Source: Ruegeria sediminis
Lineage (GTDB): Bacteria; Pseudomonadota; Alphaproteobacteria; Rhodobacterales; Rhodobacteraceae
Assembly: GCF_005938215.1 (NCBI RefSeq)
Contig: NZ_VCPD01000003.1
Span: 434,001-498,000, forward strand
DNA length: 64,000 nucleotides
Reading direction: 5' to 3'
Position 1 is the first letter of the stretch. Each line of letters starts with the position of its first letter. Position numbers and translations under genes: made by a program. Below the pieces are notes generated by a model, which was not told the origin of the DNA, ran no database searches, and was given only the letters and a program-made list of their open reading frames with translations. Shown here one piece after another: positions 1 to 64,000 of this stretch.

Positions 1-10
1 GCGGCACATC

Positions 11-748
11 TCAGGGCCTTCCGACATGGGCCGCATCCAGGGAACTGACGACCGGGCATCCCAGCGTGCGGTTCAGCGCCTTCACCAGGTCGTCGACGGT
101 TTCGGTCGACACGTACAGCCCGCCCGTCTCCTTGGCCAGGCACTGGGCCGCGCTGATCGGCGCGTCGAAATCCGGATTGCTGTCGCCGCCCTCCCAGGCG
201 AAGAAATCCGGCCTGACCCGAAAGCCGATCACATGCACGGTCAGCTTGGGCGCCTCCGCGGCCAGTTGCGCCGCCAGCGCGCAGGGCGAGCCGCCGCAGG
301 TCTCCTTGCCGTCGGTGACCAGCACCACGATGCCGGGGCGCGACGGCGCGCCCAATGCATTTGCCGCGGCGGACACCGCCCGCGTCAACGCGGTGCTGCC
401 GTCGGGTTCCAGCCGGTCGATCTCGGACAGGATCCGCTCCGCCGCATCAGGCGAGGGTACAAGCCTGAGCGCCACGTGGCTGCAGGTGTCCTCGCTGCCG
501 CCGGGGCCATAGGTCACCAGCCCGACGCGGCGGATCGGCGTGATGCGGGGCAGGGCGCGGCGCAGAGCTAAGCGGGCGTCGGTGATCCGCGGCCGGTCGA
601 GGCCGTTATAGCCCATCTCGGCCATCGAGCCCGAGGCGTCGAAGACCAGCATCGCCTCTTCGGTACAATTGGTGGCAGCCGCCGGCGCGGACAGAACAGC
701 CCAGACGGCAGCAGCCAGCCCCGGGGTTTTCAGGCGCTCCCATCGCAT
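11..748 (-). CDS. Secreted von Willebrand factor type A (VWA) domain protein
   Basis: The 245-residue product starts with a typical signal peptide (MRWERLK, a hydrophobic Ala/Val/Leu stretch, then APAAA) and continues into a VWA fold. The MIDAS motif is visible as DASGS close to the mature N-terminus, with a later TDGKETC segment. Several Cys residues suit a periplasmic or surface protein. The ATG at 748 was chosen because AGGAGG lies about eight bases upstream and the signal peptide begins there; a longer in-frame start at 832 would bury the signal. VWA proteins bind metal and protein partners; the partner here is unknown. It is alone, upstream of two tRNA genes on the same strand. The family call is firm and the biological role is open. 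Confidence 0.85.
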   Translation of the reverse strand: MRWERLKTPGLAAAVWAVLSAPAAATNCTEEAMLVFDASGSMAEMGYNGLDRPRITDARLALRRALPRITPIRRVGLVTYGPGGSEDTCSHVALRLVPSPDAAERILSEIDRLEPDGSTALTRAVSAAANALGAPSRPGIVVLVTDGKETCGGSPCALAAQLAAEAPKLTVHVIGFRVRPDFFAWEGGDSNPDFDAPISAAQCLAKETGGLYVSTETVDDLVKALNRTLGCPVVSSLDAAHVGRP

Positions 749-875
749 CCGGCGGCCCTCCTGACCTGGGCACCAGAATGCCGGTCGCAACGCCGCCTGT
801 CCATGCCGCGATGGTCGGACACCGTACCGCATCTCGCAAGCCGGGTACGATTGATCCTGTCGCTTGTCTGAAATC

Positions 876-950
876 TGGAGCGGGCGATGAGATTCGAACT
901 CACGACCCTTACCTTGGCAAGGTAATGCTCTACCCCTGAGCTACGCCCGC
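876..950 (-). tRNA. tRNA-Gly (anticodon GCC), copy 1
   Basis: Read on the minus strand, this folds as a cloverleaf with a GCGGGCG acceptor arm, a D-arm containing AGCTCAGGGGTAGAGC, an anticodon stem-loop with GCC (plus-strand 916-918), a T-arm with GTTCGAATC, and an encoded 3' CCA (876-878). It decodes GGC and GGU glycine codons. It is identical over 75 bases to the copy at 983-1057, separated by 32 bases, so the two are probably co-transcribed. Confidence 0.97.
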
Positions 951-982
951 ATCCGTGTGGCCTGATGGCCTGAGGTCCCAAC

Positions 983-1057
983 TGGAGCGGGCGATGAGAT
1001 TCGAACTCACGACCCTTACCTTGGCAAGGTAATGCTCTACCCCTGAGCTACGCCCGC
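983..1057 (-). tRNA. tRNA-Gly (anticodon GCC), copy 2
   Basis: This is an exact duplicate of the neighbouring tRNA-Gly, with anticodon GCC at plus-strand 1023-1025 and an encoded CCA at 983-985. It is the promoter-proximal copy on the minus strand. The identity of all 75 bases suggests recent duplication or gene conversion. Confidence 0.97.
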
Positions 1058-1311
1058 CCGGTTGAGTGAGGTGGGAAGTATTAATTCTGGCCGGAAGCTG
1101 CAAGAGGAAAATCGCATCCGCTCCAAAAAAGTTGCCCGCAAATCACGAAGTGATCCCTGCAAATCGGCGGCTTCATGCGCGTTCCTGTCAGGCAATGTTT
1201 TGCCACATTCCTTCGCTACGCTCTTTACCCGATGAATTGTGCATTGGAATTTGGTCTGTTCGCGCGCGGCGGATGGAGTTTTTCCATCGAAGATCTTTCG
1301 GAGGTGTGCCC

Positions 1312-2178
1312 ATGAAACTTCTGTCCATCGCCCGGGTCGCGGCAACGTCATTCTTGTTCCTCGGCGCCATCGGGTTCGCGGTCACCGTGGCCGCGCCTGA
1401 CGCCGCTTTCGCCAAGGAAGGCGGCAACGGCGGCGGGAACGGCGGAGGCAATGGCGGCGGAAACGGTGGCGGCAAGGGCGGCGGAAACGGTGGCGGCAAG
1501 GGCGGCGGTCACGGCGCCGGTCAGGCCGATGCCGGCGGCAAGAGCGTCGGCCATGGCTTCGGCAAGGGAAAGGGCAAGTCCGGCAACGGCTCGGGCGTGT
1601 TCTCGGGGCTCGGCAACGGCAAGGGTAACGGCAAGGGCAAGGGCCTCGGGCTGGGCGCAAAGGCCGATGCATTCGCCGGCAAGGTCTCGGGGCTGTTCAA
1701 CGGCAAATCCAAAGAGGCGAGACATGCGGTCGCCCCGAACACGCACGGCAAGATCTCATCCGAGCTGAAAGGCTTGAACGCGGCACATGCCAGCGCCCAG
1801 GCCTTCGCGAATGCCGCGCCCGAAAGCCGGGTGGGGCAACTGTCCGGCTACCGCGATACGCTTGGCGACCTTGCAACGGCGCAGGACGATCTGGCCGGTG
1901 CGCTCGGGGCCTTGGCGGATGCGCAAACGGATTTGAGCGATCTGGAAAGCCTGTCCGACGACGAGATTGCGGATCGGTTTGACTCGGTCGACGACTACAA
2001 TGACGCGGTGAGCAGCGCCAGTGAAGCGGTGGCGACTGCCGAAACCGATGTCCAGAACGCAGAGGATGCCGTAGACGAAGCGCAGGATGTCACCGATCAG
2101 GCCCTGGCGGATCTGACCGGCGATCAGGAACTGTCGGACGAAGCCGTGAGCGCGCTGAACGACATGCTGACCGACTGA
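1312..2178 (+). CDS. Secreted glycine-rich repeat protein with an acidic helical C-terminus (function unknown)
   Basis: The 288-residue product starts with a signal peptide (MKLLSIAR, hydrophobic core, cleavage expected after DAAFA). Residues about 36-65 are tandem Gly-Gly-Asn-Gly and Gly-Gly-Lys-Gly units. Residues about 70-125 are a basic Gly/Lys/Asn segment. The C-terminal half is Ala/Asp/Glu-rich with heptad-like spacing and is probably helical. A segment reading LKGLNAAHAS followed by SRVGQL resembles a module I recall from alphaproteobacterial hypothetical proteins; that is memory, not a search. GGAGG at 1300-1304 precedes the ATG. A basic low-complexity head joined to an acidic tail suggests an envelope or matrix protein, but no function can be assigned. 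Confidence 0.75.
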   Translation: MKLLSIARVAATSFLFLGAIGFAVTVAAPDAAFAKEGGNGGGNGGGNGGGNGGGKGGGNGGGKGGGHGAGQADAGGKSVGHGFGKGKGKSGNGSGVFSGLGNGKGNGKGKGLGLGAKADAFAGKVSGLFNGKSKEARHAVAPNTHGKISSELKGLNAAHASAQAFANAAPESRVGQLSGYRDTLGDLATAQDDLAGALGALADAQTDLSDLESLSDDEIADRFDSVDDYNDAVSSASEAVATAETDVQNAEDAVDEAQDVTDQALADLTGDQELSDEAVSALNDMLTD

Positions 2179-2183
2179 CGATA

Positions 2184-2246
2184 CGCGCCGCCCGCAACAG
2201 CCGGGCGGCGCGACGCTTTACATGCGGGCGGCGTTTCGGCCGCCCG
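2184..2246. terminator. Paired GC-rich hairpins between convergent genes
   Basis: A perfect 11-bp inverted repeat (2184-2194 with 2202-2212, 7-base loop) is followed by an 8-bp one (2225-2232 with 2239-2246). They lie between the stop of the glycine-rich gene and the stop of pyruvate carboxylase. U-tracts are short, so this is a probable bidirectional terminator rather than a canonical one. Confidence 0.6.
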
Positions 2247-2249
2247 ATT

Positions 2250-5200
2250 TCATTCCAGCTCGACCAGCAGATCCTTCGCGTCGATCTGGCCGCCGGGCTG
2301 GACGTGGACGGCCTTGACGGTGGCGTCGCGTTCGGCGTGGATGCCGGTTTCCATCTTCATCGCCTCGATGGTCAGCAACATGTCGCCTTCCTTGACCACC
2401 TGTCCGGCGCTGACGGCTACGGTGGCCACGACGCCGGGCATCGGCGCGCCGACGTGGTTCGGGTTGCCCGCTTCCGCCTTGGCCCGCTGGATGGTCGAGG
2501 CTTTCACCAGCCGGTTCGGCACCCGGATCACCCGCGGCTGGCCGTTCAGTTCGAAGAACACCTTGACCTCGCCGTTCTCGTCGGTCTCGCCGATGGCCTG
2601 GCAGCGGATCTCGAGCGTCTTGCCGGGGTCGATCTCGGCGGTGATCTCCTCGCCCGGCTCCATGCCGTAGAAGAACGTCCGCGTCGGCAGGGTGCGCACC
2701 GGCCCATAGGTCCGGTGACGGCCCATGTAGTCGAGGAAGACCTTGGGATACATCAGGTAACCGTTCAGGTCCTCGTCATCGACCTCCTTGCCTTCAAGCT
2801 GCTTGGACAGCTCGGCGCGGGTCGCTTCCAGATCGACGGCGGGCAGGTGTTTGCCGGGCCGCTCGGTGTTGGGCGCCTCGTCCTTCAGCACCTTGCGGAT
2901 GATCTTGTCGGGGAAGCCGCCCGGCGGCTGACCCAGGTTGCCGCGCATCATGTCGATGACCGAGTCCGGGAAGGCCACGTCGGTGTTCGGATCCTCGACC
3001 TGCTCGCGGGTCAGGCCCTGGCTCACCATCATCAGCGCCATGTCGCCCACCACCTTCGAGGACGGCGTGACCTTGACGATGTCGCCGAACATCCGGTTCA
3101 CGTCGGCATACATCTGCGCCACCTCGTGCCAGCGTTCCTCCAGCCCCAGCGAGCGCGCCTGCGCTTTCAGGTTGGTGAACTGCCCGCCCGGCATCTCGTG
3201 CAGATAGACTTCCGAGGCAGGGGCCTGCAGGCCGGATTCGAAGGCCGCGTATTGCCCGCGCACCGCTTCGAAATAGTCGCTGATCTCGCGGATCGCCTTG
3301 ATGTCTAGCCCGGTGTCGCGGTCGGTGTGGCGCAGCGCCTCGACCACGGTGCCCAGCGTCGCCTGAGACGTGTTGCCCGAGAAGCTGTCCATCGCGCAGT
3401 CCACCGCGTCCACGCCCGCCTCGGAGGCGGCGAGGATGGTGGCGCAGGCCACGCCGGCGGTGTCATGTGTGTGGAAATGGATGGGCAGGCCCACCTCTTC
3501 CTTCAGCGCCCGGATCAGCGCCTTGGCGGCGGCCGGCTTCAGCAGGCCCGCCATGTCCTTGAGGCCCAGGATATGCGCGCCCGCGTCGCGCAGTTCCCTG
3601 GCGGTGCTGACGTAGTATTTCAGGTCGTACTTGGCCCGGTCCGGGTCCATGATGTCGCCGGTATAGCAGACGGTGCCCTCGCAGATCTTGCCGTTCTCGA
3701 TCACCGCATCCATGGCGACGCGCATGTTCTCGACCCAGTTGAGCGAGTCGAAGACGCGGAACACGTCGATGTTCTTCGATGCCTGGCGCACGAATTCCTG
3801 CACCACGTTGTCGGGATAGTTGGTGTAGCCCACCCCGTTCGAGCCGCGCAGCAGCATTTGCGTCATCAGGTTCGGCATCGCCTCGCGCAGGTCGCGCAGC
3901 CGCTGCCACGGGCATTCCTGCAGGAAACGGTAGGCCACGTCGAACGTGGCGCCGCCCCAGCATTCCACCGAGAACAGCTGCGGCAGGTTGGCGGCATAGG
4001 TCGGCGCCACCCGGATCATGTCGATCGACCGCATCCGCGTCGCCAGCAGCGACTGGTGCCCGTCGCGCATGGTGGTGTCGGTGATCAAGAGCTGCCGCTG
4101 CGCCTTCATCCAGTCGGCGACCGCCTGCGGGCCTTTCTGCTCCAGCAGGTTGCGGGTGCCCATCTGCGGCTCGGCCTTCTTCGCCGGGGCCTTGGGCTCT
4201 TTCAGGTCGGCGCGCGGCAGCGGGCGGTCCTTGGTCTCGGGGTGACCGTTCACCGTGATGTCCGCGATATAGGTCAGGACCTTGGTGCCGCGGTCGCGCC
4301 GCTTCTTGAAGGTGAAAAGCTCGGGCGTCGTGTCGATGAACTTGGTGGTGTATTCGTTCGACAAAAAGGTCGGGTGCTTCAGCAGGTTGATGACGAAGTC
4401 GATATTCGTCGAAACCCCGCGGATGCGGAATTCGCGCAGCGCGCGGTCCATCCGGGAAATCGCCTTCTCGGGCGTCGGCGCCCAGGCCGTCACCTTGGTC
4501 AGCAGCGAGTCGTAGTACCGCGTGATCACCCCGCCCGCATAGGCCGTGCCGCCGTCCAGGCGGATGCCCATGCCGGTGGCCGAGCGGTAGGCGGTGATGC
4601 GGCCATAGTCGGGGATGAAGTTGTTCTGCGGATCTTCGGTCGTGATCCGGGTCTGCAGCGCGTGGCCGTTGAGCTTGATGTCCTCCTGGCCGGCCATGCC
4701 GGTGGCCTCGGCCAGCGTCTTGCCCTCGGCGATCAGGATCTGCGCCTGCACGATGTCGATGCCGGTGACTTCCTCGGTGACGGTGTGTTCCACCTGCACG
4801 CGGGGGTTCACCTCGATGAAGTAGAACTTGCCGGTGTCCATATCCATCAGGAACTCGACGGTGCCCGCGCATTCATAGTTCACATGGGCGCAGATGCGGC
4901 GGCCCAGGTCGCAGATCTCGGCGCGCTGCTCTTCGCTCAGGTAGGGCGCGGGCGCGCGCTCCACCACCTTCTGGTTGCGGCGCTGGACCGAACAGTCCCG
5001 TTCGTAAAGGTGATAGATCTGCCCGTGCTTGTCGCCCAGGATCTGCACCTCGACGTGGCGGGCGCGGATGATCATCTTTTCCAGATAGCCTTCGCCGTTG
5101 CCGAAGGCGGCCTCCGCCTCACGGCGGCCTTCCAGCACCTTCTCCTCCAGCTCCTTTTCCGACAGGATCGGCCGCATGCCGCGCCCGCCGCCGCCCCAGG

Positions 5201-5687
5201 ACGCTTTCAGCATCAGCGGATAGCCGATCTCGGCCGCCTCCTTGCGGATCGCGTCCATGTCGTCGCCCAGCACCTCGGTCGCCGGGATCACCGGCACACC
5301 GGCCTCGATGGCGACGCGCCGCGCGCTGGCCTTGTCGCCGAGCGCGCGCATGGTCTCGGCCTTGGGGCCGATGAAGGTGATGCCGTTCTTGACGCAGGCA
5401 TCCACGAATCTGGGGTTTTCCGACAACAGGCCGTAGCCCGGATGGATCGCGTCCGCGCCGCTTTCCTTGGCGACCCGGATGATCTCGTCGATCGACAGAT
5501 AGGCCGCGACCGGCCCCATGCCTTCACCGATGCGATAGGCCTCGTCCGCCTTGAAGCGGTGCAGGCCCAGCTTGTCCTCCTCGGCAAAGACGGCAACGGT
5601 GCGTTTGCCCATCTCGTTCGCCGCGCGCATCACTCGGATGGCGATTTCTCCGCGGTTTGCGATCAGGATTTTCTTGAAGTCGGTCAT
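2250..5687 (-). CDS. pyc: Pyruvate carboxylase
   Basis: This is a biotin-dependent ATP-using enzyme that carboxylates pyruvate to oxaloacetate (anaplerosis). All parts are present in one 1145-residue chain of the usual length. The order is an N-terminal biotin carboxylase (KILIANRGEIA at the start, glycine-rich ATP-grasp loop WGGGGRGMR near residue 170), a carboxyltransferase barrel from about residue 535 (TTMRDGHQS metal-site region), the conserved PC domain, and a C-terminal biotinyl domain with AMKM whose lysine is about residue 1111. The protein therefore carries its own biotin carrier. It lies downstream of the hydroxy-acid dehydrogenase on the same strand with a 153-base gap and converges on the glycine-rich gene. 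The cytoplasmic location and reaction follow from the family. Confidence 0.98.
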   Translation of the reverse strand: MTDFKKILIANRGEIAIRVMRAANEMGKRTVAVFAEEDKLGLHRFKADEAYRIGEGMGPVAAYLSIDEIIRVAKESGADAIHPGYGLLSENPRFVDACVKNGITFIGPKAETMRALGDKASARRVAIEAGVPVIPATEVLGDDMDAIRKEAAEIGYPLMLKASWGGGGRGMRPILSEKELEEKVLEGRREAEAAFGNGEGYLEKMIIRARHVEVQILGDKHGQIYHLYERDCSVQRRNQKVVERAPAPYLSEEQRAEICDLGRRICAHVNYECAGTVEFLMDMDTGKFYFIEVNPRVQVEHTVTEEVTGIDIVQAQILIAEGKTLAEATGMAGQEDIKLNGHALQTRITTEDPQNNFIPDYGRITAYRSATGMGIRLDGGTAYAGGVITRYYDSLLTKVTAWAPTPEKAISRMDRALREFRIRGVSTNIDFVINLLKHPTFLSNEYTTKFIDTTPELFTFKKRRDRGTKVLTYIADITVNGHPETKDRPLPRADLKEPKAPAKKAEPQMGTRNLLEQKGPQAVADWMKAQRQLLITDTTMRDGHQSLLATRMRSIDMIRVAPTYAANLPQLFSVECWGGATFDVAYRFLQECPWQRLRDLREAMPNLMTQMLLRGSNGVGYTNYPDNVVQEFVRQASKNIDVFRVFDSLNWVENMRVAMDAVIENGKICEGTVCYTGDIMDPDRAKYDLKYYVSTARELRDAGAHILGLKDMAGLLKPAAAKALIRALKEEVGLPIHFHTHDTAGVACATILAASEAGVDAVDCAMDSFSGNTSQATLGTVVEALRHTDRDTGLDIKAIREISDYFEAVRGQYAAFESGLQAPASEVYLHEMPGGQFTNLKAQARSLGLEERWHEVAQMYADVNRMFGDIVKVTPSSKVVGDMALMMVSQGLTREQVEDPNTDVAFPDSVIDMMRGNLGQPPGGFPDKIIRKVLKDEAPNTERPGKHLPAVDLEATRAELSKQLEGKEVDDEDLNGYLMYPKVFLDYMGRHRTYGPVRTLPTRTFFYGMEPGEEITAEIDPGKTLEIRCQAIGETDENGEVKVFFELNGQPRVIRVPNRLVKASTIQRAKAEAGNPNHVGAPMPGVVATVAVSAGQVVKEGDMLLTIEAMKMETGIHAERDATVKAVHVQPGGQIDAKDLLVELE

Positions 5688-5840
5688 GGCAGGTCCCGTT
5701 GTCTTTCAGCTTGGCCGTGGTTTTAGGCGGACAATACGCGCAGGTATATCTGTAGTTCTGGGTAGAACCGGCATGTTATCGCTCGCAAACGCCGCGATGC
5801 GACGCTTTGACCGTTACCGCTGCCGCGGCGCGGCGTGATT

Positions 5841-6974
5841 CTACAGAGTGATCGGCCGAGGCAGATCGGCCAGCCGCGCCGCACCCAGCTGGCCCATGTT
5901 GGCCTCAAGGTCCCTTCGCAGCAGGTCGATCACATGACCGGGCCCGGCCTCTCCCAAGGCGGCGAGGCCATAGAGGAGCGCCCGTCCGAGCATCACGAGA
6001 TCGGCGCCAAGCGCCAGGGCGCGCAGGATGTCCAGCCCCCCGGCGACGCCACCGTCGAAGATCAGCGGCAGATCCGCGGCCGCCCGGATGGCGGGCAGGG
6101 CGTCGATGCTGGCCGGCGCGCCGTCGAATTGCCGGCCTCCATGATTCGAAACCCAGAGCGCATCGACCCCCGCCGCCGCCAGCGGCGCCGCATCTTCGGG
6201 CCGCAGCACGCCCTTGACGACGAAAGGCCCATCCCAACTGTCGCGCAGCCATTTCACGTAGTCCATGCCGGGCGAGGTGCGCAGCAGATAACCGACATGC
6301 GCGGTCGGCGGCAGGTTCAGCCGCTCCTGCACGTATTTGTCCAGCGTCCGCATCCGCGGCATCCCCGCCCGCGCCATCCCCAGCGCCCAGGCCGGTCGCA
6401 GCGCCACCTGAGCCATCAGGCGCGGGGTCAGTTTCGGCGGCTGCGTCAGTCCCGATCGCGTCTGGCGCTCGCGCCGCGACGCGACCGGCACGTCGGCGGT
6501 CAGCACCAGCGTCGAGAACCCGGCGGCGCGGGCGCGGTCCAGCATGTCCTTGCGGATTCCGGGATCCTTCGGCGGGTAAAGCTGGAACCAGGCATTTTCC
6601 CCCAGGTGCGGGGCCAGATCCTCGGGGCTCTGGCTGGCGACGGTGGACAGGGTATAGGGTATTCCCTCGCGCGCGGCGGCGCGGGCCAGAATGCCCTCGG
6701 CATCGGGCCAGATCAGCCCCGACATGCCGATGGGCGCAATGCCGACGGGCAGGGGATGGTCCTTGCCCAGAAACCGCACCTCCGGGTCGAAATCCAGCGG
6801 CCCGTGCAAAATCGACGGCATGAAACCCACGCGATCCAGCGCCGCGCGGTTGCGGCCCACGGTGGCCTCGGTCCCAGTGCCGCTGTCGAGATATTCCCAG
6901 ACGAAATGCGGTATCCGCCGCCGGGCGCGCCGCTTCAGATCCTCGATTCCCGGGTAGGTGCTGTGCAAGTCCAT
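5841..6974 (-). CDS. lldD: FMN-dependent alpha-hydroxy-acid dehydrogenase (LldD/glycolate oxidase family)
   Basis: The protein belongs to the TIM-barrel flavoenzymes that oxidise L-lactate or related 2-hydroxy acids to 2-keto acids. Visible motifs are the catalytic-base region SNHGGRQFDGAPASID, the FMN phosphate-binding FDGGVAGGLDILRALALG, and an N-terminal LKRRARRRIPHFVWEYLDSG block. The ATG at 6974 gives 377 residues, the usual size; a TTG at 7016 would add 14 residues that the family normally lacks. No strong Shine-Dalgarno is visible for either start. If the substrate is lactate, the pyruvate formed could feed the carboxylase encoded next door. L-lactate is the most likely substrate, but glycolate and mandelate relatives cannot be excluded from sequence alone. 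Confidence 0.85.
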   Translation of the reverse strand: MDLHSTYPGIEDLKRRARRRIPHFVWEYLDSGTGTEATVGRNRAALDRVGFMPSILHGPLDFDPEVRFLGKDHPLPVGIAPIGMSGLIWPDAEGILARAAAREGIPYTLSTVASQSPEDLAPHLGENAWFQLYPPKDPGIRKDMLDRARAAGFSTLVLTADVPVASRRERQTRSGLTQPPKLTPRLMAQVALRPAWALGMARAGMPRMRTLDKYVQERLNLPPTAHVGYLLRTSPGMDYVKWLRDSWDGPFVVKGVLRPEDAAPLAAAGVDALWVSNHGGRQFDGAPASIDALPAIRAAADLPLIFDGGVAGGLDILRALALGADLVMLGRALLYGLAALGEAGPGHVIDLLRRDLEANMGQLGAARLADLPRPITL

Positions 6975-7053
6975 GAGGATTGATCGGGCGCGCACCGCGA
7001 TTCGGCAAGGACTCAACGTTGTCAGGCACTTGAGAAATCACCGGAAATGAGGG

Positions 7054-7068
7054 GAACAAGGCGGGAAC
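7054..7068. promoter_or_regulatory. SOS box (LexA operator) upstream of uvrD
   Basis: GAAC (7054-7057), seven bases, GAAC (7065-7068) matches the direct-repeat LexA operator known in alphaproteobacteria (GTTC-N7-GTTC on the other strand). It ends 41 bases before the uvrD start codon, a position suited to repression. It sits in the divergent region shared with lldD, but DNA repair makes uvrD the natural target. Confidence 0.75.
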
Positions 7069-7109
7069 AAACCCTTTCCCTCCGGTTAATTCCGGCGTAG
7101 TTTGCGGAC

Positions 7110-9509
7110 ATGAGCAGTTTCGACGAAACCGACGCCTTCGAAGGCGCATCGCTGTCCGCGCGGGCCATGGCAGCCCGCCCGGCGGCCTACATGGACGACC
7201 TGAACCCGGCGCAGCGCGAGGCGGTCGAGAAACTCGACGGCCCCGTCCTGATGCTGGCGGGCGCGGGGACGGGCAAGACGAAAACGCTCATGGCCCGCGT
7301 TGCTCATCTCATCACCGTCGGGCGAGCGCGGCCGGACCAAATTCTCGCGGTGACCTTTACCAACAAGGCCGCGCAAGACATGAAGAAACGGCTGGCAAAA
7401 ACGCCTTTCAGTTTACAACACCCAATTCCGTGGATGGGCACCTTCCACGCTCTTTCGGCAAAATTGCTGCGCCGCCACGCAGAATTGGTAGATCTAAAAT
7501 CAAATTTCACAATTCTCGACTCCGACGACCAATTGCGCCTGCTCAAGCAACTGGTGCAGGCGGCGAGTATCGACGACAAACGGTGGCCTGTACGTTTGCT
7601 GGCCAACTTCATTGATAATTGGAAGAACCGAGCGCTGGCGCCTGACAAAGTGCCGACAATGGATTCTGATGCCTACAACCACAAGGGCGTCGATCTCTAT
7701 GAACAATACCAGACCCGCCTGCGCGAGCTGAACGCCGTCGATTTCGGCGACCTGCTGCTGCACATGGTCACGATCTTTCAGACCCATCCGGACGTGCTGG
7801 AGCAGTACCAGCGCTGGTTCCGCTACATCCTGGTGGATGAATACCAGGACACCAACGTCGCCCAGTACCTGTGGCTGCGGTTGCTGGCGGGCGGGCACAA
7901 GAACATCTGCTGCGTCGGCGACGACGACCAGTCGATCTATGGCTGGCGCGGCGCCGAGGTCGGCAACATCCTGCGTTTCGAAAAGGACTTTCCCGGCGCG
8001 CATGTGGTGCGGCTCGAGCAGAACTACCGCTCGACCCCGCACATCCTCGCCGCCGCCTCGAACGTCATTCGCGGCAACGAGGGGCGCTTGGGCAAGGAGT
8101 TGTGGACCGAGGCGGAGCAGGGCGAAAAGGTCAGGCTGATCGGCCATTGGGACGGCGAGGAAGAAGCCCGCTGGATCGGCGAAGAGATCGACGCGATGCA
8201 GGGCGGCACGCGGGGCATGCGCCCGATGGCGTTGGACGAAATCGCCATCCTCGTCCGCGCCAGCCACCAGATGCGCGCCTTCGAGGACCGTTTCCTGACC
8301 ATCGGCCTGCCGTACCGCGTAATCGGCGGCCCGCGTTTCTACGAGCGGATGGAGATCCGCGACGCCATGGCCTATTTTCGGCTGGTCGTCAGCCCCGAAG
8401 ACGATCTGGCCTTCGAGCGGATCGTGAACGTGCCCAAGCGCGGCCTTGGCGACAAGGCGCAGCAGACCATCCAGATGACCGCCCGCGCGCATGGCGTGTC
8501 GCTGGTCGAGGGCGCGCGTCTCGCGGTCGAACAGGGGGCGATCAAGGGCAAGGGCGCCGCGGCGCTGCGGCAGCTTGTCGATGATCTGGCCCGCTGGAAC
8601 GCCATGACGCGCGGTCCGCGTATCGAGATCGACGACGATTCGGTGATCGACGACGGCGCCACGCCGGTCCGATATGGCGATCCCGAAACCTCCCACATCG
8701 AACTGGCGCAGATCGTGCTGGACGAATCCGGCTACACCGCCCACTGGCAGAACGACAAAACGCCCGAGGCTCCGGGGCGGCTGGAGAACCTCAAGGAACT
8801 GGTCAAGGCGCTGGAAAGCTTCGAGAACCTGCAAGGGTTCCTCGAGCATGTCAGCCTGATCATGGACAACGACAGCCTGGACGCGGAAAGCAAGGTCTCG
8901 ATCATGACCCTGCACGCCGCCAAGGGCCTCGAATTCCCCGCCGTCTTCCTGCCGGGGTGGGAGGACGGGCTGTTCCCGTCGCAGCGGTCGATGGACGAAT
9001 CCGGCCTCAAGGGCCTCGAAGAGGAACGCCGCCTGGCCTATGTCGGCATCACCCGCGCCGAAGAGGTCTGCACCATCTCCTTCGCCGCCAACCGGCGGGT
9101 GTTCGGGCAATGGCAGAACTCAATGCCCTCGCGCTTCATCGACGAACTGCCCGAGAATCATGTCGAGGTGTTGACGCCGCCGGGCCTCTATGGTGGGGGC
9201 GGCTACAGCACGCCCGGCATCGAGACCCGCGCCGCCGCGGCCAATGTCTACAACTCGCCCGGCTGGAAGCGGATGCAGGCGCGGCAGGGGCAATACGGCA
9301 TGTCGCAGCCGCGCGAAAGCCGCAACACGGTGATCGACCTGGACGCGGTGGCCAGCTTTACCCTGGGCGACCGCGTGTTTCACCAGAAATTCGGTTATGG
9401 CGCGGTCATCGGCATCGAAGGCGACAAGGTCGAGGTGGAATTCGAAAAGGCCGGCACCAAAAAGGTCGTGGCCCGGTTCCTCTCGGCCAGCGACGACGTG
9501 CCGTTCTGA
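7110..9509 (+). CDS. uvrD: ATP-dependent DNA helicase UvrD/PcrA
   Basis: This superfamily 1 3'-5' helicase unwinds DNA in excision repair and clears replication or recombination intermediates. The 799-residue chain has the Q-motif region LNPAQREAV, Walker A AGAGTGKTKT, motif Ia TFTNKAAQDMK, motif II VDEYQDTN, motif III GDDDQSIYGWRGA, motif IV LEQNYRST, motif V LHAAKGLEFP, and motif VI YVGITRAEE. The C-terminus has the Tudor-like VFHQKFGYGAVIGIEG segment that helps PcrA/UvrD bind partners such as RNA polymerase. An SOS box precedes it and a terminator follows. About 7320-7690 is clearly richer in A/T than the rest of the gene. Confidence 0.97.
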   Translation: MSSFDETDAFEGASLSARAMAARPAAYMDDLNPAQREAVEKLDGPVLMLAGAGTGKTKTLMARVAHLITVGRARPDQILAVTFTNKAAQDMKKRLAKTPFSLQHPIPWMGTFHALSAKLLRRHAELVDLKSNFTILDSDDQLRLLKQLVQAASIDDKRWPVRLLANFIDNWKNRALAPDKVPTMDSDAYNHKGVDLYEQYQTRLRELNAVDFGDLLLHMVTIFQTHPDVLEQYQRWFRYILVDEYQDTNVAQYLWLRLLAGGHKNICCVGDDDQSIYGWRGAEVGNILRFEKDFPGAHVVRLEQNYRSTPHILAAASNVIRGNEGRLGKELWTEAEQGEKVRLIGHWDGEEEARWIGEEIDAMQGGTRGMRPMALDEIAILVRASHQMRAFEDRFLTIGLPYRVIGGPRFYERMEIRDAMAYFRLVVSPEDDLAFERIVNVPKRGLGDKAQQTIQMTARAHGVSLVEGARLAVEQGAIKGKGAAALRQLVDDLARWNAMTRGPRIEIDDDSVIDDGATPVRYGDPETSHIELAQIVLDESGYTAHWQNDKTPEAPGRLENLKELVKALESFENLQGFLEHVSLIMDNDSLDAESKVSIMTLHAAKGLEFPAVFLPGWEDGLFPSQRSMDESGLKGLEEERRLAYVGITRAEEVCTISFAANRRVFGQWQNSMPSRFIDELPENHVEVLTPPGLYGGGGYSTPGIETRAAAANVYNSPGWKRMQARQGQYGMSQPRESRNTVIDLDAVASFTLGDRVFHQKFGYGAVIGIEGDKVEVEFEKAGTKKVVARFLSASDDVPF

Positions 9510-9547
9510 AATGGCGTGAAACGGGGCCTCTCGCCCCGATGCAGATG

Positions 9548-9577
9548 GGCGTCCGGCCGCAAACCGGGCGCCTTTTT
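9548..9577 (+). terminator. Intrinsic terminator of uvrD
   Basis: A 9-bp stem (9548-9556 with 9564-9572, one G-U pair in RNA, 7-base loop) is followed directly by five T residues (9573-9577). A smaller hairpin at 9522-9538 lies just upstream. It stops plus-strand transcription before the small-RNA array. Confidence 0.85.
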
Positions 9578-9589
9578 CATGCGCGTCCC

Positions 9590-9638
9590 AAAAAAACAGA
9601 AACGGCGGTTCCCAGGGAGGAGGAGGGGAACCGCCGTT
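9590..9638 (-). terminator. Cuckoo/CcsR-type hairpin 6, also the Rho-independent terminator of the operon
   Basis: A perfect 13-bp stem (9601-9613 with 9626-9638) carries the CUCCUCCUCCCU loop. On the minus strand it is followed after four bases by seven U residues (plus-strand A-run 9590-9596). The last motif hairpin therefore also terminates the DUF1127 and small-RNA transcript. Confidence 0.88.
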
Positions 9639-9649
9639 CTTTGCAACAC

Positions 9650-9674
9650 CGGATCAGGGAGGAGGAGAGACCCG
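9650..9674 (-). ncRNA. Cuckoo/CcsR-type hairpin 5
   Basis: A 6-bp stem (9650-9655 with 9669-9674) surrounds the conserved loop. One position is an A-C mismatch if the plus strand is transcribed but becomes a permissible U-G pair on the minus strand, which supports the minus strand as the functional one. A spacer hairpin (9687-9691 with 9698-9702) lies between it and hairpin 4. Confidence 0.82.
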
Positions 9675-9711
9675 ATGTATCCGAACCCGGGTTTCATCCC
9701 GGTATGAAGGT

Positions 9712-9748
9712 CGCGGCGATGCCAGGGAGGAGGAGAGGCATCGCCGCG
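9712..9748 (-). ncRNA. Cuckoo/CcsR-type hairpin 4
   Basis: A perfect 12-bp GC-rich stem (9712-9723 with 9737-9748) has a 13-base loop containing CCUCCUCCC. It pairs with hairpin 3 to form the second dimeric unit. Confidence 0.88.
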
Positions 9749-9757
9749 CGCTTGCAA

Positions 9758-9786
9758 CACCGGGTAGGGAGGAGGAGAACCCGGTG
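9758..9786 (-). ncRNA. Cuckoo/CcsR-type hairpin 3
   Basis: A perfect 8-bp stem (9758-9765 with 9779-9786) has a 13-base loop containing CCUCCUCCC. A motif-less spacer hairpin (9796-9800 with 9808-9812) separates it from hairpin 2. Confidence 0.88.
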
Positions 9787-9820
9787 TATCAGCGTCCGGC
9801 TTTCGGGGCCGGTATGACGT

Positions 9821-9854
9821 GCGGCGGCATCAGGGAGGAGGAGGATGCCGCCGC
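9821..9854 (-). ncRNA. Cuckoo/CcsR-type hairpin 2
   Basis: A perfect 11-bp stem (9821-9831 with 9844-9854) carries the 12-base CUCCUCCUCCCU loop on the minus strand. It forms the first dimeric unit with hairpin 1. Confidence 0.88.
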
Positions 9855-9863
9855 CAAGTTTCA

Positions 9864-9890
9864 GACCCTCCAGGGAGGAGGAGAAGGGTC
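9864..9890 (-). ncRNA. Cuckoo/CcsR-type hairpin 1 (nearest the DUF1127 gene)
   Basis: A 6-bp stem (9864-9869 with 9885-9890) encloses a 15-base loop containing CCUCCUCCC on the minus strand. It begins 24 bases after the DUF1127 stop codon. This is the weakest stem of the six. Confidence 0.8.
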
Positions 9891-9913
9891 CGATCCCGTG
9901 TATTCCTTCGCGC

Positions 9914-10138
9914 TCAGCGCGCGGTGAAGTCTTCTGCCGCCTGCAGGGCCACGCGCCGGATCATCGACCGGTGCAGACCCAGGTCCGCCAGGTCGCGCGT
10001 CGACAGGGCCGACAGCTCGTTGACGGTCTGGCGATACACCCTGTGACGGGTGTAGCGGGCTTTGGCGGCCTCGATCAGAGAGGAGAGGCCGGCGAAAAAT
10101 GTGCCTTTATGGGCCGTGTGGTCGCTTATGACAGCCAT
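9914..10138 (-). CDS. ccaF1: DUF1127 small basic protein (CcaF1-like)
   Basis: This 74-residue basic protein has the DUF1127 signature at its C-terminus: a YRQTVNELSALSTRDLADLGL segment followed by a basic IRRVA tail. Small DUF1127 proteins are arginine-rich and probably bind RNA. In R. sphaeroides the homologue encoded ahead of the CcsR RNAs (CcaF1) was reported to affect small-RNA processing, and the same arrangement is seen here. The ATG at 10138 follows AGGTTACTACC; a longer in-frame start at 10261 would add unrelated sequence. The transcript continues into the six hairpins and stops at 9590. The symbol rests on synteny plus family membership, not on a database comparison. Confidence 0.85.
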   Translation of the reverse strand: MAVISDHTAHKGTFFAGLSSLIEAAKARYTRHRVYRQTVNELSALSTRDLADLGLHRSMIRRVALQAAEDFTAR

Positions 10139-10195
10139 GGTAGTAACCTGTAGTTTCTTGTCTTTGCGGCGTGTGCCGCCGTTTGCTTGAGAGCG

Positions 10196-10223
10196 AAAAT
10201 AAGCGATTGCTGCGGCTGCACAA
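10196..10223 (-). promoter_or_regulatory. Candidate promoter of the DUF1127/small-RNA operon
   Basis: On the minus strand, TTGTGC (plus 10218-10223), 16 bases, then TATTTT (plus 10196-10201) resembles a housekeeping promoter and would give a leader of about 50 bases. The R. sphaeroides operon is reported to use alternative heat-shock sigma factors, so the real start may differ. Confidence 0.3.
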
Positions 10224-10800
10224 TGGGGGACGTGATCAATGCTGCTATGCAGCAAATGCATGGATTGGTTGGAGAATTCCGGAGGCGCCCGGAAAGGCCA
10301 AGAAAGGTTGACGTTTTGGGCAACATGCGGATTTGGTTGCCGTTAGGGCACCAGAGGGCCGAAAAGAACCTTGCCCGTGTCTTGGGCGCCCTGCATATCG
10401 ATTGAGCTTGACACGGATCGGCGTTTTGCAGCGCCGGAATCGCGGGCGGGAAATCATGGGACGAATGCGCGGCCTGTCCGAATGAATGCTCCGCTCCCCA
10501 GGTTTCAGCAGAGGAAACCCGGGTGATTCGCCGGAGATTTTGGGCCGACACGGGGTGCAAAGGCGGAAATTCCTTGTTCGAAGCGAATTTTCCGGGAATT
10601 CATGGGACAAATTTCGGCGCAAGGGTTTCTTGCTATATGTTGTGTCGGTTTTCGGACTGATAACAACAAGTGCCACATTTTTGTCCGAAGCACTTGAAAA
10701 ACACAGTATCCATTGGGCGTTCAGATGCGCCTGTTCTGAACTTTTCCCCAAAATACCTGTTGATTTCCATGAATTCCCATGTCATCCCTAATACATCCGA
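10224..10800. other. Non-coding region between divergent small-RNA loci
   Basis: I see no convincing gene in these 577 bases. The short open frames have no Shine-Dalgarno sequence and no recognisable product. The region becomes A/T-richer after about 10560. It holds an extended -10-like TGCTATATG (10631-10639) and a near-exact 13-base direct repeat around CATGGGAC (10454-10466 and 10600-10612). A TAATAC (10789-10794) is positioned to give a leader of about 250 bases before mraZ. All are candidate control sites for the mraZ leader. Confidence 0.4.
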
Positions 10801-11001
10801 TGAGGACGAGGCGACCGGGGCACCAAACGACCCCAACCAAAAACAAACAGGTTTCATACAGGCATCTCGCTTTCATCAGACCAAGAGATCCGGCGCGCGG
10901 GCGAGCAGACATCCCCCCAGGTGGCGCGCGCAGCTGGACATCCCGCAAAGCGGGCAAATGCGGCGGGTTGATCGGTGGCAGCAGATCAACCCGCCGTTTT
11001 T
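10801..11001 (+). ncRNA. UpsM-like small RNA from the mraZ leader (5' end approximate)
   Basis: The dcw cluster is preceded by a long untranslated leader with a strong internal terminator (10961-11001). This is the arrangement described in R. sphaeroides, where an extended mraZ 5' UTR of roughly 270 bases is partly terminated to give the UpsM small RNA, reported as a Rhodobacteraceae feature. Small hairpins precede the terminator, for example 10942-10946 with 10950-10954. The 3' end is well defined by the terminator. The 5' end is inferred from a TAATAC element at 10789-10794 and is uncertain by many bases. Confidence 0.7.
10961..11001 (+). terminator. Leader terminator upstream of mraZ (3' end of UpsM-like RNA)
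   Basis: A perfect 13-bp stem (10961-10973 with 10984-10996, 10-base loop) is followed directly by five T residues (10997-11001), 49 bases before the mraZ start. All dcw transcripts from the leader promoter must read through it, so it is a control point for the whole cluster. Confidence 0.93.
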
Positions 11002-11050
11002 AACTCCGGGGGCGGAATTTTTAGGGGCGCAAGCGAAAGGGACTCTCGTC

Positions 11051-11554
11051 TTGGCGCGCAGGTTCAGAGGCGAAAGCCACCACAAGGTGGACAGCAAGGG
11101 CAGGGTGTCGATCCCGGCCTCGTTTCGCCGTGTGCTCGAAGCCGGCGACCCCAACTGGCAATCCGGCGGCAACCCCGAACTTGTGATCGTCTACGGCGAC
11201 CACCGCCGGAAATTCCTGGAATGCTACACCATGGAGGCGATCGACGAGGTCGACGCCAAGATCGACGCGCTGCCGCGCGGCTCGATGGAGCGCAAGGCCC
11301 TGCAGCGCATGTTTCACGGGCAGTCCTTTCCCACCAACGTGGACGAAACCGGGCGCCTGGTGCTGCCGGCCAAGCTGCGCGACAAGATCGCGCTCGAGGG
11401 TGAGGCGTTTTTCATCGCCGCCGGCGACACCTTCCAGATCTGGAAACCCGAGACCTATGAGACCGAGGAAATGGTCAAGGCCGAACAGTGGATGGCGGAT
11501 CAGGGCGACGATTTCGACCCGATGCAGTTCCTCGACGGTCCGGGGGGCACGTGA
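11051..11554 (+). CDS. mraZ: Transcriptional regulator MraZ
   Basis: MraZ is the first gene of the dcw cluster and a ring-forming DNA-binding protein with two SpoVT/AbrB-like halves. Both signature loops are visible: [14 protein letters not shown] near residue 15 and [16 protein letters not shown] near residue 95. The product is 167 residues from a TTG start at 11051, where the family usually begins (ARRFRGES), with AAAGGGA at 11036-11042 as ribosome site. No ATG lies at a suitable position. The stop is followed by the rsmH start after four bases. In other bacteria MraZ represses its own operon through TGGG-type repeats; I did not find a clear triple repeat upstream. Confidence 0.95.
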
Positions 11555-11558
11555 CGGC

Positions 11559-12554
11559 ATGGCTGCCGCGGACCGCCCTCAATCGGACAGCCCGCATATT
11601 CCCGTCTTGCTGCGGCCGCTTCTGGCGGCGGTCGCGCCCGTTTCGGGGGTCTGGCTGGATGGCACGTTCGGCGCCGGGGGCTATGCCCGCGGCCTGCTGG
11701 ACGCCGGCGCGGACAGGGTGATCGGCGTCGATCGCGACCCGCTCGCCTTCGAGATGGCCGCCTCCTGGGCCGGCGACTACGGCGACCGGCTGGTGATGCA
11801 GCCCGGCGTGTTCTCGCGCATGGACGACTACGCGCAGGATCTCGACGGCGTGGTTCTGGACCTCGGCGTGTCGTCGATGCAGCTCGACCAGGCCGAGCGG
11901 GGGTTTTCCTTCATGAAGGAGGGCCCGCTGGACATGCGAATGAGCCAGGAGGGCCCAAGCGCCGCCGACCTCGTCAACACCGCCTCCGAGGCGCAGTTGG
12001 CCGACATCCTGTTCCACTACGGCGAGGAACGCGCCAGCCGCCGCATCGCCAAGGCCATCGTCAAGGCGCGCGCCGAGGAACCGATCACGACCACTCTGCG
12101 GCTGACCGAAATCATCGAGGGTTGCCTGCCGCGCGCCAAGCCGGGGCAGTCCCACCCCGCAACGCGCTCGTTCCAGGCGCTGCGCATCGCGGTGAACCGG
12201 GAATACGAGGAATTGTTCGAGGGTCTGATGGCCGCGGAACGGGCGCTCAGGCCCGGCGGGCAGCTGGCGGTCGTCACCTTTCATTCGATCGAGGACCGGA
12301 TGGTGAAACGCTTTTTGCAGGCGCGGGCGGGCAAGACCGGGCGCGGCAGCCGCCATGCGCCCGAATTGCAGGAAGACAAGCCGCAATTCACCCTCAAGAC
12401 CCGCAAGGCCATCGGCCCGGACGCGCAGGAGTTGGCGGAAAACCCCCGCGCGCGTTCGGCCAAGCTGAGGGTTGCAATTCGGACCGATGCGCCTGCGGGG
12501 GCCGTCGATCCCCGCGCGATCGGTATGCCACAATTGAGTGGAGGAGCGAGATGA
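11559..12554 (+). CDS. rsmH: 16S rRNA (cytosine-1402-N4)-methyltransferase RsmH
   Basis: This SAM-dependent enzyme (also called MraW) methylates N4 of C1402 in the 16S rRNA P-site. The 331-residue chain has the SAM-binding [14 protein letters not shown] near residue 30, VIGVDRDP, the [19 protein letters not shown] block, and the C-terminal [15 protein letters not shown] motif. The ATG at 11559 lies four bases after mraZ. The ATGA overlap with ftsL indicates translational coupling. Length and motif order are normal. Confidence 0.97.
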
Positions 12555-12919
12555 AGAGTGTTTTGTATGTGTTGACCGCTCTGTCCGTGTTCGGACTGGC
12601 GCTTTGGGCGTATCAGGAGAATTACCGCACCCAGCAGGTGTTGAAGGAAACGCAGCTGCTGCAGCACCAGATCGGCGCGGCGCAGGCCCGGCTCAGCATC
12701 CTGCGCGCCGAATGGGCCTACCTGAACCGGCCCGACCGGCTGCGCGAACTGGCCGACCTGAACTTTGAACGGCTCGGACTTCTGCCGCTGCGCGCCGAAC
12801 AGTTCGGCCGCGCCGACCAGATCGCCTATGGCGAGGATCCCGACCTGCCGATCGTCGATCCGGGCGAGTTGCAGGCCATCACCGACGTCAAGGCCATGGC
12901 CGAGGTGCAGCAGCCATGA
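12551..12919 (+). CDS. ftsL: Cell division protein FtsL
   Basis: This 122-residue bitopic membrane protein has one transmembrane segment near the N-terminus ([19 protein letters not shown]), then a heptad-rich coiled-coil stretch (residues about 25-65) containing the [14 protein letters not shown] motif seen in alphaproteobacterial FtsL. FtsL bridges FtsQ and FtsB to the FtsWI synthase. The ATG overlaps the rsmH stop as ATGA and the stop overlaps ftsI in the same way. Position between rsmH and ftsI supports the call strongly despite low family conservation. Confidence 0.92.
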
Positions 12920-14703
12920 CACGCACGCCGCTCCGCCCCCTGGCCCGTATCCTCGAAGCCCGCGCCCGCGGCGAAAACCCCGACGCCATCGAGCGCGAGA
13001 ACATCCGCAAGCGCCACGAGGACATGAAGGACCGCGCCCGCGCCCGGGCCGAAGGCCGGTTGCTGGTCCTTGGCGCCTTCTTCTTCTGCGTCTTCGCCGT
13101 GATCGGGGCGCGAATGGGGATGCTTGCCACGTCCGAGGCGCAGGAGCCCCTGGCCAGCGCGTCCGGCGCCTCGATCGCGATGCAGCGGGCCGACATCGTC
13201 GACCGCGAAGGCCGCATTCTGGCGACCAACCTCGAAACCTATTCGGTCTACGCCCAGCCGCCGCTGATGGTCGATCCCGTGGCCGCGGCCGATGGGCTGG
13301 TCAAGGTCTTCCCGGATCTGGACAGGGACCGCCTGATCCAGGACTTCTCCGGTGACCGCAAGTTCCTTTGGATCAAGAAACGCATTTCACCCGAACAGAA
13401 GCAGGCGGTGCATGACATCGGCGATCCCGGCATCCTGTTCGGCCCGCGCGAGATGCGGCTTTACCCCAACGGCCAGCTTGCCGCGCACATCCTGGGCGGC
13501 GCCGGATTCGGCCGCGAGGGGGTCAACGCCGCCGAGGTCATCGGCGTCGCTGGCGTGGAAAAGCAGTTCGACAGCTATCTGCGCGACCCGGCCAACGGCA
13601 ACAAACCGCTCATGCTGTCGCTGGACCTGACCGTCCAGGCCGCGGTCGAGCAGGTGCTTTACGGCGGCATGAAGATCATGAACGCCAAGGGCGCCTCGGC
13701 GGTGCTGATGAACGCGCATACCGGCGAAGTGATCTCGGCCGCCTCGCTGCCGTCCTTCGACCCCAACGACCGTCCGCGCCCGCCCACCTCGGGCTTCGAC
13801 CCCTCCGACAGCCCGCTTTTCAACCGCTATGTGCAGGGCGTCTATGAACTGGGCTCGGTCTACAAGATCTTCACCGCCGCGCAGGCCGTGGATCTGGGTC
13901 TGGTGAATTCCGAAACCATCATCGATACTTCCGGCCCGATGCGGATCGGGCGCTTTCCGATCGGCGAGTTCGACAACAAGAACTACGGCAAGATCAGCGT
14001 CGCCGAAATCATCGTCAAAAGTTCGAACCGCGGCACCGGGCGGCTGGCCCTGCAGATCGGGGCCGAGCGGCAGCAACAGTTCCTCGAGGCGCTGGGCATG
14101 TTCGAGCCGACCCCCTTCGAGATCGTCGAAGCGACGGGCAGCGAACCCCTGAAGCCCAAGAAATGGGGCGAGTTGAGCACCGTCACCATCTCGTACGGGC
14201 ACGGTCTGTCGACCAGCGCCATGCATCTGGCGGCGGGCTATGCCGCCATCGCCAATGGCGGCTATTATGTCAGCCCGACGATCCTGCGGCGCAACGGCCC
14301 GCAATACGGCCCCCGGGTGATGTCCGCAAACGCGGCGCGCCAGGCGCAGGACATGCTGCGCCGGGTGGTGACCAGCGGCACCGCCAGCTTCGGCGAGGTG
14401 CCCGGCTACGACGTGGCGGGCAAGACCGGCACCGCCGACAAGCCAAAGCCGCGCGGCGGGTATTACGACGACAAGGTGATCGCGACCTTCGCCACGCTGT
14501 TCCCCGCCTATGACCCGAAATACGTGCTCGTCGTCACGCTCGACGAGCCGTCGATCGTCGCCTACGGCGAAAAGCGCCGGACGGCCGGATGGACCGCCGT
14601 GCCGGTCGCCGCCGAACTGATCGGGCGGATCGCACCTTTGCTGGGCCTGCGTCCCCGGCTTGAGCCTGACGCGAGCGCTGCTATAACCCTGACCTCAAAC
14701 TAG
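12916..14703 (+). CDS. ftsI: Peptidoglycan D,D-transpeptidase FtsI (penicillin-binding protein 3)
   Basis: This is the septal transpeptidase that cross-links new peptidoglycan at the division site. The 595-residue protein has a basic cytoplasmic tail, one transmembrane segment (about residues 48-70), a pedestal domain starting near IVDREGRILA, and a transpeptidase domain with SVYK (nucleophile Ser314), SSN (Ser369) and KTGT (Lys503). The N-terminal tail is rather long and charged (ARARGENPDAIERENIRKR). It overlaps ftsL by four bases and is followed by murE after 21. All catalytic motifs are intact. Confidence 0.97.
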   Translation: MTRTPLRPLARILEARARGENPDAIERENIRKRHEDMKDRARARAEGRLLVLGAFFFCVFAVIGARMGMLATSEAQEPLASASGASIAMQRADIVDREGRILATNLETYSVYAQPPLMVDPVAAADGLVKVFPDLDRDRLIQDFSGDRKFLWIKKRISPEQKQAVHDIGDPGILFGPREMRLYPNGQLAAHILGGAGFGREGVNAAEVIGVAGVEKQFDSYLRDPANGNKPLMLSLDLTVQAAVEQVLYGGMKIMNAKGASAVLMNAHTGEVISAASLPSFDPNDRPRPPTSGFDPSDSPLFNRYVQGVYELGSVYKIFTAAQAVDLGLVNSETIIDTSGPMRIGRFPIGEFDNKNYGKISVAEIIVKSSNRGTGRLALQIGAERQQQFLEALGMFEPTPFEIVEATGSEPLKPKKWGELSTVTISYGHGLSTSAMHLAAGYAAIANGGYYVSPTILRRNGPQYGPRVMSANAARQAQDMLRRVVTSGTASFGEVPGYDVAGKTGTADKPKPRGGYYDDKVIATFATLFPAYDPKYVLVVTLDEPSIVAYGEKRRTAGWTAVPVAAELIGRIAPLLGLRPRLEPDASAAITLTSN

Positions 14704-14724
14704 GCAGATTCATGCGGGTGGGTC

Positions 14725-16206
14725 ATGGGTGTAAGGACGACGAAACTTAACCAACTGGCCCTGACCGCCAGGGGCGGCCGAAATCCCGACATAACCGGGC
14801 TGGCGGTGGACAGCCGCGAGGTGAAGGACGGCTATCTCTTCGCCGCGCTTCCCGGAACCCGCGTTCACGGCGGCGAATTCATCCAGTTCGCGCTGCGCAT
14901 GGGCGCCGCCGCCATCCTGACCGATGCCGAGGGGGCCGAGATCGCGGCGCAGGAACTGGCCGCCTCGGACGCCGCTCTGGTGATCGTCGAGGATCCGCGG
15001 CAGGCGCTGGCCTACACCGCCGCGCTGTGGTTCGGGGCCCAGCCCGAGACGATGGTCGCGGTGACCGGCACCAACGGCAAGACCTCGGTCGCGACCTTCG
15101 TGCGCCAGATCTGGACCGAGCTTGGCCATTCCGCCGTCAACCTGGGCACGACCGGCGTCGAAGGGGCCTGGACCGCGCCGCTGGCCCATACCACGCCCGA
15201 ACCCATTACCCTGCACCGATGCCTGGCCGAAGCCGCCGCCAACGGCGTCACCCATGCGGCGATGGAGGCGTCCTCGCACGGTCTCGAACAGCGCCGTCTC
15301 GACGGGGTGCATCTGGTCGCCGCGGGCTTTTCCAACTTCACCCAGGACCATCTGGACTATCACGAGACCTTCGACGCCTATTTCGCCGCCAAGGCCGGGC
15401 TGTTCCGCCGGGTCCTGCCGCCGGACGGGACGGCGGTCATCAACCTGGACGACCCCAAGGGGGCCGAAATGCGGGCCGTGGCCGCCGCGCGCGGGCAGAA
15501 GATCCTGACGGTCGGCCGCGCCGGCGGGGACCTGAGCCTGCTGAACCAGCGCTTCGACGCCACCGGGCAGGATCTGCGGTTCTCCTGGCAGGGCAGGGCG
15601 TTCCAGGCTCGGCTGAACCTGATCGGCGGCTTTCAGGCCGAAAACATCCTGCTGGCCTGCGGCCTGGTCATCGCCAGCGGCGACGAGCCCGAGCGCGTCT
15701 TTGAAACCCTGCCGCATCTGACGACCGTGTGCGGGCGGATGCAACTTGCGGCGACCCGCGGCAACGGCGCCGCGGTCTTCGTCGATTACGCCCACACGCC
15801 CGACGCGGTTTCGACCGCCCTCAAGGCTCTGCGCCCGCATGTGATGGGCCGCCTGATCGCCATCGTGGGCGCGGGCGGCGACCGCGACGCCGGGAAACGC
15901 CCGCTCATGGGCCGGGCGGCGGCCGAGAATGCCGACATCGTCTATGTCACCGACGACAACCCGCGCAGCGAAGACCCCGCCCTGATCCGGTCCGCCGTGA
16001 TGGCGGGCGCGCCGGACGCGACCGAGGTGGGCGACCGGGCCGAGGCGATCCTGCGCGGCATCGACGCGCTGCAGCCCGGAGACGCGCTGCTGATCGCCGG
16101 CAAGGGGCACGAATCCGGGCAGATCGTGGGCGACCAGATCCTGCCCTTCGACGATGCCGAACAGGCCAGCATTGCCGTGGCCGCGCTGGACGGGAGGGTG
16201 GCATGA
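14725..16206 (+). CDS. murE: UDP-MurNAc-L-Ala-D-Glu:meso-diaminopimelate ligase
   Basis: MurE adds the third stem-peptide residue. The 493-residue Mur ligase has VDSREVKDGYLF at the UDP-binding N-domain, the ATP loop VTGTNGKTS near residue 115, TTPEP, EASSHGL, and a C-terminal DDNPRSEDP motif. The DNPR form is the signature for meso-diaminopimelate as substrate, as expected in a Gram-negative. Its stop overlaps murF as ATGA. The ATG at 14725 gives a normal length. Confidence 0.96.
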   Translation: MGVRTTKLNQLALTARGGRNPDITGLAVDSREVKDGYLFAALPGTRVHGGEFIQFALRMGAAAILTDAEGAEIAAQELAASDAALVIVEDPRQALAYTAALWFGAQPETMVAVTGTNGKTSVATFVRQIWTELGHSAVNLGTTGVEGAWTAPLAHTTPEPITLHRCLAEAAANGVTHAAMEASSHGLEQRRLDGVHLVAAGFSNFTQDHLDYHETFDAYFAAKAGLFRRVLPPDGTAVINLDDPKGAEMRAVAAARGQKILTVGRAGGDLSLLNQRFDATGQDLRFSWQGRAFQARLNLIGGFQAENILLACGLVIASGDEPERVFETLPHLTTVCGRMQLAATRGNGAAVFVDYAHTPDAVSTALKALRPHVMGRLIAIVGAGGDRDAGKRPLMGRAAAENADIVYVTDDNPRSEDPALIRSAVMAGAPDATEVGDRAEAILRGIDALQPGDALLIAGKGHESGQIVGDQILPFDDAEQASIAVAALDGRVA

Positions 16207-17597
16207 CGCTCTGGACCGCCGCCGAGGCCGCCGAGGCCACCAAAGGCCGCGCCACCGCCGACTGGCAGGCGGACGGCGTTTCCATCGACACCCGCAGCAT
16301 CCAGCCCGGCGACCTTTTCGTGGCGCTCAAGGCGTCGCGGGACGGCCATGATTTCGTGGCGCAGGCGCTGGAAAACGGCGCGGGCGCCGCGCTTGTCTCG
16401 CGGATTCCCGAAGGCGTTGCGCCCGATGCGCCGCTGCTGATCGTGGAAGACGTGCAGGCCGCGCTCGAAGCCTTGGGGCAGGCGGCGCGGTCGCGCTGCG
16501 ACGCGCGGGTCGTCGCCGTCACCGGCAGCGTCGGCAAGACCTCGACCAAGGAAATGCTGGCGACGATCCTTGCCGCGCACGGCCGCACCCATGCCAGCGT
16601 CGCCAGCTACAACAATCACTGGGGCGTGCCGCTGACCTTGGCGCGGATGCCGCGCGACACCGAATTCGCGGTCATCGAGATCGGCATGAACCATCCCGGC
16701 GAGATCGCACCGCTGGCCCTGCAGGCCCGCCCGCATGTCGCGCTGGTCACCACCGTCGCCGCCGTTCACCTCGAGGCGTTCGACTCGGTGGACGGCATCG
16801 CGCATGAAAAGGCGGCGATCTTCGATGGCCTGACGCCGGGCGGGGCGGCGATCGTCAATGCCGACATCGAACAGGCGGACATCCTGCGCGGTCATGCCCG
16901 CGCGCAAGGCGCCCGGATCGTCGAATTCGGGCGCAGGGCCAAGGACTTCCGGCTGACCGAGGTGATCGCGCAAGAGGATCTCACCCGCGCCAGGGCCGTG
17001 GCGCAGGGCACCGAGATCGACTACCGGATCGGCTCGGCCGGCACGCATTTCGCGATGAACGGCCTCGGCGCGCTGGCCGCCTGCGTCGAACTGGGGCTTT
17101 CCCTGCCGGACGCCGCCCAAGGACTGCGCCGCTGGTCGCCCTACAAGGGCCGCGGCGTGCGCGAACGGATCGAACTGGCCGGCGGCGGCAGGCTCGACCT
17201 GCTCGACGACAGCTACAACGCCAACCCGACCTCGATGGCCGCGGCGCTCGAGGTGGTGGCCGCCGCGCAGGGCGACCGCCGCGTGGCGTTCCTGGGCGAC
17301 ATGAAGGAACTGGGGCCGCAGGCCGAGTCGATGCACGCGGGAATGGCAGGCCTGGACGCGATGAAACGCGTGGACAAGGTCCATTGCATCGGTCCGCTGA
17401 TGCGGGCGCTGCACGCAGCCTTGCCCGAGGCCAAGCGCGGCCTCTGGACCGAAAACAGCGCCGAAATGGCCGAGCGCCTGCCGGACCTGGTGCAGGCCGG
17501 GGACGTGGTTCTGGCCAAGGGCTCGCTCAGCATGGGATTGGCGCGGATCGTTGACGGCGTCCGCAAAATGGGGCAAGGCCCCGCGGTTGAACGTTGA
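16203..17597 (+). CDS. murF: UDP-MurNAc-tripeptide:D-alanyl-D-alanine ligase
   Basis: MurF adds the D-Ala-D-Ala dipeptide made by Ddl to complete the UDP-MurNAc pentapeptide. The 464-residue chain shows IDTRSIQPGDLFVAL in the N-domain, the ATP loop VTGSVGKTSTKEM near residue 109, a NNHWGVP motif, IEIGMNHPGEI, and DDSYNANPTSM in the C-domain. The start at 16203 overlaps the murE stop by four bases, so translation is coupled. mraY follows 24 bases downstream. Confidence 0.96.
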   Translation: MTLWTAAEAAEATKGRATADWQADGVSIDTRSIQPGDLFVALKASRDGHDFVAQALENGAGAALVSRIPEGVAPDAPLLIVEDVQAALEALGQAARSRCDARVVAVTGSVGKTSTKEMLATILAAHGRTHASVASYNNHWGVPLTLARMPRDTEFAVIEIGMNHPGEIAPLALQARPHVALVTTVAAVHLEAFDSVDGIAHEKAAIFDGLTPGGAAIVNADIEQADILRGHARAQGARIVEFGRRAKDFRLTEVIAQEDLTRARAVAQGTEIDYRIGSAGTHFAMNGLGALAACVELGLSLPDAAQGLRRWSPYKGRGVRERIELAGGGRLDLLDDSYNANPTSMAAALEVVAAAQGDRRVAFLGDMKELGPQAESMHAGMAGLDAMKRVDKVHCIGPLMRALHAALPEAKRGLWTENSAEMAERLPDLVQAGDVVLAKGSLSMGLARIVDGVRKMGQGPAVER

Positions 17598-17621
17598 TAC
17601 GCGACTGAGGAAGGTATCGAG

Positions 17622-18704
17622 ATGCTCTATTGGTTGACCGCCCTTTCGGACGGAGGGGATTTTTTCAACCTCTTCCGCTACATCACCTTCCGCGCGGGCG
17701 GCGCCTTCCTGACGGCCCTGATCTTCGGCTTCCTGTTCGGCAAGCCGCTGATCAACGTGCTGCGCAAGCGGCAGGGCAAGGGCCAGCCGATCCGCGACGA
17801 CGGGCCGGCGGGGCATTTCTCCAAGGCGGGCACGCCGACGATGGGCGGGCTGCTGATCGTGGGGGCGCTCGTGACCTCGACGCTGATCTGGGCGCGGTGG
17901 GACAATCCCTATGTCTGGATGGTCCTGTTCGTGACGCTGGCCTATGCGGCCATCGGGTTCGCCGATGACTATGCCAAGGTCTCGAAGCAGAACACCAAGG
18001 GCGTGTCGGGCAGAATGCGCATGGCGCTGGGCATCGTCATCGCCGCGCTGGCCTCGCTCTGGGCCACGCTGCATCATCCCGAGATGCTGCAGAACCAGCT
18101 GGCCCTGCCGATCTTCAAGGACACTCTGGTCAATCTGGGCCTGTTCTACATACCGTTCTCGATCGTGGTGATCGTCGGCGCGGCCAACGCCGTGAACCTG
18201 ACCGACGGTCTGGACGGGCTCGCCATCATGCCGGCGATGATCGCGGCCTCGACCCTGGGCGTGATCGCCTATGCGGTGGGGCGGGTCGACTTCACCGAAT
18301 ATCTCGACGTGCATTACGTGCCGGGCACCGGCGAGATCCTGATCTTCACCGCCGCCCTGTTCGGCGGAGGACTGGGCTTCCTGTGGTACAACGCCCCGCC
18401 TGCGGCCGTCTTCATGGGCGATACCGGGTCGCTGGCGCTGGGCGGCGCGCTGGGGGCGATCGCGGTGGCCACCAAGCACGAGCTGGTGCTGGCCGTCGTC
18501 GGCGGCCTCTTCGTGGTCGAGGCGCTGAGCGTGATCATCCAGGTGCTCTATTTCAAGCGCACCGGCCGCCGGGTCTTCCTGATGGCGCCGATCCATCACC
18601 ACTATGAAAAAAAGGGCTGGGCCGAACCCACCATCGTGATCCGCTTCTGGATCATCTCGCTGATCCTGGCGATGATCGGTCTGGCGACGCTGAAGGTCCG
18701 CTGA
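17622..18704 (+). CDS. mraY: Phospho-N-acetylmuramoyl-pentapeptide transferase MraY
   Basis: This polytopic membrane enzyme moves phospho-MurNAc-pentapeptide to undecaprenyl phosphate, forming lipid I. The 360-residue protein has about ten hydrophobic segments, the Asp-Asp pair in GFADDYAKV, the [10 protein letters not shown] motif, [12 protein letters not shown], and the HHHYEKKGW histidine box. Length is normal for the family. It lies within the continuous mur/fts run, and its product is the substrate of MurG encoded about 5 kb downstream. Confidence 0.97.
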
Positions 18705-18801
18705 GGCGGCAGGCCGGCCACGGCCGTTTCCGCTCTTGCCAATCGAAATCGCTTCTGCTCAGTGTGGCGGCGAATTTCGCGGGCGGAAAGGAAGGGGCGA
18801 G

Positions 18802-20202
18802 ATGATCCCGGTCAAAGGGTTTTCGGGCCAGAAGGTCGCGGTTCTGGGGCTTGGCCGCTCGGGCCTGACGACGGCGCGGGCATTGCGCGCCGGAGGCGCC
18901 GAGCCGATGTGCTGGGACGACAACCCCGCCGCCCGCGAGGTCGCCGAGGCCGAAGGGTTCGCCTGCACCGATCTGCGCCGGCAGGACGCCTTCGACGGCG
19001 TCGCCGCGCTGATCGTCAGCCCCGGCATCCCGCATCTCTACCCCGAGCCGAACCCGGTCATCGCCGCGGCCTATGAGGCCGGGGTTCCCGTGGACAACGA
19101 CATCGGCCTGTTCTTCCGCTCCTTCGCCGGGCCGGAATGGAACCGTTTCGACACCCCGCCGCGCGTCGTGGCCGTGACCGGATCGAACGGCAAGTCCACC
19201 ACCGCCGCGCTCATCCATCACATCCTGACCGAGGCCGGGCGGCCTTCGCAGCTGGCCGGCAATATCGGGCGCGGCGTTCTGGACATCGAGCCGGGCGGCG
19301 ACGGGTCCGTCGTCGTGCTGGAGCTGTCCAGCTACCAGACCGAACTGGCGCGGGCGCTGACGCCGGACGTGGCGGTCTTCACCAACCTTTCGCCGGATCA
19401 CCTGGATCGGCACGGCGGCATGGGCGGGTATTTCGCCGCCAAGCGGCGCCTGTTCTCCGAAGGCGGGCCCGACCGCGCGGTGATCGGCGTGGACGAGAAA
19501 GAGGGCGCGTTTCTGGCCGGGCAGATGTCCGAAGGTGCGGTCGACGACCGGGTCATCCGGATCTCGGTGGCGCGCAAGCTGGGCGGGCCGGGCTGGAACG
19601 TCTTCGCCCGCAAGGGGTTCCTGTCGGAATACCGCAAGGGCAAGCAATCCGCCGCGATCGACCTGCGGCCGATCAGGGGGTTGCCCGGCGCGCACAACCA
19701 TCAGAACGCCTGCGCCGCCTACGCGGCCTGCCGCGCGCTGGGACTTGCCCCCAAGCTGATCGAGGCGGCGCTGCACAGCTATCCCGGCCTGCCGCACCGC
19801 AGCCAGATCATAGCCGAGGCGGGCGGCGTCACCTACGTCAACGATTCCAAGGCCACCAACGTCGACAGCGCGATGAAGGCGCTGGGCGCGTTCCGGAAGA
19901 TCCGCTGGATCTGCGGCGGGCTCGAGAAAGAGGGCGGCCTGTCAGCCCTCAACGCCGTGTCGGGCGAGGTGCTGAAAGCCTATGTGATCGGGCGCGAGGC
20001 CGCCTCCTTCGCCATGCAGCTCGAGGTCGAGGCCGAGGTCTGCACCACCATGGCGGCGGCGGTCGAGCGGGCGATGGCCGAAGCGCAGGAGGGTGACACC
20101 GTCCTTCTGGCCCCGGCGGCGGCCAGCTTCGACCAGTACGACAATTTCGAACGGCGGGGCGAGGATTTCGTGGCCGAGGTGACGAAGCGGCTGGCAAAGT
20201 AG
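18802..20202 (+). CDS. murD: UDP-MurNAc-L-alanine:D-glutamate ligase
   Basis: MurD adds D-glutamate as the second stem-peptide residue. The 466-residue ligase begins with a Rossmann-type [14 protein letters not shown], then has SPGIPH, the ATP loop [10 protein letters not shown] near residue 130, ELSSYQTE, and the C-domain INDSKATN-type motif ([12 protein letters not shown]). The ATG at 18802 follows AAGGGG; an earlier in-frame start at 18736 would add an atypical extension. It ends the first dcw block and two opposite-strand genes follow. Confidence 0.96.
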
Positions 20203-20262
20203 GGGGCGCTGCCCCCGTCGCGCTTTGCGCGACTCCCCCGGAGTATTTGGAAAAAGATGAAG
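20202..20262 (+). terminator. Double hairpin plus GGAGTATTT...AAAGATGAAG element after murD
   Basis: Two stems (20202-20207 with 20211-20216; 20217-20223 with 20227-20233) are followed by CCCCCGGAGTATTTGGAAAA and then AGATGAAG. A second copy of the tail lies in reverse orientation after cobT (about 41643-41668). I recall this tail as a common intergenic element in Rhodobacteraceae. It probably ends murD transcription. Confidence 0.6.
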
Positions 20263-20266
20263 CCGG

Positions 20267-21457
20267 TCAGTCGCGGCGCGGCCGCGCGGCGATCGCCGTG
20301 CCCGCCGCATGGCCCGATGACCAGGCCCACTGGAAGTTGTAGCCGCCCAGCCAGCCGGTGACGTCCACCGCCTCGCCGATGGCGTAAAGGCCGGGGACGG
20401 ACTTGACCTCCATCGTTTTCGAGGACAGCGCATCCGTGTCGATGCCGCCCAGCGTGACCTCGGCGGTGCGGTAGCCTTCGCTCCCCGAAGGCGTGACCTG
20501 CCAGGATTCCAGCGCCGCGCACAGTTCGGCCAGCCGCGCATCCGACTGGTCGGCGAGATTGCCGTCCAGGCCGAGAACGGGTTTCAGGAAGTCCACCAGC
20601 CGCGCCGGCAGATGGCGCGCCAGTTCCGTGGTCAGCGCCTTGCGGCCCGAGCTTTGGCGCTGCTCCCGCAGGATGTCGAACAGCGGCAGGCCGGGGATCA
20701 GGTTGAATAAGACCGCCTCGCCCTCGCGCCAGTAGGACGACAGCTGCAGCACCGCCGGCCCGCTGAGGCCGCGATGGGTGAACAGCAGCGCCTCGTCGAA
20801 ACTGGCGCGCGCATTGCTCAGCCGCACGGGCAGCGAGACGCCGGACAGGTCCTTGAACCGCCCGTCGGAAAAGGTGAAGGGCACCAGCGCGGGCCGGGTC
20901 TCGGTCACGGCAAGACCGAACTGGCGGGCGATGTCATAGGCCAGCCCGGTCGCGCCCATCTTGGGGATCGACTTACCGCCGGCGGCCAGCACCAGGTTGG
21001 CGCAGGTGATCTGATGCCGTTTCCCTTCGCGCTCCAGGTCCAGGGCGAAGCCGGTCCCGGTGTGCCGCACCGCCTGCGCCGTGGTCGACAGCCAAAGCTC
21101 CGCCCCCGCGCGCTCCATCTCGGCCAGCAACAGCGCGACGATCTGTTTCGACGATCCGTCGCAGAACAGCTGGCCCAGCGTCTTTTCGTGCCAGGCGATG
21201 CCGTATCTGTCCACCAGCGCGATGAAATCCCACTGGGTATAGCGCGCCAGCGCCGATTTGCAGAAATGCGGGTTCTGCGACAGGAAATTCGCCGGTTCGG
21301 CGTGGATGTTGGTGAAATTGCACCGCCCGCCGCCCGAAATGCGGATCTTCTCGCCGGGTGCGCGCGCATGGTCGATCACCAGCGTACGCCCGCCGCAAAA
21401 AGCGGCGCACATCATGCCGGCGGCTCCGGCGCCAAGGATGACGGTGTCGTACCTCAT
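20267..21457 (-). CDS. NAD(P)/FAD-dependent oxidoreductase of the HI0933/BaiN family
   Basis: The 396-residue flavoprotein has the dinucleotide-binding ILGAGAAGMMCA at its N-terminus, the family-specific KIRISGGGRCNFTN near residue 40, LVLAAGGKSIPKMGATG mid-chain, and a C-terminal GEAVDVTGWLGGYNFQWAWSSG. This set defines the HI0933-like group, whose substrates are mostly unknown; some relatives act on bile acids, but nothing here points to that. It is transcribed against the dcw genes, 57 bases after the amidase fusion on the same strand, so the two may form a small operon. The family call is firm and the function unknown. Confidence 0.88.
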   Translation of the reverse strand: MRYDTVILGAGAAGMMCAAFCGGRTLVIDHARAPGEKIRISGGGRCNFTNIHAEPANFLSQNPHFCKSALARYTQWDFIALVDRYGIAWHEKTLGQLFCDGSSKQIVALLLAEMERAGAELWLSTTAQAVRHTGTGFALDLEREGKRHQITCANLVLAAGGKSIPKMGATGLAYDIARQFGLAVTETRPALVPFTFSDGRFKDLSGVSLPVRLSNARASFDEALLFTHRGLSGPAVLQLSSYWREGEAVLFNLIPGLPLFDILREQRQSSGRKALTTELARHLPARLVDFLKPVLGLDGNLADQSDARLAELCAALESWQVTPSGSEGYRTAEVTLGGIDTDALSSKTMEVKSVPGLYAIGEAVDVTGWLGGYNFQWAWSSGHAAGTAIAARPRRD

Positions 21458-21514
21458 GCCGCGTCAAAACACCGCCGCGCGCCCAAGCACAAGGGGGCAA
21501 TGTGCGAAATGGCT

Positions 21515-22552
21515 TCAGAACGCCTCCAGCGCGTCACGGGCGCCGATCAGATAGGCCCGGGCCAGCGTCTCCTCTCCGACCGAGGCCACCACGGCGCAAT
21601 CGCCCGCCGAGTCGCCGAAGAACGGCTCGGTCAGCACGGTCGGCTTCGACGACGCCTTCAGCGAGGATGACCCGCGCCCCGACCGGCGCCCCTTGGCGCC
21701 CCGGTTTCTCAGGCCCAGCCCGGACAGCACCGCGTCCTGCAGCGCCTCGGCCAGCAGCTTGCCCTTCCGCGAGCCGTCCCAGTACAGCATTTCCGTCCCG
21801 TGGCCGCCGCCCGCGTTGAAATGCAGCTCGATGACCGCATCCGGTCCCCAGGCGTCGATCGCGGCATAGGCTTCGGCGATTTCCTTCTCGTAGCTGGTGG
21901 ATTTCTGGCGGAAGAACTGCTTCGGCTCGATCTCGTATTCCGGCGCAAGTTCGGCCAGATGGGTGTAGACCCGCTGATTGAAATGCCATTCGGACACGAC
22001 CAGGCGCTCGGAAAACGCCCCCTGCGCGACCGAGTTGTGGCCGATCAGAACCGCCAGCTTGAACCTCGGGCGCGGCTGCAGTCCGCTGGTTTCCAGCAGT
22101 CCGGTGAACCCCAGATCCCCGACCTGTTCCCGCACGCGCGGCAAAAGCTGCATGATCTTGTCGAAATAGTCGGGATCCTGGGCAAATCCGTTCCGGTGCA
22201 GGTGGCCGACATAGCCCGACGGGTCATCGGCAAAGCCTTCCCAGCCGTCATACATCGGCCCGTTCGAGACGAAGGCCCAATAGCCGTCGATGAAATCCTG
22301 AAGCGAGGCGAACTTGCAGTAGGTGCCCCACCCGTCATGCGCCTGGTAATCGACCGCTTCCGCGAGGGGGCGCTGCGCATTGACCCGTGCGCGGAACTTG
22401 AGCCCGCTGAAATTCAGGTGCTCCTTGGCCAGTTCGCTCTTGCCGAAATTGGACTCTAGCGCCCATTGCGCCAGGGTGATCAGTTTCAGGGTCGGGGCGG
22501 GAATTGTCGCCTCGGCATAGGTCCGTATCAGCTTTTTCCAATTCTTGGTCAT
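21515..22552 (-). CDS. Glucosaminidase plus N-acetylmuramoyl-L-alanine amidase fusion protein
   Basis: Two wall-cutting domains are joined in one 345-residue chain. Residues about 1-150 resemble the FlgJ-type glucosaminidase family: ALESNFGKSELA with the likely catalytic Glu, NFSGLKF, and a YWAFVSNGPMYDGW block. Residues about 165-345 resemble Amidase_3 zinc amidases: LIGHNS with a probable zinc His, VIELHFNAGGGHGTE with the second His, and TEPFFGDSAGD with the probable catalytic Glu. No signal peptide is visible, so export would need another route, or the enzyme acts in the cytosol or on lysis. It lies divergent to ftsW inside the dcw cluster. Domain calls are good; activity is inferred. Confidence 0.8.
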   Translation of the reverse strand: MTKNWKKLIRTYAEATIPAPTLKLITLAQWALESNFGKSELAKEHLNFSGLKFRARVNAQRPLAEAVDYQAHDGWGTYCKFASLQDFIDGYWAFVSNGPMYDGWEGFADDPSGYVGHLHRNGFAQDPDYFDKIMQLLPRVREQVGDLGFTGLLETSGLQPRPRFKLAVLIGHNSVAQGAFSERLVVSEWHFNQRVYTHLAELAPEYEIEPKQFFRQKSTSYEKEIAEAYAAIDAWGPDAVIELHFNAGGGHGTEMLYWDGSRKGKLLAEALQDAVLSGLGLRNRGAKGRRSGRGSSSLKASSKPTVLTEPFFGDSAGDCAVVASVGEETLARAYLIGARDALEAF

Positions 22553-22743
22553 GGATGCCTCCTGAAAAACGGTCGCTGAAATGAGATCATCTTACCATAA
22601 CCCGGGCCCGTTTCCGCCGATCCGGGCCTTCCGGCGGGCGAACGGGGCCAGGAATAGGGTGGCCTGAACGCGAATTTGCCTGTAGAATCGCGAACAGATC
22701 CCGAAAACGGGACGTTTACGAGGCAGAGAGTGGCGGTGGTCTC

Positions 22744-23907
22744 ATGACTGAGATGGTGTATGGCGTGGCCCCTGACCGGGGCGGCGAACCGATCCTTCCG
22801 AAATGGTGGCGCACGATCGACAAATGGACGATGTCCTGCGTCCTGATCCTGTTCGTCATCGGATTGCTTCTGGGGCTGGCTTCGTCGCCGCCGCTGGCGG
22901 CGCGCAACGGGTTCGAGCCGTTCCACTACGTCGAGCGTCAGGCGCTGTTCGGCGGGCTGGCGCTGATCGCGATGCTGCTGACCTCGATGATGTCGCCGAC
23001 GCTGGTCCGGCGGCTGGCGGTGCTGGGTTTCCTCGCCTCCTTCGTGGCGCTGGCCTTCCTGCCCGTCTTCGGCACCGATTTCGGCAAGGGCGCGGTGCGC
23101 TGGTATTCGCTGGGCTTCGCCTCGCTGCAGCCGTCCGAGTTCCTCAAGCCCGGCTTCGTCGTCGTTTCGGCCTGGCTCTTCGCCGCCGCGCACGAGATCA
23201 ACGGACCGCCGGGCCGCCTGTGGTCCTTCGCGCTCTGCATGGCGATCGTCGCCATGCTGGTGATGCAGCCCGATTTCGGGCAGGCCTGCCTGGTGCTGTT
23301 CGGCTGGGGCGTAATGTATTTCGTGGCCGGCGCGCCGATGGTCCTGCTCCTGGGCATGGCGGGGGTCGTCGTGCTGGGCGGGATGCTGGCCTATTCCAAC
23401 TCGGATCACTTCGCGCGCCGCATCGACGGCTTCCTGAATCCCGACGTGGATCCGACCACCCAGCTCGGCTACGCCACCAACGCCATCCGCGAGGGCGGCC
23501 TGTTCGGCGTCGGCGTCGGCGAGGGGCAGGTGAAATGGTCGCTGCCCGACGCGCACACCGATTTCATCATCGCGGTCGCCGCCGAGGAATACGGCCTGAT
23601 CCTGGTGCTGATCATCATCGCGCTCTACTCGCTGATCGTGGTGCGCTCGCTGCTGCGGCTGATGCGCGAGCGGGACATGTTCATCCGCCTTTCCGGCACC
23701 GGCCTTGCCTGCATGTTCGGCGTGCAGGCGATGATCAACATGGGCGTCGCGGTGCGCCTGCTGCCCGCCAAAGGCATGACCCTGCCGTTCGTCAGTTACG
23801 GCGGCTCGTCCCTGATCGCGGGCGGCATCGCGGTGGGGATGCTCCTGGCCTTTACCCGCACCCGCCCGCAGGGCGAGCTTGGGGACATTCTGCGCGGACG
23901 GGGGTGA
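22744..23907 (+). CDS. ftsW: Lipid II polymerase FtsW
   Basis: FtsW is the SEDS-family glycosyltransferase that polymerises lipid II at the septum with FtsI. The 387-residue protein has about ten transmembrane segments, the [24 protein letters not shown] block with its conserved loop, FLNPD, and a C-terminal [12 protein letters not shown] motif typical of FtsW/RodA. Its stop overlaps the murG start by one base (TGATG). The divergent 191-base gap to the amidase gene probably holds promoters for both directions. Confidence 0.95.
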
Positions 23908-25004
23908 TGGGACAACCGTATCTCCTGATCGCCGCGGGCGGCACCGGCGGGCACATGTTCCCGGCCCAGGCACTGGCCGAGACGATGCTCAGGCGCGGCT
24001 GGCGGGTGCGCCTGTCCACCGATGCGCGCGGCGCGCGCTACACCGGCGGGTTTCCCCATTCGACCGAGATCGCCCAGGTCGCGTCGGCCACCTTCTCGCG
24101 CGGCGGGCTGGCGGGCAAGGCGATGGCGGGTCCGGTGATCGCGGGCGGCGTGACCAGCATGGCCTGGCAGATGCTGCGCGACAGGCCCGATGTCGTCGTG
24201 GGCTTCGGCGGCTATCCCTCGATCCCGGCGCTCGGGGCGGCGACGCTGCTGGGCGTGCCGCGCATGATCCATGAACAGAACGGGGTGCTGGGCCAGGTGA
24301 ACCAGATGTTCGCGACCCGGGTGGCGCAGGTCGCCTGCGGCGTCTGGCCGACCGACCTGCCCGAAGGCGCGCGGGGCGTCCATGTCGGCAACCCGGTCCG
24401 CGCCGCCGTGCTGGAACGGGCCGCGGCGCCCTACATCCCGCCCGGCGACTATCCGATGTCGGTTCTGGTGATGGGCGGCAGCCAGGGCGCGCGCATCCTC
24501 AGCGACGTGGTGCCCGGCGCGATCGCCGCCCTTCCCGACGACCTGCGCCGGCACATCCGCGTGTCGCACCAGGCCCGCGACGAGGATGGCGAGCGGGTGG
24601 CGGCCTACTACTCGGAACACGGCGTCCTCGCCGAGGTCGAGCCCTTCTTCCACGACGTGCCCCGGCGCATGTCCGAGGCGCAGCTGGTGATCAGCCGCTC
24701 GGGCGCTTCCAGCGTGGCCGACATCTCGGTGATCGGCCGGCCGTCGGTCCTGATTCCCTACGCGGTGGCCGCCGGCGATCACCAGACCGCCAATGCGCGG
24801 GGGCTGGTGCAGGCCGGCGCCGCCATCATGATCCCGGAAAGCGCCCTTGACGTTTCCTCTCTGGCAGAGCAAATCACCACGATTCTGACCAACCCCAAAG
24901 CCGCGCAGACGATGGCCCGCGCAGCCCTGTCGGTAGGAGTTCCCGACGCGACCGAGCGTCTGGCGGCCCTTGTCGAAGGTCTGGCGCAAAAGGAGACCGC
25001 ATGA
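23907..25004 (+). CDS. murG: UDP-GlcNAc:lipid I N-acetylglucosaminyltransferase MurG
   Basis: MurG makes lipid II on the inner face of the membrane. The 365-residue GT-B enzyme starts with the donor loop [12 protein letters not shown], has [23 protein letters not shown], the second-domain [10 protein letters not shown], and the [11 protein letters not shown] motif that contacts UDP-GlcNAc. The start at 23907 shares a base with the ftsW stop. Its own stop overlaps murC as ATGA. Length and motifs are normal. Confidence 0.97.
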
Positions 25005-26401
25005 CCCCCGCAACCAAGCTGCCCCAGGACGTAGGCCCCATCCACTTTGTCGGTATTGGCGGCATCGGCATGTCCGGCATCGCCGAGGTGCTGCTGAACC
25101 TGGGCTACCAGGTGCAGGGATCGGACCTCAAGGCGTCGAAGATCACCGAGCGCCTGGCCAAGCTGGGCGCCAGGATCTTCATCGGGCAAAGCGCCGAGAA
25201 CCTGGAAGGCGCCGAGGTGGTGGTGGTCTCGACCGCGATCAAGCCCGGCAACCCGGAGCTGGACGGCGCGCGAGCCCGCGGCCTGCCGGTGGTGCGGCGC
25301 GCAGACATGCTGGCCGAACTGATGCGGCTGAAATCCAACATCGCCATCGCCGGCACCCACGGCAAGACGACCACGACGACGATGATGGCCGAACTGATGG
25401 TGGCCGGCGACTTCGACCCCACCGTCATCAACGGCGGCATCATCCACGCCTACGGCTCGAACGCGCGGATGGGGCAGGGCGAGTGGATGGTGGTCGAGGC
25501 CGACGAATCCGACGGCTCGTTCAACCGCCTCCCCGCGACCATCGCGATCGTCACCAACATCGACCCCGAGCACATGGAGCATTGGGGCGATTTCGAACGC
25601 CTGCGCGCGGGATTCCACGAATTCGTCACCAACATCCCGTTCTACGGCCTTGCCGTCTGCTGCACCGACCATCCCGAGGTGCAGGCGCTGGTGGGCCGGA
25701 TCACCGACCGCCGCGTTCGCACCTACGGATTCAACGCGCAGGCCGACGTGCGGGCGGTGAACCTGTCCTACAAGGGCGGCGTCGCGCATTTCGACATCCA
25801 CCTGCAGCACGAGGACAGGGTGATCGAGGGCTGCACCCTGCCGATGCCCGGCGACCACAACGTCTCGAACGCGCTCTCCGCCGTCGCCGTGGCCCGTCAT
25901 CTGGGCATGAAGGCCGCCGAGATCCGCGAGGCGCTGGCGAATTTCGGCGGCGTCAACCGCCGCTTCACCAAGGTGGGCGAGGTGAACGGCGTCACCATCA
26001 TCGACGATTACGGCCACCACCCGGTCGAGATCGCCGCCGTCCTCAAGGCTGCCCGGCAAGCCAGCGAGGGCCGCGTGATCGCCGTGCACCAGCCGCACCG
26101 CTACACCCGCCTGTCGAACCTGTTCGACGATTTCTGCACCTGCTTCAACGACGCCGATGTCGTGGGCATCGCCGAGGTCTACGCGGCCGGCGAGGACCCG
26201 ATCGAAGGCGCCGGCCGCGACGACCTGGTGGCCGGTCTGGTCCGCCACGGCCACCGCCACGCCCGCGCCATCCACGACGAGGACGAGCTCGAGCGCCTGG
26301 TGCGCGAGCAGGCGCATCCCGGCGATCTGGTCGTCTGTCTGGGGGCGGGGACCATCAGCACCTGGGCCAACAACCTGCCCGGACGGCTGAAACCGGCCTG
26401 A
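25001..26401 (+). CDS. murC: UDP-N-acetylmuramate:L-alanine ligase
   Basis: MurC adds the first stem-peptide residue. The 466-residue ligase begins with [18 protein letters not shown], shows SDLKAS, the ATP loop [12 protein letters not shown] near residue 115, EADESDGSF, and a C-domain [12 protein letters not shown] motif typical of MurC. The start overlaps murG by four bases. It is followed by a 247-base gap before small membrane-protein genes. Cytoplasmic; it uses the UDP-MurNAc made by MurB, encoded about 1 kb downstream. Confidence 0.97.
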
Positions 26402-26571
26402 ACCATCCCCGAATCGCACCGAAACACCCCGGCAACCGGCACCCGGCGGACGATGCCGCCTGGTCGCCCGGCGAATACCCCGGCGCGCGCCGTGAGGCCG
26501 TTTTGACGACCGTGTTGAGCGTTTTTGCTCTGGTCAACCACACGTTGATCCGGCAGAAGGGACAGGATGCT

Positions 26572-26652
26572 ATGGCCCGTATCGCGGTTCCCGTTCCGGG
26601 CCTTGTTCCGCCCCTGATGACGCAGCCCGTCGCAACAGGAGGAATGCCGTGA
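26572..26652 (+). CDS. Possible 26-residue leader peptide coupled to the first DUF2484 gene
   Basis: A short frame (MARIAVPVPG start) runs from an ATG at 26572, preceded by ACAGGATGCT, to a TGA whose bases overlap the GTG start of the following DUF2484 gene. The overlap resembles the translational coupling seen elsewhere in this cluster. There is no family match that I know of, and the frame could be chance. Confidence 0.3.
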   Translation: MARIAVPVPGLVPPLMTQPVATGGMP

Positions 26653-26906
26653 GCCTGCCCGTCGCCCTCGCCGTGGCCTGGGTCTTCGCCGCGACTTTCG
26701 TGGCCTTTCTGCCAATGCGCCGGCAATTCCTGCCGGGCAGCCTTTTGCTGTTGGCGGCGCCCGTCCTGATCGGGTTTCTCGGCTATCAGCACGGCTGGCT
26801 CGCCGCGGCCGGGGCGCTGGCCGCCTTCCTGTCGATGTTCCGCAACCCGCTGCGCCATTTCTGGCGCAAATGGCGCGGAAACCATGAGGGGGCCGGGACG
26901 GAATGA
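26649..26906 (+). CDS. DUF2484 small membrane protein, copy 1
   Basis: The 85-residue product has two to three hydrophobic segments (PVALAVAWVFAATFVAFL; LLLLAAPVLIGFLG; a shorter third) and a basic C-terminal tail (RHFWRKWRG). It belongs to DUF2484, a family I know from the dcw cluster of Rhodobacteraceae. The GTG start at 26649 has an excellent AGGAGG at 26637-26642. Its stop overlaps the next DUF2484 gene as ATGA. Location between murC and murB suggests a link to wall synthesis or division, but no function is established. Confidence 0.85.
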   Translation: MSLPVALAVAWVFAATFVAFLPMRRQFLPGSLLLLAAPVLIGFLGYQHGWLAAAGALAAFLSMFRNPLRHFWRKWRGNHEGAGTE

Positions 26907-27169
26907 CCACCTCGCTCATCCTCGCCTGCGTCTGGGCCATTGCCGCCAACGTGCTGGCGATGACGCCCAGCCGCGACAACCACTGGACCAACGCCTATGT
27001 CCTGATCGCCATCGGCATTCCGCTGCTTGGTTACGTCACCTACCAGAACGGACCGTGGATCGGCCTGCTGACGCTGGCCGCCGGCATGTCCGTGCTGCGC
27101 TGGCCGGTGATTTACCTGACCCGTTGGACAAAGTCGAAAATGCAGGGCAAGAAGGCTTCCGAAAAGTAA
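26903..27169 (+). CDS. DUF2484 small membrane protein, copy 2
   Basis: This 88-residue paralogue of the preceding gene shares its layout: an N-terminal hydrophobic helix (LILACVWAIAANVLAM), a polar turn (TPSRDNHW), two more hydrophobic stretches and a basic tail (TRWTKSKMQGKK). The four-base overlap with copy 1 indicates coupled translation and probably matched stoichiometry, so the two may form a heteromer. Function is unknown. Tandem duplication followed by divergence is the simplest history. Confidence 0.85.
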   Translation: MTTSLILACVWAIAANVLAMTPSRDNHWTNAYVLIAIGIPLLGYVTYQNGPWIGLLTLAAGMSVLRWPVIYLTRWTKSKMQGKKASEK

Positions 27170-27194
27170 CTCGGATGATTTCGGAGGTTCCGCC

Positions 27195-27488
27195 ATGGGC
27201 AACATCGCCACTCTCTTCTACATGCCCCTGGTGGCGCTGGTCGTCGGTGCGATCGCCGGATTCGTCGCGGGGCGCTGGCTGGGCCTGCGCGGCCTGCTGT
27301 GGCTGATCGGGCTGACCTCGTTCGCGGCGCTGGTCCTGATCGTCATTCTGGCCACCATCGGCCGAGGCGAAGAAGAACAGGCGTTCGGACCCTTCATCTG
27401 GCTGACCGGCGGCGTCCTGCCCTTCCTGTTCTCGGTGATCATGGGCGGCGTTGGCGGGCGCAGCCTCGCCTCGCGGTCGGACGCATGA
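27195..27488 (+). CDS. Small membrane protein of unknown function upstream of murB
   Basis: The 97-residue product has three hydrophobic segments ([58 protein letters not shown]) and a short polar tail. I do not recognise a family. A GGAGG-like sequence (TCGGAGGTTCCGCC) precedes the ATG. Its stop overlaps murB as ATGA, so it belongs to the dcw operon. It is the third small membrane protein in a row at this position. Confidence 0.75.
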
Positions 27489-28411
27489 GCCACCTGCCGA
27501 CCGTCCGGGGGCGGCTCACCGAACGGCGCGAGCTTTCGGAACTGACCTGGCTGCGCGTGGGCGGCCCGGCGGACTGGCTGTTCCAGCCCGCCGACGTGGA
27601 CGACCTGCGCCAGTTCCTGCGCGATTTGCCGCAGGACATGCCGGTCTTTCCGATGGGCGTCGGCTCCAACCTCATCGTCCGCGACGGCGGGCTGCGCGCT
27701 GTGGTGATCCGGCTCGGGCGCGGCTTCAACGACATCTCCGTCGAAGGAACGCGCGTCACCGCCGGGGCGGCGGCGCTGGATGCGCATGTGGCGCGCAAGG
27801 CCGCCGATGCCGGGGTGGACCTGACCTTCCTGCGCACCATCCCCGGCTCGATCGGCGGCGCGGTGCGCATGAACGCGGGCTGCTACGGCAGCTATGTCGC
27901 CGACGTGTTCCGCTCGGCCAGCATCGTCACGCGCACGGGGGAACTGCGCGAGCTTGCGGCCAAGGACCTGAATTTCGCCTACCGGCACACCGATTTCCCT
28001 GAGGGCGCCGTGCTGGTCTCGGCCACCTTCGAAGGCTCTGCCGGAGACCCGGAGAGCCTCAATTCCCGCATGGAAGCGCAGCTGAAAAAGCGCGATGAAA
28101 CCCAGCCCACGAGGGACCGCAGCGCCGGTTCGACCTTCCGCAACCCGGCCGGATACTCCTCGACCGGGCGCGAGGACGACGTACACGACCTGAAGGCCTG
28201 GAAGGTGATCGACGAAGCCGGAATGCGCGGCGCCCGCCGCGGCGGCGCGCAGATGAGCGAAAAGCACTCGAACTTCCTGATCAACGCCGGCGGCGCGACC
28301 GCCGCCGACCTCGAAGGTCTGGGCGAGGACGTGCGAAAAAAGGTTTACGAAACAAGCGGCATCACGCTAGAGTGGGAAATCATGCGGGTCGGTGATCCGC
28401 TGACAGATTAA
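27485..28411 (+). CDS. murB: UDP-N-acetylenolpyruvoylglucosamine reductase
   Basis: MurB is the NADPH/FAD enzyme that reduces UDP-GlcNAc-enolpyruvate to UDP-MurNAc. The 308-residue product has [14 protein letters not shown], the FAD-binding [31 protein letters not shown], the active-site region [11 protein letters not shown], and [16 protein letters not shown] near the C-terminus. This fits the shorter type II MurB. The start overlaps the preceding membrane-protein gene by four bases. Cytoplasmic. Confidence 0.97.
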
Positions 28412-28515
28412 AGCCCCGACCGTCAGACCAAAACAGGCAAATTCAGGCGACGGATCAAAGGCATAACGAAACACGGGCCACAGCATAAGGTCCGGGGACA
28501 TTGAGGCGCACGAAG

Positions 28516-29436
28516 GTGGGTAAGTCGAGCAGGACAACCCCCAAAGTGGCGGTATTGATGGGTGGACCCTCGAAGGAACGCGAGGTCTCGCTCAGCAGCG
28601 GGCGCGGATGCGCAGCCGCCCTCAGGGGAGAAGGCTATGAGGTGGTCGAGCTGGATGCCGGCCCCGACCTCTGCGCGCGCCTGGCCGAGTTGAAGCCCGA
28701 CGTGATCCTGAACGCCCTGCATGGCCGCTGGGGCGAGGACGGCTGCGTCCAGGGCATGCTCGAATGGCTGGGTCTGCCCTATACCCATTCCGGCGTGCTG
28801 GCCTCGGCGCTGGCGATGGACAAGCAGCGCAGCAAGGCCGCCTTCCAGGCGGCGGGCCTGCCGGTGGCGCAGAGCGTGATCGTGACCAAGTCCGATGCCA
28901 TGACCGCGCATGTGATGGCGCCGCCCTATGTGGTCAAGCCGAACAACGAAGGCTCCAGCGTCGGCATCTACATCGTGCACGAAAGCGCCAACGCGCCGCC
29001 GCAGCTCTCCGAGGACATGCCCGAGCAGGTGATGGTCGAGCAATACGTGGCCGGGCGCGAACTGACCACCACCGTCGTCGGGGACCGTGCGCTGACGGTG
29101 ACCGAGATCCTGACCGATGGCTGGTACGACTACGACGCCAAGTACAAGCCCGGCGGCTCGCGCCACGTGGTCCCCGCCGAGATCCCGGCCGACATTTTCG
29201 ACCTGTGCATGGACTACGCCCTGCGCGCGCACGAGGCGCTGGGATGCCGAGGCGTCAGCCGCACCGATTTCCGCTGGGACGAGGCGCGCGGCGCCGATGG
29301 GCTGTTCCTGCTCGAGACCAACACCCAGCCCGGCATGACGCCGACCTCGCTGGTGCCCGAACAGGCGGGCAAGCTGGGCATGAGCTTTGGCGAGCTTTGC
29401 GTCTGGATGGTGGAGGATGCGTCATGCAACCGGTGA
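28516..29436 (+). CDS. ddl: D-alanine--D-alanine ligase
   Basis: This ATP-grasp ligase makes the D-Ala-D-Ala used by MurF. Motifs are [16 protein letters not shown] at the N-terminus, [14 protein letters not shown], the ATP-grasp stretch [17 protein letters not shown], and [15 protein letters not shown] with metal-binding residues. The start is uncertain: a GTG at 28516 (306 residues, GAGG about nine bases upstream) gives the typical N-terminus, while a TTG at 28501 would add five residues. There is no ATG at a suitable position. It overlaps ftsQ by 13 bases. Confidence 0.93.
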
Positions 29437-30434
29437 ACGACCATCACGCCCTGATCGCCTACCGGGAAAAGCCGCTGGCCGGACCGGACGCGGAATTCGA
29501 CAGCGCCGACGCGGGGCCCGCCGCCGCCGAACCTAGGCTGCGCCTCAAGGGCCGCAGACTGCTTGGCCGCGGGGCCCGCAAGGCCGATCCCGCGCCCTCG
29601 CGCCTCAGCTACCGCTTCCAGCGCTGGATGCTGACCCCCGGCATCCGGCTTGGTCTGCGGATCGGGGTGCCGTTCTGCCTGGCCCTGCTGGCGGGCGGCA
29701 TCTTCTTCGCGGACCAGAAACGGCGCGACGCCCTGAACATCTTCGTTTCGGACATCCGCACCTCGATCCAGGAGCGCCCGGAATTCATGGTCAACCTGAT
29801 GGCCGTCGACGGCGCCGGGCCCGGCCTGTCCGAGGACATCCGCGAGGTGGTGCCGCTGGATTTCCCGATCAGCTCCTTTGATCTGGACGTCGATCAGGTC
29901 CGCGACACCATCTCGGGGCTCGATCCGGTGAAATCGGCCAGCGTCCGCATCAAGCCGGGCGGCATCCTGCAGGTAGACGTGGTCGAGCGCCAGCCGGTCG
30001 TGGTCTGGCGCACCCAGGACGGGATCGAACTGCTGGACGAAACCGGCGCGCATGTGGCCGACCTGGCGTCGCGCGCCGACCGGCCGGATCTGCCCCTGAT
30101 CGCGGGCGACGGCGCGGATGAACATGTCGGCGAGGCCCTCGCGCTCATGCGCGCCGCGCGCGGCCTCGGGGACCGGGTGCGCGGCGTGGTCCGAATCGGT
30201 GACCGCCGCTGGGATCTGGTCCTCGACCGCAGGCAGCGCATCATGCTGCCGACCGAACGGCCGGTGCAGGCGCTGGAACGGGTGCTGGCCGTCAGCGAGG
30301 TGCAGGACCTGCTCGAGCGCGACGTGGCCGTGGTGGACATGCGCCTCGGCATGCGCCCGACGATACGAATGACCGAAGCCGCCAGCGAAGAATGGTGGAG
30401 CACAAGAATGACGAAAACCGGGAACGGGCAGTAG
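29424..30434 (+). CDS. ftsQ: Cell division protein FtsQ
   Basis: This bitopic divisome protein links FtsL/FtsB to the ring. The 336-residue chain has a long cytoplasmic tail rich in Arg/Lys (about 70 residues), one transmembrane segment ([16 protein letters not shown]), and periplasmic POTRA and beta domains ([40 protein letters not shown]). The C-terminus is unusually polar. Its start lies inside the end of ddl and ftsA follows after four bases. The call rests on domain pattern and its fixed place before ftsA. Confidence 0.93.
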
Positions 30435-30438
30435 AGCA

Positions 30439-31776
30439 ATGATGACGGACATCTATCAGTCTCAACGGGCAATGCGGCAGATGCGCCGCCAGGCGATGCA
30501 ACGCGGCGTGGTGGCCATTCTGGATGTCGGCAGTTCCAAGATCGCGTGTCTGGTGCTGCGGTTCGACGGGACCGGGCGGCTGAGCGACGACAACTCGATC
30601 GGGTCGATGGCGGGCCAGACCGGCTTTCGCGTGATCGGCGCCGCCACCACCCGTTCGCGCGGAGTGCAGTTCGGCGAGGTCTCCGCGATGCAGGAGACCG
30701 AGCGCGCCATCCGCACCGCCCTGCAGGCGGCGCAGAAGATGGCCGAGATCCGCGTCGATCACGTCATCGCCTGTTTCTCGGGGGCCAATCCCCGCTCCTA
30801 TGGTTTGGACGCCGAGGTGGATCTGGAAGACCAGCTCGTGACCGAGGCCGAAATCGGGCGCGTCCTGAACGCCTGCGAGCTTCCCGATTACGGCACGGGC
30901 CGCGAGGTGCTGCACGCCCAGCCGGTGAACTTCGCCCTCGACAACCGCTCGGGCCTCATCGACCCGCGCGGGCAATTGGGGCAGACGCTGGCCGTGGACA
31001 TGCACATGCTGACCGTGGACGCGGTGGCGATCCAGAACATCGTGCATTGCATCAAGCGGTGCGACCTGGAACTCGCCGGCATCGCCAACTCGGCCTATGT
31101 CTCCGGCATCTCGGCGCTGGTCGAGGATGAACAGGAACTGGGCGCGGCCTGCATCGACATGGGCGGCGGCACGACCAGCGTGTCGATCTTCATGAAAAAG
31201 CACATGATCTACGCCGACTGCGTCCGCATGGGCGGCGATCACGTGACCAGCGACATCTCGATGGGCCTGGGGGTTCCGACCGCCGTGGCCGAACGCATCA
31301 AGACCTTCAGCGGCGGCGTCCACGCCACCGGGGCCGACGACCGCGACCTGATCGACATCGGCGGCGACACCGGAGACTGGGAGCATGACCGCCGCACCGT
31401 CAGCCGCGCCGAACTGATCGGCATCATGCGCCCGCGCGTCGAGGAGATCCTCGAAGAGGTGCGCGCCCGTCTCGACGCCGCCGGCTTCGACCACATGCCC
31501 AGCCAGCAGATCGTGCTGACCGGCGGCGCAAGCCAGGTGATGGGGCTCGACGGGCTGGCCAGCCGCATCCTGGGCCAGCGCGTCCGCCTCGGTCGCCCCC
31601 TGCGCGTTCACGGCCTGCCGCAATCCGCGACGGGGCCGGGCTTTTCCTCGGCGGTGGGGCTGTGCCTCTTTGCCGCGCATCCACAGGACGAATGGTGGGA
31701 CTTCGAGATCCCGGTCGACAACTATCCCGGCCGCTCGTTCACGCGCGCGGTGAAATGGTTCAAGGACAACTGGTAA
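30439..31776 (+). CDS. ftsA: Cell division protein FtsA
   Basis: This actin-like ATPase tethers FtsZ to the membrane. The 445-residue protein has phosphate-loop VAILDVGSSKIACLV near residue 25, a VHCIKRCDLELAGI segment, IDMGGGTTSVSIF as the second phosphate motif, and VLTGGASQVMGL as the adenosine motif. The C-terminus (FTRAVKWFKDNW) is a plausible amphipathic membrane-targeting helix. A poorly conserved N-terminal extension (MMTDIYQSQRAMRQMRRQ) is basic. A 384-base gap separates it from ftsZ. Confidence 0.96.
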   Translation: MMTDIYQSQRAMRQMRRQAMQRGVVAILDVGSSKIACLVLRFDGTGRLSDDNSIGSMAGQTGFRVIGAATTRSRGVQFGEVSAMQETERAIRTALQAAQKMAEIRVDHVIACFSGANPRSYGLDAEVDLEDQLVTEAEIGRVLNACELPDYGTGREVLHAQPVNFALDNRSGLIDPRGQLGQTLAVDMHMLTVDAVAIQNIVHCIKRCDLELAGIANSAYVSGISALVEDEQELGAACIDMGGGTTSVSIFMKKHMIYADCVRMGGDHVTSDISMGLGVPTAVAERIKTFSGGVHATGADDRDLIDIGGDTGDWEHDRRTVSRAELIGIMRPRVEEILEEVRARLDAAGFDHMPSQQIVLTGGASQVMGLDGLASRILGQRVRLGRPLRVHGLPQSATGPGFSSAVGLCLFAAHPQDEWWDFEIPVDNYPGRSFTRAVKWFKDNW

Positions 31777-32160
31777 GGCCGGCAGCGGCCTTTCCCTTGA
31801 AATCAGGCGCAAATTTTCCGATTTGCGCGGTGACAGCGACGAAGGGCCGTGTTACGGTCCCGATCAGCATCCGAAGAAGAGGTGCGCATCAAGGGTCGAG
31901 CAGACCTGCAAAGACGACGATCCGGCCTTTCCCCGCAACCCTGCGCTGCGGGCCCTCATCGTGTTGTGTCGCCATGCGCCAGACTACGCAACATATGCCC
32001 GGTTCGGCGAAATGCCGCGGGCAAAGGCGCATTTTCTTCCATATTTTGTGGCGATTTTGCGTTTTTGACGTGACGTTTGCCAATTCGGCTTGTAGGATTG
32101 GCTGTGGATAGGCAAGAAAATCCCGCATTGGCGGACATATAACTAACAGGCGGACAGAGC
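31777..32160 (+). promoter_or_regulatory. ftsA-ftsZ intergenic region, probable ftsZ promoter region
   Basis: I see no gene in these 384 bases. An 8-bp hairpin (31807-31814 with 31821-31828) follows ftsA without a U-tract. A TTGACG (32065-32070) is a candidate -35, but no good -10 lies at the right distance. The length, compared with the overlaps elsewhere in the cluster, suggests an independent ftsZ promoter. Confidence 0.45.
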
Positions 32161-33807
32161 ATGACATTGAATCTTTCGATGCCCGGGCAGGATGAACTAA
32201 AGCCTCGGATTACCGTATTTGGCGTTGGCGGCGCAGGCGGCAATGCCGTCAACAACATGATTGAAAAACAACTCGACGGCGTCGATTTCGTGGTCGCGAA
32301 CACCGACGCGCAGGCGTTGCAGCAAAGCCGCTCGCAGTCGCGGGTGCAGCTTGGCATCAAGGTGACCGAAGGGCTGGGCGCCGGGGCGCGCGCCTCGGTC
32401 GGCGCCGCCGCCGCCGAGGAAAGCATCGAACAGATCGTGGATCACCTGGCCGGGGCGCATATGTGCTTCATCACCGCCGGCATGGGCGGCGGCACCGGCA
32501 CCGGCGCCGCGCCGATCATAGCGCAGGCAGCGCGCGAGCTTGGCGTGCTGACCGTCGGCGTCGTGACCAAACCCTTCCAGTTCGAAGGCGCCAAGCGGAT
32601 GCGCCAGGCCGAAGAGGGCGTCGAGGCGCTGCAAAAGGTCGTCGACACGCTCATCATCATCCCGAACCAGAACCTGTTCCGCCTGGCCAACGAAAAGACC
32701 ACCTTCACCGAGGCGTTCTCGATGGCCGACGACGTTCTCTACCAGGGCGTCAAGGGCGTCACCGACCTGATGGTGCGCCCGGGCCTCATCAACCTCGACT
32801 TCGCCGACGTGCGCGCGGTCATGGACGAGATGGGCAAGGCCATGATGGGCACCGGCGAGGCCGAGGGCGAGGATCGCGCCGTGCAGGCCGCCGAAAAGGC
32901 GATCGCGAACCCGCTTCTGGACGAAATCAGCCTTAAGGGCGCCAAGGGCGTTCTCATCAACATCACCGGCTCGCACGACCTGACCCTGTTCGAACTGGAC
33001 GAAGCCGCCAACCGCATCCGCGAAGAGGTGGATCCGGACGCGAACATCATCGTCGGCTCGACGCTGGACACCGACATGCAGGGCATGATGCGCGTCTCCG
33101 TGGTGGCCACGGGCATCGACGCCACCGAGGTTCAGGCCGACATCCCGGTCCCCCGCCGCTCGATGTCGTCGCCGCTGACCCGCAAGGTTTCGGCCGAAGA
33201 GGCCGAGGTTGAGCCGGCCCCGGCTCCGGCCCCCGCGCCGGTGGCCGCGGCTGAACCGGTCGCGGCGCCCGCCGCCCGGGCCGAGCGCGAGCCCTCGCTG
33301 TTCGAGGACATCGACACCGTCGAAGCGGCGCGGGCCGAGCGGAACGAGGATGTCTTCCAGCGCGACGAACCCGAAGTCTCGGACGATGACGGCCTGCCGC
33401 AGCCGGTCTACCAGCCCCGCGTCGCCGAGTTCGAACCGAACCCGGACGCGTTCGAAACCTCGGCCGAGTCTTTCGTCGCCCCCAGGGCTCCGTCGCCCGG
33501 AACGCCGTCGCCCGAGGCCCTGCGGCGCTTGCAGGCCGCGGTGCAGAAAGTGCCCTCCCAGCAGCCGCGCCCGGCGGCCGCTCCGGTCCAGCAAAGGCAA
33601 CCGCAGCAGGCGCAGGAAAAGCCGCGCTTCGGCTTCAACCGGCTGATCGACCGCATGACCGGACACGCCCCGGATACCCCGGCCCAGCCGGTTCGCCAGC
33701 AACCGACCATGCGCCAGCATGACGCTACGGCACCCGCCCGCGACGAGGTCGAGCCCGAGCAGGACAAGATCGAAATCCCCGCTTTCCTGCGGCGCCAGGC
33801 CAACTGA
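32161..33807 (+). CDS. ftsZ: Cell division protein FtsZ
   Basis: This tubulin-like GTPase forms the division ring. The 548-residue chain has a GTPase core (residues about 15-325) with [14 protein letters not shown], the tubulin signature [10 protein letters not shown], and the [11 protein letters not shown] loop. A very long Ala/Pro/Glu-rich linker (about 335-530) follows, and the C-terminal peptide [10 protein letters not shown] binds FtsA and other partners. Long linkers are usual in alphaproteobacteria. A terminator follows at 33832-33855. All GTP-contact motifs are intact. Confidence 0.98.
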
Positions 33808-33831
33808 AAGCGGTAACATTATGGTCAGAAG

Positions 33832-33855
33832 GGGTCGCCTCCGGGCGGCCCTTTT
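33832..33855 (+). terminator. Intrinsic terminator of ftsZ
   Basis: An 8-bp stem with one G-U pair (33832-33839 with 33844-33851, 4-base loop) is followed directly by four T residues. It separates ftsZ from lpxC, which therefore probably has its own promoter in 33860-34010. Confidence 0.75.
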
Positions 33856-34020
33856 CCGTTTCCGGACAATGGTTTCGCAGGGTATGAGCAGGGTTTTGCC
33901 GAACTGTTACATACATGTTTCATTCGGTTACAAAGAGTGAATTGTGCCCGGCGCTCCGGTAACTTACCTGAGTGTCCAACACAGCCCGTTGAGGCTGGAC
34001 ACGGCTCGCAGAGGCTCACG

Positions 34021-34941
34021 TTGCAACACACGCTCAAATCCCCGGTCAGCTTCAAAGGCGTCGGCTTGCACAGCGGCAAGCCCGCAACAATGGTTCTGCG
34101 CCCGGCCGCCGCCGGTCACGGAATCTGGTTCAAGCGGACCGACATCGAGCTTGGCAACGTCCTCATCCCCGCAATCTACGACGCGGTCGAGCGCACGCCG
34201 CTCTGCACCCGTCTTTTCAACGATGCCGGCGTATCGGTGTCGACGATCGAGCATATCATGGCGGCCCTTGCCGGCTGCGGCATTCACAACGCCCTGGTCG
34301 AGCTTGACGGGCCCGAGGTTCCGATCATGGACGGCTCCTCGGTGGCCTTCGTACGCGGCATCATGGCCCGCGGCGTACGGCAGCAGGCCGCGCCGGTGCT
34401 GGCCTACGAAGTGCTTCAGCCCGTGACCGTCGAGCGCGAAGGCGCCAGGGCGTCGCTGTTGCCCTCCGACGGGCTGCAGATCGAATTCCACATCGATTTC
34501 GAGGACGCCGCCATCGGCCGTCAAAGCATGGTGCTGGACATGCGCAACGGCTCTTTCGCCCGCGAACTCAGCGACTGCCGCACCTTCTGCCGCCGGTCCG
34601 ACGTCGAGGCGATGCGCGAAAACGGCCTGGCCCTGGGCGGCTCGCTCAACAACGCCGTCGTCGTGCAGGGCGATCAGGTCCTGACCCCCGGCGGATTCCG
34701 CCGCGCGAACGAGGCGGTGCGCCACAAGATGCTCGACGCCCTAGGCGATCTCTACCTGGCGGGCGGCCCGATCCTCGGGCGCTACGTGGGCGAGAAATCC
34801 GGCCATTCGATGACCAACACCCTGCTGCGCAAGCTGTTCGAGACGCCGGGCGCGGTGCGCCCCGTCCTGTGCACGCCGGAACAGGCGGCGCGTCTTCCCG
34901 GACAAGGGTTGGTCTGGGGCGAAATTCCCGCAGTTGCATGA
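34021..34941 (+). CDS. lpxC: UDP-3-O-acyl-N-acetylglucosamine deacetylase LpxC
   Basis: LpxC is the zinc enzyme for the committed step of lipid A synthesis. The 306-residue protein has HTLKSPVSFKGVGLHSG at the start, STIEHIMAALAGCGIHNA with a zinc His, KMLDALGDLYLAG with further metal ligands (His and Asp), and GHSMTNTLLRKL. The TTG at 34021 (AGAGG seven bases upstream) gives the family's normal N-terminus; an earlier GTG at 33937 would add an unrelated 28 residues. The position after ftsZ is the classical one. Confidence 0.95.
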   Translation: MQHTLKSPVSFKGVGLHSGKPATMVLRPAAAGHGIWFKRTDIELGNVLIPAIYDAVERTPLCTRLFNDAGVSVSTIEHIMAALAGCGIHNALVELDGPEVPIMDGSSVAFVRGIMARGVRQQAAPVLAYEVLQPVTVEREGARASLLPSDGLQIEFHIDFEDAAIGRQSMVLDMRNGSFARELSDCRTFCRRSDVEAMRENGLALGGSLNNAVVVQGDQVLTPGGFRRANEAVRHKMLDALGDLYLAGGPILGRYVGEKSGHSMTNTLLRKLFETPGAVRPVLCTPEQAARLPGQGLVWGEIPAVA

Positions 34942-35068
34942 ACCCGCCTCGGCAGGCCGCGAGTCGCCCGGTCCTGCTGATAAGGCGTTTTGCACCGGAA
35001 TATTCTGTGCTAGACCGAAACCCAATCCGGGGAAGACCCCACTGAGAAGACGACTAAGGATGGGCAGT

Positions 35069-35926
35069 ATGGTTGGCAGCAAAGCGGCAGTCAGGCTTGC
35101 GGGCGCGATTCTCCTGACAGCTACTTTGGCGGCATGCAGCGGCGGCGGGCTTTTCCGCGGCAGCGCCGACCGGACCCAGAATCTGGAAACCTTCACCCCG
35201 GAGCAGATCTTCGAACGCGGCGAATACGAGCTGGCGCAGACCCGCACCGACGACGCGGCCTGGTACTTCTCCGAGGTCGAGCGCCTCTATCCCTATTCCG
35301 ACTGGGCCAAGCGCGCGCTGATCATGCAGGCGTTCTCCTACCATACCGGCAAGAACTACGAAGAAAGCCGCGCCGCGGCGCAGCGGTACATCGATTTCTA
35401 CCCTACCGACGAAGACGCCGCCTATGCCCAGTACCTGCTGGCGCTCAGCTATTACGACCAGATCGACGAGGTCGGGCGCGACCAGGGCCTGACCTTCCAG
35501 GCGCTGCAGGCGCTGCGCACCGTGATCGAGGTCTATCCCGACAGCGAATACGCGACCTCCGCGATCCTGAAGTTCGACCTCGCCTTCGACCATCTTGCGG
35601 GCAAGGAGATGGAGATCGGCCGCTACTACCTGCGCCGTCAGCATTACGCCGCCGCGATCAACCGGTTCCGCGTCGTGGTCGAGGATTTCCAGACCACGAC
35701 CCACACCGCCGAGGCGCTGCACCGTCTGGTCGAAGCCTATCTTTCCCTCGGCCTGGTGGCCGAGGCGCAGACCGCGGGCGCGATTCTCGGCTACAACTAC
35801 CAGTCCACCGAGTGGTACGACCGCAGCTACAAGCTGCTGACCTCGCGCGGGCTCGAGCTCAAGGACGGCGGCAACAACTGGCTCAGCCAGATCTACCGCC
35901 AGTCGATCAAGGGGCAGTGGTTGTAG
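35069..35926 (+). CDS. bamD: Outer-membrane assembly lipoprotein BamD
   Basis: BamD is an essential subunit of the BAM complex that inserts outer-membrane beta-barrels. The 285-residue product has a lipoprotein signal ending LAAC (lipobox Cys about residue 23), then TPR-like helices: ELAQTRTDDAAWYFSEVERLYPYS, YEESRAAAQRYIDFYPTDEDAAYAQY, and YYLRRQHYAAAINRFRVVVEDF. The ATG at 35069 has AAGGA eight bases upstream; an ATG nine bases earlier is also possible. It lies between lpxC and recN, the usual alphaproteobacterial arrangement. Confidence 0.94.
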   Translation: MVGSKAAVRLAGAILLTATLAACSGGGLFRGSADRTQNLETFTPEQIFERGEYELAQTRTDDAAWYFSEVERLYPYSDWAKRALIMQAFSYHTGKNYEESRAAAQRYIDFYPTDEDAAYAQYLLALSYYDQIDEVGRDQGLTFQALQALRTVIEVYPDSEYATSAILKFDLAFDHLAGKEMEIGRYYLRRQHYAAAINRFRVVVEDFQTTTHTAEALHRLVEAYLSLGLVAEAQTAGAILGYNYQSTEWYDRSYKLLTSRGLELKDGGNNWLSQIYRQSIKGQWL

Positions 35927-35961
35927 ACGCGATGTGGACAGGCCTCGGATGGTAGAACCCG

Positions 35962-37611
35962 ATGCTGCGCGCGCTTGATATCCGCGACATGTTGATCATC
36001 GACCGCCTGGACCTGTCGTTCCAGCCGGGCCTGAACGTCCTCACCGGCGAAACCGGGGCGGGCAAGTCGATCCTGCTCGATTCGCTCGGCTTCGTGCTGG
36101 GCTGGCGCGGCCGGGCCGAACTGGTGCGCCAGGGCGCCGCGCAGGGCGAAGTGGTGGCCGAGTTTCACCTGCCCGGGAATCACCCGGCGCGCGCCATACT
36201 CGAAGAGGCCGGGATCCCGGCCTCGGACGAGCTGATCCTGCGCCGGATCAACACCGCGGACGGGCGCAAGACCGCCTGGGTCAACGACCGCCGCTGTTCC
36301 GGCGAGGTGCTGCGGGCGCTGTCCGACACCCTGATCGAACTGCACGGCCAGCACGACGACCGCGGTCTGCTGAACCCGCGCGGCCACCGGGCCATGCTGG
36401 ACGCCTATGCCGGGCTCGACGCGGGCCTTGCCGACACCCGCGCCGCCTGGACCGAGATGTCGCGTCGCCGCAAGAGCCTGGCCGAGGCCGAGGCGGCGCT
36501 TGCCGCGGTCCGCGCCGAAGAGGATTTCCTGCGCCACGCCGTGGCCGAACTGGACAAGCTGGACCCGCAGCCGGGCGAGGACGCCGAACTCGACACCCGC
36601 CGCCGCATGATGCAGGGGGCCGAACGCATCCGCGACGACGTGGCCCGCGCCTTCGCCCTGCTGGGCGGCGACGGGGCCGAGGGCGCGATGGGCGACGCGT
36701 TGCGCTGGCTCGAAGGCGTCGCGGACAGGGCAGGGGGCCAGCTGGACGAGCCGATCGCCGCCCTCGGCCGCGCCATGATCGAACTGGGCGAGGCGCAGGA
36801 CGGCGTCGACGCCTGCCTCGAGGCGCTGGATTTCAACCCGGCAGAGCTTGAGGCGGTCGAAGAACGGCTGTTCGCCATCCGCGCGCTGGCCCGCAAGCAC
36901 GATGTCGCGCCGGACGAACTGGGCGGCTTTGCCGACACGCTGCGCGCGCGCCTGAACCGGCTCGAGGCCGGCGATGCCGACCTGGCCGACCGGCGCGCGG
37001 CGCTGCACGCGGCCGAGGCCGCCTATGACGCTTCGGCCCGCGCGCTGACCGCGGCCCGCGCCGAGGCCGCCGGGCGTCTCGACAAGGCGGTGATGGCGGA
37101 ACTGGCGCCGCTCAAGATGGAACGGGCCGTGTTCGAAACCGGCATGTCCGAGGCCGAACCGGGCCCCGAGGGGCGCGACACCGTGGCCTTCACCGTCGCC
37201 ACCAACCCGGGCGCCCCCGCCGGGCCGCTCAACAAGATCGCCTCGGGCGGCGAGCTCAGCCGGTTCCTGCTGGCGCTCAAGGTCTGCCTGACCGGCGACG
37301 ACAGCGGCCGCACGCTGATCTTCGACGAGATCGACCGCGGTGTCGGCGGCGCCACCGCCGATGCGGTCGGCCGGCGTCTGGCCGCGCTGGCGCAGGACGG
37401 GCAGGTTCTGGTGGTGACCCATTCGCCGCAGGTGGCCGCCCGCGCGGCGCATCACTGGCGGGTGCAGAAACAGGTCGAGGACGGCCGCACCCTCTCGACC
37501 GTGATCCCCCTGAACCCCGAAGAGCGGGTGGACGAGATCGCCCGCATGGTCGCCGGCGACACCATCACCGACGAGGCCCGCGCCGCCGCCCGCGCCCTGC
37601 TCGACGCCTGA
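35962..37611 (+). CDS. recN: DNA repair protein RecN
   Basis: This SMC-like ATPase acts in double-strand break repair. The 549-residue protein has Walker A GETGAGKSILLDSL near the N-terminus, an Ala/Arg/Glu-rich coiled-coil middle with the ELHGQHDDRGLL motif, the ABC signature IASGGELSRFLLALK, Walker B LIFDEIDRGVGG, and VTHSPQVAARA. It follows bamD by 35 bases and is probably co-transcribed. No GAAC-N7-GAAC box was found immediately upstream, unlike uvrD. Confidence 0.97.
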   Translation: MLRALDIRDMLIIDRLDLSFQPGLNVLTGETGAGKSILLDSLGFVLGWRGRAELVRQGAAQGEVVAEFHLPGNHPARAILEEAGIPASDELILRRINTADGRKTAWVNDRRCSGEVLRALSDTLIELHGQHDDRGLLNPRGHRAMLDAYAGLDAGLADTRAAWTEMSRRRKSLAEAEAALAAVRAEEDFLRHAVAELDKLDPQPGEDAELDTRRRMMQGAERIRDDVARAFALLGGDGAEGAMGDALRWLEGVADRAGGQLDEPIAALGRAMIELGEAQDGVDACLEALDFNPAELEAVEERLFAIRALARKHDVAPDELGGFADTLRARLNRLEAGDADLADRRAALHAAEAAYDASARALTAARAEAAGRLDKAVMAELAPLKMERAVFETGMSEAEPGPEGRDTVAFTVATNPGAPAGPLNKIASGGELSRFLLALKVCLTGDDSGRTLIFDEIDRGVGGATADAVGRRLAALAQDGQVLVVTHSPQVAARAAHHWRVQKQVEDGRTLSTVIPLNPEERVDEIARMVAGDTITDEARAAARALLDA

Positions 37612-37714
37612 GCCGCGCTTCCGCCGGCAACACCCCCGGCCACTCCCGAGCGAAGCGCCTTTTCTGTTTGGCGCGTTGGGCTTACTAAGGGTTAGGCCAC
37701 GACCAGGGGACGAG

Positions 37715-39400
37715 ATGACGCAACCCACCCGCACCCTTCTGCGCAACATGCTCAATCAGGGCGTCGCCGAGATCAAGGACGCCTGGCGGGTGTTGCGCCG
37801 ACGCGGCCCCAGCCAGATCCAGTTCTGGTTCATCGCCCTCGCCATCGGCATCGCCGCGGGCTTTGCCGCGCTGTTCTTCCGCAAGGGCATCGCCGCCCTG
37901 CAGGCCAAGCTCTACGGGACCGACGACATCCTGTTCATCCACAGCCACGCGGAAAAGCTGCCCTGGTACTGGATCCTCGTCATCCCCATCGTCGGCGGGC
38001 TGGTGGTGGGCGTCATCCTGCACCGCTTCACCGATGACGGCCGGGTCCGGTCGGTCGCGGACGTCATCGAAGGGGCGGCGATGACCGACGGACGGGTCGA
38101 GGTCCGGGCCGGCGTCGCCTCGATGTTCGCCTCGCTGATCACCCTCAGCTCCGGCGGCTCCTCGGGGCGCGAGGGGCCGGTCGTGCACATGGCGGGCGTG
38201 ATCTCGACCTGGGTCTGCCAGAGGATCCACGCCGACGGCATCACCGGCCGCGACCTGCTGGGCTGCGCCGTGGCGGCGGCGGTCTCGGCCAGCTTCAACG
38301 CGCCGATCGCGGGCGCGCTCTTCGCGCTCGAGGTGGTGCTGCGGCACTTCGCGGTCCATGCCTTCGCGCCCATCGTCATCGCTTCGATCGCGGGTACCGT
38401 CATCAACCGGCTGGAATACGGCGACGTGACCGAGTTCGTCCTGCAAACCCCCGGTTCGCTGCAATTCTACGTCGAACTGCCCGCCTTCCTGCTGCTGGGC
38501 CTGGTCTGCGGGCTGGTGTCGCTGGTGCAGATGCGCTCGATCTTCTTCGCCGAGGATATCGGCAACCACCTCCAGTCGCGCCTGTCGCTGCCGCGCTGGC
38601 TGCGCCCGGCGGTGTCCGGGGCGATGCTGGGCGTGATCGCCATCGGCTTCCCGCACATCATCGGCGTCGGCTACGAAACCACGCGCCTCGCCCTGACCGG
38701 CGAACTGGCCCTGACCACCGCCATCCTCTTCGCCGTGGTCAAGACGGTGGCGGTGGCGATCACCATGGGCGGGCGCATGGGCGGCGGCGTCTTTTCCCCG
38801 TCGCTGATGATCGGCGCGCTGACCGGGCTCGCCTTCGGCCTCATCGCCACCAGCGTTCTGCCCGAGGTTTCGGGCACCCACACGCTCTACGCCTTTGCCG
38901 GCATGGGCGCGGTCGCGGCCGCCGTGCTGGGCGCGCCGATCTCGACCACCCTGATCGTGTTCGAACTGACCGGCGACTGGCAGATCGGCCTGGCGGTGAT
39001 GGCCTCGGTGTCGATGTCGACGGCGCTGGCCTCGCGGCTGGTGGACCGCTCGTTCTTCCTGACCCAGCTCGAGCGCAAGAACGTGCATCTGGCGGCCGGG
39101 CCGCAGGCCTATCTGCTGGCGATGCTCCGCGCCGGCGCGGTGATGCGGCCGCTCGGCAGTCCGCGCTGCATCAGCGCCGCCGAGGCGCGGACGCTCATCG
39201 CCCAAGGGCTATGCGTCGATGCGAACGCGACGCTCGAAGCCGCGATGCCCTTCTTCGGGCACGAGGACATTCTTTGCATTCCGGTCGTGGTCCGCGACAA
39301 GGACGGCACCGAGGAACCCGTGGGCGCGCTCTATCACATCGACGCGCTCAAGGCGTACAACCGCGCGCTGGCCGCCACGGCGGCCGAAGAGCATTCCTAG
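37715..39400 (+). CDS. CLC-family chloride channel/antiporter with C-terminal CBS region
   Basis: The 561-residue membrane protein has about ten hydrophobic segments and the CLC selectivity motifs GGSSGREGPVVHMAG (with the gating Glu) and GGRMGGGVFSPSLMIGALTG. The soluble C-terminus (PLGSPRCISAAEARTLI and later HEDILCIPVVV) looks like a CBS-type regulatory region. The usual N-terminal GSGIP motif is not obvious and is replaced by a DDGRVRSVADV stretch. The ATG at 37715 follows AGGGGACG. The stop interlocks with the DUF427 stop as CTAG on opposite strands. Channel or H+/Cl- exchange cannot be decided from sequence alone. Confidence 0.9.
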   Translation: MTQPTRTLLRNMLNQGVAEIKDAWRVLRRRGPSQIQFWFIALAIGIAAGFAALFFRKGIAALQAKLYGTDDILFIHSHAEKLPWYWILVIPIVGGLVVGVILHRFTDDGRVRSVADVIEGAAMTDGRVEVRAGVASMFASLITLSSGGSSGREGPVVHMAGVISTWVCQRIHADGITGRDLLGCAVAAAVSASFNAPIAGALFALEVVLRHFAVHAFAPIVIASIAGTVINRLEYGDVTEFVLQTPGSLQFYVELPAFLLLGLVCGLVSLVQMRSIFFAEDIGNHLQSRLSLPRWLRPAVSGAMLGVIAIGFPHIIGVGYETTRLALTGELALTTAILFAVVKTVAVAITMGGRMGGGVFSPSLMIGALTGLAFGLIATSVLPEVSGTHTLYAFAGMGAVAAAVLGAPISTTLIVFELTGDWQIGLAVMASVSMSTALASRLVDRSFFLTQLERKNVHLAAGPQAYLLAMLRAGAVMRPLGSPRCISAAEARTLIAQGLCVDANATLEAAMPFFGHEDILCIPVVVRDKDGTEEPVGALYHIDALKAYNRALAATAAEEHS

Positions 39401-39741
39401 ATCCGTTCGACCTTGACCGAGTCGCTGGTCGCGAAGGCGAGGTAATCCTTGATCCGCGCCGCCTCGGGCGACGGGTTCTCGTAGCTCCAGACCGCGTTCT
39501 CGGTGACCGAGGACTTGTTGACGATCGAGAAATAGATTGCATCGCCCTTGTGCTCGCAATGCGTCACCTTGTCGGAGCGGTCCAGAAAGGCCATGGCGAT
39601 GTCCTCGCGCGGGAAATAGATCACCGGCTCATGATCGCCCTCGCTCAGCTCCAGCGCGTTCGTCGTCTCGCCCAGGACGGCCCCGCCCGAGCGGACGCTC
39701 CATTTGCCTTTTGCTTTGCGAATCTTGATTTGAGCGGTCAT
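39397..39741 (-). CDS. DUF427 domain protein
   Basis: The 114-residue cytoplasmic protein matches DUF427, a small beta-rich fold: KWSVRSGGAVLGETTNALEL, PVIYFPREDIAMAFL, THCEHKGDAIYFSI and a C-terminal ENAVWSYENPSPEAARIKDYLAF. The Trp-Ser-Tyr-Glu-Asn-Pro segment is the family hallmark. Molecular function is unknown. GGAAGGATAGGAA precedes the ATG. Its stop codon overlaps the stop of the convergent CLC gene in a shared CTAG. Confidence 0.88.
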   Translation of the reverse strand: MTAQIKIRKAKGKWSVRSGGAVLGETTNALELSEGDHEPVIYFPREDIAMAFLDRSDKVTHCEHKGDAIYFSIVNKSSVTENAVWSYENPSPEAARIKDYLAFATSDSVKVERI

Positions 39742-39805
39742 TTCCTATCCTTCCAGCGTCGTGTCAGAGCCTCACCCACCAGCCAATCCTTGCAACGGTC
39801 CGGCC

Positions 39806-41596
39806 TCAGATTGGTGCGGTTGCGGCATCCAACCACAGCCTTGCGTCGGTGCCTAGCCTCGGCCCCACTTTTTCCGCAACGTCGTGATGATAAGTGTTCA
39901 GCCAGTCGCGTTCCTCGCGCGTCAGCATGTCGGTCACGATCAGGCGGCGGTCGATCGGAACGAAGGTCAGCGTGCGCCAGCACAGCATGGCGCGTTCGGG
40001 ATCGCCGCCGGGCAGGGGCGGGGCCTCCTGCACCACCAGCAGGTTCTCGATCCGGATGCCGAACGCCCCCTCGCGGTAATAGCCGGGCTCGTTTGACAGG
40101 ATCATGCCCGGCTCGAACGGCACGTGGCTGACCCGCGACAGGCGCTGCGGGCCTTCGTGGACGCTCAGATAGGCGCCGACCCCGTGCCCGACGCCGTGGT
40201 TGAAATCCTGCCCGGCCCGCCACAGCGGCACTCGCGCCACGCATTCGATGTCGCGCCCGGCCAGCCCCACCGGCCAGCGCAGCATGGACATGGCGATCAT
40301 GCCCCTGAGCACGCGGGTGAAACTGGCCTTTTCCTCGTCGCCCACCGCGCCGATGGCGATGGTGCGGGTGATGTCCGTGGTCCCGTCCAGATATTGCCCG
40401 CCGCTGTCCAGCACCAGCAGATGGCCGTTCTCCAGACGGCTGTCGGTCTCTTCCGTGACCCGGTAATGCATGATGGCCCCGTTCGGCCCGGTCCCCGCGA
40501 TGGTCTCGAACGAGATGTCCTGCAGCGCGTTGTCCTTGCGGCGGCACGCCTCCAGCCGCGAAACCACCTGCGTCTCGGTCAGGCTCCCGGGCGGCTGCGC
40601 GTCCAGCCAGCACAGCAACTCGACCATCGCCGCCGCGTCCCGCAGGTGCGCCTCGGCGGTTCCCGCGATCTCGGCCGGGTTCTTGCGCGCCTTGGGCAGG
40701 GCGCAGGGATCGCCGCCATCGGCCAGCCGGTCGCCCAGCACGTCGGCCACGATCTGCGGCACGGTCGCCAGGTCGGCCTGCACGGGACCGGCCAGCGCCT
40801 CCAGCGCCTCCAGGAACCGCGCGGGCTCGTGCCGCGTGACGCGCGGGCCCAGATGATCGCCCAGCCCCTCCAGCTTTTTCGACGCCATGAACAGGTCTAC
40901 CCGGCCGTCGTCATGCAGGATGGCAAAGCCGTGGGCCACCGGATTGCGCGCGATGTCCGACCCGCGGATGTTCAGCAGCCACATGATCGAATCCGGCAGG
41001 GTGATGACCGCGGCCCTGTTGCCGGCCGCCTTCAGCTCCGCCGACAACCGCCCGATCTTGCCCTCCGCGCTCTCGCCCGCGAACTCCAGCGGATGCGCCT
41101 TGACCGGCTCCATCGGCGGCGCCGGCTGATCCGGCCAGATCCGGTCCACCAGGTTTGCGCAGCGCACCAGCTCGATGCCGGAACCCTTCAGCTCCTTCGT
41201 CGCGCTCCTGATCTGCCCCGCCGCATGCAGCCACGGATCGAACCCGACACGCCCGCCCTGCGGCAGCTTCTCCTTCAGCCAGGCGGTCAGGCTCACGTCC
41301 GGCCACGGCACCGGCGTATAGACATCCGCCACCTGCGCCTTGACCTGCGTGCGGTAGCGCCCATCGACGAACACGCCCGCCACGTCGGTCAGCGCGACGC
41401 AGAACCCGGCCGAGCCGGTGAACCCCGTCAGCCAGGCCAGCCGCTCGTCATGCGGCGCCACATACTCGCCCTGATGCGCGTCGGCGCGCGGGATCAGGAA
41501 CCCGTCCAGCCCCTCGCCCGCCATCTCCTCCCGCAGCGCCGCCAGCCGCGGAGGCCCCTGTTCCGGGCGTGCGGTCACGTCAAAGGTCTGGAACAT
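39806..41596 (-). CDS. pepP: Xaa-Pro aminopeptidase (aminopeptidase P, M24B family)
   Basis: This metallopeptidase removes N-terminal residues preceding proline. The 596-residue chain is the long three-domain form, with two N-terminal creatinase-like domains (GFLIPRADAHQGEYVAPHDERLAWLTG near residue 33) and a C-terminal pita-bread domain. Metal ligands are visible in LDSGGQYLDGTTDITR (Asp pair), HGVGHGVGAYL (His), LSNEPGYY (Glu) and IRIENLLVV (Glu). The ATG at 41596 has AGGGAG upstream. It follows cobT on the same strand after an 88-base gap. The symbol is generic for the family. Confidence 0.93.
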   Translation of the reverse strand: MFQTFDVTARPEQGPPRLAALREEMAGEGLDGFLIPRADAHQGEYVAPHDERLAWLTGFTGSAGFCVALTDVAGVFVDGRYRTQVKAQVADVYTPVPWPDVSLTAWLKEKLPQGGRVGFDPWLHAAGQIRSATKELKGSGIELVRCANLVDRIWPDQPAPPMEPVKAHPLEFAGESAEGKIGRLSAELKAAGNRAAVITLPDSIMWLLNIRGSDIARNPVAHGFAILHDDGRVDLFMASKKLEGLGDHLGPRVTRHEPARFLEALEALAGPVQADLATVPQIVADVLGDRLADGGDPCALPKARKNPAEIAGTAEAHLRDAAAMVELLCWLDAQPPGSLTETQVVSRLEACRRKDNALQDISFETIAGTGPNGAIMHYRVTEETDSRLENGHLLVLDSGGQYLDGTTDITRTIAIGAVGDEEKASFTRVLRGMIAMSMLRWPVGLAGRDIECVARVPLWRAGQDFNHGVGHGVGAYLSVHEGPQRLSRVSHVPFEPGMILSNEPGYYREGAFGIRIENLLVVQEAPPLPGGDPERAMLCWRTLTFVPIDRRLIVTDMLTREERDWLNTYHHDVAEKVGPRLGTDARLWLDAATAPI

Positions 41597-41640
41597 GTCG
41601 GAACTCCCTCGCCCTCTGCGGCAGTCGTCCCGCCGCCGCA

Positions 41641-41696
41641 TCTTCATCTTTTCGGAAATACTCCCGCCGGAGGCAAGGCCAGCGTCAGCTGGCCTT
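41641..41696 (-). terminator. Hairpin plus AGTATTT...AAAGATGAAG element after cobT
   Basis: On the minus strand a 9-bp stem (41675-41683 with 41688-41696) spans the cobT stop codon. It is followed by CGGGAGTATTTCCGAAAAG and ATGAAG, the same tail found after murD at 20238-20262. It is a probable terminator or 3'-end element separating cobT from pepP. Confidence 0.55.
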
Positions 41697-43559
41697 CCTG
41701 ATCCCCATGACCCGTGCGCGGGCGCGCGGGTCGCTGTCGAACAGCGCCGCCAGTTGCTCGGTCATGGCGCCGGCCAGCTGCTCGACGTCGGTGATGGTCA
41801 CGGCGCGGTCATAGTACCGCGTCACGTCATGGCCGATGCCGATGGCCAGCAACTCGACCATCTTGCGTTTCTCGACCATGGCGATCACGTCACGCAGGTG
41901 CTTTTCCAGGTAATTCGCCGGGTTCACGCTCAGCGTCGAATCGTCCACCGGAGCGCCGTCCGAGATCACCATCAGGATCTTGCGCTGCTCGCGCCGCGCC
42001 ACCATCCGCCGATGCGCCCATTCCAGCGCCTCGCCGTCGATGTTCTCCTTCAGCAGCCCTTCCTTCATCATCAGCCCCAGGTTGGGCCGTGCCCGCCGCC
42101 ACGGCGCGTCCGCGCCCTTGTAGATGATGTGGCGCAGGTCGTTCAGCCGCCCCGGCTGCTGCGGCCGGCCGTCGTTCAGCCACGCCTCGCGCGCCTGACC
42201 GCCCTTCCAGGCCCGCGTGGTGAAGCCCAGGATCTCGACCTTGACGTTGCACCGCTCCAGCGTCCGCGCCAGCACGTCGGCGCAGATCGCGGCGATGGAA
42301 ATGGGGCGCCCCCGCATCGAGCCCGAGTTGTCCAGAAGCAGCGTCACCACCGTATCCCGGAACTCCGTGTCCTTCTCCACCTTGAAGCTCAGCGGCGTCG
42401 TCGGGTTCGCCACCACCCGCGCCAGACGCCCGGCATCCAGTATCCCTTCCTCGCGGTCGAACTCCCAGCTGCGGTTCTGCTGCGCCTGCAGGCGGCGCTG
42501 CAGCTTGTTGGCCAGGCGGCTCACCGCGCCCTTCAGCGGCTCAAGCTGCTGGTCCAGGTAGGCGCGCAGCCGCTCCAGCTCGGCCGGTTCCGCCAGGTCC
42601 TCGGCGGCGATTTCCTCGTCATGGGTGTTCTGGTAGACCTTGTAATCCGGGTCGGCCTCGGATGCGGGCGGCGGGGCAGGCGGCTCCATCGGCGCTTCGC
42701 CCTCGGGCATCTCGGCCTCGTCGCCCATCTCGTCCTCGGCCATCTCGTCCATCGAGACCTGGGCCTGCGACTGGTCCTGCTGCTCGTCCTGCGACTGCTC
42801 GGGATTGGCGTCCGCCTCCTGCTCGTCCTGGTCGTCCTGACCGGTGCTGTCGGGATCGGGCTGCTCCTCGGCGTCGTCCTCGGCCTGATCCTCCTGATCC
42901 TCGTCCAGATCATCCGGATCCTCGCCCAGCTGGTCGCCGTATCCCAGATCCTTGATGACCTGCCGCGCGAACTTGGCGAACTCGGTCTGGTCCGACAGGA
43001 TGTCGTTCAGGTTCTCCAGGGTGCCGCCCGCCTGCTCCTCGAAATAGCCGCGCCACAGGTCCATGACGTTCGCGGCGGCCGGCGGCAGATCGCGGCCCGT
43101 CGCCAGGTGCCGGATCAGGTAGCCGGCGGCCACCGGCAACGGCGCCTCGGCGGGCTGCTTGCACTGGTCATAGCCGCGCCGGATCGCCTCGTGGCTGATC
43201 TTGACGTCGATGTTGCTGGCGGTGCCCGGCATGTCGCGAGCGCCCATCGCCTCGCAGCGGGCCACCTCCATCGCCTCGTAGAGATCGCGCGCCATGTCGC
43301 CCGGCGGGGCATAGCGCGCATGGGTGGCGTCGTCGTGATACCTGCGCTGCAGCGCCAGCGCATCCGCGGTGCCGCGCGCCAGCAGCACTTCCTCGCGCGA
43401 CATCCGGCGGCTGACCTGCGGCAGCCGCATGGAATCTCCCGTCATCCCCGAAGGATCGACCGTATAGCTGACGCTCAGTTCCGGATCGTCGGCCATCACC
43501 TTGGTGGCCTCGGCCAGCGCCTTCTTGAACGGATCGGCGGGGTTGTCGTTTTTCTTCAT
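41685..43559 (-). CDS. cobT: Cobaltochelatase subunit CobT
   Basis: CobT forms the AAA-type motor with CobS that drives CobN to insert cobalt into hydrogenobyrinic acid diamide in aerobic cobalamin synthesis. The 624-residue protein has an alpha-helical N-terminus, a long acidic Asp/Glu/Gln linker (about 215-305), and a C-terminal VWA domain with the MIDAS motif [13 protein letters not shown] and later [14 protein letters not shown]. This layout matches CobT. The cobS partner lies 1.4 kb away, with a CLC gene on the opposite strand between them. CobN is not in this window. Confidence 0.95.
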
Positions 43560-43759
43560 GTCGGGCCCGTTTCCTGCAAGGGCGGCCGCACAGCCACCCC
43601 GATGCCTTGCGCTTGGACCTTATTCGGCCATGGCGGGCGAAATGGCAAGCGCCGAGGCCGGATATAGCCCGCCGGACCCCCCGGACAATGTCGGGGGCTT
43701 GACCCGGTGCGGCTTTTCCCGCGTCATGGCGATGGAAAAACACTTGCCGGGACAAGCCC

Positions 43760-44965
43760 TTGCGCATCGCCGTCATCGCCATTCTGGTCAGCTTCATCGC
43801 CGGGGGATTCACTGCGCTGGTCCTGAAGGCGATGCTGTGGATCACCGATCTGGTCTGGCAGCACGAGATCGCCGCGTCGCCCCTCTACATCTTCGGGGCC
43901 TGCATCGTCGGCGGGTTCCTGATCGGCCTGACCCGGACCGGCAGCAACCACGTCCAGACGCTGAACGAACAGATCGACGCCGCGTCCGAGCCGCTCAAGG
44001 AACAGCAGCGCACCATCCTGATGACCGCGCTCGGCGCCGCCATCGCGGTCGGCTTCGGCGGGGCGCTGGGTCCCGAGGCCGGGCTGATCGCCGCCATCAC
44101 CGAAATCTCGGTCCTGGTGTCGATGATCCTGGCGCGCAGCGCCGCCGAGGCGCAAACCATCGGACGGGCCAGCGTGTCGGCGGCGCTGGCGGGCCTCTAC
44201 GCCTCGCCGCCCGGCGGCTTCGCCTACTCGGTCGAGGACGAGGGGAAATCCGGCTGGGCCCGGGCCGCCGAGGCCAGCATCCCCTATCTGGGCTTCATCG
44301 CCGCGGTGGCGGGCTTCGTCGGGTTCAAGCTTGCGGCCAACCTGCTGTTCGAAGGCGGGTTCCACCGCATCCACCTGCCGCATTACCAAAGCCCCGGAGA
44401 CGGTTCCGACCTGCTGCAGGCGGTGTTTCCGGCCATTTTCGGCGCGCTTCTCGGGGCCTTCTTCCTGCACGCCCGCGTCTTCGTCACCCGCCAGGTCGAG
44501 ACCCGCATCGCGCATCCCGTCATCCAGTCCACGCTGGGCGGCATCCTGTTCGGCGGGGTCGCGGCGATGCTGCCCTTCGTCCGCTTCTCGGGCCATCACG
44601 AATTCGAGTCGATGCTCGAACTGGGGGCCGAGGCGTCGGTGCTGGCGCTGCTGGGCATCGCGGTCGTCAAGATGGTCGCGACCGTGCTGTGCTTGTCGAC
44701 CGGCTGGCGGGGCGGGGCGATCTTTCCGCTGATCTTCGCCGGCGGTGCGGCGGGGCTTGCCGCGCATCACATGCAAGGCGGACAGGACCTGCCCGTCGCC
44801 GTCTCGGCCGGGCTTGCCGCGGCGACGGCGGCGGGACTGGGCAAGCCGGTGGCCTCGCTGCTGGTGCTGGTCTTCCTGGTCGGCGCCGACACGCTGCCGT
44901 CAATCTGCATCGGCGTCGCCTTCGGCCTCGTGGCCGCCAAGTTCAGCCCGAAAGCGGGGCATTGA
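43760..44965 (+). CDS. CLC-family chloride channel/antiporter, short form without CBS
   Basis: The 401-residue membrane protein has repeated hydrophobic helices and divergent CLC motifs. These are GGALGPEAGLIAAI, in which the Glu aligns with the gating Glu of the GREGP motif, and TGWRGGAIFPLIFAGG, corresponding to the GxFxP region. There is no CBS tail. The only in-frame start upstream is a TTG at 43760 with a weak ribosome site, so the true N-terminus is uncertain. It sits on the plus strand between cobT and cobS. It differs strongly from the CLC gene at 37.7 kb, so the two are distinct subfamilies rather than a recent duplication. Confidence 0.83.
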   Translation: MRIAVIAILVSFIAGGFTALVLKAMLWITDLVWQHEIAASPLYIFGACIVGGFLIGLTRTGSNHVQTLNEQIDAASEPLKEQQRTILMTALGAAIAVGFGGALGPEAGLIAAITEISVLVSMILARSAAEAQTIGRASVSAALAGLYASPPGGFAYSVEDEGKSGWARAAEASIPYLGFIAAVAGFVGFKLAANLLFEGGFHRIHLPHYQSPGDGSDLLQAVFPAIFGALLGAFFLHARVFVTRQVETRIAHPVIQSTLGGILFGGVAAMLPFVRFSGHHEFESMLELGAEASVLALLGIAVVKMVATVLCLSTGWRGGAIFPLIFAGGAAGLAAHHMQGGQDLPVAVSAGLAAATAAGLGKPVASLLVLVFLVGADTLPSICIGVAFGLVAAKFSPKAGH

Positions 44966-44983
44966 GGGCAGGCGGGGCGCCGC

Positions 44984-45970
44984 TTACCCCAACGTCGCGT
45001 TCGCGGCGCTTTCCGGCAGTTCCTCGTCGAAGCAGCGCTGGTAGAACTCGGCCACGGTCTGCCGCTCCAGCTCGTCGCACTTGTTGAGGAAGCTCAGGCG
45101 GAACGCGTAGCCGATATTGCGGAAGATCTCGGCGTTCTGCGCCCAGTTGATCACGGTCCGCGGGCTCATCACCGTGCTGAGATCGCCGTTCATGAAGGCG
45201 GTCCGCGTCAGGTCGGCCACCGTCACCATCTGGCTGACGGTCTTGCGGCCCTTCTCGGTGTTGTAATGCGGCGCCTTCGACAGCACGATCATCGTCTCGG
45301 CGTCGTGGCTCAGGTAGTTCAGGGTCGAGACCAGCGACCAGCGGTCCATCTGCGCCTGGTTGATCTGCTGCACCCCGTGATAGAGGCCCGTGGTGTCGCC
45401 CAGGCCGACCGTGTTGGCGGTGGCGAACAGGCGGAAGCACGGATGCGGAGTGATGATCTCGTTCTGGTCCAGCAGCGTCAGCTTGCCGTCATGCTCCAGC
45501 ACGCGCTGGATCACGAACATCACGTCGGCCCGGCCCGCGTCATATTCGTCGAACACGATGGCCACCGGGTTGCGCAGCGCCCAGGGCAGGATGCCCTCGT
45601 GGAACTCGGTCACCTGCTTGCCGTCGCGCAGCTTGATCGCGTCCTTGCCGATCAGGTCGATCCGGCTGATGTGGCTGTCCAGGTTCACGCGCACCGCGGG
45701 CCAGTTCAGGCGGGCGGCGACCTGTTCGATATGGGTCGACTTGCCGGTGCCGTGATAGCCCTGGATCATCACGCGGCGGTTATGGGCAAAGCCCGCCAGA
45801 ATCGCCAGCGTGGTTTCCGGGTCGAACTTGTAGGTGTGGTCGATCTCGGGCACGCGGTCGCTGCGCTCGGCAAAGCCTTTGACACGCATGTTGGTGTCGA
45901 TCCCGAACACGTCACTGACCGAAATTTCTTCGGTTGGTTTCACGTTGATGTCGGTCGCGCCGTCAGCCAT
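44984..45970 (-). CDS. cobS: Cobaltochelatase subunit CobS
   Basis: CobS is the AAA+ ATPase half of the CobST complex. The 328-residue protein has a CobS N-terminal segment ([16 protein letters not shown]), Walker [14 protein letters not shown] near residue 76, Walker [10 protein letters not shown], and a sensor-1-like [11 protein letters not shown]. The ATG at 45970 follows AAGGACGACAGGC. An earlier in-frame start exists but would add about 100 unrelated residues. It lies upstream of cobT on the same strand, separated by an opposite-strand CLC gene. Confidence 0.96.
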
Positions 45971-46331
45971 GCCTGTCGTCCTTATCCTGTGCCGCATCAC
46001 CGTGCGGGCTCTGAACTCGTGTGTGGTGCAACATATTGCGGGAGAGGGCAAGGGAAAGCCGCGCTTGCCACCGGGTAACGGCGCGTTTGTCCCGACGCGC
46101 CCGTCTGGCCGGTCCGGAGCCTGCACCGGCGCGGTAGGGGCCGCTGCCCGCAATCTTCCGACGGGAAACACAGGAAAGGACCATCGAGAATCCCCGCCCG
46201 CCAGCGGGCGGGTACGGCGGATGTTCCCTGAAACACACAGAAAAATTGCACTTTCCGCCTGTCCGTCCAACGGTGTTGATTGTGTTGCCGCGATGCGGTG
46301 AAGTGTTCGCGTTTGGGTAAGGGGTAGTTTT
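45971..46331. other. Divergent intergenic region between cobS and the Hint gene
   Basis: There is no gene in these 361 bases. A strong GC hairpin around 46193-46211 (CCCGCCCGC then GCGGGCGGG) is present. The last 80 bases before the Hint gene are less GC-rich and probably hold its promoter. In many bacteria cob genes are preceded by a cobalamin riboswitch, but I could not recognise the B12-box here. Confidence 0.4.
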
Positions 46332-47237
46332 ATGGCGCTTCAGATCACCGGTCCGACGGTCATCAACTTCCCGTCTGGCACCGACACGTTCTCTGCCGAC
46401 TACAACACGTCGAAATCGGTCACCTGGAGTGTCACCGTTCTCAGCGACGGGCCTCTCAGCCCGGCGGACTACAGCGTTTCGATAGATTCCAACGGCCTGC
46501 TGACGATCACCCTGACGCCGGGAACAAACATTCCGCCGGGAACGTCGCTTTCCTTGCGGATAAACGCAACCACGGGAAAGCCCGGCGCCGGGAACAACGG
46601 AACTCTCGGAGTGACCGTCAACCTGCCCGCGGGCGTCGTCCCCTGTTTCGTGGCCGGCACCCTGATCGAGACCGAGTACGGACCGCGCCCCGTCGAAGAC
46701 CTTGCCGTCGGCGATCTGGTGCGCGTCGCGAGCGGCGAATTGCTTCCCATCGTCTGGATCGGCAAGCGGACGTTGTCGGCGGAAGAGCTGAAACTGAACA
46801 GCAACTTCCGGCCCGTCTGCATCGGCAAGAACGCACTGGGACCGGATCTGCCGTCCCGCGACCTGTTTGTCTCGCCGCAGCATCGTATCGTTCTGCAAGG
46901 ATGGCCGGCCGAGATGCTGTTCGGCGAACCCCAGGTTTTCGCCGCCGCGGTCCACCTGGTCGATGACCGGCGCATCCGTCGGGTAACGACGGACGAGCCG
47001 GTCACCTACTTCCATCTGGCTTGCGAACGCCATGTGGTGCTGATTGCGAACGGCTTGCCAACCGAAAGCCTGTTTCCGGGCGACATGGCTCTCATGGCCT
47101 TTGATCGCGCGGACGTGAACGAGCTTCTGGAACTCTTCCCGGACCTGAACTCGGACCGTGCCGAACATCCGGAAACCCGCCTGCGATGCCTGAAGCGCGG
47201 CGAAGCCCTGGTGGCGAGGGACATCTACCTGCAATGA
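46332..47237 (+). CDS. Hint (hedgehog/intein) domain protein
   Basis: The 301-residue product has an N-terminal Thr/Ser-rich beta domain of about 100 residues, then a Hint_2-type domain beginning [20 protein letters not shown] (Cys105), with [11 protein letters not shown] and the [11 protein letters not shown] block. Proteins of this kind are frequent in Rhodobacterales. The Cys at the domain start and the later His suit autoproteolysis, but no splicing partner follows, so cleavage is conjectural. No classical signal peptide is seen. It lies alone between cobS and a J-domain gene on the opposite strand. Confidence 0.83.
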
Positions 47238-47300
47238 CCGCAGGAACGCCACCGGCCAAGCGGATCCCGGACCGGTTGAGGACGTTCCAGAACTGCGTAA

Positions 47301-47924
47301 CTACTTGAAGTTGCGGCTGTCCTTGATCTGGTCCCAGGCCCAGACCACTTCCTGCAGCTGTTCTTCCTGGCTGCGGTCGCCGCCATTCATGTCGGGGTGC
47401 AGCACCTTGATCAGCTTCTTGTAGGCCGCGCGCACCTCGGCCTTGGACCAGGTGTCCTTGGCTTCGAGGATCTCGATGGCCCGCCGCTCGGTCGGCGGCA
47501 GACGCCGGCCGCCGGTGGCCGCGCGCCCAGGGTTCTTGGTGGCGTTCTCGCCCAGCACCTGGTGCGGGTCCTCGATGCCCAGCCGCGCCCAGGCCCGCGT
47601 CTCGGGGTCGGCGAAGGGCCGCGTCGAGCGTTCCCAGACCTTGTCCTTGGACCGCTGCGCGTTCATCTCGGCCTCGGTGGTGCCGTCGAAAAAGTTCCAC
47701 TTCTGGTTATATTCGCGTACGTGCTGCTGGCAGAACCAGAAAAAGTCGTCCAGAACGTCCGGCGCCTTGGGAGCGCGGAATTTCCCGGCCTCCTGGCACC
47801 CTTCATGGTCGCAGATTCGGGTCGAGGTTTCGGATGCCCCGGACATGCCGCGCCGCCCGCGCGGGTTTTTCTTCTTGGCGGATGAAACGGACATGTCGAA
47901 CCCGAACGGGTCTGATTTCACCAT
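47301..47924 (-). CDS. J-domain (DnaJ-like) protein
   Basis: The 207-residue cytoplasmic protein carries a J domain at its C-terminus (TWSKAEVRAAYKKLIKVLHPDMNGGD, with the essential HPD). The N-terminal half has a Cys-containing motif (CDHEGCQEAGKF and FFWFCQQHVREYNQKWNFF) that could bind zinc. J domains stimulate Hsp70 ATPase; the N-terminal part presumably selects a client. The ATG has AGGAGC seven bases upstream. It is divergent to bolA, a pairing I recall from related genomes. Confidence 0.88.
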   Translation of the reverse strand: MVKSDPFGFDMSVSSAKKKNPRGRRGMSGASETSTRICDHEGCQEAGKFRAPKAPDVLDDFFWFCQQHVREYNQKWNFFDGTTEAEMNAQRSKDKVWERSTRPFADPETRAWARLGIEDPHQVLGENATKNPGRAATGGRRLPPTERRAIEILEAKDTWSKAEVRAAYKKLIKVLHPDMNGGDRSQEEQLQEVVWAWDQIKDSRNFK

Positions 47925-48031
47925 TGCGCTGCTCCTAGCGAACTCGTCTTTTCGACTCGGAGGCAGCAGTTTAATCTAAGTGGCCGCAGATAGAAGAGGG
48001 GAGCGGTAAAATAATTGCCGCTGAGCAGAAT

Positions 48032-48286
48032 ATGAACGTTACCGAAGAAATCCGTGCGCGGCTTCAGGCCGCCTTCGACCCGCGCGAGCTTGAGGTCGTC
48101 GACGACAGCGAGCGTCATCGCGGCCATGCCGGCTATCAGGAAGGCGGGCAAAGCCATTTCAACGTGCGGATCCGCGCCGCCGCCTTCGCGGGCCAGTCGC
48201 GCGTGGCCCGCCACCGCGCCGTCCATGCCGCCCTGGGCGACATCGTTGCGCGCATTCACGCGCTGGCGCTGGATATCGGCGACTAG
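48032..48286 (+). CDS. bolA: BolA family protein
   Basis: The 84-residue protein has the BolA fold pattern: VTEEIRARLQAAFDPRELEVVDDS, a central GGQSHFNVRI strand-loop, and a C-terminal RVARHRAVHAALGDIV helix. BolA proteins work with monothiol glutaredoxins in iron-sulfur handling and influence growth and envelope genes; which branch this one belongs to is not clear. Its stop codon shares a CTAG with the stop of the convergent DUF4177 gene. Length is normal. Confidence 0.93.
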   Translation: MNVTEEIRARLQAAFDPRELEVVDDSERHRGHAGYQEGGQSHFNVRIRAAAFAGQSRVARHRAVHAALGDIVARIHALALDIGD

Positions 48287-48717
48287 GTCTTTTCCGGCGC
48301 GTCGCCGTCCTCGTCCGCCGCGCCGGCCTCCTTTTTCGGCTTCAGAGACATCGGCGGGTCGTTCGCCGCCTCGGATATGCGCGCGGGCGCCTTCACGCTG
48401 TCCGGCCCCCTGACCGGGCGGGCCAGCGGAATCGCGCTTGCGGCCTGGGCGGGGAACTCGACGACCGGCACTTCGGCCTCATCCTCAAGCGCCCGGCGGA
48501 ACACCAGCACGTTGCGCCAGTTGACGGTCGAGCCGGTCAATCCGCTGCGCTCTTCGCTCGGCAGCAGTTCGGCGCGCAGATATTCCCAGCCTTCCGCGCC
48601 CATCTGGTTCAGCGCCTGTTCGATGGACAGGGCGAACCGCCCCTCCACGGTCTTGACGCCTTTGGCCTTGGTGCCTTTCTGCGGGGCGGGAACAACCTTG
48701 TATTCGTAACGGGTCAT
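48283..48717 (-). CDS. DUF4177 domain protein
   Basis: The 144-residue protein has DUF4177 at its N-terminus: MTRYEYKVVPAPQKG, ALNQMGAEGWEYLRAELLP and a NVLVFRR strand. The second half is Ala/Pro/Glu-rich and probably disordered. The function of the family is unknown. The ATG at 48717 starts the domain directly. A much longer in-frame start exists upstream, but its translation is low-complexity and overlaps the MFS gene. It ends in a four-base overlap with bolA. Confidence 0.85.
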   Translation of the reverse strand: MTRYEYKVVPAPQKGTKAKGVKTVEGRFALSIEQALNQMGAEGWEYLRAELLPSEERSGLTGSTVNWRNVLVFRRALEDEAEVPVVEFPAQAASAIPLARPVRGPDSVKAPARISEAANDPPMSLKPKKEAGAADEDGDAPEKT

Positions 48718-48936
48718 GCTCGGGCCTCTGTTATTTCTCCGCAGGTTACTGCAAGCCGTGGCGGAAAGGCCAGAGGGCAGCGCGCCGATCCCGCCGCAGG
48801 GCGGCATTTTCGCCCATGCCGGACTTCGCCGCGCCCGCGGCACGGACCCCGGACCTTGACGCGGCGCCGGGCGGTCCGGCCTAATGGGGTCATATTTTTG
48901 CCGTTTGAACCCGATCATTGCGAAAGCAGGCCGATC

Positions 48937-50295
48937 ATGGACCAAGCCGGAACGACCCGCTGGTGGATACTGGGGGCGATGGGCGTCATCCTCGGCGTCA
49001 TCCTGCTCGACGAAACCGTGGTCGGCGTCGCCCTGCCAACGATCCAGCGGGATATCGGCCTGACCGCGCTGGGCGCGCATTGGGTGGTCAACATCTACCT
49101 CTTGGTGCTGGCCGCGCTGGCCGGGGCGGCCGGGCGGCTGGGCGACATCCTGGGCACGCGGGTCCTGGTGGTGTGCGGGCTGGTGATCTTCGGTCTGGCC
49201 TCTGCCGTGGCGGGCTTTGCCGGCGACGGAACCACGCTCACCCTGGCGCGGGCGGTGCAGGGGGTGGGGGCGGCGGTCATCTTTCCGCTGTCGCTGGTGC
49301 TGGTGTCGCTGTCCTTCGAGGACTCCGAGCGCGGCATGGCGCTGGGCATCTACGGCGCGATCGGCACGACCTTCCTGGCCCTCGGCCCGCTGGTGGGCGG
49401 GCTGCTGACCGAGTACCTTTCGTGGCGCTGGATCTTCTGGATCAACCCGCCGATCGTCCTGGCCGTGGCCGTCGTCAATTGGCGCTACTGGCGCGACCCG
49501 CCCAACATGCCCGAGGAAACCTTCGACTGGCCCGGCCTGTTCCTGCTGGTCGGCGGCCTGACCCTGACGGTCTTCGCGGTGATGGAGGGGCCGGACAGGG
49601 GCTGGGCGCAGCCGGATGTCTGGGGTCCGCTGATCCTGGGCCTTGCGATGCTGGCCATGCTGATCCCGGCCGAGCTGCGCTCCGCGACGCCGCTGATCGC
49701 CGTGCGGCTCTTCACCAACACCACCTTCGCCGCCGCGAACCTGATCGTGCTGCTGGCCCAATACGTCAAGATCGCGACCTTCGTCTTCGGCGCCATGTAT
49801 TTCCAAACGGCGATGGGGCTGTCGCCGCTGATGGCGGGGGTGGCGCTGCTGCCGGCGGTCGCCCCGCCGATGCTCATGGCCACCTTCGCCGGCAAGGCCG
49901 CCGACCGCTACGGCACCCGCGCGCCATCGCTCATGGGCGTGCTGGGCACGATGCTCGGGGTCGCCGCGATGGCGCTGGGGATGAGCACTGGCTTCACGCT
50001 GCTGGTCTTCGGCGGCCTGCTGCTCTGGGGCGTCGCCGTCTCGTACCTGTTCGTTCCGCCCCAGCGGGCGGTGATGATGTCGGTGCCGTCGGAAATGCAG
50101 GGGCAGGCGGGCGGGCTCGTCCTCAGCAGCCAGTTGCTGGGCGGAACGGTCGGCATGGCGATCTGCAGCACGGTCTACGCGACCACGGGCAGCTTCGCCG
50201 CCGTGTTCTGGATCACCGCGGCGCTGTCGCTGCTCGTGCTGCTCTACGGGCTTCGGGCGCTGGAACGCCCCCGTCCGGCCCCGGCAAAACCCTGA
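48937..50295 (+). CDS. MFS transporter, DHA2 (14-helix drug:H+ antiporter) family
   Basis: The 452-residue membrane protein has about fourteen hydrophobic helices. DHA2 features are LDETVVGVALPTIQRDIG in helix 1 (acidic residue), GRLGDILGTR as motif A, LARAVQGVGAAVIFPLSL as motif B, and LGPLVGGLLTEYLSWRWIFWIN as motif C. Proton-driven efflux of lipophilic compounds is typical of the family; the substrate is unknown. The ATG at 48937 follows AAGCAGG and begins just before helix 1. No regulator gene is adjacent. Confidence 0.9.
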   Translation: MDQAGTTRWWILGAMGVILGVILLDETVVGVALPTIQRDIGLTALGAHWVVNIYLLVLAALAGAAGRLGDILGTRVLVVCGLVIFGLASAVAGFAGDGTTLTLARAVQGVGAAVIFPLSLVLVSLSFEDSERGMALGIYGAIGTTFLALGPLVGGLLTEYLSWRWIFWINPPIVLAVAVVNWRYWRDPPNMPEETFDWPGLFLLVGGLTLTVFAVMEGPDRGWAQPDVWGPLILGLAMLAMLIPAELRSATPLIAVRLFTNTTFAAANLIVLLAQYVKIATFVFGAMYFQTAMGLSPLMAGVALLPAVAPPMLMATFAGKAADRYGTRAPSLMGVLGTMLGVAAMALGMSTGFTLLVFGGLLLWGVAVSYLFVPPQRAVMMSVPSEMQGQAGGLVLSSQLLGGTVGMAICSTVYATTGSFAAVFWITAALSLLVLLYGLRALERPRPAPAKP

Positions 50296-50345
50296 GGCCG
50301 CGCCCGGTCAATCACCGTGTCAAAGGCTCGGTTGGCCGGCGCGGT

Positions 50346-50594
50346 TCAGGCGGCCTGATCGCATGTGTCCAGACCGACATGCTGCGCCCGGCTCGGCTCG
50401 TGCCGGATGGCATCGTGAAGCTCCGGCTCGGCTTGGAACACGATCTTGCAGTCGGGATACCAGTCGGCGCAGGCATCGGCCATCTCGCGCGCCTTTTCCA
50501 GATCCGGGAACCGGACCGACCACGAAGCTGACTTCCCCGAATCCGGGAGTTTCACGACGTAATTTCCGCCGTCCTTGAAAATCTCGACCAACAA
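50346..50594 (-). CDS. Small conserved-looking hypothetical protein
   Basis: An 82-residue frame starts at a TTG (50594, followed by a second TTG) with a strong AGGAGA six bases upstream. The product reads LVEIFKDGGNYVVKLPDSGK, then SWSVRFPDLEKAREMADACADWYPDCKIVF. This looks like a small alpha/beta protein with a beta-hairpin, helix and strand. I do not recognise a family. It is convergent with the MFS gene. The ribosome site and well-formed protein pattern favour a real gene with a non-ATG start. Confidence 0.6.
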   Translation of the reverse strand: MLVEIFKDGGNYVVKLPDSGKSASWSVRFPDLEKAREMADACADWYPDCKIVFQAEPELHDAIRHEPSRAQHVGLDTCDQAA

Positions 50595-50778
50595 TGTCGT
50601 CTCCTGAAATGCTCGTGCCGCATCTAGGTCATTAGGATGGAAATGTGTAGGGATCTTGAACGAGGCATGACACTTTTTTTGCAGCCGCAACTGCGGCCCG
50701 GCCGCCCGCCGGAACGCCGCCGCGCTTGTAATATTTCCGGGTGCGGGCAAACTGGTTTCCGGGCAACGGAGGGTGCGA

Positions 50779-51897
50779 ATGCAAGGAAAACGGGTGAAAT
50801 CTCTGCAACCGATGGCGCTTGCCGGTCTCGTGACCTTGGCGGCGACCTGCATGGCGACGGCACAGGACACCTCCCCGCCGCTCCAGTTCGCGACCACCGA
50901 ACCCGGCCTACCGTCGGTGGCGATTCTGGCGACCGGCGGCACCATCGCCGAACGCACCGATCCCAAGACCGGCGCGGCGGTCCCGGCGGTCTCGGCCAGG
51001 GACCTGGTGCAGGCCGTGCCGGGGCTGTCGAAGCTGGCGAATGTCGGGGTGCTGCAATTCAGCAATATCGATTCGTCGCAGATGACGCCGATGCATTGGG
51101 CGCGCCTCAGCGCCGATCTGGACCGGGTCCTGTCGCGCAAGGACATCAGCGGCGCCGTCGTGACGCACGGCACCGACACCATGGCCGAAGGCGCCTTTTT
51201 CGTGGACGTCACCCTGCAAAGCGACAAGCCCGTGGTCTTCACCGGCGCCATGAACGTCGCCTCCAGCCCAAGCCCGGACGGGCCAAGCAACATCCTGCGC
51301 GCCGTCGCCCAGGTCCTGTCGGAGGATGCGCAAAACTGGGGCGTGACCGTGACGCTCAACCGCTACGTCAATTCGGCCCGTGACGTGCGCAAGACCCAGA
51401 CGACGAATGTCCAGACCTTCACCTCGGGCGAAAAGGGTTATCTCGGCTATGTCTTCGACCGGAAGGTGCAGCGGTTCAACGACCGGCTGCACCGGATCCG
51501 TGTGCCGTTGCCCGACCCGCTGCCCGACGCCTTGCCCGACGTGCCGATCATCCAGGCCTATGCCGGATCGGACGGGCGCCTGCTGCGCCATGCGATCGAC
51601 ACCGGCGCGAAAGGGCTGGTGGTCGAAGGCGTGGGCGCGGGCAACGTCAATGCCGAGGTTTTCGAGGCGATCGAATATGCCATCGGCAAGGGCCTGCCGG
51701 TCGTGGTGGCGACCCGTGTGTATTACGGCAGAGTCGAACCGATCTACGGCGATCAGGGCGGCGGCGCGACGCTGCAAAGGGCGGGGTGCATCCTTGCCGG
51801 CGACCTGCCGGCCAGCAAGGCGCGGCTCCTGCTCATCGCCGGCCTGATGCGCCACGGACCCGACGCCGACGCGCTGCGCAAGCTGTTCGAGGGGTGA
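50779..51897 (+). CDS. ansB: Type II L-asparaginase, periplasmic
   Basis: This enzyme hydrolyses asparagine to aspartate and ammonia. The 372-residue product has a signal peptide (MQGKRVK, hydrophobic core, cleavage near MATAQ), the first catalytic Thr motif ILATGGTIAER, the second VVTHGTDTMAEGAFF, and a TGAMNVASSPSPDGPSN block. Fusion into a homotetramer is usual. The ATG at 50779 is preceded by GGAGGG at 50768-50773. It converges on gatB. Glutaminase side activity is possible. Confidence 0.93.
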   Translation: MQGKRVKSLQPMALAGLVTLAATCMATAQDTSPPLQFATTEPGLPSVAILATGGTIAERTDPKTGAAVPAVSARDLVQAVPGLSKLANVGVLQFSNIDSSQMTPMHWARLSADLDRVLSRKDISGAVVTHGTDTMAEGAFFVDVTLQSDKPVVFTGAMNVASSPSPDGPSNILRAVAQVLSEDAQNWGVTVTLNRYVNSARDVRKTQTTNVQTFTSGEKGYLGYVFDRKVQRFNDRLHRIRVPLPDPLPDALPDVPIIQAYAGSDGRLLRHAIDTGAKGLVVEGVGAGNVNAEVFEAIEYAIGKGLPVVVATRVYYGRVEPIYGDQGGGATLQRAGCILAGDLPASKARLLLIAGLMRHGPDADALRKLFEG

Positions 51898-52025
51898 GGC
51901 GGGCCCGAACGACGTCTGGCCGTTTCATCCCGCAGCGCCGACCCCGCGAGAAGGGGTCATAAGGCGTGTACAAAACGGACAACGCGATCCGCCGGACGTG
52001 TACAATTCATAAGATTCCGCCCGGA

Positions 52026-53537
52026 TCACAGCCCCAGCTTCTGGCTGACCAAATCGTTCACCGCCTTGGGATTGGCCTTGCCGCCGGTCGCCTTCATCAC
52101 CTGGCCCACGAACCATCCGGCCAGTTTCGGGTTCACCTTGGCCTTCTCGACCTGCGCCGGGTTGGCGGCGATGATCTCGTCCAGCGCGGTCTCGATGGCG
52201 CCGGTGTCGGTCACCTGTTTCATGCCGCGTTTCTCAACGATTTCAAAGGGATCGCCGCCTTCGGTGTAGACGATCTCGAACAGCTCCTTGGCGATCTTGC
52301 CCGAGATCGCGTCCGAGGCGATCAGGTCGATGATGCCGCCCAGCTGCGCCGGGCTGACCGGCGACTCGGTGATGTCGTGGTCTTCCTTCTTGAGCCGTCC
52401 GAACAGCTCGTTGATGACCCAGTTCGCGGCCACCTTGCCGTTTCGCCCCTTGGCCACTTCCTCGAAATAGGCGGCCGATTCCACCTCGGCGGTCAACACC
52501 GAAGCATCATAGTCGGTCAGGCCGAAGTCATTGATGAAACGAGATTTTTTCTGATCCGGCAGCTCCGGAAGTCGGGCGGCGATGTCATCGACCCAGGCCT
52601 GTTCGATCTCCAGCGGCAGCAGGTCCGGATCGGGGAAATAGCGGTAGTCATGCGCCTCTTCCTTCGACCGCATCGAGCGCGTCTCGCCCTTGTCCGGGTC
52701 ATAAAGGCGGGTTTCCTGCACGACCTGCCCCCCCGCCTCGACGATGGCGATCTGGCGGCGCGCCTCGACCTCGATGGCCTGCTGGATGAAGCGCATCGAG
52801 TTCATGTTCTTGATCTCGCAACGTGTGCCGAGATGCGAAAAGTCCTGTGTTTCCTGATACTTCTCATAAGCACCGGGGCGGCAGATCGACACGTTCACGT
52901 CGGCCCGCAGGTTGCCGTTCTGCATGTTGCCGTCGCAGGTGCCGAGATAGCGCATGATCTGGCGCAGCTTGGCGATATAGGCGGCGGCCTCTTCCGGCCC
53001 GCGGATGTCCGGGCGGCTGACGATCTCCATCAGGCAGACGCCGGTACGGTTGAGATCGACGAAGGACATGTGCGGATCCATGTCGTGGATCGACTTGCCG
53101 GCGTCCTGCTCCATGTGGATGCGCTCGATCCGCACCTTGCGCGCGGTGCCGTCGCCCATCTCGACCAGCACCTCACCTTCGCCCACAATCGGTTGATAAA
53201 GCTGGGAAATCTGGTATCCCTGCGGCAGGTCTGGGTAGAAATAGTTCTTGCGGTCGAAGGCGGATTTCAGGTTGATCTCGGCCTTCAGCCCCAGTCCGGT
53301 GCGCACCGCCTGTTCGACGCAGAACTCGTTGATCACCGGCAGCATACCCGGCATGGCCGCATCCACGAAGGACACGTTCGAATTCGGCTCGGCTCCGAAT
53401 TTCGTGGACGCGCCCGAGAACAGCTTGGCGTTGGACGAGACCTGAGCGTGAACTTCCATCCCGATCACCAGCTCCCAGTCGTGCTTGGCACCGGCAATGG
53501 TCTTGGGTTTCGGCATTTCGTAGGTCAGGTCGAGCAT
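52026..53537 (-). CDS. gatB: Asp-tRNA(Asn)/Glu-tRNA(Gln) amidotransferase subunit B
   Basis: GatB is the kinase-like subunit of GatCAB, which converts mischarged Glu-tRNA(Gln) or Asp-tRNA(Asn) to the amidated form. The 503-residue chain has the GatB signature [15 protein letters not shown] near residue 20, an [14 protein letters not shown] segment, and the YqeY-like C-terminal domain ([19 protein letters not shown], then [14 protein letters not shown]). The partner genes gatA and gatC are not in the window. The N-terminus (MLDLTYE) is the usual one for relatives. Confidence 0.97.
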
Positions 53538-53665
53538 GGCGCGCCTCTTTTCCGCGGAATTCTAGGCCCGCGTATTAGGCCCGGCAGCCGCAGGGAGCAA
53601 GGGGCAAAGGGTGTTTCGACCCGTTTGCCCGCCGGGAAAGCGCTGTCCGGCGGGCCTATCGACGC

Positions 53666-54928
53666 TCAGTTGGCGGTGACCCGCGGACCCGATGGGGTAA
53701 AGATGACCCGCTGGCCGTTCCGCAACTCGTCCCTGAACAGGGCGGCGATCACCTGCAGCGCCTGCTTCCGCCCGCGCGCGGCAAAGCGGTCGGGCGAGTT
53801 GACGCGGGCGCTGTTGTTGAAGCCATCGGCGGCATGAGCCCAGATAAGCGGGTGCAATTCGGTCAGGTGATCTCGGATCAGCCAGTCGGCGGCCTCGCAG
53901 AGCTGCGTTCGCACAAGATCCGCTTCCTCGTCGAGGCCAAACCCCTGCTGCAGCGTGATCGAGCAATAGGCGGCCAGCAGGTTGATCATCTCCTGATCCG
54001 GGCGCCGTTTCACGATGTCCCGCAAGCCGTCCAGGAAGAATTCGACGTCCACGCGCGCGCAGGCCATCTCGTCCAGCGCGATCGCGTCGAACAAGACCCA
54101 GGTGTAGCCGCCGGCGCCCCAGGTCTTGTGGGTAAGCGACGCAGCGCGGCGGGCCTCCAGTTCCAGTTCGTCATAGCTGCCGAACCAGCGCGGCAGCAGG
54201 TGATTGCCCATGGCGCGCATGTACCGGTGGTTGCACGGGTCGAGCGCGATCAGGCGCTCGTACTCGTCCGCGACCTTTACGCCGGGCGACCGCTGCCCGG
54301 CCAGCAGGCTGCAACTGGCCGAGGTCACCAGCGGGCTGTCCGGAAACGCCGCACGGCAGACCGGCAGAATTTGGGCCGCCCGGTCGAAATGGGCGGCGCA
54401 CCGCTCGCGGTTGATCTGATGAATGACGTTTTCCCAGCCGGTGCCGCGCCAGATCCAGGCGATGTCGATATGGGCCAGGGCCACGATCAGCGCGATCACG
54501 GGGTCGTCGTGGTGTTCACGCAGGACGAATTCAAGCTCCGAGATCCCTTCGGTCAGGGTCGCATGATGCTTTGGTTGCTTGTCCGACAGCGCCTGCTCGA
54601 CGGCGAGAACGACGTCGGATCGTGCGCCAAATGCCAGAAGTTCGGCGACCGGGATGCCGCCCGGGGCGGTAGCCCGCGCCGCATCGGCGCAGCGGATTTC
54701 GGCCGCAAGTTCGCACCACTTTTCCTGCCTCGCCAAATGACGGCCTTTCTCGAAGGCGTCCTGGCCCGCCGGATCGTCGCCGGACTGTGTCACGACCGGA
54801 ATCGAAAGGGCATCCTCAAGCTGCGGTTTTCGCGGGGCGGGATCAATCTGGACAGGGGCGCTTGCAATGGTGCGATGGCCGACAAGCCCAGCAAAGAGAG
54901 CAGACATGCTCTTTGCAACGGACAACAT
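53666..54928 (-). CDS. Helical repeat-like hypothetical protein
   Basis: The 420-residue protein is rich in Ala/Leu helices of TPR-like length. Notable stretches are ELEFVLREHHDDPVIALIVALAH, ILPVCRAAFPDSPLVTSAS and MGNHLLPRWFGSYDELELEA. It resembles DUF4034-type proteins I have seen in alphaproteobacteria, but this is a weak memory. The N-terminus (MLSVAKSMSALFAGLVGHR) is mildly hydrophobic and not a clear signal. It lies between gatB and a membrane-protein gene, all on the minus strand. Function is unknown; a scaffold or binding role would fit helical repeats. Confidence 0.65.
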   Translation of the reverse strand: MLSVAKSMSALFAGLVGHRTIASAPVQIDPAPRKPQLEDALSIPVVTQSGDDPAGQDAFEKGRHLARQEKWCELAAEIRCADAARATAPGGIPVAELLAFGARSDVVLAVEQALSDKQPKHHATLTEGISELEFVLREHHDDPVIALIVALAHIDIAWIWRGTGWENVIHQINRERCAAHFDRAAQILPVCRAAFPDSPLVTSASCSLLAGQRSPGVKVADEYERLIALDPCNHRYMRAMGNHLLPRWFGSYDELELEARRAASLTHKTWGAGGYTWVLFDAIALDEMACARVDVEFFLDGLRDIVKRRPDQEMINLLAAYCSITLQQGFGLDEEADLVRTQLCEAADWLIRDHLTELHPLIWAHAADGFNNSARVNSPDRFAARGRKQALQVIAALFRDELRNGQRVIFTPSGPRVTAN

Positions 54929-55048
54929 GAGAAACTCGTACTGGCAGATACTAATAAAACTGTCACAATTCGGTGGCAGCGAAATGCGGCAAAATCATGG
55001 CATTGCCTTAGATGTGGGTATTATTGATCGCGAATTGGCGACAATAAC

Positions 55049-55480
55049 CTAAAAAACCCTGAAATGGTGCCGAATGACGTTCAGTCCGCAGTCGCTCAAA
55101 ACCTGCTCGAATTGGCGGTGCGGTGGCAGGGCCTCGTCAGGCAGACGCACCCTTTTGCCGGAATCCAGGCAGGCCGAAACCCGGACCGAGAGATCCCATC
55201 GCGTGTCGAACCGCATGTGTTCGATCTCGCCCAACGCAAGTCGGCCGGACCGTTTTCCGGTAAACCAGCGCAATTCCCCGTCTTCGATGCTCAGGCCGGC
55301 GCTGGTGTCGGTGAAGACGTCCCACAGCGCCGGAAGCGTGGCGAGCGCGAGCAACGCAACCAGCCACCACGCCGCGTCGAACAGGATGATCAGCGACGCC
55401 AGCGCGGCGTAGACCGCGATCAGAATCGCGACCGTCCGGGGTGCGCGGTTGTGCCTGACGAAGCGATACGGCTCCATCAT
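55049..55480 (-). CDS. Two-helix membrane protein of unknown function downstream of pepN
   Basis: The 143-residue product has two adjacent transmembrane helices (TVAILIAVYAALASLIILF; WWLVALLALATLPALW), then a soluble PH-like domain with ELRWFTGKRSGRLALGEIEHMRF. The start is taken as the first of two adjacent ATGs at 55480; a TTG further upstream would overlap pepN. It follows pepN by 53 bases on the same strand and is probably co-transcribed. No family was recognised. Confidence 0.7.
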   Translation of the reverse strand: MMEPYRFVRHNRAPRTVAILIAVYAALASLIILFDAAWWLVALLALATLPALWDVFTDTSAGLSIEDGELRWFTGKRSGRLALGEIEHMRFDTRWDLSVRVSACLDSGKRVRLPDEALPPHRQFEQVLSDCGLNVIRHHFRVF

Positions 55481-55533
55481 CTGTCGCCGGTACCAAAGGC
55501 CGCCCGCGCGGCAAGCGCTATCACCCGCATGGA

Positions 55534-58086
55534 TCAAGCCCCCAGGATGCGCGAGATCATCTCGGTCGTGTCGCGGGACAGATCGGGGGCCGAGGCGATG
55601 CGTTCCAGTTGCGCCCGGATCATGGCTTGACGACCCGCGTCATACCGTTTCCATGTCTGGAAGGCCGAGCACATGCGCGCGGTCGTCTGGGGGTTCACCG
55701 GGTCGAGCCGGATCAACCAGTCCGCCAGCAACGCGTAGGATGCGCCGCTTTCGTGATGGAACCCGGCGTGGTTCATCGCCAGTGACCCCATCAGCGCCCG
55801 GAATCGGTTGGGGTTCTTCCAGTTGAAATCCGCGTGCTGCGTCAGTTGGCGGGCGATCTGCGGCGTGCGGTCCGGGCTGGCCAGCGCCACCTGAAGGCCG
55901 AACCATTTGTCCATCACAAGCCGGTCATCGCGCCACTGGTCGTAATAGGCGGCAAGCTCCGTCTCGCCCTTTCCGGCCTTCAACAGACAGGACAGGGCCG
56001 AAAGCTGCAGCGTCATGTTGTCGGCCCGCGCGTATTCCGACGCGGCCTGCGCCCCGCCATCCTGCCGCGAGATCAGGGCCAGGGCCGCGCTTCCCAGTGC
56101 GCGTTTCCCGGATTGCTCCGCATCCGGGCTGTAAGGGCCGTCAACCTGGGACTGGCTGTGAAGCCGGGGCAGGACGTCCTGCATGTGCTGTGCCGTGGCC
56201 TGACGCAGCGTTTCCACCGCCGTCCAGATCGCCATCGGATCGGGCGTCACGCCCCTGTCGTGCAGCATCGCGGCCAGTTCCGACTGGCTTGGCAGATCCA
56301 GCATCAGCGCGCGATAGGCCGGGTCCAGCCCGTCGTCGCGCAGAACCGCCAGCAACCCGTCCAGGTAGTCGGCGTCGGGCGCGGCATCTTGGGTGACCAT
56401 TTTCAGCAACGTGTCCGAAGCCAGCGAGCGCCCCGCTTCCCACCGGTTGAAAGGGTCGGTGTCATGGGCCAGCAGGAAGGCGCGCTGTGCGGGGGTGCTG
56501 TCCTGATCAAGGATCACCGGGGCCGAAAACCCGCGCAGGATCGACGGCACGGGTTTCGCCGCAAGACCTTGGAACGTAAAGCTCTGCCGCGCCTCGGTCA
56601 GTTCCAGGATCTCGGTCGGGCGGACTTCGTCGCCGTTCGGGCCCAGAAGGCCGACGGCGACCGGGATCACCTGCGGGTGTTTCTGGGGCTGGCCGGGCGT
56701 CGGCGGGGTGCTCTGACTCAGCGTCAGGGTGTAGGTGCCATCGGCCCAGGCCTCCTCGACCTTGATGCGCGGAGTGCCCGCCTGACTGTACCAACGCTGG
56801 AACTGGCCCAGGTCGCGTCCTGTGGCGTCTTCGAACACCTTCAGCCAGTCCTCGATTGTGCATGCCTGCCCGTCGTGGCGGTCGAAATAGAGATCCAGCG
56901 CCTTGGCGTAGCCGTCGTCGCCCACCAGCCGCTTGAGCATGCCGATCACCTCGGCGCCCTTCTCATAGACGGTGGCGGTGTAGAAGTTGTTGATTTCCTG
57001 AAAGCTTTCTGGCCGGACAGGGTGCGACAACGGGCCGTTATCCTCGGGGAACTGCCGAGCGCGCAGGTCGATCACGTCGCGGATGCGCTCGACCGGGGCC
57101 GAGCGCACATCCGAGGTGAACTGGGCGTCGCGGAACACGGTCAGCCCCTCCTTGAGACACAGCTGGAACCAGTCGCGGCAGGTGATGCGGTTGCCGGTCC
57201 AATTGTGGAAATACTCGTGCGCGATGATCGCCTCGATGCGCTCGAAATTGGCGTCGGTCGAGGTTTCCGGGCTGGCCAGAACAGCGGCTGAGTTGAAGAT
57301 ATTCAGCCCCTTGTTCTCCATCGCGCCCATGTTGAAATCGTCAACGGCGACGATGTTGAAAACGTCCAGGTCGTATTCGCGGCCATAGACGTCCTCGTCC
57401 CATTTCATCGACTTCTTCAGCGCCTCCATGCCGAAGGCGCATTTTCCCTCGTCGCCGGGTCGGACCCAGAGATTCAGCGCGACTTCGCGTCCGGAGCGGG
57501 TGATGTAGCTGTCGGAATGGGCAAGCAGATCTCCGGCCACAAGCGCGAACAGGTAGGCCGGTTTCGGCCAGGGATCGGTCCATTCGGCCCAGCCTTCGCC
57601 GCTGCCGGTCGGGTTGCCGTTGGACAGAAGCACAGGCAGATCGCCGTTGATGCGCACGGTAAAGGTGGACATCACATCCGGGCGGTCGGGGTAGTAGGTG
57701 ATCTTGCGAAAGCCCTCGGCCTCGCACTGGGTGCAATACATGCCGTTCGACATGTAAAGCCCCTCGAGCGCGGTGTTGTTGGCCGGATCGATCTCGACCT
57801 CGGCCTCCCAGACGAACGGGGCGGCGGGCGCGGCGGCAAACAGGCCCCCGCCCGTCACCTCGGGCGTGACTTCGGCCCCGTCGATGCTGGCGCGGATCAG
57901 CCTGAGATTTTCGCCATGAAGAAAGAAGGTCGTGTCCGTCGCCTCCGGGTTCGGGCGGAAAGAGATGCGCGATTTCACCCGGGTCGCATGTGGGGCCAGG
58001 TCGAACGTCAGGTGTACGCTGTCCACGATGTAGCCGAAGGGGGTGTAGTCCTTGAGGTAGATCGTGGTCGGGGCGGCGTCGCGCAT
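55534..58086 (-). CDS. pepN: Aminopeptidase N (M1 family)
   Basis: This zinc metallopeptidase removes N-terminal amino acids in the cytoplasm. The 850-residue chain has the exopeptidase motif GAMEN, the zinc site HEYFHNW with the distal Glu in KEGLTVFRD, and a Tyr-containing VYEKGAEVIGML. The C-terminal helical region is complete. The ATG at 58086 has GAGG nine bases upstream; an in-frame extension upstream is antisense to malate synthase and is not credible. It is divergent to glcB across a 231-base gap. Confidence 0.96.
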   Translation of the reverse strand: MRDAAPTTIYLKDYTPFGYIVDSVHLTFDLAPHATRVKSRISFRPNPEATDTTFFLHGENLRLIRASIDGAEVTPEVTGGGLFAAAPAAPFVWEAEVEIDPANNTALEGLYMSNGMYCTQCEAEGFRKITYYPDRPDVMSTFTVRINGDLPVLLSNGNPTGSGEGWAEWTDPWPKPAYLFALVAGDLLAHSDSYITRSGREVALNLWVRPGDEGKCAFGMEALKKSMKWDEDVYGREYDLDVFNIVAVDDFNMGAMENKGLNIFNSAAVLASPETSTDANFERIEAIIAHEYFHNWTGNRITCRDWFQLCLKEGLTVFRDAQFTSDVRSAPVERIRDVIDLRARQFPEDNGPLSHPVRPESFQEINNFYTATVYEKGAEVIGMLKRLVGDDGYAKALDLYFDRHDGQACTIEDWLKVFEDATGRDLGQFQRWYSQAGTPRIKVEEAWADGTYTLTLSQSTPPTPGQPQKHPQVIPVAVGLLGPNGDEVRPTEILELTEARQSFTFQGLAAKPVPSILRGFSAPVILDQDSTPAQRAFLLAHDTDPFNRWEAGRSLASDTLLKMVTQDAAPDADYLDGLLAVLRDDGLDPAYRALMLDLPSQSELAAMLHDRGVTPDPMAIWTAVETLRQATAQHMQDVLPRLHSQSQVDGPYSPDAEQSGKRALGSAALALISRQDGGAQAASEYARADNMTLQLSALSCLLKAGKGETELAAYYDQWRDDRLVMDKWFGLQVALASPDRTPQIARQLTQHADFNWKNPNRFRALMGSLAMNHAGFHHESGASYALLADWLIRLDPVNPQTTARMCSAFQTWKRYDAGRQAMIRAQLERIASAPDLSRDTTEMISRILGA

Positions 58087-58317
58087 CTGGGGCCTCGCTT
58101 CGGTTGGTTCCGGGCGCGACGTTATGGGCTTCGCGGCGGCGCTGCAAGCGGACCCGGTCTGGTCCGGCAGGGATGTACCGTTGGCGGATTGTTCCGGCTC
58201 GCTTGAAAGTCCCTGTGGCGGATATGGAAGGCGAAGCTCCTGCGGGAAGTTGCCTGCCGGGAAGTTTCCATCTAATTGAGGGCGGCATACGGTGGCACAC
58301 AATCGCGGGGCGAAATC

Positions 58318-60465
58318 ATGAGTGACAGGCTGGAACGAAACGGGCTGCAAGTGGCGGCCGAACTGGCGGAGTTTATCGAAACGCGGGCCCTGCCGGGCAG
58401 CGGGGTATCTGCCGAGGCGTTCTGGTCGGGCCTGGCGAAAATGGTGAACGAACTGACCCCCAAGAATCGCGCTCTGCTGGCCAAGCGTGACGAATTGCAA
58501 GCCACGATCGATGCGTGGCACGTCGAACACCGCGACAAGCCGCACGATCACGAAGCTTACAAGGCATTTCTGACCGAAATCGGGTACCTGCTGCCCGAGG
58601 GTGGTGATTTCGAGATCGAGACCGCCAATGTCGATCCTGAAATCGCGTCGATTCCGGGACCGCAACTGGTCGTTCCCATCACCAACGCCCGGTATGCGCT
58701 GAACGCGGGAAACGCGCGTTGGGGCAGCCTCTACGACTGCCTCTACGGCACCGATGCGCTGGGCGGTCTTCCGCCACAGGGCGGTTATGATCGCGGCCGC
58801 GGTGCAAGGGTCGTGGCGTGGTCGCGCGTGTTCCTGGATGACGCTTTTCCGGTCGCAGGCACCAGTCACGCGGATGCGCGGCGCTATCACGTCAAGGACG
58901 GCGCGCTTCTGGTGGATGACCTGCCGTTGGAAACTCCCGGGAAGTTCGCCGGGTACCGCGGCGATCCAAGGGCGCCGGACGCGGTCCTGCTGCGCAACAA
59001 CGGCCTGCACGTGGAGTTGGTTTTCGACAGGGCGCACCCGATCGGCAGCCGCGATCAGGCCTGTCTGGCCGATGTTCGGCTTGAAAGCGCGATCTCGGCC
59101 ATCATGGACTGCGAGGATTCGGTGGCCTGCGTCGATGCCGAGGACAAGGTGCTGGCCTATTCCAATTGGCTGGGCTTGATGAAAGGCGATCTGACCGAAG
59201 AGGTCAGCAAGGGCGGCAGGTCGTTCACCCGCCGCCTGGCCGAGGATCTGGTCTGTACCAGGCCCGACGGCGAAAGTGCGACGCTGAAGGGCCGCGCCTT
59301 GATGCTGGTGCGCAACGTGGGCCACCTGATGACCAATCCGGCCATTTTGGACTCGGATGGGCAGGAGGTGTTCGAAGGGCTGATGGACGCCCTGGTCACG
59401 GTGTTGATCGCCAAGCACGACTTGAACCGCGCGGGCGGCAATTCCGTCTGTGGCTCGGTCTATGTGGTCAAACCCAAGATGCACGGCCCGGAAGAGGTCG
59501 CCTTTGCCGTCGAGACCTTCGACATGGTCGAGGACATCCTCGGCCTGCCGCGCAACACCGTGAAAATCGGCATCATGGACGAAGAGCGGCGCACTTCGGT
59601 CAATCTCAAGGAGTGCATTCGCGCCGCGAAATCACGGGTGGCCTTCATCAATACCGGTTTCCTGGACCGGACCGGCGACGAGATCCACACTTCGATGGAA
59701 GCCGGGCCGTTCAGCCGCAAGGATTTCATCAAGCGCAAGGCCTGGATCGGGGCCTACGAGAACCTGAACGTGGACATCGGCCTGGAATGCGGACTGCAGG
59801 GCAAGGCGCAGATCGGCAAGGGCATGTGGGCCATGCCGGACCGGATGGCCGCGATGATGGAAGCCAAGATCGAGCATCCCAAATCCGGCGCCAATTGCGC
59901 CTGGGTTCCCAGCCCGACGGCGGCGACCTTGCACGCCCTGCATTATCATAAGGTCGACGTGTTCGCGGTTCAGGACAAACTGAAGGCAGGCGGTCGCCGC
60001 GCGCATGTGGACGGCATTCTCGACATCCCGCTGGCCGCTTTCCGTAAGTGGTCGCCCGAACAGATCCGCCGCGAGGTGGAAAACAACGCGCAGGGTATTC
60101 TGGGCTATGTCGTGCGCTGGATCGATCAGGGGATCGGCTGTTCCAAGGTGCCCGACATCAACAACGTAGGTTTGATGGAAGACCGGGCTACCTGCAGGAT
60201 CTCGGCGCAGCACATAGCCAACTGGCTGCATCATGGCGTCGTGTCGGGCCAGGACGTGATGTCCGCGATGCGCAAGATGGCCGCCGTGGTGGACGAGCAG
60301 AATGCCGGCGATCCAGACTACCGGCCCATGTCGCCCGGCTTTGACGGGATCGCCTTTCAGGCGGCCTGCGACTTGGTCTTCAAGGGGCGGGTTCAGCCTT
60401 CGGGTTATACCGAGCCGGTTCTGCATGCGCGGCGGCTTGAGTTGAAAGCCGCTCTGGGCGCATAA
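58318..60465 (+). CDS. glcB: Malate synthase G
   Basis: This enzyme condenses glyoxylate with acetyl-CoA to give malate. The 715-residue length and sequence blocks fit the monomeric G isoform: [15 protein letters not shown] in the glyoxylate/Mg region, [19 protein letters not shown] with catalytic Arg/Glu surroundings, [18 protein letters not shown], and a C-terminal [19 protein letters not shown]. The ATG at 58318 follows GGGGCGAAATC. It is followed by a GlcG-like gene, as in glycolate (glc) operons. Confidence 0.96.
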
Positions 60466-60475
60466 GATCTGGACG

Positions 60476-60495
60476 GCGAGGGGGATGCCCCTCGC
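60476..60495 (+). terminator. Intercistronic hairpin between glcB and the GlcG-like gene
   Basis: An 8-bp stem (60476-60483 with 60488-60495, 4-base loop) lies 10 bases after the glcB stop and has no U-tract. It could weaken read-through or protect the upstream message from 3' exonucleases. Confidence 0.45.
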
Positions 60496-60534
60496 GCGTC
60501 ACGCGATATTCTTGGTCAGGTGAAAGAGACGGAT

Positions 60535-60960
60535 ATGAGCATCACATTGCGCAAGGCGCGCACGATCATACGCAAGGCGCTGGAAAAAGGTCAGGAACTG
60601 GAGCTGAAACCGCTTTCGGTGGTGGTTCTCGATGCCGGCGGGCACGTGATCGCCTTTGAACGCGAAGACGGCGCGGCGCCCGGACGCTTTGCCATCGCGC
60701 ATGGCAAGGCCTATGGCTCGGTCATGCTGGGAATGGCCGGCACCGCGCAGATGAAGCGTGCAGAGGGTCAGGCCTATTTCATGGCCGCGGTGAACGGCGT
60801 CTATGGCGGCCAGGTGGTTCCGGTTCCGGGCGGCGTTCTGGTGCGCGACAAGAAGGGCGCAGTGATCGGCGCGGTTGGCGTCACCGGCGACACCTCGGAC
60901 AACGATGCCGCCGCTGCGCTTGCCGGCATCGAGGCGGCGGGGCTGTCGGGCGAGATTTGA
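60535..60960 (+). CDS. glcG: GlcG/HbpS family (DUF336) protein
   Basis: The 141-residue protein has the GlcG/HbpS fold pattern: LRKARTIIRKALEKG, LSVVVLDAGGHVIAFERED, FAIAHGKAYGSVMLGM, VPVPGGVLVRDKKGAVIGAVGVTG and DNDAAAALAGI. Relatives bind haem or corrinoids, and genes of this type sit in glycolate operons beside malate synthase, but the GlcG role is undefined. The ATG at 60535 begins the conserved domain. The symbol is given by family and context. Confidence 0.82.
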   Translation: MSITLRKARTIIRKALEKGQELELKPLSVVVLDAGGHVIAFEREDGAAPGRFAIAHGKAYGSVMLGMAGTAQMKRAEGQAYFMAAVNGVYGGQVVPVPGGVLVRDKKGAVIGAVGVTGDTSDNDAAAALAGIEAAGLSGEI

Positions 60961-60964
60961 GGCG

Positions 60965-61930
60965 TCACGCACTGCAAGTCGAGTGATATGACGCTTGAGG
61001 AGTCAAAGTCGCAGCAAAAGCGGCCGCAATCGCAAAAATGACAACACCGCCGGCCACATCGATCATGTGATGCCCGCCATGCGATAGTATCGCGGGCATC
61101 ATGGCCAAGTTGAGTATTGCTGCCGGAACAAAAAATACGCTTCCTCTCAGGTACCAAACCACCAAGAGCGCCATGACGGTGTGATAAGACGGGAAGGCGA
61201 TCGTACCGACAATATCTGCAGGTGAAATTTCTGATAGGCCGTTGTTTGCCAATGCCACAAGGTAGGCCCCATATTCCGCATTGGTGACCAACCCGATTGA
61301 GTCAGCCAGACCTTCCGGAAGATTGAAATAGGCGGAAGGGCCGATCGAAGGGAGCGCCCACCAAATAATAGTGGTCATCAAAAGACTTAGGCTGCCCGCG
61401 CATAGGGCGCGATGCAGGGACAACACCCGACCGGTCAGTGCCAAGAACGCAACCAGGAAAAAAAGCTGCGGCAGGGAACTCATATACACGAAACCCAGAA
61501 TTCGGGCGGCAGTCGGGTAGGTTCCGACGAGTTGTACGAACTCTGGCCAAGAGTAGCCAATCACCGCATCGATTTGCATCAACCTTTCGTCCAACAAGGG
61601 CGTTTGAATCGGAAACCTAAGAAATATCAGCAAGGTAGTGGCGCCTGTGAAGCCTAGGTACAGGCTGTTAGCGACGGCGAGGTTGGCCAAGTTGGGTTTG
61701 TTCTTTTTTGTGCGAATGTAGATCCCCGCGACGAACAGGGCGAATGACGGCGCGAGACTTAGTCCGAAAGCACTCCAAGATACGGCTTGGTTCTTTGCGG
61801 AGGACAGGATGGCACACAGAACGACCAAGCCTAGCAAAAGCCCCAGCAACAAACGTTCGATCCGGTCGACCGAGCCAAACCATCCCTTGTTCGCCTGCAA
61901 AATTTCGTACTGCGGTGCGGTTTCCGTCAT
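60965..61930 (-). CDS. PAP2-superfamily membrane protein, low-GC
   Basis: The 321-residue protein has about seven transmembrane segments and the PAP2 phosphatase signature in two parts: AFPSYHTVMALLV (catalytic His) and GGHHMIDVAGGVV (second His and Asp). This type often hydrolyses lipid phosphates or transfers inositol phosphate; the substrate is unknown. Its DNA is distinctly poorer in G/C than its neighbours and codon choice differs (many AAA, AAT, ATT), a sign of acquisition by transfer. It converges on the GlcG-like gene with four bases between the stop codons. Confidence 0.82.
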   Translation of the reverse strand: MTETAPQYEILQANKGWFGSVDRIERLLLGLLLGLVVLCAILSSAKNQAVSWSAFGLSLAPSFALFVAGIYIRTKKNKPNLANLAVANSLYLGFTGATTLLIFLRFPIQTPLLDERLMQIDAVIGYSWPEFVQLVGTYPTAARILGFVYMSSLPQLFFLVAFLALTGRVLSLHRALCAGSLSLLMTTIIWWALPSIGPSAYFNLPEGLADSIGLVTNAEYGAYLVALANNGLSEISPADIVGTIAFPSYHTVMALLVVWYLRGSVFFVPAAILNLAMMPAILSHGGHHMIDVAGGVVIFAIAAAFAATLTPQASYHSTCSA

Positions 61931-62107
61931 GGTGAAATTCGGCTCGTTGCTCCTAAAGGTTTTCAGAGGGTATTGTGGCCAATCTGTGTTGCATTTGAGG
62001 GATTGTTGAGATTTTCACCTATTGCTGTGCTTTCCGACATGTTGATGTCTTTCCTTTTTTTGGCATGAATGTTGGAATGGTTGAACAAACGAGAGAGAGA
62101 CAGTCAA

Positions 62108-62887
62108 ATGCCTCGTCCGGTGGTCGGCATTATCGGTAACTCCTACCTGATCAACGATCAGTATCCGACGCATGCCGGCGGCACCATGAACTCGGATGCG
62201 GTGGCCAATGTGTCCGGTTGCCTGCCGCTGCTGGTGCCCGCGGACCCGCGTTTCGTGTCGGTGGCCGAGCTGTTGGAGATCTGTGACGGTTTCCTGCTGA
62301 CCGGAGGGCGGCCCAACGTGCATCCCGAAGAATATGGCGAAGCCGCGACCGAAGCGCATGGTGAATTCGACCGGGCGCGCGACTCGATCACCCTGCCTCT
62401 GATCCGGGCCTGCGTCGAACGCGGCCAACCGTTCCTGGGAATCTGCCGCGGCTTTCAGGAGGTCAACGTCGCGCTGGGCGGTACGCTGCACCCAGAAATC
62501 CGCGACCTTCCGGGGCGGTTGAACCACAGGATGCCGCCTGACGGCACGCTCGAAGAGAAATTCGCGCTGCGCCATGTGGTGACCCTGTCCGAGGATGGAG
62601 TGTTTCACCGCCTGTTCGGTGCGCGAGAGGTTATGACCAACACTCTGCACGGGCAGGGCCTGAAGGTGCCGGGAAAAGGGGTCGTGATCGACGGTCTCGC
62701 CCCCGATGGTACGCCCGAGGCGATCTACGTCAAGGATGCGCCGGGCTTTACCCTGTCGGTTCAGTGGCATCCCGAATGGGATGCCGCCAACGATCCGGTA
62801 TCGCGTCCGCTGTTCACGGCGTTCGGAGAGGCAGTGCGCAATTGGGCGGATGGCCGTCGCGCGGCGTTCTTTCAAAAGACCGCTTGA
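62108..62887 (+). CDS. Gamma-glutamyl-GABA hydrolase family (peptidase C26) protein
   Basis: This class I glutamine-amidotransferase-like hydrolase has 259 residues. The nucleophile elbow is GICRGFQEVNVALGG (Cys), and the His-Glu pair is in SVQWHPEWD. The GGRPNVHPEEYGE segment near residue 75 is typical of the PuuD-like group, which cleaves gamma-glutamyl-GABA in putrescine breakdown. No other puu genes are near, so the substrate may differ. The ATG at 62108 has GAGAGA upstream; an ATG at 62069 would add 13 residues. Confidence 0.88.
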   Translation: MPRPVVGIIGNSYLINDQYPTHAGGTMNSDAVANVSGCLPLLVPADPRFVSVAELLEICDGFLLTGGRPNVHPEEYGEAATEAHGEFDRARDSITLPLIRACVERGQPFLGICRGFQEVNVALGGTLHPEIRDLPGRLNHRMPPDGTLEEKFALRHVVTLSEDGVFHRLFGAREVMTNTLHGQGLKVPGKGVVIDGLAPDGTPEAIYVKDAPGFTLSVQWHPEWDAANDPVSRPLFTAFGEAVRNWADGRRAAFFQKTA

Positions 62888-62941
62888 CCGGCGCTCGCCA
62901 CGGATGAGGCCCGCTCGCGCGCGGGCGGGACCGGTGTTTCC

Positions 62942-64000
62942 TCAAACCAGCAGGTTGAAGTTCTGGTTGAGCGGCAGTGTTCGCGCACGCTTGCCCGTCA
63001 GGTCGAACAGCGCGTTGCCAAGAGCGGGCATTGACGGTGGTGTGCCTGGTTCTCCGGCACCGCCCATGAAGCGGTTGGTCTCGAGTACCCGTACCTCGAC
63101 TTCGGGCGCCGTGTGCATGCGCAGCGCGTCGTAGTCGGGGAAGTTGCCCTGTTCCACCTCGCCTTCGGCAAAGGTGATCTCGCCATAACAGGCCGCCGAC
63201 AGCCCGTACATCATGCCGCCGAACATCTGGGCCTTGACGTTTTCCGGGTCCAAGGCCAGCCCCATGTCGCAAGCGATCCAGGCCTTGTTGATGCGGATGA
63301 CGCCGTTTTCGTCCACCACCTCGATCACCTGAGCGACCGGCGTTCCGAAGCTGTAGGTGAAGGCGACGCCGCGACCGACGCCGTTGGGCGTCTTGCCGGT
63401 CCAGCCCGACATCTCGCGTACGGCCTCGAGGCATCCGGCCGATGGAGCATGTTCGTCCCGCATCAGTTCCAGCCGGAACTCCAGCGGGTCGCGTCCGGCG
63501 GCGTGGGCCATCTCGTCCATGAAAGTCTCGTGGAAAAACCCGTTGTGGCTGTTGCCGACCGAGCGCCAGAAACCGACGGGGATCTGCAGATCCGCGATAT
63601 GGCCGCTGATACGATAATTCGGCACCGCGTAGGGCTGATTGAACAGACCTTCGACCAGAACCTTGTCGGGGCCGCCGCCACCCATTCCGGTCATACGTTC
63701 GACCGCCTGATGCGTGCAGGATTGCGACGCGACCTTGCCGTCGATCAGGATGGCCTTGCCGTCCTTGACCGCGCCACGCATCCGGGCAGTCGCGCCGGGG
63801 CGGTAGAAGTCGTGGCGCATGTCCTCCTCCCGGCTCCAGGTGGTCTGAACCGGAACGCCGGGCATCGCCAAGGCGATCTTGGTGGCGAGAACGCCGAAAT
63901 CGAACTCGCCCCTGCGGCCAAAACCGCCGCCAAGATAGGTGGTGTGCACGTCGACCGCTTCGGTCGCAAGACCGGCTGCATCTGCGACCTTCATCTGCAT
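62942..64000 (-). CDS. Molybdopterin-binding subunit of an isoquinoline 1-oxidoreductase/xanthine dehydrogenase-type enzyme (partial)
   Basis: The window cuts off the 5' end; 352 C-terminal residues are seen. They contain TYLGGGFGRRGEFDF, PVGFWRSVGNSHNGFF, and the molybdenum-site GGAGEPGTPP with the catalytic-type Glu. These match IorB-like large subunits of the xanthine oxidase family, which hydroxylate N-heterocycles or oxidise aldehydes. The iron-sulfur subunit partner is expected beyond the window edge. The substrate is unknown. The stop at 62942 lies 54 bases from the convergent C26 gene. Confidence 0.87.
   Translation of the reverse strand: MQMKVADAAGLATEAVDVHTTYLGGGFGRRGEFDFGVLATKIALAMPGVPVQTTWSREEDMRHDFYRPGATARMRGAVKDGKAILIDGKVASQSCTHQAVERMTGMGGGGPDKVLVEGLFNQPYAVPNYRISGHIADLQIPVGFWRSVGNSHNGFFHETFMDEMAHAAGRDPLEFRLELMRDEHAPSAGCLEAVREMSGWTGKTPNGVGRGVAFTYSFGTPVAQVIEVVDENGVIRINKAWIACDMGLALDPENVKAQMFGGMMYGLSAACYGEITFAEGEVEQGNFPDYDALRMHTAPEVEVRVLETNRFMGGAGEPGTPPSMPALGNALFDLTGKRARTLPLNQNFNLLV

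Follow-up and report, generated by a model that had tools for sequence, protein, structure and literature searches.

On the minus strand of the 64,000-nt stretch of Ruegeria sediminis DNA analysed here (the window), a small protein gene is followed by a series of hairpins. This raises the questions of which molecule is under selection, which known RNA it resembles and whether six hairpins are an expanded version of the four CcsR RNAs of Rhodobacter sphaeroides, as a first-pass annotation had proposed. The motif CTCCTCCTCCCT was found in six exact copies on the minus strand (9614–9883) and in none on the other strand. Six copies were reached in 0 of 100 dinucleotide shuffles of the window, which contained 0.34 on average (one mismatch allowed). 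Each of the six loops closes a stem, with 9 to 14 pairs called per stem when G-U pairs are counted, and the region 9580–9910 folds with −160.8 kcal/mol compared with −116.6 (sd 5.2) in shuffles (z −8.5; 0 of 100 as good). The shuffle counts and the folding score rule out chance or a low-complexity repeat, and they confirm the six tandem minus-strand hairpins with identical loops that had been described.

All six loops read CCUCCUCCC, which holds the ribosome's own anti-Shine-Dalgarno (aSD) core and extends it, in agreement with the earlier description of the loop. Adjacent hairpins with a shared loop on variable but paired stems, as found here, mark the cuckoo/CcsR-like RNAs. The stems are of two alternating related types: those of H3 and H5 (Table 1) have ACA(C/T)CGGG in common, while a CGGCG core is common to H2, H4 and H6.

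Table 1. Positions of the features discussed in the text, in window coordinates.
Feature	Position	Strand	Basis or remark
UvrD/PcrA-type helicase	7110-9509	+	converging on array
U-rich tract	9590-9602	-	from sequence; directly after H6
CcsR-like unit 3 (H5 + H6)	9597-9681	-	Rfam CcsR1 33.4 bits, E 5.9e-6
H6	9600-9639	-	aSD hairpin
H5	9646-9678	-	aSD hairpin
Plain spacer hairpin, units 2/3 (CCGGG/CCCGG)	9687-9702	-	no aSD motif
CcsR-like unit 2 (H3 + H4)	9708-9793	-	Rfam CcsR1 39.7 bits, E 8.1e-8
H4	9712-9748	-	aSD hairpin
H3	9757-9787	-	aSD hairpin
Plain spacer hairpin, units 1/2 (CCGGC/GCCGG)	9796-9812	-	no aSD motif
CcsR-like unit 1 (H1 + H2)	9816-9896	-	Rfam CcsR1 39.6 bits, E 8.6e-8
H2	9821-9854	-	aSD hairpin
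H1	9861-9893	-	aSD hairpin
ccaF1-like gene, 74-aa DUF1127 protein	9914-10138	-	PF06568 E 5.7e-15
RpoH-like promoter, TTGTGCA-N14-TTATTTT	10196-10223	-	conserved block in alignment of 55 upstream regions
CTGCATAGCAG element, within TGCTGCATAGCAGCA (10240-10254)	10242-10252	-	fits CTGCNNNGCAG
mraZ	10670-11554 (longest open frame)	+	diverging from operon

For the covariation analysis, the window was aligned with 34 of the 54 Ruegeria-like loci (L057 to L110; Ruegeria or near neighbours) of our named set, which comprises the best 80 of 169 relatives with loci found through the DUF1127 protein; only loci with exactly six called hairpins entered these 35 rows. Of 2427 cells in the six-hairpin arrays, 98.6% pair. 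Double-sided changes occurred in 22 of 70 pairs, compared with 10.4 in shuffles (0 of 500 as high) and 1 to 7 in slid versions of the alignment. From the alignment alone, RNAalifold returned the same eight helices and one further helix of three pairs. The stems had been called unrelated and compensated; compensation is supported by the double-sided changes, and the shared stem sequences given above show that they are not unrelated. The exact loop was present in 199 of the 210 hairpins. Column identity was 98.9% in loops, 91.6% in stems and 85.4% elsewhere, so that random loop variation among close relatives, which we looked for, was not seen, yet possession of six hairpins had been the criterion for the rows, and some species show decay of individual loops.

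An A-C mismatch on the array strand corresponds to a G-U pair on the other strand, and the ratio of the two within stems therefore tells which strand is selected. Among 372 distinct hairpins of the 80 named loci, 282 G-U pairs were counted against 27 A-C mismatches; the hairpin caller rewards G-U and so favours this count, though not tenfold. The family set added 313 hairpins, with counts of 253 and 46. This excess indicates, on the evidence of the sequences, that the minus-strand RNA is the molecule under selection, as the annotation had suggested. The tandem units, each about 110 bp long and present in different numbers in different species, might also be read as a DNA-level repeat, or as protein-binding inverted repeats not selected as RNA. 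The G-U excess on the array strand (about tenfold for the named loci, fivefold for the family set), the compensatory changes, the promoter pattern before the array and the U tract after it already contradict this explanation, whose probability we regard as negligible.

On the minus strand, the order of elements is upstream element, promoter-like site, DUF1127 gene, six-hairpin array (9600–9893) and U tract. H1 starts 20 nt past the DUF1127 open reading frame on the same strand, which is the arrangement of cuckoo/CcsR-like RNAs. The array is thus the apparent end of an operon formed by the RpoH-like promoter, the ccaF1-like gene, the array and the U tract. The promoter pattern was found in 68 of the 80 named loci compared with 0.04 per 80 letter-shuffled upstream regions, and in 30 of 58 family loci; TTG at −35 and TAT at −12 are given as the marks of RpoHI/RpoHII promoters in the part of PMC10673084 consulted. 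A T-run follows H6 in most rows of the Ruegeria-like alignment (by eye), and the U tract with H6 as its stem is likely to be an intrinsic terminator, judging from its composition.

The DUF1127 protein had a match in all 37 same-genus genomes (own included), in 265 of 295 family genomes and, at the threshold used, in 0 of 24 genomes of other families in the class. At least two exact-loop hairpins lay behind its orthologue in 37 of 37 same-genus loci. The host genome has seven DUF1127 matches but one array. A coding N-terminal extension upstream of 10138 was rejected, though the frame in the window is open from 10261, because, in the 33 Ruegeria-like loci that have it, the CTGC element lies 111, 113, 114, 115 or 116 nt from the start, which covers all three frames. 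DUF1127 proteins elsewhere act otherwise, for example by the PhoR binding reported in PMC12501420.

The position of the array directly 3′ of the gene in the loci examined (which were also found that way) and the U tract after the last hairpin would suit a 3′-UTR device as well: the hairpins would guard the ccaF1-like transcript against 3′ exonucleases or set the timing of its degradation, and the loops would act on nothing else. Such protection needs stems and not an invariant 9-nt loop, and it is the loops that are the more conserved (98.9% versus 91.6% identity). Moreover, discrete CcsR RNAs cut out by RNase E are described for R. sphaeroides in PMC7866481, as far as the excerpt goes. We consider a purely protective role very unlikely.

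To define the repeat, the array was compared with Rfam CcsR1 (RF02791), a model of 83 nt and two hairpins with a gathering score of 65.3 bits. The covariance-model search that the annotation had recommended gave a mixed result: three non-overlapping two-hairpin matches were obtained (E 8e-8 to 6e-6), and all of them are below the gathering score. As the Rfam scores lie under the curated cut-offs, the array was filed under the wider cuckoo/CcsR kind and not as a member of RF02791. Between the matched units lie two plain hairpins, which are kept among the 35 sequences: the one between units 1 and 2 has 99.4% of its cells paired and no pair with a double-sided change, and the one between units 2 and 3 has 100% paired and a double-sided change in 1 of 5 pairs. 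Across the 80 named loci the median spacing alternates between 42 nt inside a pair and 67 nt between pairs, and of 231 long spacers in relatives, 227 fold more stably than their shuffles do on average, a count in which some spacers contain an uncalled aSD hairpin. From the three CcsR1 matches, the kept plain hairpins, the alternating spacing and the spacer folding it follows that the array repeats, and evolves, in units of two aSD hairpins and one plain spacer hairpin.

The two-hairpin unit itself rests on the CcsR1 matches and on PMC3927594, which in its section 2.7 describes RS0680a as two stem loops; CcsR1-4 are the former RSs0680a-d (PMC5036791, in part). Four CcsR RNAs of two hairpins each therefore mean eight loops, not four, and the six loops of the window correspond to three units. 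The idea that six is an expanded version of four thus does not hold, and what began as an observation on raw sequence is settled as a known kind of small RNA, neither enlarged nor a new system. The relationship to CcsR and cuckoo RNAs as such, proposed in the annotation, is supported by the CcsR1 match (E 8e-8, below the cut-off), the DUF1127 synteny, the covariation and the literature. In R. sphaeroides as in the window, a DUF1127 gene (there ccaF1, RSP_6037) is followed on the same strand by tandem two-hairpin CCUCCUCCC units, and both loci have an RpoH-like promoter pattern (layout according to the excerpt of PMC10253847). They differ in having four and three units, respectively, in the score of the window below the Rfam cut-off and in protein length, with 74 aa in the window and 71 aa for CcaF1 (PMC10253847, same excerpt).

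Other families resemble the array less closely. The alpha-r14 RNAs of Rhizobiales (SmelA075, SmelA099, NfeR1; RF02344) also carry one loop on every hairpin with variable paired stems, according to the sections of PMC3927594 and PMC10746234 consulted. They differ in that a single RNA holds three or four hairpins side by side and a genome has several copies, whereas the window has a single locus in which plain hairpins separate the two-hairpin units; matches to the RF02344 model (ar14) reached 50.5, 40.5 and 14 bits, with the cut-off at 58.8. 6C RNA (RF01066; 31.9 bits, E 0.066) likewise has paired hairpins with C-rich loops, but the score is below its cut-off of 47 and its consensus loops are CCCCCC, not CCUCCUCCC. 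Identities as 6C RNA or Scr3202 were rejected, the Rfam matches being weak and below cut-off.

Hairpin numbers in relatives were more often even than odd. The 54 Ruegeria-like named loci had four (1 locus), five (4), six (34), seven (3) or eight (12) hairpins, and six is the Ruegeria norm. Over all 80 named loci, 69 counts were even and 11 odd, and every locus had a run of at least three hairpins. A further 60 family loci were hand-picked from the top of the 265-genome match list (59 from other genera, one same-genus). Six well-ranked loci did not enter this set: G104 and G337 because of their position close to the end of a contig, G167 and G322 because of an internal stop, and G115 and G318 by oversight. 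The 60 loci had 0 to 14 hairpins, with 36 even and 22 odd counts, two loci without an array and at least three hairpins in 56 of 60; the stretches span about 1.7 kb, and long arrays may be cut. As controls in the family loci, three permuted motifs gave 0 sites, while CCCTCCTCC gave 61 (16 with stem) and TCCTCCTCC gave 458 (413 with stem), both being poor controls that overlap C-rich ends or the real loop. In L143, L153 and L164, arrays of 14 hairpins show near-constant spacing (38/75, 38/65 and 39/75), which suggests recent amplification or homogenisation of the two-hairpin unit. At least one loop has drifted or was uncalled in the Ruegeria-like loci L088, L068, L092 and L109, with two exact loops of five in L088; single loops may therefore be dispensable.

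A CcsR1 match at E ≤ 0.001 was obtained in 243 of 295 family genomes, a lower bound as stricter filters lose weak matches, and in 10 of 295 at the curated cut-off; one of 14 control genomes had a match below the cut-off. The RF02791 cut-off thus misses most of the family, and the model looks too narrow. The best single match (106.2 bits; G111, L197) lies in an array with 14 or more called hairpins. In L198 (G171), four matches (104.1, 65.6, 65.3 and 64.3 bits) accompany eight hairpins, and the third-best locus, L199, has nine called hairpins. All three loci encode a 71-aa DUF1127 protein, that of L198 being 45% identical to the protein of the window across residues 18–68.

Structure, strand, covariation, gene order, promoter pattern, conservation and the partition into units were observed here, and we regard the locus as very probably a Ruegeria operon of the ccaF1-CcsR type, encoding three small RNAs that resemble CcsR and have two hairpins each. 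The array belongs with the known cuckoo/CcsR-like RNAs of the CIN1 locus and most likely works like CcsR. The excerpt of PMC10253847 describes CIN1 as the ccaF1 and CcsR arrangement in alphaproteobacteria, with ccaF1 and CcsR1-4 of R. sphaeroides co-transcribed from an RpoHI/RpoHII promoter and cut by RNase E, and CcaF1 as an RNA-binding protein of 71 aa. CcsR levels are set there by RNase E and then PNPase, and northern blots show the discrete RNAs that RNase E cuts from the co-transcript (PMC7866481, in part). Co-transcription, stress expression, processing by RNase E and CcaF1, use of Hfq and repression of targets would carry over to Ruegeria from this homologue. An RpoH-type stress sigma factor would produce one precursor with leader, DUF1127 gene and array, ended by hairpin 6 and the U tract. 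RNase E, aided by the DUF1127 protein, may cut around the plain spacer hairpins and free three RNAs of about 80 nt with two CCUCCUCCC loops each, and not six processed RNAs of 40–70 nt as had been expected. By pairing with the G/A-rich ribosome-binding sites of selected mRNAs, the loops would prevent translation of these mRNAs and alter their decay, and these changes would shift central carbon metabolism under stress.

As a further function, the annotation had named an RNA-protein sponge. The loops would then titrate a protein that binds RNA, either the DUF1127 product itself or another one, with the dose depending on the length of the array. GGA in hairpin loops is the signature of CsrA/RsmA targets. 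Since CCUCCUCCC is without GGA, the array is not a decoy of the CsrA/RsmA type and departs from CsrB/RsmZ in this respect. A multivalent decoy would be compatible with one shared loop on stems that vary, with the arrays of up to 14 copies seen in other genera and with the RNA binding of R. sphaeroides CcaF1 (PMC10253847, in part). Against it, the loop matches extended Shine-Dalgarno sites by exact complementarity, and for the homologue an mRNA target, FlhR, has been reported (PMC8307010, in part). Positive evidence for a protein sponge was not found in this analysis, and we think this role unlikely.

Action of the loops requires extended Shine-Dalgarno sites in the genome, and candidate targets of the CcsR-like RNAs were therefore searched with the pattern GGGAGGAG-N3-9-ATG. 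It has 26 sites in the genome, one of them on the strand opposite to the array, compared with six for the reversed pattern, a crude control. Twenty sites were inspected, and 16 of them begin a reading frame of 60 codons or more. A Pfam scan of ten 60-residue N-termini behind such sites gave ACAS_N (acetyl-CoA synthetase) alone above the cut-off; Thiolase_N, DctQ, PaaA_PaaC and Acyl-CoA_dh_N matched below it, and five N-termini had no match. These sites are candidates and not established targets.

The element upstream of the promoter agrees with CTGCNNNGCAG, which the excerpt of PMC12542648 cites as the sequence bound by PhaR in R. sphaeroides, and is the sole exact match to TGCTGCANNGCAGCA in its own genome. 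CTGCNNNGCAG was found within 300 nt upstream in 33 of the 54 Ruegeria-like loci, in 17 of the remaining 26 named loci and, over stretches of approximately 420 nt, in 40 of 58 family loci, compared with 0 or 1 for each of eleven same-letter palindrome controls. A relaxed form lies exactly 29 nt before the promoter TTG in 58 of 80 named loci (41 CTGCATAGCA, 14 CTGCATAGCG and 3 CTGCATGGCA); among the other 22, three have both at another offset, seven the promoter only, ten the element only and two neither. Element and promoter occur at the 29-nt offset in 15 of 58 family loci. A TGCTGCATAGCAGCA-like element at about −60, a possible site for PhaR or another regulator, is thus present in many ccaF1-like loci of Rhodobacteraceae.

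In the same genome, CTGCGGTGCAG lies upstream of a phasin-like gene (Pfam score 24.1, just below the cut-off of 24.9), at about 100 nt by our reading of its start, and ATGCGTTGCAG is located beside phaR on the upstream side. Two points count against PhaR. The refined S. meliloti PhaR motif, with the core YGCRNYGCR in the source as far as seen, is matched by the pha sites but not by TGCATAGCA. In addition, the three central letters of the element are nearly fixed, with ATA in 31 of 33, and PhaR would not require ATA. PhaR occurs together with CcsR or CcaF1 in no paper among the literature matches listed. It is conceivable, though on balance doubtful, that PhaR, the regulator of carbon storage, or some unknown factor with the same half-sites has the ccaF1-CcsR operon as a second output, so that stress and polyhydroxybutyrate status jointly set the RNA dose and unit number tunes this dose between species. 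The conserved element provides a concrete and testable link to carbon storage.

The 9-mer CCTCCTCCC has 19 sites in the whole genome, six in the array and 13 scattered, and the reversed word has 17; two of the 13 had a stem score above 5 (L004, 6.5; L005, 7). The L005 site is a lone CCTCCTCCC-loop hairpin with a 7-bp stem (L005:1491–1517, plus strand; contig C12 near 321680), whose stretch was found in 0 of 40 other genus genomes. It adjoins the stop codon of a gene whose product resembles, by eye, a periplasmic substrate-binding protein, and it is followed by a terminator-like hairpin and a frame that by eye is ABC-ATPase-like. Elsewhere in the window, two tRNA genes on the minus strand (879–950 and 986–1057) have equal scores and identical sequences and are separated by 35 nt.
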